Below, piece by piece: positions 1 through 33,092 of a DNA stretch of 33,092 nucleotides. A program made the translations under genes and the position numbers. The DNA is from Prevotella sp. (lineage in GTDB: Bacteria; Bacteroidota; Bacteroidia; Bacteroidales; Bacteroidaceae). The stretch lies in NCBI GenBank assembly GCA_017476785.1, contig JAFUZD010000060.1, forward strand, positions 1 to 33,092, read 5' to 3'. The notes beneath the pieces were generated by a model, which was not told the origin of the DNA, made no database searches, and saw only the letters and a list, made by a program, of their open reading frames with translations. Numbering within the stretch: the stretch's first letter is position 1; each line of letters starts with the position of its first letter.

Positions 1-1
1 C

Positions 2-433
2 TTCACCGGCCGCACCAAGAGCTTAATCAATGCCTTTGGCGAGGAGCTCATCGTCGACAATGCGGAGCGCGGACTGGCCTATGCCTGCGCAGAGACTGGT
101 ACCGTGGTGCTGGAATATACCGCCGCGCCGGTATTTATGGATGCGCGTGCCAAGTGCCGCCACCAGTGGCTCATCGAGTTCTCGCGTCAGCCGCAGGACC
201 TGCAGCGCTTTGCCGAGCTGCTCGACCGCAAGCTGCAAGAGCTCAACAGCGACTACGAGGCTAAGCGCTATAAGGACATCACGCTGCAGCACCTCGAGAT
301 TATTCCTGCGCGGAGCGGTCTCTTCAACGACTGGCTCAAGCAGCGCGGCAAGTTGGGCGGGCAGCATAAGGTGCCGCGGCTGAGCAATTCGCGCGAGCAC
401 ATAGACCAGCTGCTGAAGATGCAGGAGAAATAA
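2..433 (+). CDS. GH3 auxin-responsive-promoter family protein, C-terminal part
   Basis: This is the 3' end of a gene that begins before the window; the open frame starts at base 2 and ends at TAA 431-433, giving 143 codons. It carries a run GRTKSLINAFGEELIVDNAE and then YTAAPVFM, which I recognise from the C-terminal domain of bacterial proteins related to plant GH3 acyl-acid-amido synthetases (ANL adenylating superfamily). Family members activate a carboxylate with ATP and join it to an amine; the substrate in Bacteroidota is not known to me. The adenylation core lies outside the window, so activity cannot be judged. The stop codon runs directly into the octamer repeat array that follows. 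Family assignment is fairly secure, function is not. Confidence 0.75.
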   Translation, partial: FTGRTKSLINAFGEELIVDNAERGLAYACAETGTVVLEYTAAPVFMDARAKCRHQWLIEFSRQPQDLQRFAELLDRKLQELNSDYEAKRYKDITLQHLEIIPARSGLFNDWLKQRGKLGGQHKVPRLSNSREHIDQLLKMQEK

Positions 434-550
434 AAGGTAAAAAGGTAAAAAGGTAAAAGGGTAAAACGGTGAAAAAGTAAAAAGGTAAAAAAGTAAAAAG
501 GTAAAAGGGTGAAAAGGTAAAAAAGTAAAACGGTAAAAAAGTAAGAAGGA
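431..550 (+). repeat. Octamer tandem array, AAAAGGTA-type
   Basis: About 14 imperfect units with an 8-base period (AAAAGGTA, with variants such as AAAACGGT and AAAAAAGT) fill the whole gap between the GH3-family stop codon and the next start codon. The first unit overlaps the TAA stop. The array is the reverse complement of the one at 605-752, so the two can form a long imperfect hairpin around the start of the following gene. I see no separate promoter here. Confidence 0.85.
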
Positions 551-2647
551 ATGAAGAAAAAGATACGTACATACATCAATGGCTTTTCGGTGAGAAGGAA
601 TCAACCTCTTCACCCTTTTACCCTTTTACCCTTTTCTCGTTTTACCCTTTTACCTTTTTCCCGTTTTACCCTTTTACCTTTTTCCCGTTTCACCTTTTCA
701 CCCTTTTCTCGTTTTACCCTTTTACCTGTTTACCTTTTTACCCTTTTACTTTTATTCCCCTCCTGCGCCCGTATGGGACAGCCCGATGGCGGATGGTACG
801 ACGACGAGCCGCCGCGCATCATCGGGGCATCGCCTGCTGAGCGGAGCGTCAACGTGACGCAGCAGAAGATAGTCATCAGCTTCAACGAGTTCATCAAGCT
901 CGAGGATGCCCAGAATAAGGTCATCGTGTCGCCTGCACAGCTGGAGATGCCCGAGATAAAGGGTGCCGGCAAGCGCATCATCGTAGAGCTGAAAGACTCG
1001 CTCAAGCCCGATATGACCTACACCGTAGACTTCAGCGACGCCATCTCCGACAATAACGAGGGCAATCCGCTGGGCAACTATACCTACACCTTCTCCACGG
1101 GCGAGCGCATCGACACCTTCGAGGTGGCGGGCAACGTCATCGATGCGTCCAACCTCGAACCCGTGAAAGGCATTCTGGTGGGACTCTACGACGACCTATC
1201 GGACAGTGCCTTCCAGACCCGTCCGTTGCTGCGCGTAGCCCGTACCGACGGCCGGGGCCACTTCGTGATCCGCGGTGTGGCCGAGGGGCAGTACCGAGTC
1301 TACGCCCTGCAGGATGCCGATGCCGACTACAAGTTCTCGCAGAAGAGCGAGATGATAGCCTTCAGTCATCAGATTGTAACGCCCTCGGCCGGCCCCGACG
1401 TGCGGCAAGACACCATCTGGCGCGACTCGCTGCGCATCGACGACATCCGTCGCGTGCCCTTCATCCACTATTATCCCGATGACATCGTGCTGCTCGCTTT
1501 CACCGAGACCCAGACCGACCGCTATCTGCTCAAGACCGACCGGCAAGATGCCGACCGACTGCGCTTCTACTTCAGCTATGGCAGCGACTCGCTGCCCGTC
1601 ATCCGTGGGCTCAACTTCGCAGCCGACTCGGCTTTCATCATTGAGCCCTCTGCTAAGCGCGACACGCTGACCTACTGGCTGCGCGACACCACGCTGGTCA
1701 ACCAAGACACGCTGCGCATCGAGATGAGCTACCTGATGACCGACACGCTGGGGCAGCTCGTCAGCCAGACCGACACGCTGGAGATGCTGGCCAAGACGCC
1801 TTACGCCCGCCGGATGAAAGACTGGCAGCGCGAGGTGGAGCAATGGGAGAAGGAGCAGAAGAAGCGTCGCCAGCGCGAACAGCCCTATGACTCCATTATG
1901 CCGCCCAAGCCGCTGGCCATCAAGTTCGGAGTGCCCTCGCAGATGGACCCCGACCGCGTGGTCACCATCGAGTCGCCCTCGCCGCTCGAACGCTTCGACA
2001 CCGCCGCCGTCCATCTCTACTCTAAGATAGACACGCTGTGGTACCGGGCACCTTTCGAGCTGTACCCCGTGGAGGGGCGGCTGCGGCAGTTTGAGCTCGT
2101 GGCCGAGTGGCATCCCGATACCGAATACAGTCTGGAAATCGATTCCGCCGCCTTTGTCGACATCTACGGGCTGGCCTCCAAGCCCTACAAGCAGGGACTG
2201 AAGGTGCGCTCGCTCGACGATTATGCCACGCTGGCCGTCCGTCTGAGTGGCATCACCGACACGGCCACTGTCGTCGTGGAGCTGCTGTCTAAGAGCGACG
2301 CTCCCGTGAAGCGGGTCAAGGTGGAGCAGGGCGTGGCCGAGTTTTTCTACGTCATTCCCGGCACCTACTACCTGCGTGCCTTCGTCGACAGCAATGACAA
2401 CGGCGAGTGGGACACGGGCGACTATGCGGCCGACCGCCAGCCCGAGGCCGTCTACTACTACCCCCGCGAGGTGGAGTGTAAGGCCAAGTGGGACGTCACC
2501 CAGCAGTGGAACGTCAACGAGCGGCCGCGCGACCACCAGAAGCCCGCCGCCATCACCAAGCAGAAGCCCGATAAGGAGAAGCAGCGGTTGCGCAACCGCA
2601 ATGCCGACCGTGCGCGCCAGTTGGGGATAGAATACGTGGTGAAGTAA
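551..2647 (+). CDS. Ig-like domain (SbsA-like) surface lipoprotein with repeat-derived signal peptide
   Basis: A 698-residue predicted lipoprotein. Cys72 in LLLLFPSC is a plausible lipobox. Residues 82 to about 180 form an SbsA-like Ig domain (PPRIIGASP start; NYTYTFSTG end), followed by a carboxypeptidase-regulatory-like beta domain (about 190-260) and a long beta-rich region with SDSN-DNGEWDTGDY-like turns near 610. Proteins of this kind in Bacteroidota are envelope-anchored with no assigned activity. The odd part is residues 20-66, which are four copies of an 8-residue unit (FTLLPFSR and close variants) plus decayed ones, encoded by the 24-base period of the repeat at 605-752. The ATG at 551 follows AAGAAGGA; the alternative GTG at 590 would still include the repeats, and I see no start after them. 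The DUF3108 gene follows closely. Confidence 0.8.
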   Translation: MKKKIRTYINGFSVRRNQPLHPFTLLPFSRFTLLPFSRFTLLPFSRFTFSPFSRFTLLPVYLFTLLLLFPSCARMGQPDGGWYDDEPPRIIGASPAERSVNVTQQKIVISFNEFIKLEDAQNKVIVSPAQLEMPEIKGAGKRIIVELKDSLKPDMTYTVDFSDAISDNNEGNPLGNYTYTFSTGERIDTFEVAGNVIDASNLEPVKGILVGLYDDLSDSAFQTRPLLRVARTDGRGHFVIRGVAEGQYRVYALQDADADYKFSQKSEMIAFSHQIVTPSAGPDVRQDTIWRDSLRIDDIRRVPFIHYYPDDIVLLAFTETQTDRYLLKTDRQDADRLRFYFSYGSDSLPVIRGLNFAADSAFIIEPSAKRDTLTYWLRDTTLVNQDTLRIEMSYLMTDTLGQLVSQTDTLEMLAKTPYARRMKDWQREVEQWEKEQKKRRQREQPYDSIMPPKPLAIKFGVPSQMDPDRVVTIESPSPLERFDTAAVHLYSKIDTLWYRAPFELYPVEGRLRQFELVAEWHPDTEYSLEIDSAAFVDIYGLASKPYKQGLKVRSLDDYATLAVRLSGITDTATVVVELLSKSDAPVKRVKVEQGVAEFFYVIPGTYYLRAFVDSNDNGEWDTGDYAADRQPEAVYYYPREVECKAKWDVTQQWNVNERPRDHQKPAAITKQKPDKEKQRLRNRNADRARQLGIEYVVK
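605..752 (+). repeat. Octamer array inside a signal-peptide coding region
   Basis: About 18 units of CCTTTTAC type with interspersed CTTTTCTCG variants, in inverted orientation to 431-550. Because 8 and 3 share no factor, three units make a 24-base in-frame period that encodes FTLLPFSR-type octapeptides. The array lies wholly within the first quarter-kilobase of the Ig-like lipoprotein gene and supplies its hydrophobic export segment. Confidence 0.85.
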
Positions 2648-2665
2648 CGAAAGTGAAGATTGAAA

Positions 2666-3523
2666 ATGAAAACTGACGATATGGAAAGAAGCGAACAAAG
2701 AAAGGCCGGCCGTGCAGCAAGCATACTGCTGCTGGGCTGTCTACTCGCCCTCTTGCCACTCGGTGCCGCGGCGCAGTGTGGCATTGAGAACACGGCTTTC
2801 AAGTCGGGTGAGTTTATATCCTACGACCTCTACTTCAACTGGAAGTTCGTGTGGGTGAAGGTAGGCACCGCCTCAATGTCTACCGTCCAGAGCAACTATA
2901 AAGGCAAGCAAGCCTTCCGCACCAGCCTCATCACGCGTGGTAACAACAAACTGGACAATATGTTCATAATGCGCGACACGCTGCTCTGCTATAACGACCT
3001 GAGCATCTCGCCCCTCTACTTCCGCAAAGGTGCCCGCGAGGGCAGCCGCTACTACGTGGACGAGATATGGTACACCTATCCCTCGGGGCGCTGCCACCTG
3101 AAGCAGCACCAGATAACCAGCAGCGGCGAGCATCTGTGGAAAGAGACCACGCCGCCGGGCTGCACCTACGATATGATGAGCATCTATCTGCGCGCCCGCA
3201 ACTTCGACGCCTCGAAGCTGAAGAAGGGCGAGAAGATAGCGATGCCCATTGCCGACGGGCGCCATCTTACCAACTCGTGGCTCACCTATCGCGGTAAGGA
3301 GAATGTTGCGATGAAGAACGGTAAGGACAAGTTCCGCTGCCTCGTCTTCTCGTTCATCGAGCGCGAGGACGGTAAGGACCACGAGCTCATCCGCTTCTTC
3401 ATCACCGACGACAAGAACCATCTGCCCGTGCGACTCGATATGTTCCTCTCCTTCGGCTCGGCCAAAGCCTATCTCACTGGCTATCGCGGCCTGCGCAACG
3501 AGATGGAGTCGCGCGTGAAATGA
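2666..3523 (+). CDS. DUF3108 domain envelope protein
   Basis: A 285-residue secreted protein. An N-terminal hydrophobic stretch (ASILLLGCLLALLPLGAAAQ) gives a type I signal peptide ending near AAA-Q. The mature part fits the DUF3108 fold: GEFISYDLYFNWKFVWVKVG near the N-terminus, and DDKNHLPVRLDMFLSFGSAK near the C-terminus. DUF3108 proteins are beta-rich envelope proteins of unknown role. I chose ATG 2666; a TTG at 2660 extends the frame by two codons, and ATG 2681 would give a shorter, equally good signal peptide. The gene begins 18 bases after the Ig-like lipoprotein gene and stops 24 bases before the regulator gene, so it could be cotranscribed with either. Confidence 0.75.
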   Translation: MKTDDMERSEQRKAGRAASILLLGCLLALLPLGAAAQCGIENTAFKSGEFISYDLYFNWKFVWVKVGTASMSTVQSNYKGKQAFRTSLITRGNNKLDNMFIMRDTLLCYNDLSISPLYFRKGAREGSRYYVDEIWYTYPSGRCHLKQHQITSSGEHLWKETTPPGCTYDMMSIYLRARNFDASKLKKGEKIAMPIADGRHLTNSWLTYRGKENVAMKNGKDKFRCLVFSFIEREDGKDHELIRFFITDDKNHLPVRLDMFLSFGSAKAYLTGYRGLRNEMESRVK

Positions 3524-3547
3524 TAAAGAAGAAAGGATTAATAGGAA

Positions 3548-5071
3548 ATGAAGAAGCTGCTTTATATCCTCATCCTGCTCTCCGCTCTCACAGCTTGTGC
3601 CGACGGGAGGCGGAAGTATCGCATCGGCATCTCGCAGTGCTCGGACGACATCTGGCGAGAGAAGCAGAACTCAGAGTTGCTCGTGGGAGCCTACTGCCAT
3701 CCCGACGACGTGGAGCTGTGCTTCGCTGCTGCCTACGACAGCGACGAGCGGCAGGTGCAGCAGATCGACAGTCTGCTGGCCATCGGTATCGACCTGCTCA
3801 TCGTGGCTCCTAATCAGGTGGCCACCATCACGCCCGCCATCGACCGAGCCTACGACGGCGGCATCCCCGTCATCGTGTTTGAACGCAAGACCAACTCGCA
3901 GAAGTATACTGCCTATATCGGAGCCGACAACTACGAGATGGGGCGCGTGATGGGCGAGTATGTGGCCTCGCGGCTGGACGGGAAAGGGCGCGTCGTGGAG
4001 GTGATGGGACTGAAAGGCTCGTCGCCCGCCATTGAGCGTCACAAGGGTTTTGCCGAGGCCCTGAGCCGTCACCCCGGCATCCAGCTGGTGGCTACGCTGC
4101 AAGGCGACTGGACCGAAGAGAGTGCCTATCAGGCTGTCAGTACCTACGGCGGCGACTTGCAGGACGTTGACTATGTCTTTGGCCAGAATGACCGAATGGC
4201 AATAGGTGCCCGGCGGGCAATGGCCGACCGCCATCAGCTGGCGGCACGCACCCTTTTCTGCGGCATCGACGGTCTGCCCGGTCCTGACGGCGGCATCCAG
4301 TTGGTGCGCGACTCTATCCTCGACGCCACCTATATCTATCCCACCCACGGCGACCAGCTCATCCAGCTGGCTACCGACATCCTCAACGGCCGTCCTTACA
4401 ATAAGGAGACGGCATTGATGTCGGCACTCGTCACCCGCGACAATGCCTCGGTACTGATGATGCAGGCCGACGAGATGATACGCCAGTCGGCCTATCTTGA
4501 CCGTTTGCACCAGACGGCCAGCCAATATCTGCAGAAGCTCGACACACAGCGTGTGATTACTTGGATGGCCTTTGGCGTCATCGTGCTGCTGATTCTGACC
4601 ATTGTCCTGTTCTATCTCTACCACATCGGAAAGGTCACGCTGCACCGGGCGCGCGTGGTGAACAGTCTGTGGAATCTGAAGACGGAGGACGTTCCCGTCG
4701 CTGAGCCCGAGGCTGCGGAGAGTGACGAAGAGGAAGAAAGAAAGAAGCCGTCGACCGTTCCGTCGGTCTTCATTACCCGCTTTAGGGAGGTCGTCGAGGC
4801 ACGCCTGTCAGAGAGCGAGCTCGGCGTTGAAGACTTGGCCAACGATATGCACCTCAGCCGTGTCCAGCTATACCGAAAGGTAAAGGCCGTGACCGACTCC
4901 ACTCCCATAGAGCTGCTGCGGGCAGCCCGTCTGAACCGGGCCTATCAGCTGCTGCTCACCACTGACCTCAGCGTCAGCGAAATTGCCTATAAGGTAGGTT
5001 TCACTTCGCCCAGCTACTTCACCAAGTGCTTCAAGGACGAATACGGAAAAGTGCCGGGCGACTGCCGTTAG
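3548..5071 (+). CDS. Transmembrane periplasmic sugar-sensor / AraC-type regulator without kinase
   Basis: A 507-residue regulator placed upstream of the fructan genes. Order: signal peptide with a lipobox-like ALTAC (Cys17); a type I periplasmic-binding-protein domain (about 24-320, with IGISQCSDDIW and IGADNYEMG motifs); one transmembrane helix (about 338-362); a charged linker (EEEERKK); and an AraC-type helix-turn-helix domain (about 405-507, with LSVSEIAYKVGFTSPSYFTK). The fructan sensor of Bacteroides thetaiotaomicron (BT1754) has the same kind of sensor and output, but with histidine kinase and receiver domains between them. Here both are absent and the frame is continuous, so this looks like a one-step membrane-bound transcription factor. 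The expected ligand is fructose or a fructo-oligosaccharide, inferred from neighbours. The probable target is the susC promoter. Confidence 0.85.
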   Translation: MKKLLYILILLSALTACADGRRKYRIGISQCSDDIWREKQNSELLVGAYCHPDDVELCFAAAYDSDERQVQQIDSLLAIGIDLLIVAPNQVATITPAIDRAYDGGIPVIVFERKTNSQKYTAYIGADNYEMGRVMGEYVASRLDGKGRVVEVMGLKGSSPAIERHKGFAEALSRHPGIQLVATLQGDWTEESAYQAVSTYGGDLQDVDYVFGQNDRMAIGARRAMADRHQLAARTLFCGIDGLPGPDGGIQLVRDSILDATYIYPTHGDQLIQLATDILNGRPYNKETALMSALVTRDNASVLMMQADEMIRQSAYLDRLHQTASQYLQKLDTQRVITWMAFGVIVLLILTIVLFYLYHIGKVTLHRARVVNSLWNLKTEDVPVAEPEAAESDEEEERKKPSTVPSVFITRFREVVEARLSESELGVEDLANDMHLSRVQLYRKVKAVTDSTPIELLRAARLNRAYQLLLTTDLSVSEIAYKVGFTSPSYFTKCFKDEYGKVPGDCR

Positions 5072-5095
5072 TGCGCCATAGCCTCTTTTAATAAG

Positions 5096-5162
5096 AAATA
5101 TCGTTCATTATCTGTCAAAAATGTTTCATTGCAACAATTTTGCAGGGTAATGAACGATATTT
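5096..5162 (+). promoter_or_regulatory. 15-bp perfect inverted repeat, candidate operator for susC
   Basis: The left arm 5096-5110 (AAATATCGTTCATTA) and right arm 5148-5162 (TAATGAACGATATTT) are exact reverse complements separated by 37 bases; starts are 52 bp apart, close to five helical turns. The right arm ends just upstream of the region expected to hold the -33 box, where an activator could contact polymerase. The natural candidate to bind is the AraC-type regulator encoded immediately upstream. A role as terminator of that gene is possible, but there is no GC-rich stem or T-run. Confidence 0.6.
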
Positions 5163-5187
5163 TTCATATTTGTCGAATAATAGTGGA

Positions 5188-5195
5188 TACTTTTG
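5188..5195 (+). promoter_or_regulatory. -7 box of the susC promoter
   Basis: TACTTTTG matches the Bacteroidota -7 consensus TAnnTTTG and lies 40 bases before the susC start. No TTTG lies at the usual -33 distance (the nearest, at 5169-5172, is only 15 bases away), which suits a promoter that needs an activator. Confidence 0.55.
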
Positions 5196-5235
5196 CACCA
5201 ATTCTAAGCAAAAGAACTATTAACCAAAAAACAAA

Positions 5236-8200
5236 ATGCAAATGAAAGAACTGAAGAGATTTCTAATGAGCACCTTGCTCATTCTTGCCAGTACGATGAT
5301 GTACGCGCAAGCAGAGATCAGTGGTACTGTGGTCGACCCGACAGGCGAGACTGTTATCGGTGCCACCGTGATGGAGAAAGGTACCAGCAATGCCACGGTG
5401 ACCGACTTTGACGGTAACTTCAAGCTGAAGGTGGCTGCCGGCAAGACGCTCGTCGTCAGCTACATTGGATTCCAAACGGCAGAGGTGCCTGCGCAGGACG
5501 GTATGCGCGTCGTGATGAAGGAGGAGGACAACCAACTGAACGAGATTGTGGTGACGGGCTATCAGGTGCAGCGCAAGGCCGACCTGACGGGTTCGGTAGG
5601 TGTCGTGGAGACCAAGGACTTCAAAGCCAGCAACACCGACCCGATGGCATCACTGCAGGGAAAGGTTCCCGGTATGACCATCACCTCTAATGGCTCTCCT
5701 TCGGGCGAGGCCGATGTTCATATCCGCGGTATCGGCTCAATGGGCGGTTCGAGCACCACACCTCTTTATATTGTGGACGGTATGCCTTACAGCGGTTCGC
5801 TCAACAGCCTGAACGCTTCGGACATCGAGTCGATGCAGGTGCTGAAGGATGCCGCTTCGGCCTCTATCTACGGTAGCCGTGCTGCCAATGGTGTGGTGGT
5901 CATCACCACCAAGAAAGGTAAGAAGGGCGACAGGGTCAATATCGACTTCAATGCATCGGTTTCTGTGGCGTGGATGACCCAGAAGATGCGCCTGCTCAAT
6001 AGCCAGCAGTATGCTACGGCGCTGGTTCAGGCAGCCCTCAATGACGGCAAGAACCCCACAGACTATGCTCAGAACTATGGTTTATCACTGAGTGTTGCGG
6101 GTGGCACGCCCATCACGGTCTACAATCCTGCCACGGGTGCTATGGAGTCATATACCGTAGGAGGTTACTACAATGGCTTTATGAATGCCAAGCAGACGAT
6201 GCCTTACAGCGATACTGACTGGGTGGATGAAATCGGACGTACCGGCGTTACCCAGAACTACGACCTCTCTCTTTCCAAAGCTACCGACAAGGGTTCGTCG
6301 CTCTTCTCTTTCAGCTACAAGAAGGCAACTGGTGTACTGAAATATACCGATTTCGAGAACTTTGCCGCTCGCTTCAACAGCACTTACAAGATTAACAGTA
6401 TTGTCAGTGTAGGCGAGAATGCCACCTTCTCATATTCTAATAATGTGGACTGTGCCCCATTGGAGAACGCCTTGAAGATTGCCCCGACGCTGCCGGTCTA
6501 TGAAATCGACGGTGAAACCTTCTCGGGTCCGGTAGGAGGTATGAGCGACCGTCAGAATCCGCTCCGTGAGCTTTATCACAATAAGGATAACCGCTTGAAG
6601 AAGTGGCGTATCTTTGCCAACGCCTACGTTGACATTACGCCCATTAAGGGAATGCTCTTCCGCTCTAACTTCGGTATCGACTATACCAACAGCTACATCC
6701 GCAGCTTGCAGCACACTTGGGAGTCTGACGTAGTACGAAACAATACCAACGCCAGCACGATGTCGCAGACTCATAGCACCCGATGGACGTGGTCGAATAC
6801 CTTACAATACAACTTCGATATCGTAGAGAACCACAACCTGAACGTTCTGCTTGGTGTAGAGGCTCATCAGGACAACGGCATCGACTTCTCCGCACGTCGT
6901 ACCGACTATCCCCTCGAGACCTATGACTATATGTGGCCCAATGCCGGTACTGGTATCCAGACCGTGACGGGTGCCGGCGATGCCTATAAGCTGATGTCTT
7001 ACTTCGGTAAGCTGGACTACAACTGGAACGACCAGCTGCTGGCTTCGTTCACCCTGCGCTACGACGGTTCGAGCCGCTTCGGTAAGAACAATCAGTACGG
7101 TACGTTCCCCTCTGTTTCACTCGCCTATCGCCTCTCAAAGCACATCAATGCCCAGTGGCTCCGCGACTGGAAGATTCGTGCCAGCTATGGTATCACGGGT
7201 AATCAGGGAATGAACTCAAACACAGCCCACTATGGACTTTATGCTGCCGACTATGGCTCTGGCCGCGACACTTCGACAGCCTACGACCTCAACCTGCAGG
7301 GTTCGGGCACGCTGCCTTCCGGTTACCGTAAGGTGCAGTCGGCCAACGAAAACTTGAAGTGGGAGTCGTCGTCGCAGTGGAACTTCGGTACCGACTTCTC
7401 GCTCTTCGGCGGTGAGCTCTATGGAAGCTACGACCTGTTCTTTAAGGAGACTAAGGATATGCTCGTTCAGCCTGCTTTCCTCGGTGCCATCGGTGAGGGC
7501 GGACAGACTTGGATTAACGGTCCTACGCTGAAGAACTGGGGTATGGAGCTCAATCTGGGTTATCGCCACAAGACGACCTACGGACTGGCTTACGACATCA
7601 CGGGCAACGTGGACTTCTATCGCTCGAAGGTGACCTATCTGCCTGAGAACTCGAAGAACTCCTACGAGCACAACGACTACCACAATCTGGCTCAGGACGA
7701 GAAAGCCTACGGCTCGCTCATCGGCTATGTTGCCGAGGGACTGTATCAGAGTCGCGAGGAAGTGCTGGCCGGCGGACAGGCCGGTGCTCGTGTGGGTGGT
7801 CTGAAGTATGCCGACCTGAACGGCGACGGCCGCATCAATGAGGCTGACCGCACGTGGGTCTACAACCCTGTTCCCGATTTCTCATACGGTATCAATGTCA
7901 ACCTCGCCTATAAGGACTTTGACTTCACAATGTTCTGGCAGGGTGTGGCTGGTGTCGATGTCATCAACAACCAGAAATACCAGACCGACTTCTGGAGCAT
8001 CACCGATGCCGGTTCCAATAAGGGCGAGCGCCTGATAGATGCGTGGACGCCTGCCAACAGCGGTTCGAGCATTCCTGCACTGACCACCTCGAATGGTGCC
8101 GACGAGGGACGTATGTCCAGCTATTTCGTCGAGAACGGTTCGTATATCAAGCTGCGCACCCTGCAGCTGGGCTATACCTTCCCTGCATCGCTCGCCAAGA

Positions 8201-8352
8201 AGCTGTTGCTGTCGAAGGCGCGCGTCTACTGCTCGGCCGACAATCTTTGGACCATCAAGTCGGGTTCTCTGACCTGCTCTGACCCTGAGAATACAGCTTG
8301 GAACTATCCGCATACTGCTTCCTTCACCTTTGGTATACAGGTGGGATTCTAA
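5236..8352 (+). CDS. SusC/RagA-type TonB-linked outer membrane transporter
   Basis: A 1038-residue outer membrane importer, normal length for SusC. A signal peptide (STLLILASTMMYAQA) is followed by a carboxypeptidase-regulatory-like domain (about 28-105, ISGTVVDPTGETVIGATV), the TonB box/plug (LNEIVVTGY near 100; VPGMTITSNG; RGIGSMGG; VLKDAASASIYGSRAANGVV, a SusC hallmark) and a long beta-barrel ending in an aromatic residue (QVGF). It imports oligosaccharides handed over by the SusD lid; in this locus the likely substrate is fructan oligosaccharide. ATG 5236 is used; ATG 5242 (MKELKRF) is as likely. susD follows after 42 bases. Transcription probably starts from the box at 5188. Confidence 0.93.
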   Translation: MQMKELKRFLMSTLLILASTMMYAQAEISGTVVDPTGETVIGATVMEKGTSNATVTDFDGNFKLKVAAGKTLVVSYIGFQTAEVPAQDGMRVVMKEEDNQLNEIVVTGYQVQRKADLTGSVGVVETKDFKASNTDPMASLQGKVPGMTITSNGSPSGEADVHIRGIGSMGGSSTTPLYIVDGMPYSGSLNSLNASDIESMQVLKDAASASIYGSRAANGVVVITTKKGKKGDRVNIDFNASVSVAWMTQKMRLLNSQQYATALVQAALNDGKNPTDYAQNYGLSLSVAGGTPITVYNPATGAMESYTVGGYYNGFMNAKQTMPYSDTDWVDEIGRTGVTQNYDLSLSKATDKGSSLFSFSYKKATGVLKYTDFENFAARFNSTYKINSIVSVGENATFSYSNNVDCAPLENALKIAPTLPVYEIDGETFSGPVGGMSDRQNPLRELYHNKDNRLKKWRIFANAYVDITPIKGMLFRSNFGIDYTNSYIRSLQHTWESDVVRNNTNASTMSQTHSTRWTWSNTLQYNFDIVENHNLNVLLGVEAHQDNGIDFSARRTDYPLETYDYMWPNAGTGIQTVTGAGDAYKLMSYFGKLDYNWNDQLLASFTLRYDGSSRFGKNNQYGTFPSVSLAYRLSKHINAQWLRDWKIRASYGITGNQGMNSNTAHYGLYAADYGSGRDTSTAYDLNLQGSGTLPSGYRKVQSANENLKWESSSQWNFGTDFSLFGGELYGSYDLFFKETKDMLVQPAFLGAIGEGGQTWINGPTLKNWGMELNLGYRHKTTYGLAYDITGNVDFYRSKVTYLPENSKNSYEHNDYHNLAQDEKAYGSLIGYVAEGLYQSREEVLAGGQAGARVGGLKYADLNGDGRINEADRTWVYNPVPDFSYGINVNLAYKDFDFTMFWQGVAGVDVINNQKYQTDFWSITDAGSNKGERLIDAWTPANSGSSIPALTTSNGADEGRMSSYFVENGSYIKLRTLQLGYTFPASLAKKLLLSKARVYCSADNLWTIKSGSLTCSDPENTAWNYPHTASFTFGIQVGF

Positions 8353-8394
8353 CTTAAGTTAATGGTTAAGAATTAATAGTTAAAATTAAGAGTT

Positions 8395-10110
8395 ATGAAA
8401 AGAATCAATATATATATCGCAACCTTGCTGCTTTCGGTCTTTGCCGTATCTTGTAGTGTTGATGATGTGAAGCCGCAGGGAGTCTTGGACGAAGAGACTG
8501 CTGCTTCAAGTCCTGAAAAGCTGGTCACCGCAGCATACGCTATGCTGGGCAACGACTGGTATAGCTATCCCTTTAACCTCTGGCCTTATGGCGATATGAG
8601 TGCCGACGACTGTCTGAAAGGCGGTTCTGGTGAGAACGATACCGGCTACCATCCTATGGAGATTTTCTCTACCCTGCAGCCCGACCGTGGCGAGTTCGAT
8701 GAGCTGTGGTACCGCCTGTATCTGGCCATCTCGCGGTGCAACCGCGCCTTAGAGTCGATGACGGGTGTTGAGGAGACGGCACAGATCAGGCAATACAAGG
8801 CCGAAGTCCGCTTCCTCCGCGCACATTTCTATTATAAGTTGCAGCAGATGTGGTACGAGGTGCCTTTCATCACGGAGGGTATGTCGAATGCTGAGATTGA
8901 GGCCACGCCTCAGAGCAGCCACGACCAGCTGATGCAGACCATCATCGATGAGTTCCAATATGCCTACGAGAATCTGGCCGAGGCCGGTCCCAATTCTACG
9001 GGTCGTGCACACAAAGTGGCTGCTGCCGCCTATCTGGCCAAGTGCTACCTCAACTGGGCATACGGCGACGGATATGAGGCCACGACCGGCTACAGCCATA
9101 TTGACCAAGCAAAGATACAGAAGGTCATCGAATATACTGAAGTAGTGAAGAATTCACCTTACGACTATCTTGACACCTATGGCCACATCTTCCTGCAAGA
9201 CTATGCCAACTCCTGCGAGAGCATCTTTGCCGTGCAGCACTCCAATAAGGCCGACGATGGCACCACCTACGGACGTGCTAACTGGTCGAATATGCTGAAT
9301 GGCGTATGGGGCATCTGGTCGTGCGGCTGGGACTTCCACAAGCCCTCACAGAACTTGGTGAATGCCTTTAAGACGCGCAACGGTCTGCCTATGGATGACT
9401 TCGATGCCGACCACAACGCCATCGTCATCAACGGTGCCGACTCTAAGTTCAAGTACGACCCCCGTCTGTTCCATACCGTCGGTATGCCCACCTATCCTTA
9501 TAAGTATGAGGAGCAGTACACGCTGACCAAGGCCAACAGCCGCACGCCCAACACCTATGGCTACTATTGCTCGATGAAGGAAGTGCCCCAGCGTTCTAAG
9601 GGTGAGTATTACGACAATCCTTGGCAGGCCTTCGGGCAGAACGACTACGTGTTGCGCTATACCGACGTGATGCTGATGCGTGCCGAGGCACTCATCGAGA
9701 GCGGTGACTACAATGGTGAGGCTCTGCAGATTATCAACGAAATCCGCACCCGTGCCAAGAAGGACGTCAGTGCATCATCGCTCATCAGCTATGCCCGCAA
9801 CCAGTGCGACATTTCCCTGTATGGCTCGTTCGCTTCAAAGGATGATGCCCGTAAGGCCCTGCGTTGGGAGCGCCGCGTAGAGTTGGCTATGGAGGGACAT
9901 CGCTTCTTCGACTTGCGCCGTTGGGGACTGCTCTCCACCACGCTCAACAAATACTTTGAGACTGAGGTTACCGACGAGTACGACGGGCAGACCTACGGAC
10001 TCTACTATAAGGATGCCTTCTTCACTGCTGGCAAGAACGAGTATTTCCCCATTGCATCCAACCAGATGAACTATGTGCAGGGGCTCTATCACCAGAATAA
10101 GGGATACTAA
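8395..10110 (+). CDS. SusD/RagB-type surface glycan-binding lipoprotein
   Basis: A 571-residue lipoprotein with lipobox AVSC (Cys20). The sequence has the SusD layout: an N-terminal TPR-like helical part (YRLYLAISRCNRALE, EVRFLRAHFYYKLQQMWYEV) and the C-terminal SusD signature (YVLRYTDVMLMRAEALIESG; WERRVELAMEGHRFFDLRRW). SusD proteins cap the SusC barrel from outside and capture glycan chains. Partner and operon position point to a fructan. The gap from susC is an AT-rich stretch of TTAAG-type repeats with no promoter I can defend. Confidence 0.93.
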   Translation: MKRINIYIATLLLSVFAVSCSVDDVKPQGVLDEETAASSPEKLVTAAYAMLGNDWYSYPFNLWPYGDMSADDCLKGGSGENDTGYHPMEIFSTLQPDRGEFDELWYRLYLAISRCNRALESMTGVEETAQIRQYKAEVRFLRAHFYYKLQQMWYEVPFITEGMSNAEIEATPQSSHDQLMQTIIDEFQYAYENLAEAGPNSTGRAHKVAAAAYLAKCYLNWAYGDGYEATTGYSHIDQAKIQKVIEYTEVVKNSPYDYLDTYGHIFLQDYANSCESIFAVQHSNKADDGTTYGRANWSNMLNGVWGIWSCGWDFHKPSQNLVNAFKTRNGLPMDDFDADHNAIVINGADSKFKYDPRLFHTVGMPTYPYKYEEQYTLTKANSRTPNTYGYYCSMKEVPQRSKGEYYDNPWQAFGQNDYVLRYTDVMLMRAEALIESGDYNGEALQIINEIRTRAKKDVSASSLISYARNQCDISLYGSFASKDDARKALRWERRVELAMEGHRFFDLRRWGLLSTTLNKYFETEVTDEYDGQTYGLYYKDAFFTAGKNEYFPIASNQMNYVQGLYHQNKGY

Positions 10111-10140
10111 AGCCCCCTCCCTAACCCTCCCCTTGGGGAG
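10111..10140 (+). repeat. G/C-rich palindromic intergenic repeat, copy 1
   Basis: AGCCCCCTCCC followed by a CTCCCC-TT-GGGGAG stem-loop lies directly after the susD stop. It is an inverted relative of copy 2 at 10231-10260 and belongs with the copies at 25517, 25745, 27455 and 27571. Between it and the next start (10186) there is only AT-rich leader. Confidence 0.7.
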
Positions 10141-10185
10141 AACAGACAATAACATTATATAAACGTATAAATAGGAAAAAGCAAT

Positions 10186-11757
10186 ATGAAAAAGAATCTT
10201 ATTAAATATGTAGCGTATATGCTAATAGCACTCCCCCTCGGGGGAGTCGGAGGGGGGCTCCTCACCTCTTGTCAGGACAAGGACCTTCCGGGTTCTGGCG
10301 AGATGAAGGTGGCCAGTCCTGACGTGACCAGCATTACGGGTGCACTCAGCGGCGAGAACAATTACGACTACACGCTCTCGTGGCCTGCCAGCACCAATGG
10401 TGCCGTGATGAACGTGGCCGTCTACAAGAACGGAACGCAGATGCAGGCGCTTACGCCCTGCCCTTCTGGCTCGTTCACCCTGAAGAATCTGGAGACCAAC
10501 CAGCTCTACGAGTTCCTCTTCAAGTATGCCACCGACGATGCTCAGTCGAACGGCGTGATGACTTCCTATACCCGTCTGGGTGCCACGACACCCAGCGAGG
10601 TGAAGATGGAGCAGGTCGACATTACCGACGAGCAGCATAACCTGCAGATTACTTGGTCGGCCAGTCCCGATGCCACGTCTTACATCCTGAAGGTGGTGAA
10701 GAACAGTACCGAGACCGTGGTGAACACCACCGTCAACGGCACCTCCTACCTGTTAGAGAACGTGCAGATGAAAGATCGCTTTGAGGCCACGGTCATTGCC
10801 CAGAACAACGACGGAAAGGCACTGCCTGTTGAGGCTTCGGCCAAGATTGGCGGTAAGGTTCCCGGCTTCCTCTCTGAGTACGCCACTCCCGAAGAGCTCA
10901 TTGCCAATGGCGATGACGATGAGGCCTCGGCTTGGCTCTGGTTCCACGAGAACTACCCCAAGGGCGAGTATATCTACTTCGGCAATATCAGCACCGTCGA
11001 CGACATCGCCGACTATCGTATGCTCTTCTGGCTGCGCGACATCGAGACAGGAAGTGCCGACGACGTCTGGAACTTCTCCGACTTGGCCAAGAACGCAGCA
11101 CCCTGCATCGAGCAGTACGTGAAGAACGGCGGCAACCTGCTGCTCTGGTCGCACGCCGTGCCTTACATCGGCACCATCAACCGTCTCTCCACTTCGCTGC
11201 TGCGTGGTGTTGACAATGCCTTCGGATGCGGCGTTGGAGGCTACAACAGCGACGTTTGGAAAATGGGCGTCTGCCTCAACACGGGCTCCTTCTATAAGGA
11301 CTTCAGCACCCACGCCATCTATGCCGGCATACCGACTGAGAAGCTGAGCGACGCCTGCCCCGTAGGCATTGCTATGAAGGGTGCCGGATGGACGGAGGAC
11401 CACAACTGCCTCTTCTTCAACATCCCCAATAAGCTGACCGGTCTGGACAACACGTCGGAAGAGTGCTACAACGCGCTGACCAACGACTATGGCATCTATC
11501 CGCTCGGCACGTGGGACAGTCAGGTAAGTTGGGTCAGCCAGCTCAACATCTGGGAGGCCAGAGGTGCCGACAAGGCTCCGGAGGGATTCCAGAAGGGCTG
11601 TGGCACTGTGCTCTGCATCGGCAATGGCGGTTGTGAGTTCTCGATGAAGAACGAGGATGGCACGCCCGACAAGAGTGCTTCGCCCAAGAACAACTCTTGT
11701 CAGCAGAATGTTCTCAAGCTGGCCAAGAACAGCATCGAATATCTGATGTCCATCTAA
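10186..11757 (+). CDS. DUF4960-type fructan surface glycan-binding lipoprotein
   Basis: A 523-residue lipoprotein (lipobox LTSC, Cys29). Two fibronectin-III/SusE-like beta domains (about 40-125 and 130-225; DYTLSWPAS and LQITWSASPDATSYILKV) precede a large C-terminal domain (about 235-523; WFHENYPKGEYIYFGNIS, NGGNLLLWSHAVPYIG, GTVLCIGNGGCEF). I recognise this as DUF4960, found in the surface fructan-binding protein of Bacteroides fructan loci (BT1761-like). Its role would be to hold fructan at the cell surface for SusC/D. The signal peptide is unusual: residues 16-26 (LPLGGVGGGLL) are encoded by a copy of the dispersed G/C-rich palindrome. The gene is third in the SusC operon. Confidence 0.8.
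   Translation: MKKNLIKYVAYMLIALPLGGVGGGLLTSCQDKDLPGSGEMKVASPDVTSITGALSGENNYDYTLSWPASTNGAVMNVAVYKNGTQMQALTPCPSGSFTLKNLETNQLYEFLFKYATDDAQSNGVMTSYTRLGATTPSEVKMEQVDITDEQHNLQITWSASPDATSYILKVVKNSTETVVNTTVNGTSYLLENVQMKDRFEATVIAQNNDGKALPVEASAKIGGKVPGFLSEYATPEELIANGDDDEASAWLWFHENYPKGEYIYFGNISTVDDIADYRMLFWLRDIETGSADDVWNFSDLAKNAAPCIEQYVKNGGNLLLWSHAVPYIGTINRLSTSLLRGVDNAFGCGVGGYNSDVWKMGVCLNTGSFYKDFSTHAIYAGIPTEKLSDACPVGIAMKGAGWTEDHNCLFFNIPNKLTGLDNTSEECYNALTNDYGIYPLGTWDSQVSWVSQLNIWEARGADKAPEGFQKGCGTVLCIGNGGCEFSMKNEDGTPDKSASPKNNSCQQNVLKLAKNSIEYLMSI
10231..10260 (+). repeat. G/C-rich palindromic repeat inside a signal peptide, copy 2
   Basis: CTCCCC-CTCG-GGGGAG stem-loop, then TCGGAGGGGGGCTC. This is the reverse complement form of copy 1, 90 bases upstream, but lies within codons 16-25 of the DUF4960 lipoprotein, in frame, encoding glycine-rich residues in the export signal. 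Confidence 0.75.
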
Positions 11758-11760
11758 AGC

Positions 11761-11780
11761 CGGTCGGCTGCGGCCGACTG
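11761..11780 (+). terminator. Stem-loop after the SusC operon, weak terminator candidate
   Basis: GTCGGC (11763-11768) and GCCGAC (11773-11778) pair around a TGCG loop, extended by a G-T and a C-G pair. It sits just after the DUF4960 stop codon. There is no T-run after it, so termination is uncertain. Confidence 0.35.
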
Positions 11781-11843
11781 CCTGATTGAAGAATGATTAG
11801 ATACACAAAATAGATAGGTTGCAGTTTTTTTAAGGTAAAGAGA

Positions 11844-11872
11844 TTGTTTTTCAGTGATAATTGATATATTTG
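11844..11872 (+). promoter_or_regulatory. Promoter of the GH32-MFS-fructokinase operon
   Basis: TATATTTG at 11865-11872 fits the -7 consensus TAnnTTTG, and TTG at 11844-11846 lies 18 bases before it as a partial -33 box. The start codon is 22 bases downstream. The inverted repeat seen at susC is absent here, so this transcript may be controlled differently. Confidence 0.55.
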
Positions 11873-11894
11873 CACCGATAACTAAAGACCAAGA

Positions 11895-13553
11895 ATGAGA
11901 AAGATAATAATGACACTGCTGGCCAGCCTCGGACTCACAGCGTTGCAGGCTCAGCCCCAGATTCTGGGAGAGAACCACGCCCTGCTGCAGGTAGACGCCC
12001 AGAAGCACTATCTGATGCTGCCCGTGCAGGAGCGCGAAGAGAATGCCGCACTACGCGTCATTGCAGACAATCAGCAGGTGCAGACGCTCAACGTGCGTCT
12101 GGCCGTCGATAAAGTGGACTACTATGTGCCGCTCGACCTGAAGCGCTTCGGCGCAGACCGCCTGCTGCTCGACATCAACTTCCGCGGCGACCGCCGCACT
12201 ACGGGAGCCGTCAAGGACTTTGCGTGCTGGCGAGAGATGACGTTCAGCGATACGCTGGACACGCAGAACCGTGAGCACTTCCGCCCCGTCTATCACCACA
12301 CGCCGCAGTACGGCTGGATGAACGACCCCAACGGAATGTTCTATAAGGACGGCCTGTATCACCTCTACTATCAGTGGAATCCCTACGGCTCGCAGTGGGA
12401 GAATATGACGTGGGGCCACTCCGTCAGCCGCGACCTCATCCATTGGGAGGCGCAGCCCACGGCCATCGAGCCCGACGCGCTGGGTGCCATCTTCAGTGGC
12501 TCGTGCGTGACCGACGGCAATGACGTGGTGGCTTTCTACACCTCGGCTGGAGCCCATCAGACGCAGTCGATGGCCCTGTCGACCGACGGCGGGCAGACGT
12601 TCCGTAAGTTCAGCGGCAATCCCATCCTGACCAGCGACGTGCCCGACTTCCGCGACCCCAAGGTTTTCTGGAACGAGGAGGCTGGCGTGTGGAACCTGAT
12701 TTTGGCCGCCGGGCAGGAAATGCGCATCTACTCGTCGAAGAACCTGAAAGACTGGAAGTACGAGTCGTCGTTTGGCAAGGAATACGGCAATCACGGCGGC
12801 GTGTGGGAATGCCCGGACCTCTTTAAGATCGACGGCAAGTGGGTGCTGCTGTGCAACATCAATCCCGGCGGACCGTTCGGCGGCAGTGCCACCCAGTATT
12901 TCGTCGGCGACTTCGACGGCAAGCGCTTTGCCTGCGAGTCGATGCCGAAGGTGACCAAGTGGCTCGACTATGGTAAAGACCATTACGCCACGGTGTCGTT
13001 CTATAATGCGCCCGACAACCGCCGCATCGTGCTGGCGTGGATGTCGAACTGGCAGTATGCCAATCAGGTGCCCACCAAGCAGTTCCGCTCGGCCAACAGC
13101 ATTCCGCGCGACCTCGGCCTTTTCACTTATGCCGAAGAGACCTACGTCAGCGTGACGCCCTCGAAGGAAATGCTGGCAGCCCGCGGCCAGAAGCTGAAGA
13201 AACCGACCGAGGCCTGCGAGCTGGTGGTCGACGTGAAGGGCTCGGCCGACATCACCCTGTCGAACGCAAAGGGCGAGGCGGTGACGATGCACTATGACGC
13301 CCAGAAGCAGACCTTCGCGCTGGATCGCACCAAGAGCGGCGACGTCAGCTTCAGCGAGGCCTTCCCCTGCGTGACCACGGCTCCCACCTATGGCGCCGTC
13401 CGCCAGTTGCGCATCTTCATCGACCGCTGCTCCATCGAAGTGTTCGATGCCGAGGGCCGTATGGCAATGACCAGCCTCGTGTTCCCCTCAGTGCCTTACG
13501 ACGCGCTGAAGGTGAAAGGCGGTAAGGCAGTCGTCTATGAAGTTAAGAATTAA
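11895..13553 (+). CDS. GH32 fructan hydrolase, periplasmic
   Basis: A 552-residue glycoside hydrolase family 32 enzyme, which cleaves beta-linked fructose from inulin, levan, fructo-oligosaccharides or sucrose. A type I signal peptide (TLLASLGLTALQAQ) lacks a lipobox, suggesting the periplasm. An N-terminal beta domain (about 25-125; DUF4980-like) precedes the five-bladed propeller, with WMNDPNG (nucleophile Asp144), FRDPK (Asp254, transition-state stabiliser) and WECPD (Glu305, acid/base). The C-terminal beta sandwich contains IFIDRCSIEVF, typical of the family. All three catalytic residues are present. Endo/exo mode and linkage preference cannot be read from sequence. It heads a likely operon with permease (34-base gap) and fructokinase (38-base gap). 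Confidence 0.93.
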   Translation: MRKIIMTLLASLGLTALQAQPQILGENHALLQVDAQKHYLMLPVQEREENAALRVIADNQQVQTLNVRLAVDKVDYYVPLDLKRFGADRLLLDINFRGDRRTTGAVKDFACWREMTFSDTLDTQNREHFRPVYHHTPQYGWMNDPNGMFYKDGLYHLYYQWNPYGSQWENMTWGHSVSRDLIHWEAQPTAIEPDALGAIFSGSCVTDGNDVVAFYTSAGAHQTQSMALSTDGGQTFRKFSGNPILTSDVPDFRDPKVFWNEEAGVWNLILAAGQEMRIYSSKNLKDWKYESSFGKEYGNHGGVWECPDLFKIDGKWVLLCNINPGGPFGGSATQYFVGDFDGKRFACESMPKVTKWLDYGKDHYATVSFYNAPDNRRIVLAWMSNWQYANQVPTKQFRSANSIPRDLGLFTYAEETYVSVTPSKEMLAARGQKLKKPTEACELVVDVKGSADITLSNAKGEAVTMHYDAQKQTFALDRTKSGDVSFSEAFPCVTTAPTYGAVRQLRIFIDRCSIEVFDAEGRMAMTSLVFPSVPYDALKVKGGKAVVYEVKN

Positions 13554-13587
13554 GAGTTTATAGTTTACACTTAAAAAGTCAATCGTT

Positions 13588-14748
13588 ATGGCAAATCAAA
13601 ATAAATCCATCTACCTCATCCCCGTGATGCTGTGCTTCTTCTGTATGGGTTTCGTCGACCTCGTGGGCATTGCATCCAACTACGTGAAGGAAGACCTCTC
13701 GCTCAACGATGCCACAGCCAACATCTTCCCCTCGCTCGTCTTCTTCTGGTTCCTCATCTTCTCCGTACCCACGGGAATGCTGATGAACCGCATCGGACGT
13801 AAGCAGACGGTGCTGCTGTCGCTCATCGTGACCGTGCTGTCGCTCATCCTGCCCCTCTTCGGCGAGAGCTTCGGGCTGATGCTCGCCGCCTTCTCGCTGC
13901 TGGGCATCGGCAATGCCCTGATGCAGACCAGCATCAACCCGCTGGCAATGCTCATCATCGGCGACAAGAATCTGGCCTCCACGCTCACCTTCGGCCAGTT
14001 TGTCAAGGCCATCGCCTCGTTCCTCGCTCCCTATCTGGCTATGTGGGGAGCCACGGCCGCAATGCCCCACTTCGGGCTGGGCTGGCGCGTCTTGTTCCTC
14101 GTCTACTTCGTTGTGGGTGCCCTCTCGGCTGCCATCCTCTGGGCCACGCCCATTCAGGAAGAGAAGCTGGAAGGCCGCTCGTCGTCGCTGGCCGACTGTC
14201 TGCGCCTGCTGAGCCGCCCCATCGTGCTGCTCTCTTTCTTTGGCATTATGTGCCACGTGGGCATTGATGTGGGCACCAACACCACGGCGCCCAAGCTGCT
14301 GATGGAGCGCGTGGGGATGACGCTCAACGAGGCTGCCTTTGCCACCTCGCTCTACTTCATCTTCCGCACCATCGGCGCGCTGACGGGCTCGTTCTTCCTG
14401 CGGGTGATGCGCACGCGCCTCTTCTTCATCGTCAGCGTGGTGATGATGGCCATCGCTATGGTGCTGATGTTCGGCGGCAGCACGAAGGCACTGCTCTATA
14501 CGGCCATTGCACTCGTGGGCTATGGCAACAGCAACATCTTCTCAATGGCTTTCTCCGAGGCGCTGCTCTCCGTTCCTGACAAGCAGAACGAGGTGAGCGG
14601 ACTGATGATTATGGGACTCTTCGGCGGCACGGTGTTCCCCCTGCTGATGGGACTGGCCAGCGATGCCGTAGGGCAGGCTGGAGCCGTGGCGGTGATGGCC
14701 GTCGGCGTGGTCTACCTCTTCACTTATATACCACGCGTGAAGCACTGA
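13588..14748 (+). CDS. MFS sugar permease, probably fructose (FucP-like)
   Basis: A 386-residue hydrophobic protein of the major facilitator superfamily with about 12 transmembrane segments. The MNRIGRKQT loop between segments 2 and 3 is the usual family A-motif region. It resembles the FucP/GluP-type sugar:proton symporters; in Bacteroides fructan loci the equivalent gene lies next to the fructokinase. From its place between GH32 and fructokinase I infer it brings periplasmic fructose into the cytoplasm. The N-terminus begins directly with segment 1 (YLIPVMLCFFCMGFVDLVG), supporting ATG 13588. Confidence 0.85.
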   Translation: MANQNKSIYLIPVMLCFFCMGFVDLVGIASNYVKEDLSLNDATANIFPSLVFFWFLIFSVPTGMLMNRIGRKQTVLLSLIVTVLSLILPLFGESFGLMLAAFSLLGIGNALMQTSINPLAMLIIGDKNLASTLTFGQFVKAIASFLAPYLAMWGATAAMPHFGLGWRVLFLVYFVVGALSAAILWATPIQEEKLEGRSSSLADCLRLLSRPIVLLSFFGIMCHVGIDVGTNTTAPKLLMERVGMTLNEAAFATSLYFIFRTIGALTGSFFLRVMRTRLFFIVSVVMMAIAMVLMFGGSTKALLYTAIALVGYGNSNIFSMAFSEALLSVPDKQNEVSGLMIMGLFGGTVFPLLMGLASDAVGQAGAVAVMAVGVVYLFTYIPRVKH

Positions 14749-14786
14749 GAACTTTAACGTTTAGAATATACTAAAAACCAACGACT

Positions 14787-15680
14787 ATGCAGAATAAAAG
14801 ATTTATCGTAGGCCTCGGCGAGGCACTCTGGGACGTGCTTCCCGAAGGAAAGAAACTGGGCGGAGCGCCCGCCAACTTTGCCTATCACGCCGGCCAGTTC
14901 CTCGGTCAGGACAACACGCTGGCCGTCAGTGCGCTCGGCGAGGACAAGCTGGCCGAGGAGACCCTCGACTCGCTGCGCGAGCACGGGCTCAACTATCTGA
15001 TGCCCCGCGTGCCCTATCCCACGGGCCCGGTGCAGGTGACACTCGACGACGTGGGCATTCCCTCGTACGACATTAAGGAGAACGTGGCGTGGGACAACAT
15101 ACCGCTCGACAGCGACGTAGAGGCCGTGGCGCGCCAGTGCCGTGCCGTCTGCTTCGGCTCGCTGGCCCAGCGCAACGTCGTGTCGCGCGAGACCATCCAT
15201 CGCTTCCTCGACCTGACGCCGGCCGACTGCGTGAAGATATTCGATATCAACCTGCGCCAGAACTTCTACACCAAAGAGGTGATTCAGGAGTCGATGCGCC
15301 GTTGCAACATATTGAAGATTAACGACGAGGAGCTGGTGCTCATCGGACGTATGTTCGGCTATCCCGGTCTTGACATTGAGAACAAGTGCTGGCTCATTTT
15401 GGGCAAGTACAATCTGGATATGCTGGTGCTCACCTGCGGCACCAACGGCTCTTACGTGTTCAGTCCGGGTCAGATGTCGTTCCAAGAGACGCCGAAGGTG
15501 ACCGTGGCCGACACCGTGGGTGCGGGCGACTCGTTCACGGGCTCGTTCTGTGCAGCCATCCTGAGCGGCAAGCCGGTGGCCGAAGCCCATCGGATAGCCG
15601 TAGAGGTGAGTGCCTATGTGTGCACTCAGAACGGCGCAATGCCGCCCATCAGTGACGAGCTGTTGGCGCGCGTGAAGTAA
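14787..15680 (+). CDS. PfkB-family fructokinase
   Basis: A 297-residue sugar kinase of the PfkB/ribokinase family, which would phosphorylate fructose with ATP. Signature 1 is GGAPANFAYHAGQFLG (about 28-43); signature 2 is DTVGAGDSFTGSF, with Asp248 as the catalytic base. The length is normal for fructokinases. Its place at the end of a GH32-permease operon makes fructose the likely substrate. The gene converges on the minus-strand Ntn hydrolase; the gap holds a 22-bp duplication and a 25-bp hairpin that probably ends transcription. Confidence 0.9.
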   Translation: MQNKRFIVGLGEALWDVLPEGKKLGGAPANFAYHAGQFLGQDNTLAVSALGEDKLAEETLDSLREHGLNYLMPRVPYPTGPVQVTLDDVGIPSYDIKENVAWDNIPLDSDVEAVARQCRAVCFGSLAQRNVVSRETIHRFLDLTPADCVKIFDINLRQNFYTKEVIQESMRRCNILKINDEELVLIGRMFGYPGLDIENKCWLILGKYNLDMLVLTCGTNGSYVFSPGQMSFQETPKVTVADTVGAGDSFTGSFCAAILSGKPVAEAHRIAVEVSAYVCTQNGAMPPISDELLARVK

Positions 15681-15710
15681 CGGAACGGCCGTCGCGCCAT
15701 TGTTTCAAAA

Positions 15711-15777
15711 GCTGGGGAGTGTTGCTCCGCGGCCTCGGGAGCATCACTCCCCAGCCTGCGGAGCATCACTCCCCAGC
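15711..15777 (+). repeat. Short direct and inverted repeats between convergent genes
   Basis: GGAGCATCACTCCCCAGC occurs at 15738-15755 and again at 15760-15777, a 22-bp period. An inverted relative (GCTGGGGAGTGTTGCTCC, 16 of 18 positions) is at 15711-15728, so the copies can pair. I see no coding potential. Confidence 0.8.
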
Positions 15778-15811
15778 TTGCGGAGAAACGCTTCGGGGGC
15801 TGGGGAAGGCG

Positions 15812-15892
15812 CTCGGAGGGCTCGGAGCTCTCGGAGAACTCGGAGCGCTCGGAGAACTCAGAGACCTCCGAGAGCTCCGAGCCCTCCGAGTC
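15812..15892 (+). repeat. Nine 9-mers forming a 25-bp perfect hairpin
   Basis: Nine tandem units of CTCGGAGnn form; the last three read CTCCGAGnn, the reverse complement of the core. As a result 15812-15836 and 15866-15890 are exact reverse complements (25 bp) around a 29-base loop of further units. It lies between the convergent fructokinase and Ntn hydrolase genes, three bases from the hydrolase stop, and could terminate in both directions although it has no T-run. Confidence 0.85.
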
Positions 15893-15894
15893 TT

Positions 15895-17127
15895 TCAGCG
15901 CTGGATGCTGTCGGTGAGCAGGGCGTACTGCTGTCGGATGTAGCCGTCGGCCCACTGGTAGTAGGCACCGAGGGCACGTTCGTCGTGGCGGCCGGCGGCG
16001 CGGCTGCGCTCCAGCTCGGCCTCGCCGCGGCGCAGCAACTCGCGCTCAATGGGGCGTATGCGCTGCAGGATGCCCGTTCCGGCACGGTTGACCAGCTTCG
16101 ACAGGTCGATATAGTCGGCCCGCGAGCTCTTCTTCAGGGGGAAGAGGTGCTGCTTCAGCCGGAGCGCCAGCAGGCAGAGCTCCCCTTCGCCGTCGGCACC
16201 GCGCGTCACTACCTGTGGCAGCTTGCCGCCCGGAGTGATGACCAGCGGCAGGGCCACGGCAGCCAGCGGCGAGCCGGCTATGGTCCAGCTGACCGTGAGC
16301 AGCGGCGACTCGCCCGGCTTGACACCCTGAACGACGAGCGTAGAGGCAGAGAAATAGCGCGGGATGAAGTCGCGGAAAGCCACGTAGCGCGTGTCGTCCC
16401 AGTCGGCAGGCAGGTCGGCCAGCAGGTTCTGGTGCGTCAGTCCGTGGGTCAGGTGGCGCGGCACGTCCGTGAGCAGCCACTGCCACCCGATGCGCCCCTC
16501 GGCTTCGGCCTGCTGCATCAGTTGGCTGGCGGCCAGATAGCGCTCTATGCCGCGGTCGAGCGAGCGGTCGCCCGAGAAGGCGTGGTTGGTGCGGATGAGA
16601 TAGCCCTGCGGCGCCACCAGCGGGTCGTTCACGTCGTATTTGGTATATCCGGCGTGCCCCGTCTCATAGTAGGCCGCGTTGCCCTCGGCGTCCAGTGCGC
16701 CGAAGTTGGAGTTGATGGGCAGGGGGTGGGGCAGCGTGTCGAGAAAGTGTTCGAAGTCTTTCAGCGAGCCACACACCTCCAGTGCGCGCCGCATCAGCTG
16801 GCCGTCGCACTCCTCGTCCTGACTGTCGGGACCGTTCAGGTTGTAGGCCGACGTGTTGAACAGGGCGAATCCCGCCTCGTTGTGGCCTCCCCACGCCTCG
16901 CGGGGCTGTGTGTCGCTGGCAGCCACGATGGCCAGATAGCGGTAGCGCTCGCCCTGCTGCAAGACAACGAGGTTGTGCTGGTCGGGGCAGTCGCGGTTCT
17001 TGAGCAGCAGGGGGCGGCCGTCGGGCGTGATGCGTCCCGAAATGATAATCGACGTACAGGCACGAAGAGTGGCAGCACTCATCGAGAGCACTGCCACCAA
17101 GCAAACTAATAATCTAAATATAAACAC
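15895..17127 (-). CDS. Secreted Ntn-type linear amide hydrolase (C45/C69/choloylglycine-hydrolase-like)
   Basis: Predicted N-terminal-nucleophile amidohydrolase of 410 residues. I chose GTG at 17127 because it gives a compact signal peptide (RLLVCLVAVLSMSAATLRA) ending right before Cys24 in RACTSIII; signal peptidase cleavage would expose Cys as the N-terminal nucleophile, the arrangement known for this superfamily. A GTG at 17199 would extend it by 24 residues encoded by an intergenic repeat. After the Cys come GRPLLLKNRDCPD and, later, GGHNEAGFALFN and LIRTNHA, consistent with the Ntn fold. Substrate is uncertain: N-acyl amino acids, dipeptides or conjugated bile acids are possible. It lies downstream of, and on the same strand as, the TonB receptor and may be cotranscribed with it. 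Confidence 0.7.
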   Translation of the reverse strand: MFIFRLLVCLVAVLSMSAATLRACTSIIISGRITPDGRPLLLKNRDCPDQHNLVVLQQGERYRYLAIVAASDTQPREAWGGHNEAGFALFNTSAYNLNGPDSQDEECDGQLMRRALEVCGSLKDFEHFLDTLPHPLPINSNFGALDAEGNAAYYETGHAGYTKYDVNDPLVAPQGYLIRTNHAFSGDRSLDRGIERYLAASQLMQQAEAEGRIGWQWLLTDVPRHLTHGLTHQNLLADLPADWDDTRYVAFRDFIPRYFSASTLVVQGVKPGESPLLTVSWTIAGSPLAAVALPLVITPGGKLPQVVTRGADGEGELCLLALRLKQHLFPLKKSSRADYIDLSKLVNRAGTGILQRIRPIERELLRRGEAELERSRAAGRHDERALGAYYQWADGYIRQQYALLTDSIQR

Positions 17128-17141
17128 AACTATGGTTTCTT

Positions 17142-17246
17142 TTTTGTTGAGAGTTGAGAGTGTGCTGCCCTCCCAACTTCGGCGGCAGCAATCTCCCACA
17201 CTCTCAACTCTTCATTCTCAATTTCTCAATTCTCAACTCTCAATTA
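17142..17246 (-). repeat. Heptamer-armed inverted repeat, copy D
   Basis: GAGTTGAGAGTGTG (17151-17164) pairs perfectly with 17197-17210, with a 32-base loop containing an inner CTGCC/GGCAG stem. The outer arm continues as TTGAGAGT/TTGAGAAT heptads up to the stop codon of the TonB receptor, which lies within the arm (CTCAATTA). It has the arm type of copies A-C but a different loop. Confidence 0.75.
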
Positions 17247-20027
17247 CAGCGTCAGCCCTACCTTTGCGAACACGTAGCGGCCGTTGAAGCCGAACTGCTG
17301 GCTGGTGCGCGAGTAGAGGAAGTAGCCACTACCCGTGTTGCTGCCGTGCGTGCGAGCAGGATAGACGTCGAACAGGTTGTTGGCACCCAATGCCAAGTGG
17401 AGGGCCTTCGTGGCCTGATAGCCTACGGTGAGGTCGGTCACTACGCGTCCGTTGAACACCTCCTGATTCTCCACCGTGTTCGAGGCAGCGGTGGTGCGTC
17501 CGAACCAGTTGTTGCGCAGGAAAATGTCCCACTGGCCTCCGCGCCACGAGAGCGAGAGGTTGATTTTCTCGCGGGGCACGGCCTTCTCGATGTAGATGCG
17601 GCTCTGTCCGTCCAGATAGCTGTCTTCCTTGCCGGCCAATACGGTCGATGCGTGCACGTTCTTCACCTTCGTGTGGATGTAGCTGGCCGAGAGGTCGGCG
17701 CGCAGCTGGCCACCCCAGAGGGCGTGCTTGTAGGTGAGCACGGCGTCGATACCGCTGGTCTCCGTGTCGATGGCGTTGGCGAAGAAGCGTGCCGACGAAG
17801 CACCGGCATCGGTCAGGATGGTGTAGATTTCGCGGTCCTGCTCAGAGGCGTCGGCTGCATTGCTGCCGCTGAACTGACCGGTGTAGATGATGCGGTCGTT
17901 GATGCGGATGAAGTAGCCGTCGACGGTCAGCGAGAAGTTGCCGAAGCGTCCGGTGACGCCGCCGCTCAGGTTGTAGCTCTTCTCAGCCTTCAGCTTGGGG
18001 ATGCCCAGCAGCTGAGCCAGTCGCGAGTCGTTGCGGAAGGTGCCGCTCTGGATGATTTCGCCGTCGCTCCAGAGGCTGGACGTGGCACTGAAGTAACGCT
18101 GGTGGAGCGAGGGAGCGCGGAAGCCCGTGCTGGCCGTAGCGCGCACCGACCAGTCGTCGGTCAGCTTGTAGCGCAGCGACAGCTTCTCGGTCAGCGTAGA
18201 GCCGAAGTCAGAATAGTTCTCGAAGCGCAGGGCACCCGACACGAGGAAGGCCTTCGTGATGTTGAAGTTGGCATCGGCATAGAGCGCTATCGATGAGCGG
18301 GTGCCCACGGCAGCGTTCTCAGCGCGGAATCCCGGGAAAGCCTGTGCACCGCCGGCATAGTTGGAGCCGTTCTGTGCCTTCAGCGTCTGCACCTCGCCGC
18401 GCTCGTCCTGAATGAGGATGGGGTCGCCGTTGGCATCGGTGCCCACCTTAGTATAGCGGCCGAAGTCTACGTACGAGTTGCGCTCGCCCTCTACCAGCTC
18501 ATACTTCTCGTAGCGGTGCTCGGCGCCCAGTGCGAGGCTGATGCCAGCCAGTGCGTCGGCAAAGGTGCGCGTCAGGTCGAAGTTGGTCGTGTTCTGCGTG
18601 AAGCGGTAGCCACCGGCATTGAAGGCCGTGGGCGATGCCTCGAGCAGCGATGCGTTGAGCGAGTTGGTTGTGGTGAAGTCGATGGTGTTCTTACCATACG
18701 TGTTCGAGAAGTCGAAGTCCCACTTTCCAATCTTTCCGCGGATACCGAGCGAGAGCGACTGGTCGATGTTGTCGGTATTGATGAGCGGCAGGAAGCCGTC
18801 GGGATAGATGCTGGCAATGTTCTGCGTCAGCTGTGCGGGCTGGCGGCGGAAGGCAGCCGATTCGCCCTTGCGGTAGTTCAGACCGCCGAAGCTGTAGAAC
18901 TCAGAGTGGTCGCTCAGCGGCACAATCGAGTTGATGAAGAGCGCGCCGCCACGCAGCTTCGACTGACCGATGCGGCTGACGTAGTCGCCGCGCGTGCGGC
19001 CCAGCCGTGCCAGCGTCTCGTCGGTGACGTCGGCACCCGTGGGGTTGGGGTAGAGGTCAGGGAAGTTGTAGTCATTGAAGATGGTTCCCGTGAACTCCTC
19101 CTGACGGTTGGTGGGGTTGCGATAGTCGAGCGAACCGGCAAAGTTGATGAAGCCGCCCTTCTTGCCAAGCTTGAAGCCGAGGTTGGCATTGGCCTGAGCC
19201 GTCTCGCCGTCGAGCGTGTGCTCGGAGTGCTTGGACAGATAGCCGCCGCCGGCCAGATTGATGCGGGCATTGTCGGTGTTGTCTTCCAGAATGATGTTGA
19301 TTACACCGGCAATGGCATCAGAGCCATACTGTGCCGAAGCACCGTCGCGCAGAATCTCGATGCGCTTGATGGCCGAGGTGGGGATGGCGTTGAGGTCGAT
19401 ACCTACCGAGCCCTTACCGAACGAACCGTTGATGTTGACCATCGACGTGGTGTGGCGGCGCTTGCCGTTGATGAGCACCAGCACTTGGTCGGGACCCAGT
19501 CCGCGCAGCGAGGCGGGGTCGATGTGGTCGGTAGCGTCGGCGATGACCTGCGTGTTCGAGTTGAACGACGGGGCGGCGTAGTTCAGAATCTGGTTGAGGC
19601 TCACCTGACCTACATCTTTAAATACGGCATTATCGATGACGTCGACAGGTGCCGGTGAGTCGAGCCGTGAGCGGGGCACCGAACGGTTGCCCACCACCAC
19701 TACGTCGTCCAGTGCATCCTGTGCGCGCAGATAGAAGTTGAAGCGGATGGGCTTGTTGTCCTTAATGACCAGCGTCTTGCGCTGCTCGCCATAGCCCACG
19801 TACGAGGCGACGATGGTGTACGAACCGCGCTTCAGGTCGAACGCGAAGTCACCGTTGACGGCCGAAGTGGCGTGGATGTTGGTTCCTTCAACTCGGATGA
19901 TGGCACCCGGCAGATAGCCGTTGTCGTCGACCACCTTTCCAAACACTTTCACCTGTGCCTGTACGCCGATGGCCACGATGGCCAGCAGCGACAGGACTAA
20001 CAATCTTTTTACTTTGTTCTTTTCCAT
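17244..20027 (-). CDS. TonB-dependent outer membrane receptor
   Basis: A 927-residue outer membrane importer. The signal peptide (RLLVLSLLAIVAIGVQAQ) is followed by a carboxypeptidase-regulatory-like domain (about 26-105), a plug (VVVVGNRSVPRSRLDSPAPV; LRGLGPDQVLVLINGKRRHT; IEILRDGASAQYGSDAIAGV) and a barrel ending VGLTL. It is not of SusC type and has no SusD partner, so a small ligand such as a metal chelate, cofactor or sulfur compound is more likely than a glycan; the substrate cannot be read from the sequence. Upstream it shares an intergenic region with the LuxR-type regulator, which contains the 46-bp element found at sulfur genes. Its own -7 box is 87 bp from that element, so coregulation is only a possibility. 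Confidence 0.88.
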   Translation of the reverse strand: MEKNKVKRLLVLSLLAIVAIGVQAQVKVFGKVVDDNGYLPGAIIRVEGTNIHATSAVNGDFAFDLKRGSYTIVASYVGYGEQRKTLVIKDNKPIRFNFYLRAQDALDDVVVVGNRSVPRSRLDSPAPVDVIDNAVFKDVGQVSLNQILNYAAPSFNSNTQVIADATDHIDPASLRGLGPDQVLVLINGKRRHTTSMVNINGSFGKGSVGIDLNAIPTSAIKRIEILRDGASAQYGSDAIAGVINIILEDNTDNARINLAGGGYLSKHSEHTLDGETAQANANLGFKLGKKGGFINFAGSLDYRNPTNRQEEFTGTIFNDYNFPDLYPNPTGADVTDETLARLGRTRGDYVSRIGQSKLRGGALFINSIVPLSDHSEFYSFGGLNYRKGESAAFRRQPAQLTQNIASIYPDGFLPLINTDNIDQSLSLGIRGKIGKWDFDFSNTYGKNTIDFTTTNSLNASLLEASPTAFNAGGYRFTQNTTNFDLTRTFADALAGISLALGAEHRYEKYELVEGERNSYVDFGRYTKVGTDANGDPILIQDERGEVQTLKAQNGSNYAGGAQAFPGFRAENAAVGTRSSIALYADANFNITKAFLVSGALRFENYSDFGSTLTEKLSLRYKLTDDWSVRATASTGFRAPSLHQRYFSATSSLWSDGEIIQSGTFRNDSRLAQLLGIPKLKAEKSYNLSGGVTGRFGNFSLTVDGYFIRINDRIIYTGQFSGSNAADASEQDREIYTILTDAGASSARFFANAIDTETSGIDAVLTYKHALWGGQLRADLSASYIHTKVKNVHASTVLAGKEDSYLDGQSRIYIEKAVPREKINLSLSWRGGQWDIFLRNNWFGRTTAASNTVENQEVFNGRVVTDLTVGYQATKALHLALGANNLFDVYPARTHGSNTGSGYFLYSRTSQQFGFNGRYVFAKVGLTL

Positions 20028-20067
20028 ACTTTCTCTTGTTTAGTTCGATAATCAAAACTTTCGAGGG

Positions 20068-20075
20068 CAAAGGTA
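20068..20075 (-). promoter_or_regulatory. -7 box of the TonB receptor gene
   Basis: Read on the minus strand, TACCTTTG fits TAnnTTTG and lies 40 bases upstream of the start codon. A TTTG at 20088-20091 is too close for a standard -33 box. Confidence 0.5.
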
Positions 20076-20120
20076 CGGGGTTCTTAACAAATGTAAAATA
20101 CCATCTTGGGGGCATTTTTC

Positions 20121-20159
20121 CTACCGCTTGTTGGGTACGGAAAGGCATTTCAGCGGTAG
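20121..20159. promoter_or_regulatory. 8-bp inverted repeat between receptor promoter and 46-bp element
   Basis: CTACCGCT (20121-20128) and AGCGGTAG (20152-20159) are exact reverse complements with a 23-base spacer. It lies between the receptor promoter and the 46-bp element, so it may be a second operator acting on the receptor gene. I know of no regulator with this site. Confidence 0.4.
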
Positions 20160-20161
20160 GC

Positions 20162-20207
20162 ATACCATACGTTAGGTAGCCAAAATACCCCGCTTGTGCG
20201 ATTTCCC
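20162..20207 (-). promoter_or_regulatory. 46-bp shared promoter element, copy 1 (regulator gene)
   Basis: On the minus strand it reads GGGAAATCGCAC, then N6, GGTATTTT, N3, TACCTAACGTATGGTAT. It aligns without gaps to copies at 22770 and 29117. Its GAAATC end is 18 bp from the -7 box of the LuxR-type gene, the same spacing as at the other two promoters. The partly palindromic end points towards the TonB receptor gene. Confidence 0.7.
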
Positions 20208-20224
20208 ATATCGGCCGAAATCCG

Positions 20225-20232
20225 TAATTTTG
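20225..20232 (+). promoter_or_regulatory. -7 box of the LuxR-type regulator gene
   Basis: TAATTTTG fits TAnnTTTG. The GAAATC part of the 46-bp element covers the -33 position, which otherwise has no TTTG. Confidence 0.55.
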
Positions 20233-20281
20233 CACGCATCAATCACGCTGTTGGACAGCAACTTATCACACATCTATCAAT

Positions 20282-20923
20282 ATGGTGCACTACATCTTGG
20301 CCGACAATCAGGAGCTGACCCGCGCGGGGCTCGAGGCAATCATCCGCAACGACCGCGACGCCGAAATACTGCACGCCTCGAACAAGGCGAGGCTGGTGCA
20401 GCTGCTGATTGCTAACGAATATGCTACGGTGGTCATCGACTACCGGCTGTTCGACTTTGTCGACGACGAGAACTTCCTCGTCGTGGTGGAGCGCTTCCAG
20501 ATGGCCTCGTGGGTGCTCATCTGCGACGAGCTGACCGACAGCCATATCCGCAAGCTGGTCTACTCGAGCCAGAACATCAGCATCGTCTTTAAGGACTCGC
20601 CGCTGAGCAATATCCGCGATGCCATCAGTGCTGCCACGCGCCGCTCGCGCTACATCTGCCAGCGGGCCACGGAGATACTGCTCAGCCGCGAACAAAACGA
20701 CACCACCGTGCAGCGGCTGACGCTGACAGAGGTGGAGATTGTGCGCGCCATAGCGCAGGGGAAGACGACGAAGGAGATTGCTGCCGAGCGTTTCTCGAGC
20801 ATTCACACCATCAATACGCACCGCAAGAACATCTTCCGCAAGCTCAATGTCAACACGGCCCACGAGGCGGTGAAGTATGCACTGCGCGCCGGGCTGGTGG
20901 ATACGGAAGACTTTTATATCTGA
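20282..20923 (+). CDS. Orphan LuxR/NarL-type response regulator
   Basis: A 213-residue transcription factor. The N-terminal receiver domain (about 1-125) has Asp8 (LADNQ), the expected phosphoacceptor Asp53 (VVIDYRL) and Lys in VFKDSPL. The C-terminal LuxR helix-turn-helix (about 145-205) shows LTLTEVEIVRAIAQGKTTKE and FSSIHTINTHRKNIFRKL. No histidine kinase is encoded nearby. Only one acidic residue of the usual pair is clear near Asp8, so phosphorylation may be weak or absent. Its promoter carries the 46-bp element shared with the carrier and cysK promoters; because LuxR-type proteins bind palindromes of about 18-20 bp, it is a reasonable candidate to control itself and the sulfur genes. 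That last step is inference. Confidence 0.85.
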   Translation: MVHYILADNQELTRAGLEAIIRNDRDAEILHASNKARLVQLLIANEYATVVIDYRLFDFVDDENFLVVVERFQMASWVLICDELTDSHIRKLVYSSQNISIVFKDSPLSNIRDAISAATRRSRYICQRATEILLSREQNDTTVQRLTLTEVEIVRAIAQGKTTKEIAAERFSSIHTINTHRKNIFRKLNVNTAHEAVKYALRAGLVDTEDFYI

Positions 20924-20926
20924 AAT

Positions 20927-21023
20927 TAATTGAGAATGGAGAATTGGGAATGGAGAATTATGATTAGCTCATACGCTTGAAAGTAATCATAATTCTCCAT
21001 TCCCAATTATCAATTCTCAATTA
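20927..21023. repeat. Conserved-loop hairpin repeat, copy A
   Basis: Two 40-base arms (20927-20966 and 20984-21023) match as reverse complements with only two mismatches, around a 17-base loop whose complement reads CTTTCAAGCGTATGAGC. The arms are heptamer-periodic (GAATGGA, GAATTGG). The right arm ends in the stop codon of the JAMM gene. It separates two convergent genes and may act as a terminator. Confidence 0.85.
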
Positions 21024-21416
21024 CAAAGGATAATGTTGTTCCTTTTCCACCACTTCGCCCTTCAGAATGCGGAAGGAGTTGAGCACAACGTGGCCGTCGG
21101 CCAGCGAGAGGATGGCATAGCGGATGTTGGGGTCGTTGGCCAGTCGAAGGTCTTCCTGCGAAGGACGTGAGGGACTGGCAGGGTGCGAGTGCCAGTTGGC
21201 CAGAATGCGGAGCCCCTTTTGACGGGCATACTTCAGGGCGGCAAACTGGTCCTTCGGTGCAAAGGAGAAATGCTCGGCCGAGTGGTCGATGTTCTCCATC
21301 CAGTAGTTCTCGGTGACGGTGTCGTCAGTGCCCAGCAGATAACCGCAAGTCTCCAGTGGAGCATCGCGGCGTGCCTGCTCAATCATCTCGGCTATTACGT
21401 TGTCGTTGATCTTCAT
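21021..21416 (-). CDS. JAMM/MPN+ metalloprotease, HcyD/Mec-like
   Basis: A 131-residue JAMM-domain zinc peptidase. Metal and catalytic residues are all visible: Glu22 (ETCGYLLG), His76 and His78 (NWHSHP), Ser86 and Asp89 (HxH-x7-S-x2-D). Bacterial stand-alone JAMM proteins of this size process ubiquitin-like sulfur carriers: Mec of Mycobacterium tuberculosis frees cysteine from CysO, QbsD removes the Cys-Phe tail of QbsE, and HcyD of Wolinella trims HcyS. The E1 and carrier genes lie upstream on the same strand, so trimming the carrier's C-terminal tail to expose Gly-Gly is the likely job. Its stop codon lies in the arm of repeat copy A. Confidence 0.85.
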   Translation of the reverse strand: MKINDNVIAEMIEQARRDAPLETCGYLLGTDDTVTENYWMENIDHSAEHFSFAPKDQFAALKYARQKGLRILANWHSHPASPSRPSQEDLRLANDPNIRYAILSLADGHVVLNSFRILKGEVVEKEQHYPL

Positions 21417-21430
21417 CGTTCTTTTAATTT

Positions 21431-21571
21431 AGCTAATAGTTGATAGTTGATAGTTTATAGTGAAGAGTTTATAATGAATAGTTATGATTACTTTCGAGCG
21501 TATGAGGTAATCATAACTATTCACTCTTCACTATAAACTATAAACTCTTCACAACAAACTATCAACTGTTT
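21431..21571. repeat. Conserved-loop hairpin repeat, copy B
   Basis: The inner stem is 16 bp perfect (21476-21491 with 21507-21522) around the loop TTTCGAGCGTATGAG. Longer arms of TAGTTGA/TAGTTTA heptads extend on both sides, with an indel between them. It fills the 160-base gap between the E1 and JAMM genes of one operon, so it probably lies within the transcript. Confidence 0.85.
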
Positions 21572-21576
21572 CATTG

Positions 21577-22383
21577 TCAGTGTTTCAAATCGCAGGCCGT
21601 CTGTTCGTAGTCGATGAGACGGTCAATGGTAGGATGGTCGCCACAGACTTCGCACGTGGCGCGGCGCTTCACGTTGATGGTGCGGAACTGCATCTGCTTG
21701 GCGTCGAACGTCAGCAGGCGGTTGGTCAGCAGCTGACCGATGCCCGTGATGTATTTCAGAGCCTCGGCCGCCTGAATGGTGCCCAGCATTCCGGCGATGG
21801 CACCCAGCACACCGGCCTGCGAGCAGGTGGGTACGGCTCCGGCGGGCGGCGGCTCCTTAAAGAAGCAGCGGTAGCAGGCCGTGCCGGGCAGATGGGTGAA
21901 CGTCTGTCCGTTGAAGCGCAGGATGCCTCCGTGCGAGAAAGCCTTGCCCGCCATCACACAGGCGTCGTTGATGAGAAACTTCACGGGGAAGTTGTCCGTG
22001 CCGTCGATGACGAAGTCGTAGGGCTCGATAATCTGACGGGCGTTGGCCGAGTCGAGGAACTCGTGATACGTCTCAACCTTCACGTCGGGGTTGATGGCCT
22101 GCATCTTCTGGCGCGCGCTCTCCACCTTCGGCGTGCCTACGTCGCGGGTGAAGTGGATAATCTGCCGTTGCAGGTTGCTCAGGTCCACCACGTCGGCGTC
22201 TACGATGCCGATGGTGCCCACGCCGGCAGCGGCCAGATAGAGGGCGGCTGGCGCACCCAGTCCGCCAGCTCCCACGATGAGCACGCGGGCACCCAGAATC
22301 TTCTCCTGTCCCTCCACGCCCACGTCTTTCAGTAGGATGTGGCGCGAGTAGCGTTCTATTTGCGATTCACTGAAGTCGTACAT
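21577..22383 (-). CDS. ThiF/MoeB/HcyF-type E1-like adenylyltransferase
   Basis: A 268-residue E1-like enzyme that would adenylate the C-terminal glycine of a ubiquitin-like sulfur carrier before sulfur transfer. Seen: start YSRHILL, ATP-binding GAGGLG (38-43), IDGTDN (Asp130), zinc-binding pairs Cys170/Cys173 (ACYRC) and Cys244/Cys247 (CEVC), and Cys187 in TCSQAGVLG, where related enzymes have a reactive Cys. There is no rhodanese domain, so sulfur must come from another donor. MoeB and ThiF are close paralogs, but no molybdopterin or thiamine genes are present; the carrier, JAMM and MetY neighbours favour an HcyF-like role in homocysteine synthesis. Confidence 0.88.
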   Translation of the reverse strand: MYDFSESQIERYSRHILLKDVGVEGQEKILGARVLIVGAGGLGAPAALYLAAAGVGTIGIVDADVVDLSNLQRQIIHFTRDVGTPKVESARQKMQAINPDVKVETYHEFLDSANARQIIEPYDFVIDGTDNFPVKFLINDACVMAGKAFSHGGILRFNGQTFTHLPGTACYRCFFKEPPPAGAVPTCSQAGVLGAIAGMLGTIQAAEALKYITGIGQLLTNRLLTFDAKQMQFRTINVKRRATCEVCGDHPTIDRLIDYEQTACDLKH

Positions 22384-22399
22384 AATCTTAGTTTTTAAT

Positions 22400-22492
22400 T
22401 TATAGTTGATAGTGGATAGGTGATAGTTATGATTTGTTTCGAGCGTTTGAAGTAATCATAACTGTCAACTGTTCACTGTCAACTCTCAACTA
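22400..22492. repeat. Conserved-loop hairpin repeat, copy C
   Basis: AGTTATGATT (22425-22434) pairs with 22454-22463 around a loop containing TTTCGAGCGTTTGA, nearly the loop of copies A and B. Outer arms are GATAGT/GTTGACA heptads. The right arm overlaps the end of the sulfur-carrier gene and appears to supply its last codons and stop. Confidence 0.8.
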
Positions 22493-22703
22493 CGAAACAG
22501 CCTCCTCCCATAAAGTAGAGGAAGTCTACCGTGTCGCCCTCGTTGACCGTTGTCTTGTCCCAGTCGTCACGGTCTACAAACTCGTCGTTCAGTTGTACGC
22601 TGACCATTTCGGGCTGCTCCACGTCGCTTGCAGCTATCAGCTGGGCCAGCGAAGCGGGCAGCTGCAGGTCGCGCTGCTCTCCGTTGATGGTAATTGTTGC
22701 CAT
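22479..22703 (-). CDS. ThiS/HcyS-like ubiquitin-fold sulfur carrier with C-terminal tail
   Basis: A 74-residue ThiS/MoaD-family protein, beta-grasp in pattern (MATITINGEQ start; NEGDTVDFLYFMGGG end). Active carriers end in Gly-Gly, which becomes a thiocarboxylate. Here the glycines (66-68) are followed by CFVVES. A Cys-Phe tail after Gly-Gly is known in QbsE and is removed by a JAMM protease; the last residues and stop appear to come from the arm of repeat copy C. The JAMM and E1 genes downstream and divergent metY fit a thiocarboxylate sulfur donor for homocysteine. ATG 22703 is used; an upstream GTG frame to 22757 would cross the promoter. ThiS for thiamine is the alternative, but no other thi genes are near. 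Confidence 0.85.
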   Translation of the reverse strand: MATITINGEQRDLQLPASLAQLIAASDVEQPEMVSVQLNDEFVDRDDWDKTTVNEGDTVDFLYFMGGGCFVVES

Positions 22704-22744
22704 AGATGATGCGTATATATTAATATGGTGTTGGTTATCGTGGG

Positions 22745-22752
22745 CAAAGGTA
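22745..22752 (-). promoter_or_regulatory. -7 box of the carrier-E1-JAMM operon
   Basis: Minus-strand TACCTTTG fits TAnnTTTG, 42 bases upstream of the carrier start. The GAAATC end of the 46-bp element begins 18 bp further upstream, at the -33 position. Confidence 0.6.
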
Positions 22753-22769
22753 CGCATTCAGCCCGACGT

Positions 22770-22815
22770 GCGAAATCCCACCAGTAAGGTATTTCCGATA
22801 CCAAACGTTTGGTAT
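22770..22815 (+). promoter_or_regulatory. 46-bp shared promoter element, copy 2 (carrier/metY)
   Basis: Reads GCGAAATCCCAC, N6, GGTATTTC, N2, then the perfect 18-bp palindrome ATACCAAACGTTTGGTAT at 22798-22815. One end covers the -33 position of the carrier promoter; the palindrome touches the -33-like box of metY. It can therefore control both divergent genes. Confidence 0.75.
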
Positions 22816-22845
22816 TGTGGGTGTACCAGAAAATAAGTATCTTTG
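22814..22845 (+). promoter_or_regulatory. metY promoter
   Basis: -33-like ATTG (22814-22817) and -7 TATCTTTG (22838-22845) are 20 bases apart. The -33 box overlaps the last bases of the palindrome, a position where a bound protein could block or recruit polymerase. Confidence 0.6.
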
Positions 22846-22897
22846 CAGCGGAAAAGAAGCAGTACATTTATTTATCAGGACAAAAGAAGAGAAAGAT

Positions 22898-24139
22898 ATG
22901 GCATCCTATGAATCGAAAATACTCTCTGCGCGCTATGCCAAGCCCGATGCCCACGGGTCGCTGGCAATGCCGGTATACCACGCTGCGGCCTATGAGTTCC
23001 CGTCGGCACAGGCGATGGCCGATGCATTCTGCGGTCGCTCGCCGGCTCACAGCTATTCGCGCATTTCCAACCCCACCGTGCAGCAGCTGGAACGCCGTGT
23101 GCAGCAGGCCACCGGTGCCCTGAGTGTGACGGCCCTGAATACAGGTATGGCTGCCATCAGTCACGCACTGATGAACGTGGCGAGTGCGGGACTTAACATT
23201 GTGGCCTCGCCCCACGTCTTTGGCAACAGCCATTCGCTGCTGGGCGACACGCTGACCGCGCTGGGCGTCGAGACCCGCTGGGCCGACTTCCGTGATGTGG
23301 CAGAAGTGGAGCGGCAGATGGACGACAACACCTGTGCCGTCTTCTTCGAGATGATTACCAATCCGCAGCTCTATGTGACCGACCTGCGCGCCATCAGCGA
23401 AGCTGCCCATCGCCATAACGTGCCAGTGATAGCCGACACAACTATCATCCCTTTCACTGTGTTCCACGCTCCCGACTTCGGTATCGACATTGAGGTGATT
23501 TCCAGCACGAAGTATATCTCGGGCGGTGCCACGTCGCTGGGCGGACTGCTCATCGACTATGGCCGTTTCGATTGGAGCCGTGCCCACGTAGCCCCGCCAC
23601 TGCTGCGGCGCACCAAGCGGGTAGGGCCCAAGATGGCTTTCACCGCCCGGCTGAAGACCGAGCTGGTGACTAATCTGGGCTCACTGATGTCGCCTCACGC
23701 TGCCTATATGCAGACACTCGGGCTGGAGACGCTGGCCCTGCGGTTCGATAGACAAGCCTCGTCGGCACTGACACTGGCCCGTGAGTTGCAGCACACAGCG
23801 GGTATCGTCAGCGTCAATTACCCCGGACTGGAAGACAATCCCTACCACGAGTTGGCCGTCAGTCAGTTCGGACCGCTGCCCGGAGCGATGCTGACCATTG
23901 ATGCCGAGAGTCGCGAGGCCGCCTTCCATCTGATAGACCACTTGCAGCTGGTGCGCCGGGCCACCAATCTCTTCGACCATCGCAGTCTGGCCATCCATCC
24001 CGCCAGCACCATCTTTGCGCTGTTCAGTGAGGAAGAGCGGCAGCAGATGGGCATCAGTCAGCAGACCATCCGGCTGAGCGTGGGACTGGAAGACCCGGCC
24101 GACATTGCGGCCGACATTCGGCAGGCTATTGGCGTATAA
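22898..24139 (+). CDS. metY: PLP-dependent O-acetylhomoserine sulfhydrylase (MetY-like)
   Basis: A 413-residue enzyme of the Cys/Met-metabolism PLP family, which replaces the acetyl group of O-acetylhomoserine with sulfur to give homocysteine. Seen: SYSRISNPTVQQLE near the N-terminus, ALNTGMAAI (PLP phosphate loop), ADTTI, and the Schiff-base Lys205 in SSTKYISGG. Homologues with cystathionine synthase/lyase activity look alike, so the exact reaction is not certain. Linkage to carrier, E1 and JAMM genes points to the Wolinella-type route in which MetY takes sulfur from a protein thiocarboxylate. ATG 22898 is preferred because a frame from 22817 would begin upstream of the -7 box. Confidence 0.82.
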   Translation: MASYESKILSARYAKPDAHGSLAMPVYHAAAYEFPSAQAMADAFCGRSPAHSYSRISNPTVQQLERRVQQATGALSVTALNTGMAAISHALMNVASAGLNIVASPHVFGNSHSLLGDTLTALGVETRWADFRDVAEVERQMDDNTCAVFFEMITNPQLYVTDLRAISEAAHRHNVPVIADTTIIPFTVFHAPDFGIDIEVISSTKYISGGATSLGGLLIDYGRFDWSRAHVAPPLLRRTKRVGPKMAFTARLKTELVTNLGSLMSPHAAYMQTLGLETLALRFDRQASSALTLARELQHTAGIVSVNYPGLEDNPYHELAVSQFGPLPGAMLTIDAESREAAFHLIDHLQLVRRATNLFDHRSLAIHPASTIFALFSEEERQQMGISQQTIRLSVGLEDPADIAADIRQAIGV

Positions 24140-24170
24140 GCTACTTCACCTTATTATATATATAATATAT

Positions 24171-24234
24171 ATCCCAACAAAGAACGCCCGTTCGGCAGGT
24201 TGCATCTGCCAGAACGGGCGTTCTTTATTGGGAT
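24171..24234. terminator. Bidirectional terminator between metY and desulfurase genes
   Basis: AAAGAACGCCCGTTC pairs with its complement ending 24226 around a GGCAG/CTGCC top; the stem extends outward through CCCAA/TTGGG to about 28 bp with one bulge. A-rich and T-rich flanks suit termination on both strands. An AT-only stretch precedes it (24151-24172). Confidence 0.9.
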
Positions 24235-24247
24235 GGATGTCTCTTTA

Positions 24248-25729
24248 TCAGCGGCGTTCGCCCACAATCTTGTGCAGGGCGACGACCAGTCGGTCTACAT
24301 CTTCTTTCGTGTTGTAGATGGCAAACGTGGGGCGCACGCTGGCTTCGTAGCCCAGTGCACGCAGGGCGGGCTGGGCGCAGTGGTGCCCGGCACGCACGGC
24401 AATGCCCTCTTTGTCGAGCAGGGTGCCGGTCTCGGTCACGGGTACGCTGTCGAGCACGAACGATACCACGCTGACGCGGTGCTTGGGATTGCCGATGAGC
24501 GTCAGTCCCGGCACTCCGGCCAGCTGCTCGCGGGCATACTCTGTCAGCCGGTGCTCGTGCTGCTCAATGTTGCGGATGCCCACACGGCTCACGTAGTCCA
24601 GCGCCTCGCCCAGTCCGATGGCATCGGCCACATTGGGCGTTCCGGCCTCAAAGCGGGCCGGCGGCTCATTGTACTCCGTGCGCTCGATGGTCACATCCTT
24701 AATCATATTGCCACCTCCCTGCCACGGGCGCAGCTTGTCCAGCCACTCCTTACGTCCGTAGACGGCACCGATGCCGTTGGGGCCGTAAATCTTGTGGCCC
24801 GAGAAGACGAAGAAGTCGGCTCCCAGTTGCTGTACGTCGACCTTTGTGTGGGCAATACTCTGTGCGCCGTCAATGAGTACGGGCACGTTGTGCGAGTGGG
24901 CAATCTGGATGATGCGCTCCACGTCGTTGATGGTGCCGAACGTATTGTTTACATGGCCCACGCTGACGATGCGCGTACGCGGAGTGATGAGCCGTTCCAG
25001 CTCAGAAAGAATCAGGTCGCCGTTCCGGTCGATGGGGATGGCACGCAGCTCGGCTCCCTGCTCGTGGGCCACCTGCTGCCACGGCACGATGTTGGCGTGG
25101 TGGTCCAGCGTGGACACGATGATGTTGTCGCCCGGCGTGACGTACTGGCGGCCGAAAGTCTGGGCAATGAGGTTGATGCCCTCGGTGGTGCCGCGCACGA
25201 AGACGATGTTCTCAGCCGACGGCGCATTGATGAATCGCGCCACCGTCTCACGCGCCTTCTCATAGGCATCCGTAGCCCGTGCGGCCAGCGTGTGGGCGCC
25301 GCGGTGGATGTTGCTGTTGTAGGTGCGATAGTATTCGCTGATCTTATCGATTACTTGGTTCGGCTTCTGCGTCGTGGCACCGTTGTCCAGCCATACGAGG
25401 TCGTGGCCGTTCACCTTTTGGTTGAGCACGGGGAAGTCGGCCTTAATCTGGTCGGAGTTTAGGGTGTCGGCCTCCTCGTAGTTCAGCGAGCTGAGTTCGG
25501 CCTCGCCGAGGCGCTGCAACCCATTGCCCTCTCCTCCCGTGTGGGAGTTGATTTCTGACAGTTCGCTCAGCTTGAGGAACGCTTTGATGGGGTCGGCCTC
25601 TTCCTCCTCTGCATAGGAGTGGACGGCGGTAGAAAGCTCTTCGGGGCAATACTTCCGCGCCACTTGTCTCAGCATCTCGAACGTCGGGTCTTCCAATCCG
25701 CTGCCGTCGATGTTCTTAATGTCTATCAT
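24248..25729 (-). CDS. SufS-type cysteine desulfurase with N-terminal extension, probable encapsulin cargo
   Basis: A 493-residue class V PLP enzyme that takes sulfur from cysteine, leaving alanine and an enzyme persulfide. The catalytic domain starts near residue 93 (DQIKADFPVLNQ) and holds DNGATTQKP, Lys313 (SGHKIYGPNG, PLP) and Cys451 (RAGHHCAQP, persulfide). SufS enzymes are about 405 residues; this has about 90 extra at the N-terminus, acidic and low in complexity, with short conserved-looking blocks (DPTFEMLRQVARKYCPEE; DPIKAFLKL). In family 2 encapsulin systems such an extension directs the desulfurase into the shell, and the shell gene is directly upstream. Part of the linker (about 60-71) may derive from a G/C-rich repeat. 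ATG 25729 is chosen over TTG 25735. Confidence 0.9.
   Translation of the reverse strand: MIDIKNIDGSGLEDPTFEMLRQVARKYCPEELSTAVHSYAEEEEADPIKAFLKLSELSEINSHTGGEGNGLQRLGEAELSSLNYEEADTLNSDQIKADFPVLNQKVNGHDLVWLDNGATTQKPNQVIDKISEYYRTYNSNIHRGAHTLAARATDAYEKARETVARFINAPSAENIVFVRGTTEGINLIAQTFGRQYVTPGDNIIVSTLDHHANIVPWQQVAHEQGAELRAIPIDRNGDLILSELERLITPRTRIVSVGHVNNTFGTINDVERIIQIAHSHNVPVLIDGAQSIAHTKVDVQQLGADFFVFSGHKIYGPNGIGAVYGRKEWLDKLRPWQGGGNMIKDVTIERTEYNEPPARFEAGTPNVADAIGLGEALDYVSRVGIRNIEQHEHRLTEYAREQLAGVPGLTLIGNPKHRVSVVSFVLDSVPVTETGTLLDKEGIAVRAGHHCAQPALRALGYEASVRPTFAIYNTKEDVDRLVVALHKIVGERR
25517..25547. repeat. Possible G/C-rich repeat copy inside the desulfurase linker
   Basis: CTCCC-GTGT-GGGAG (25534-25547) preceded by CAACCCATTGCCC resembles the other G/C-rich palindromes. 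It is in frame and encodes a glycine-rich stretch (NSHTGGEGNGLQ) between the extension and the catalytic domain. More diverged than the other copies. Confidence 0.45.
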
Positions 25730-25744
25730 ACGCAAGTCATTCTA

Positions 25745-25779
25745 AGCCCCTCCCTTGCAGGAGGGGCTGGGGATGGGGT
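25745..25779. repeat. G/C-rich palindromic repeat, copy between shell and desulfurase genes
   Basis: AGCCCCTCC (25745-25753) pairs perfectly with GGAGGGGCT (25760-25768) around CTTGCA, then GGGGATGGGGT. It fills most of the 53-base gap between the shell stop and desulfurase start, so it should form a hairpin within the message. Confidence 0.8.
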
Positions 25780-25782
25780 TCC

Positions 25783-27222
25783 TTACTTTTCTACTTTGTT
25801 ACGGTGTTGGTAGTCGTGGTAGTAGCCCACTTCTACGTTCTCCAGCACGGCAATGGCGTCGTCGGTCAGTGCTGCCAGCGAGAAATACTTCGTTAGCAGA
25901 TACGATGCTACGCCAAACTTGTCGAGTCCCATCAGACGGGCCGACAGGCTGGGAGCTATCTCGCCGGGGATACCGCTCTGGTGCAGTCCCACTACGCCCT
26001 GATTCTTCTCGCCCGTGCGTACGAGGATGATGCTGGTGGTGCCCACGCCGCGATTGGTCAGGTACTGGCCCTGCACCTCTACTTTGTCCGACGGAATCAG
26101 GGGCACGCCGCGCCACAGGATGACTTTCGTGCCGAAGAGGTCGGTCGTCGTAGGCGGCACGCCGCGCCACGTGCACTCACGCTCGAAGGCTGCAATGGCC
26201 CGCGGGTTGGCGATGAAGAAGGCTGGCTCCTTCCATACCAGCGACAGCAGCTCGTCCAAATCGTCGGGCGTCGGTGAACCGTAGCGGGTTGAGATGCGGT
26301 AAGCGGGATTGGCCGAGGCCAGCAGTCCGAACTTCGGATTGTTGATGAGCTCCCACTCCTGACGCTCCTTGATGCTCTCTATTGAGAGGCGCAGCTGCTC
26401 TTCCAGCTGGTTGTAGGGGTTGTTGTACAGGTCGCTGACGCGGGTGTGGACGCGCACCACGGTCTGCAGCGTGTTGAGCGAATACTCAGTGGGCTGCTCC
26501 TCGTAGTCGATGTAAGTCTCGGGGATGATGTTGTCCTCCTCGTGGCCGCTCAGCAGGTCGATGTGCTTCTCGCCGTGCTCATTGACCGTAGCCTTCAGGC
26601 GCAGCTGCTTGTCTACGGCTTTCTGGAACGTCTCGCGGAAGTCGGGTACCTCTTTGATAAATGTCTCCAGTTCCTTACTTTCCAGTGTGAAGAATACGCC
26701 CGGCGTGACGGCACGCACCGATACCGTTGCCGTAGTATCGTTGAGCAGGTCGGCCTCGCCGAAGAACTCGCCCTCGCCGAGCAGTGCGATGCGCAGTTCC
26801 TCGCCGTGCAGACCGCGGCTGATGACCTCAGCCTGTCCGCTGGCTACGATGAAGAACTTGAGCGGGTCTTTCTCGGCTTTGATGAGATACTTGCCCAGCT
26901 CTACCTCTTCGGTGACGAAGCGGCGTGCCAGTCGCGTCACCACCTCCTCGCTGAAGTCGGAGAAGAGCGGGATGCTCTGCAGGCTCTTGGCGCGGAAGCT
27001 CGGTTCGCCGTTGAAGTATTCCACGGGCACGCGCTCGCCTTTCTTCAGTTCCACCTTCGTGCGGTTCACGCGGTAGGTGCCACCGCTCACTTGCACCCAC
27101 GGCAGCAACTTGAGCAGCAGTCTCGGGGTGATAGACCCCATCTGTGGGGCGGTTTTGGTTGTGGTGGCCAGTTTTCTGGCCGTTGCAGTAGTCACACTGC
27201 GCTGTAAGTTTGAGTCAGCCAT
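25783..27222 (-). CDS. Family 2 encapsulin shell protein with cNMP-binding-like domain (2B type)
   Basis: A 479-residue protein that I recognise as a family 2 encapsulin, an HK97-fold nanocompartment shell. N-terminal blocks (TTKTAPQMGSITPRLLLKLL; YRVNRT) and the C-terminal part (LQTVVRVHTRVSDLYNNPYN; NNPKFGLLASANP; TPDDLDELLSLVWKEPAFF; ALTDDAIAVLE) are typical of SrpI-like shells. Inserted at about 80-205 is a cyclic-nucleotide-binding-like domain (GEGEFFGEADLLNDTT), the mark of the 2B type. The Arg expected soon after FGExxLL is absent (TTATV at 163-167), so nucleotide binding is doubtful. Reading this as a Crp-type regulator would be wrong: there is no helix-turn-helix. The likely cargo is the desulfurase encoded next. 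Confidence 0.9.
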   Translation of the reverse strand: MADSNLQRSVTTATARKLATTTKTAPQMGSITPRLLLKLLPWVQVSGGTYRVNRTKVELKKGERVPVEYFNGEPSFRAKSLQSIPLFSDFSEEVVTRLARRFVTEEVELGKYLIKAEKDPLKFFIVASGQAEVISRGLHGEELRIALLGEGEFFGEADLLNDTTATVSVRAVTPGVFFTLESKELETFIKEVPDFRETFQKAVDKQLRLKATVNEHGEKHIDLLSGHEEDNIIPETYIDYEEQPTEYSLNTLQTVVRVHTRVSDLYNNPYNQLEEQLRLSIESIKERQEWELINNPKFGLLASANPAYRISTRYGSPTPDDLDELLSLVWKEPAFFIANPRAIAAFERECTWRGVPPTTTDLFGTKVILWRGVPLIPSDKVEVQGQYLTNRGVGTTSIILVRTGEKNQGVVGLHQSGIPGEIAPSLSARLMGLDKFGVASYLLTKYFSLAALTDDAIAVLENVEVGYYHDYQHRNKVEK

Positions 27223-27235
27223 TGTTTAGTCTTTT

Positions 27236-27517
27236 TTATTTTTTGATGATTACTTTATGCGTTGTTCCCTCTACGTGCTCCACGCTGAGCACGTTGTAGC
27301 CCTGTTCGATGGCGTTGCGCGGCACGTTGTCCAGCGGCTCGCCCTCGCTGAGCAGCACCTCCAGCGTGTCGCCCTCTTGCAGTTTGGCCAGTTCTATCTT
27401 CGTCTTGACGAAGGTCATCGGGCAGTGTTCCCGTGTAATGTCTAATACGTGCGACCTACCCCCAGCCCCTCCTGATGGGAGGGGAGACTGGTTGGTCTTG
27501 TTATCGTTGTTTGCCAT
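27236..27517 (-). CDS. TusA/SirA-family sulfur-transfer protein with repeat-encoded N-terminus
   Basis: A 93-residue TusA-like protein. The core begins VLDITREHCPMTFVKTKIEL; Cys32 in the CPM motif is the expected persulfide carrier, and a short beta-alpha pattern follows (GDTLEVLLSEGEPLDNVP). TusA proteins accept sulfur from desulfurases and pass it on, and DsrE-type proteins often partner them; both are neighbours here. Residues 10-22 (QSPLPSGGAGGRS) come from the G/C-rich repeat at 27455-27489 and are absent from what I know of the family, so the true domain starts near residue 24. It stops 13 bases before the shell gene starts. Confidence 0.87.
   Translation of the reverse strand: MANNDNKTNQSPLPSGGAGGRSHVLDITREHCPMTFVKTKIELAKLQEGDTLEVLLSEGEPLDNVPRNAIEQGYNVLSVEHVEGTTHKVIIKK
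27455..27489 (-). repeat. G/C-rich palindromic repeat inside the TusA-like gene
   Basis: On the minus strand it reads AGTCTCCCCTCCC-ATCA-GGAGGGGCTGGGGG, close to the copy at 27571-27610 in the opposite orientation. It is in frame and adds a proline/glycine-rich segment before the first beta strand. Confidence 0.8.
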
Positions 27518-27570
27518 TTCCTTTTCTCCTTTTCTTTTATCTATTAATTATTGTATATGATTCGCATTTT

Positions 27571-27610
27571 AGTCTCCCCCTCCCTTGGGGAGGGGCAGGG
27601 GGGTGGGTTC
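27571..27610 (+). repeat. G/C-rich palindromic repeat between DsrE-like and TusA-like genes
   Basis: AGTCTCCCCCTCCC-TTGG-GGAGGGGC, then GGGGGGTGGG, ending one base before the DsrE-like stop codon. It is inverted relative to the copy within the TusA-like gene about 90 bases away, so the two can pair in the transcript. Confidence 0.8.
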
Positions 27611-27611
27611 C

Positions 27612-28100
27612 CTAAATAAACAGCGTTTGTCCGCCTTCAGAGAGCTTGAGGAAAGACGCCACGCCGAGCACATCCTTCACTTCCGGGATGAAGTCTTCGC
27701 GTTTCAGGCCCAGCACGTGCATTGCCATCTCGCAGGCATAGAGGTTGATGCCCAGTGCCTTGGCGGCCTCTACCAGTTCTTCGAGCGTGGCCACGTTGTT
27801 CTTGCGCATCAGATAGCGGAAGATGCTCGGACCAGCACCGAAGAAGTTGAAGCGGCTGGTGGGGGTGGCACTCAGTCCGCCCATCATAAAGCCGAAGATT
27901 TTGGTCAGCCAGTTGCCGCCCACAAAAGCACGTCCGCGCTTTTGCTTGATGGCATCGAGCCCCCAGAAGGTGAAGAAGATGTTCACCTCGTAGCCCACGG
28001 CAGCAGCTCCCGTGCCCAGCGTGAACACGGCGGTCAGCTTGTCGAAGTCGCCGCTGAAGGCGATGATTGAGAGTTTCTTAACCTCGTTATTGTTTGCCAT
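27612..28100 (-). CDS. DsrE/DsrF/DsrH-like (DsrE2-type) sulfur-relay protein
   Basis: A 162-residue protein of the DsrE/F/H-like family. Seen: LSIIAFSGDFDKLTAVFTLG at the N-terminus, a hydrophobic VNIFFTFWGLDAIKQ, and the presumed active Cys in NLYACEMAMHVLGL. Such proteins bind persulfide sulfur and exchange it with TusA-type carriers in sulfur oxidation, storage or thiolation routes; the direction is not predictable. The hydrophobic middle (GNWLTKIFGFMMGGLS) suggests membrane contact, as proposed for DsrE2 proteins. The gene lies 20 bases after cysK and upstream of the TusA-like gene. Confidence 0.83.
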   Translation of the reverse strand: MANNNEVKKLSIIAFSGDFDKLTAVFTLGTGAAAVGYEVNIFFTFWGLDAIKQKRGRAFVGGNWLTKIFGFMMGGLSATPTSRFNFFGAGPSIFRYLMRKNNVATLEELVEAAKALGINLYACEMAMHVLGLKREDFIPEVKDVLGVASFLKLSEGGQTLFI

Positions 28101-28120
28101 TTTCTTTCCTTTCCTTATCT

Positions 28121-29053
28121 TTATTGGTTATACAACTTCGTTGACAGATAGCGCTCGCCGGTGTCGGGCAGCAGCACCACAATCTGTTTTCCCTCGTTCT
28201 CTATGCGCTGGGCAATGCGGATGGCTGCCACCAATGCCGCTCCCGACGATACCCCCGCCAGCAGTCCCTCGCGGCGTGCCAGCTGGCGTGCTGCCTCGTA
28301 GGCCTCTTCATCGCGCACGCGGATGATTTCGTCGTACACGCGGGTGTTGAGCACGCCCGGTATGAATCCCGCACCGATGCCCTGCAACTTGTGCGGACCG
28401 GGCTTCCCACCCGAGAGTACCGCCGAGCCCTGCGGTTCTACACCTACTATTTTAATATCGCGCTTGCGCGAGCGCAGCACCTCGCCCACTCCCGTGATGG
28501 TGCCGCCGGTACCGATGGCACTGACGAAGATGTCGACGCGTCCGTCGGTATCGCGCCATATCTCCTCGGCCGTCGTCTGGCGGTGAATCTCGGCGTTGGC
28601 AGGGTTTTCAAACTGTTGGGGGATGAAGGCATTGCCAATGTGCTCAGCCAGTTCGCGTGCCTTACGGATGGCACCGCCCATTCCTTCGTAGGCCGGTGTC
28701 AGCACGAGGCAGGCTCCCAGTGCGCGCAGCAGTGTGCGCCGTTCGAGCGACATTGCGTCGGGCATCGTCAGGATGAGGCGATAGCCGCGTATGGCGCAGA
28801 TGAAGGCCAGTCCGATGCCCGTGTTGCCGCTGGTGGGTTCGATAATCGTAGTGTCGGGGTCAATCAGTCCCTTACGCTCAGCGTCGTCAATGAGCGAGAA
28901 TCCCGTACGGTCTTTCACCGAGCGTGCCGGGTTCTGCATCTCCAGTTTGGCTATCACGCGCGCTTTCAGGTTCAGCTCCCGTTCGGTGCGTGTCAGCTCG
29001 AGCAGCGGCGTGTTGCCCAGTAGGTCAATGAGGTTATGAGCTATCTTTGCCAT
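28121..29053 (-). CDS. cysK: Cysteine synthase A (O-acetylserine sulfhydrylase)
   Basis: A 310-residue PLP enzyme making cysteine from O-acetylserine and sulfide. Seen: [10 protein letters not shown], the PLP Lys47 in [11 protein letters not shown], the phosphate/substrate loop TSGNTGIG, and [13 protein letters not shown]. Length and motifs are those of CysK. It is the first gene of the minus-strand run cysK, dsrE-like, tusA-like, shell, desulfurase. In Synechococcus, sulfur-regulated srpG (CysK-like) is linked in the same way to the SrpI encapsulin gene. A CysK here would supply cysteine as desulfurase substrate or use released sulfide. Its promoter holds the 46-bp element. Confidence 0.93.
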
Positions 29054-29091
29054 TGTATAATTGGTATAGTTTTTGTGAAATTACTGCGGTG

Positions 29092-29099
29092 CAAAGTTA
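29092..29099 (-). promoter_or_regulatory. -7 box of the cysK-encapsulin operon
   Basis: Minus-strand TAACTTTG fits TAnnTTTG and lies 39 bases before the cysK start. The 46-bp element begins 18 bp upstream. It is the only convincing promoter for the five-gene run. Confidence 0.6.
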
Positions 29100-29116
29100 C
29101 GCCGATTCCGATGCTT

Positions 29117-29162
29117 GCGAAATCGCACACGTATGGCATATCGCATACCAAACGTTTGCGAT
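29117..29162 (+). promoter_or_regulatory. 46-bp shared promoter element, copy 3 (cysK)
   Basis: Reads GCGAAATCGCAC, N6, GGCATATC, N2, ATACCAAACGTTTGCGAT (29145-29162). The central CAAACGTTTG is a perfect palindrome. The spacing inside the element and to the -7 box is the same as in copies 1 and 2. The helicase gene on the far side starts about 155 bases away, with its own -7 box, so it is probably not a target. Confidence 0.75.
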
Positions 29163-29305
29163 TTGCCGTTCCGCCCGCGTTGCCTATCGGCTGTGGTTGC
29201 CTGCTTCGGTGGGGACCTCGCCGAGCCAGTGGGTCGTGGTGATGAATTTGGGTGATGAGGGTGTGGATTTAGGCAGAAACCTGATGGAATTAGGTTTAAA
29301 TTGCC

Positions 29306-29313
29306 TATCTTTG
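29306..29313 (+). promoter_or_regulatory. -7 box next to the helicase start codon
   Basis: TATCTTTG fits TAnnTTTG but ends only four bases before the GTG start at 29318, implying a leaderless or nearly leaderless message if it is real. I see no good -33 box. Confidence 0.4.
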
Positions 29314-29317
29314 CCCT

Positions 29318-32300
29318 GTGATTACAGACGAACTCTTCGGCCGCTGTGCCGAGCTGGTGGCCTCTGGACCGACGGCCGAGGCACTGCGCTATCTGCACCA
29401 GACGCTGGTGCTGGCGTGCAGTGAGGCACTGCGTGGTACTGGGCAGGGCTATGGCAACGTGTTTGCGCAGGTGGACTATCTGTGCAAGCGCCATCACTTA
29501 TCCACGCCCGACCGCATTGCCATTCAGACGGCGCGCCTCCACGCCAACGGTCGCGTGCCAGTGGAGCCCGACGAATGGCGCTACGACATACGTGCGTTGG
29601 TGCGCTTTATTGCAGCCGTCTTCGGTACTTCCGTTCCCGGGCAGTTGGTGGCGAGTCTGCCAGCCAACGACCGCCCTTATGAAGCCTCGGCCCAGATAGA
29701 CCACCGTTGTGTGCGTTGCATCGTGAATACGGTGGATGGAGAGGAGGTGACTGCCACCACTGCCGACGGCGACATCACCATCGGTGGCATCGATGCTTCC
29801 ACGCTCCGGCTGCTCCGTCCCGGTGTGCAACTGAATCTGCTGGACGTTTCGACAGACGAAGGCCTGTCGAAACGCGTCACCCCCCGCCTCACCGTTTTCG
29901 AGCCCGACTTCCTCGTGGACATCTCGTCGGTCGCTGCCTGTTTCGCCGACTACGGCCACCATCCGATGAGCTATCTCATCGGGCGGCTGAAGCCACGGGC
30001 CAACTCGCAGGCCATTCTGCTGGGAAACTATGCCAGTAGGGCACTGGACGACATCATCAACAATGAGACTTTCAACCTTTCGGAGACCATCCGCACCTCG
30101 TTTCGCGAGCAAGCCTTGCAGTTCTGCACGTGCGAGGGCTTCGACGGCGCGCGGTTTAAGGCCGACGCAACCCTGCAGGCCGACCATCTTCGCGAGGTGG
30201 TCGACGTGCTCTTTGGCGGCGACTACCACCGCGAGCAGGCCATCCTCGAGCCCTCGTTCGTCTGCGAGCAGCTGGGACTGCAGGGACGTGTCGACCTGAT
30301 GACTACGGATATGCGGCTGCTCGTCGAGCAGAAGTCGGGCAAGAACTTCCATATTGAGCGACCCCAGCCGGGGCAGAAGGGCTTGCAGCTGGAGAACCAC
30401 TACGTGCAGCTGTTGCTCTACTATGGCATCCTGCGCCAAAACTTCCACCTCGCACCCGACCGTGTGGACATCCGCCTGCTCTACTCGCGCTATCCCGCAC
30501 AGCAGGGACTGCTCGTGGTCAACTTCTACCGTGAGCTGTTCTACGAGGCCATCCGTCTGCGCAACCGTATTGTGGCAGCCGAGCTCCATCTTGCCGAGCG
30601 GGGCTTTGGCTCGATATGGCCGCAGCTTCGGGCCGACACGCTGCTGGAGAACGGGCAGAAAGCCGACTTCTTCAATCGCTACGTGCGCCCCGAGGTGGAG
30701 CGTCTCGTCGGTGCGTTGCAACAGTTGCAGGGTGTTGAGCGCAGCTATCTGGAGCGGATGATGACCTTCGTCTTCCGTGAGCAGCGCGCCTCGAAGGTGG
30801 GCACCGAGCAGGGGCGCAGCACGGCCGCGGCCGACCTATGGACAATGCCGCTGGCCGAGAAGCTGGACACGGGCAACATCTTCGTACACCTTACTATAAT
30901 AAAGAAAGAGCAGTCGACCGATTATAGTGGCATCGACCGCCTGACGCTGCGCATTGAGCCCAATCCTGATGCCGCTCCCGTCAACTTCAGGCGAGGCGAC
31001 GGTGTCTATCTCTATGCCTACGATGGCGAGCCCGACGTGCGGCGCAGCATCCTGCTGAAGGCCACCATCGAACAGCTCACCGACGACGCGGTGACGGTGC
31101 GCCTGATGGACGGACAGCAGAATCCTCACCTCTTCGAGGCGCCCTGCTGGGCTATTGAGCACACCGCCTCCGATGCCTCCACGGCACTGCAGCTACGCTC
31201 GCTCTGCCAGTGGGCGGCGGCCGAGCCCCAGCGGCGGCGGTTGCTGCTCGGACTGGAGGCACCACGGCGCGATGCCTCGGTGCAGTTGTCGCGTCCGTAT
31301 CATCCCCACTACGACGACGTGCTGCTGTCCGCCCGCCAGTCGCTCGACTATTTCCTGCTGGTCGGCCCGCCCGGCACGGGCAAGACCTCAATGGCACTCC
31401 GCTTTCTGGTGGAAGAGGAGCTGGGGGCTCACTTCCCGGCTTCCGACGCTCCGCCCTCTGTCCTCTTGATGGCCTATACCAATCGGGCGGTGGACGAGAT
31501 ATGCGGAATGTTGGAGGAGGCCCGGCAAGACTATCTGCGCATCGGTGGTGAGGCGACGTGCGACCCACGCTACCGCCAACGACTGCTGGACAACGCGCTC
31601 AGCGACACGCCACGGCTGGCCGACATCAAGAGCCGCATTGTGTCGGCGCGCATCATCGTGGGCACCACGTCAATGTTGCAGATGCGCCCTTACGTATTCC
31701 AGCTGAAGCACTTCTCACTGGCCATCGTCGACGAGGCTTCACAGATTCTGGAGCCCGGCATCATCGGGCTGCTGGCCTCGGAGTGTATCCGCCGCTTCAT
31801 CCTCGTCGGCGACCACAAACAGCTGCCGGCCGTAGTGCAGCAGCCCGACGACGACCCACAGCTGCGAAGCTGCCGCCAGTCGCTCTTTGAGCGGCTTATC
31901 CGTCAGGAGCGCGAGGCTGGTCGGACGGCTTTCGTCGGCCTGCTGCGTCGTCAGGGACGTATGCATCCCGAGGTGGCTGCCTTTGCCAACGAGATGTTCT
32001 ATGCCCGCGAACAGCTGCTGCCCGTGCCGCTGCCCCATCAGGAAGACACCTCGCTCCACTACGACGCGCCAGCCGAAGACGCACTGGACGAGGCTTTGCA
32101 GACCCGCCGTGTGCTGTTCCTGCCCTCGGCCGACTGTGCCGATATGCGCGTATCAGATAAGGTGAATGCCTCGGAGGCGCACATCGTGGCCGACCTGCTG
32201 CGCCGCATCTATCGCTTTGTGGGGCCAGAGCGGTTCGATGCCGACCGCACTGTGGGGGTCATCGTGCCCTACCGCAACCAGATTGCTTTGATACGTCGCG

Positions 32301-32590
32301 CTATGGCACAGCTGGGCATCGACGCGCTGCAGCGCATCAGCATCGACACCGTGGAGCGCTATCAGGGGTCGCAGCGCGACGTCATCATCTACAGCTTCAC
32401 CGCCCAGCGTCCCTATCAGCTCAACTTCCTCACGCAGAGCACGTTCGAGGAAGACGGCCGCACCATCGACCGCCGGCTGAACGTGGCCCTGACGCGCGCC
32501 CGCTGCCAGCTGCTGCTCACGGGCAACGAAGCCCTGCTCAGTCGCAATCCCCTCTTTGCCGAACTCATCCGCCGCTATCGGCTGTCTTGA
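29318..32590 (+). CDS. Dna2-like PD-(D/E)XK nuclease plus superfamily 1 helicase
   Basis: A 1090-residue protein. The N-terminal half holds a RecB/Dna2-type nuclease core: Asp326 (GRVDLM) and Glu337-x-Lys339 (VEQKSGK). The C-terminal half is an SF1 helicase of the Upf1/Dna2 type: Walker A GPPGTGKT (Lys689), MAYTNRAVDEI, Walker B DEAS (805-808), VGDHKQLPAV, VERYQGSQRDVIIYS and NVALTRARCQLLL. It probably works in replication or repair by trimming single-stranded flaps or ends. GTG 29318 is the start that keeps the whole frame; I see no nearby ATG. It has no apparent link to the sulfur genes and converges on enolase. Confidence 0.85.
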   Translation: MITDELFGRCAELVASGPTAEALRYLHQTLVLACSEALRGTGQGYGNVFAQVDYLCKRHHLSTPDRIAIQTARLHANGRVPVEPDEWRYDIRALVRFIAAVFGTSVPGQLVASLPANDRPYEASAQIDHRCVRCIVNTVDGEEVTATTADGDITIGGIDASTLRLLRPGVQLNLLDVSTDEGLSKRVTPRLTVFEPDFLVDISSVAACFADYGHHPMSYLIGRLKPRANSQAILLGNYASRALDDIINNETFNLSETIRTSFREQALQFCTCEGFDGARFKADATLQADHLREVVDVLFGGDYHREQAILEPSFVCEQLGLQGRVDLMTTDMRLLVEQKSGKNFHIERPQPGQKGLQLENHYVQLLLYYGILRQNFHLAPDRVDIRLLYSRYPAQQGLLVVNFYRELFYEAIRLRNRIVAAELHLAERGFGSIWPQLRADTLLENGQKADFFNRYVRPEVERLVGALQQLQGVERSYLERMMTFVFREQRASKVGTEQGRSTAAADLWTMPLAEKLDTGNIFVHLTIIKKEQSTDYSGIDRLTLRIEPNPDAAPVNFRRGDGVYLYAYDGEPDVRRSILLKATIEQLTDDAVTVRLMDGQQNPHLFEAPCWAIEHTASDASTALQLRSLCQWAAAEPQRRRLLLGLEAPRRDASVQLSRPYHPHYDDVLLSARQSLDYFLLVGPPGTGKTSMALRFLVEEELGAHFPASDAPPSVLLMAYTNRAVDEICGMLEEARQDYLRIGGEATCDPRYRQRLLDNALSDTPRLADIKSRIVSARIIVGTTSMLQMRPYVFQLKHFSLAIVDEASQILEPGIIGLLASECIRRFILVGDHKQLPAVVQQPDDDPQLRSCRQSLFERLIRQEREAGRTAFVGLLRRQGRMHPEVAAFANEMFYAREQLLPVPLPHQEDTSLHYDAPAEDALDEALQTRRVLFLPSADCADMRVSDKVNASEAHIVADLLRRIYRFVGPERFDADRTVGVIVPYRNQIALIRRAMAQLGIDALQRISIDTVERYQGSQRDVIIYSFTAQRPYQLNFLTQSTFEEDGRTIDRRLNVALTRARCQLLLTGNEALLSRNPLFAELIRRYRLS

Positions 32591-32600
32591 ATGATGTAGA

Positions 32601-32650
32601 AAAAAAGAACCGGGAGCCATCCTTTTGGACGGCTCCCGGTTTTGTTTACA
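32601..32650. terminator. Bidirectional terminator between helicase and enolase genes
   Basis: ACCGGGAGCC (32609-32618) pairs with GGCTCCCGGT (32631-32640), with further pairing GTCC/GGAC-like bases near the TTTT loop. An A-run precedes and TTTTGTTT follows, so it works as an intrinsic terminator on both strands. Confidence 0.92.
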
Positions 32651-32663
32651 GTGTGATGCGGGC

Positions 32664-33092
<429 letters not shown>

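Follow-up and report, generated by a model that had tools for sequence, protein, structure and literature searches.

Three promoter regions in a 33,092-nt stretch of Prevotella sp. DNA (contig JAFUZD010000060.1; referred to here as the window) share a 46-bp pattern. The question is what this element does, how many genes it serves and which protein acts on it. The genes of the window that bear on this question are listed below.

17244..20027, minus strand: TonB-dependent receptor, 927 aa, predicted regulon member (Pfam plug and barrel; site upstream)
20282..20923, plus strand: luxR, NarL/FixJ-type response-regulator-like protein, 213 aa, candidate regulator (GerE domain E 1.3e-14)
21021..21416, minus strand: JAB-domain protease, 131 aa (PF14464)
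21577..22383, minus strand: moeB/thiF-type E1 enzyme, 268 aa (PF00899; NF004281 289.3 bits, cut-off 266)
22479..22703, minus strand: thiS-type sulfur carrier, 74 aa (TIGR01683 67.9 bits, cut-off 37.45)
22898..24139, plus strand: metY-type PLP enzyme (PF01053)
24248..25735, minus strand: class-V aminotransferase, 495 aa, SufS-type cysteine desulfurase by family (PF00266 E 9e-150)
25783..27222, minus strand: family 2B encapsulin shell protein with cNMP-binding domain (NF041163 562.1 bits, cut-off 400)
27236..27517, minus strand: tusA-like sulfurtransferase, 93 aa (PF01206)
27612..28100, minus strand: dsrE2-like protein, 162 aa (NF047629 66.4 bits, under its cut-off of 210)
28121..29053, minus strand: cysK, cysteine synthase A (TIGR01139 453.7 bits, cut-off 350.95)

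The metY-type gene probably starts at the ATG at 22898, and the best NCBIfam match of its product, TIGR01326 (OAH/OAS sulfhydrylase), scored 333 bits, under the cut-off of 495. The GG of the thiS-type carrier is not C-terminal, as the translation ends GGGCFVVES, and the JAB-domain protease presumably frees this C-terminal tail. cysK is presumed to head an operon. The neighbours of luxR are the TonB receptor and the JAB protease genes.

The element and its sites in the window

The initial annotation placed three 46-bp copies at 20207-20162 (minus), 22770-22815 (plus) and 29117-29162 (plus), and we recovered each at this position and strand. The shared pattern fitted the copies with 0, 0 and 1 mismatches, whereas 100 shuffles of the window that kept its dinucleotides yielded none. 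In all three copies the GATTTC end lies 18 positions from the T of a TAnnTTTG box (17 bases between). The pattern had been described as one palindrome with a GAAATC end; the pattern is real, but it reads better as two tandem 18-bp dyads of one kind, ATRCC-N8-GGYAT-like and 23 bp apart, of which the proximal one begins 40 bp ahead of the -7 box TAnnTTTG. Window copies have ATACC at x, ATRCC at x+23 and the box at x+63, and the distal half-site of the cysK copy is ATCGC. From a comparison of 40 sites, the conserved part is better given as ATRCC-N8-GGYAT than as a 7-2-7 repeat, and GNGAT is the usual form of the proximal dyad's right arm; the 7-2-7 inverted-repeat layout is present in the distal dyad of the thiS copy of the window. 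The palindrome alone is unusable as a search pattern, because the core-only pattern TACCNAACGTNTGG, with at most two mismatches, gave 80+60 matches in the own genome as against 89+72 for the reversed control.

We scanned the 33-kb window with a matrix built from five sites of other genomes and observed five sites, all at promoters. The next-best score, 6.1, was at the control level (shuffle maximum 7.8). The three promoters claimed at first are thus all real, but the sites of metY and of the TonB receptor had been overlooked; both genes, suggested earlier as possible extra members, have full sites of equal spacing.

20066..20142, minus strand: TonB-receptor promoter element, 38.8 bits; E 1.3e-13 with model R1, this being one of the 12 sites on which R1 was trained; distal dyad 20121-20138, proximal dyad 20098-20115, box 20068-20075
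20158..20234, plus strand: luxR promoter element, 43.7 bits with the foreign-site matrix; R1 E 3.4e-16 in the own genome; distal dyad 20162-20179, proximal dyad 20185-20202, -7 box TAATTTTG 20225-20232
22743..22819, minus strand: thiS promoter element, 49.4 bits; layout matches that upstream of thiS in genome G052; distal dyad 22798-22815, proximal dyad 22775-22792, box 22745-22752
22771..22847, plus strand: metY promoter element, 38.2 bits; box TATCTTTG 22838-22845
29090..29166, minus strand: cysK promoter element, 56.9 bits; also ahead of cysK in genome G037; distal dyad 29145-29162, proximal dyad 29122-29139, box 29092-29099

The divergent thiS and metY promoters have a common pair of dyads, used in opposite directions and in reverse order, and G052 has the same divergent layout with common dyads.

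Sites in the genome and in relatives

Beyond the window, the own genome has one further full site, on contig C102 ahead of a second metY-type gene (E 1.9e-10). It also has, on C28 ahead of an SDF-family symporter gene, a half site made up of the proximal dyad and the box (E 9.8e-6). This genome is 89% complete, and therefore further sites may be missing. An exact core match on C16, ahead of another TonB receptor, was dropped, since with the full model it failed to attain even E 10.

A function-blind pattern search of 119 relatives located foreign sites before thiS/metY, cysK-dsrE2, a second metY-type gene (two sites) and a lipoprotein gene, four of the five being at sulfur genes. Only five foreign genomes were matched because the 41-letter pattern was strict; the later model found sites in most LuxR-positive genomes of the genus. 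Among 28 genomes of the genus, the element was observed upstream of cysK, metY, moeB/thiS, dsrE2, SDF symporter, cysH, sulfite reductase and luxR genes. These genomes were hand-picked, mostly nearly complete and LuxR-positive, and so their sites do not represent a random selection. No site was present in two of the 28, both LuxR-negative. Geometry was well kept in the 26 genomes: 52 of 71 full-length sites had no net indel and 17 were off by 1 bp. From the 84 sites in these genomes, 75 downstream proteins were sent to Pfam (six sites had no downstream open frame of at least 55 aa and three frames were short or doubtful). The majority (46/75) were PALP, Cys_Met_Meta_PP, ThiF, SDF, DrsE_2, PAPS reductase or sulfite reductase proteins, five were GerE proteins, and 24 belonged to neither class (TonB receptors, SusD, peptidases, lipoproteins, a prismane protein).

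Outside the genus, we found 16 sites in 13 genomes, and half of them (8/16) were plainly sulfur-linked by the first open frame downstream: CysK (three), Cys/Met enzyme (two), ThiF (one), a tRNA 2-thiolation-type enzyme and an NAD_binding_7 protein, which we read as siroheme synthase. The other frames encoded an ABC ATPase, OsmC, DUF4395, two serine hydrolases and two proteins without a family, and one site had no frame.

The initial annotation had allowed that the element might be scattered at random, or not be kept before orthologous genes, in related genomes. The scan of relatives showed the reverse: the site is kept upstream of orthologous genes in other genomes, at cysK, metY, thiS/moeB, dsrE2 and luxR promoters. 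The sulfur genes almost certainly form a regulon with a common operator, and the single regulon first proposed is supported by the extra members, the foreign sites and the co-occurrence with LuxR described below. By sharing the site, outer-membrane receptors, lipoproteins and the encapsulin operon are brought in as candidates for taking up or storing sulfur.

The LuxR-type protein as candidate binder

The C-terminus of the window LuxR is a GerE/LuxR-type helix-turn-helix (PF00196 E 1.3e-14), and its N-terminus was confirmed to have the receiver domain fold. Over its full length the protein matched VraR/LiaR structures by profile, and by fold RcsB and LiaR, at only 16-26% identity. In 18 sequences D53 and K104 of the receiver are invariant, D8 is kept and the second acid is Asn; by analogy, these positions would correspond to the receiver active site, with its acidic pair, phospho-acceptor Asp and conserved Lys. 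A paralog in the own genome, on C126, is 50% identical to the window LuxR, with a similar helix-turn-helix.

The element and LuxR occur together. In the genus, the element was present in 161 of 189 LuxR-positive genomes vs 16 of 109 LuxR-negative ones (both 161, LuxR only 28, element only 16, neither 93; 73, 12, 4 and 46 among genomes at least 90% complete), counts that are inflated by shared ancestry. The 28 LuxR-positive genomes had no site at E <1e-8. A profile search of the 16 LuxR-negative carriers, four of which are at least 90% complete, gave no convincing LuxR, the only match being the helix-turn-helix part in G343 (E 5e-13). Order-wide, across nine families, the element was found in 11 of 15 LuxR-positive vs 2 of 133 LuxR-negative genomes (11, 4, 2 and 131 in the same order; Fisher p 8e-12), and this co-occurrence owes little to shared ancestry. 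For the genus sample and likewise for the order sample, each scan was taken to cover one constant set of genomes, on the strength of the listed handles, which agree. The 83 other order genomes with this type of cysK gave 10, 4, 2 and 67 (p 2.5e-8). A test of the cysK promoter covered those 29 of the 83 for which loci were returned; six of 14 LuxR-positive genomes had no clear dyad before the examined copy and one of 15 LuxR-negative genomes scored high (p 0.01).

As a control we used a model with the upstream columns reversed and the box intact, built from 38 of 40 sequences. It matched none of 149 genomes of the order sample at E 1e-3, and in the named loci (the best 80 of 562, unequal in length) it gave 0 matches vs 66 for the element model; no genome is known to match it, and therefore its silence stands without a positive control. 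luxR lay inside the fetched flank of a metY-type gene in 75 of these best 80 of 562 loci, and the same test with six unrelated window genes gave 0 to 9. luxR also adjoins cysK in four genomes (G077, G101, G376 and G442). As the element usually occurs with LuxR in relatives, LuxR is a strong candidate for a main switch of cysteine metabolism. The LuxR-type protein, named as candidate regulator at the outset, gains from its co-occurrence in the genus and order-wide, but control of its own gene is not general: only four of the best 80 of 562 loci (L138, L141, L156 and L195) have the element in the 150 bp preceding luxR, and autoregulation was seen in few lineages only.

The element is probably the operator of a cysteine/sulfur regulon that would be activated by LuxR, the product of 20282-20923, with the paralog taking its place in some genomes; the window-encoded LuxR itself is likely the regulator. 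A serious, though lesser, possibility is that the regulon is unchanged but the binder is the C126-type paralog, or both proteins, with the window LuxR one of two regulators. Their half-identical sequences and similar helix-turn-helix would permit this, and the element was still present (E <1e-8) in 67 of 85 genomes having the lower-scoring LuxR type alone, as compared to 94 of 104 with the higher-scoring type (types split by hand at about E 1e-65). However, many genomes with several sites have a single LuxR match, of the window type (e.g. G313, G265 and G268), and the window luxR is in the cluster with its own site, whereas the paralog of the own genome lies in an unrelated gene context and lacks a full upstream site.

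It is unlikely that LuxR is instead a repressor blocking the -33 region when cysteine is plentiful. The proximal dyad touches -33, where bound protein could exclude polymerase, but two upstream dyads at fixed distance that leave the -7 box and start uncovered would fit activation better, by analogy with the NarL-activated ogt promoter; this argument is drawn from layout only. Slightly less probable still is a third, unrelated transcription factor, LuxR being merely another regulon member. In the window, as in some other genomes, luxR does have a site, and the element is present in the 16 LuxR-negative genomes of the genus and two of the order; against this stand the co-occurrence over nine families, including genomes with luxR adjoining cysK, a dyad form compatible with a NarL-type dimer, and the fact that luxR is seldom a target yet tracks the element. 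Several near-identical copies do lie within one region, but a repeat of mobile or structural kind, or a riboswitch or other RNA element, is hardly credible, since the copies vary at unconstrained positions, sit at fixed promoter distance, recur before orthologous genes and, being upstream of the -7 box, should be absent from the transcript, and Rfam gave no match at gathering score in the whole window, only sub-threshold microRNA/snoRNA models that fell on hairpins between genes and on one coding segment.

Proposed mechanism and known systems

In activation by LuxR, one dimer would bind each of the two tandem dyads ATRCC-N8-GGYAT, which may also be taken as inverted repeats of 7-2-7 form (TACCAAA-CG-TTTGGTA). 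The proximal dyad would occupy a fixed position, ~42 bp before the expected start and in contact with the -33 region of the Bacteroidales-type promoter, and the distal dyad, 23 bp further up, would support it. From there LuxR would assist RNA polymerase, loaded with the primary sigma factor, in initiating at TAnnTTTG. The signal would be sulfur limitation: when reduced sulfur is short, cysteine synthesis, sulfhydrylation and sulfur-carrier chemistry would go up, and probably cystine uptake too.

More tentatively, a NarL-type regulator with a degenerate receiver may be the order-wide master activator of Bacteroidales cysteine/sulfur metabolism, in the role of CysB or CymR. It might sense the sulfur state directly without a partner kinase, its dyad pair could drive two divergent promoters, and its regulon may include the encapsulin operon, the ThiS-type sulfur-carrier module and outer-membrane receptors for sulfur sources.

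The view that no such site had been described in Bacteroidota agrees with our literature search of one open-access library, which found no earlier description; by the same search, the control of cysteine/sulfur metabolism in Bacteroidales is apparently undescribed. Bacteroidales are a dominant order of gut and rumen bacteria, and sulfide production there depends on such genes. What the element offers is an operator that can be tested, together with a candidate regulator and a list of genes.

Master regulators of sulfur and cysteine metabolism include those of LysR type (CysB), Rrf2 type (CymR) and TetR and ROK type (McbR/CysR, the CysR of Corynebacterium being of ROK type). Like them, LuxR would by itself govern the genes for cysteine synthase, the reduction of sulfur and the uptake of cystine, but it belongs to an unrelated protein family. 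CdhR of Porphyromonas gingivalis, linked to haemin uptake and community development, is likewise a LuxR-family regulator of Bacteroidales. VraR, LiaR and RcsB govern cell-envelope stress and capsule or motility genes, and so differ from the window LuxR in its predicted targets, besides the low identity given above. NarL has the heptamer consensus TACYYMT, unlike TACCAAA here. The window LuxR resembles NarL in being a response regulator with a GerE-type DNA-binding domain, and differs in that the element targets sulfur genes at a promoter of Bacteroidales type. NarL activates Escherichia coli ogt from two dyads at -44.5 and -77.5, one site abutting the -35 box (PMC7419079). The two systems are alike in having an operator pair with one member at the upstream promoter box, and 7-base inverted repeats 2 bp apart are readable in our distal dyad, although the dyads here are 23 bp apart rather than 33.

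Sites in the window and their specificity

The initial annotation had described three copies of one element, before luxR, thiS and cysK, and all three were confirmed at the positions assigned to them. In gene-oriented alignment they carry ATACC at position x (ATCGC in the cysK copy), ATRCC at x+23 and the TAnnTTTG box at x+63. Five sites found in other genus members have the identical spacing; in one of them, at thiS in G052, the box begins with GA instead of TA. We scanned the window with a matrix built exclusively from these five foreign sites; as a pattern taken from the three annotated copies had retrieved them, the matrix is fully independent of the TonB receptor and metY sites but not of the luxR, thiS and cysK ones.

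Promoter sites in the window, scored with the foreign-site matrix
cysK site: 56.9 bits
thiS site: 49.4 bits
luxR site: 43.7 bits
TonB receptor site: 38.8 bits
metY site: 38.2 bits

The sixth-best score in the window was 6.1, from the cysK site read antisense. The same matrix gave 0.0 and -0.9 on the reversed window and a maximum of 7.8 over 20 shuffles. metY and the TonB receptor, proposed earlier as possible members, thus each possess a site. With the full model, the genome of the window itself yielded these five sites, a sixth upstream of another gene of the metY type and, ahead of an SDF symporter, a half site.

For a control, the upstream part of the model was reversed column by column and its box kept intact; this version gave no match at E 1e-3 in 149 Bacteroidales genomes and a single weak one (E 0.003) in 444 kb of sequence surrounding true sites. 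In the 80 named loci, the best of 562, it had none at E 1e-4, where the true model had 66 matches in 44 loci.

Architecture of the element

The conserved core of 40 aligned sites is AAATACCAAACGTTTGGTAT-N4-AATGCC-N8-GNGATT, a variable stretch and then GTACCTTTGCA. The form ATRCC-N8-GGYAT fits both halves, that is, the dyads distal and proximal to the box; in the proximal dyad, the right arm is mostly GNGAT, and GGTAT in some copies (metY, TonB). Among 71 full-length sites from 26 genomes, 52 have no net indel and 17 are off by a single base. The remaining two are longer by 22-23 bases, roughly the distance between dyads (L277, before cysH in G045, and L275 in G297), and the cysH promoter seems to have gained an additional dyad-like stretch. 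In another 13 matches the alignment starts no earlier than model position 17 and spans chiefly the proximal dyad and the box; all five SDF-symporter promoters of the 26-genome set are among them.

Between thiS and metY, the dyads at 22775-22792 and 22798-22815 are common to both directions, with the proximal dyad of either promoter serving as the distal dyad of its partner, an arrangement also found in G052. A second bidirectional layout was seen at L251, L254 and L255 (G268, G141 and G226), where moeB/thiS and dsrE2-type genes diverge and back-to-back elements overlap by a few bases.

Bacteroides promoters have -7 and -33 boxes, according to PMC7366714. If the T of the box lies at about -11, the dyad centres would fall near -42.5 (proximal) and -65.5 (distal), and the invariant ATT ending the proximal dyad would occupy the -33 position.

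Genes behind the element

In 28 hand-picked genus genomes, mostly near-complete and LuxR-positive, 84 sites reached at least E 1e-6; they were spread over 26 of the genomes. Pfam families among 75 downstream proteins were PALP (16), Cys_Met_Meta_PP (11), ThiF (7), SDF, DrsE_2 and GerE (5 each), TonB barrel (4) and YtkA (3), with PAPS reductase, a sulfite reductase with a TusA domain, prismane and SusD once each. Altogether, 46 belong to sulfur families or are symporters, five are GerE regulators and 24 are others; from its family, the SDF symporter would take up cystine. The proposed sulfur regulon is supported, and we consider it nearly certain that the element is the shared operator of one regulon. 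Same-strand spacing suggests a single operon from cysK to the desulfurase, in which case dsrE2, tusA, the family 2B encapsulin and the SufS-type desulfurase would be under the cysK site as well.

In G313, G164 and G325 (L242, L245, L246), elements within ~18 kb precede a 1021-1023-aa TonB receptor, YtkA-like lipoproteins and cysK or dsrE2, as well as a SusD-like protein in G313 and a 161-aa lipoprotein-like protein in G164 and G325. This region is a candidate uptake locus for a sulfur source of unspecified type. At L247, L248, L251, L254 and L255, the gene directly behind the element encodes a member of one family of secreted proteins of ~280-317 aa with a SPRFARPLVEKW-type start; the one member searched against Pfam matched no entry.

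The ThiS-type carrier (22479-22703) ends in GGGCFVVES, so exposure of Gly-Gly would probably require removal of the tail, and the JAB protease of the same gene row is consistent with this. Three imperfect hairpins of ~100 nt that resemble one another in sequence lie between genes, in gaps within the thiS-moeB-JAB row and after it (20927-21023, 21431-21567, 22396-22492); weak microRNA-model matches hint at more copies at 15699-15890 and 24160-24247.

The candidate regulator

The LuxR family is very probably the binder of the element; its predicted action is likely activation, and for the putative signal we lean towards sulfur limitation. Against LuxR as the binder, the element is also present in 16 LuxR-negative genus genomes, where a profile search found one HTH-only match and otherwise no LuxR. 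Twelve of these are <90% complete and four are not below that value, so assembly gaps may explain some of them. Two proteins may share one operator: a paralog of the same family with 50% identity is encoded elsewhere in the window's genome (L304, C126:31343-31975), and genomes with only the lower-scoring LuxR type still have the element. The neighbourhood of this paralog contains, as read from sequence, a CDP-alcohol-phosphatidyltransferase-like gene. If the LuxR family is the binder, the earlier idea that luxR is under its own regulator would hold in the window, where luxR has a site; a site before luxR occurs in only 4 of the 80 named loci, the best of 562, and autoregulation would therefore be a local trait.

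In literature searches of one open-access library, we recognised no described Bacteroidota sulfur regulator or such site. By fold and domain, LuxR is a NarL/FixJ family member; as a candidate cysteine regulator it differs from CysB, CymR, McbR and CysR, which belong to other protein families. Its predicted mode of action resembles that of NarL at ogt (PMC7419079), where one dimer site adjoins the upstream box of the promoter and another lies farther up.
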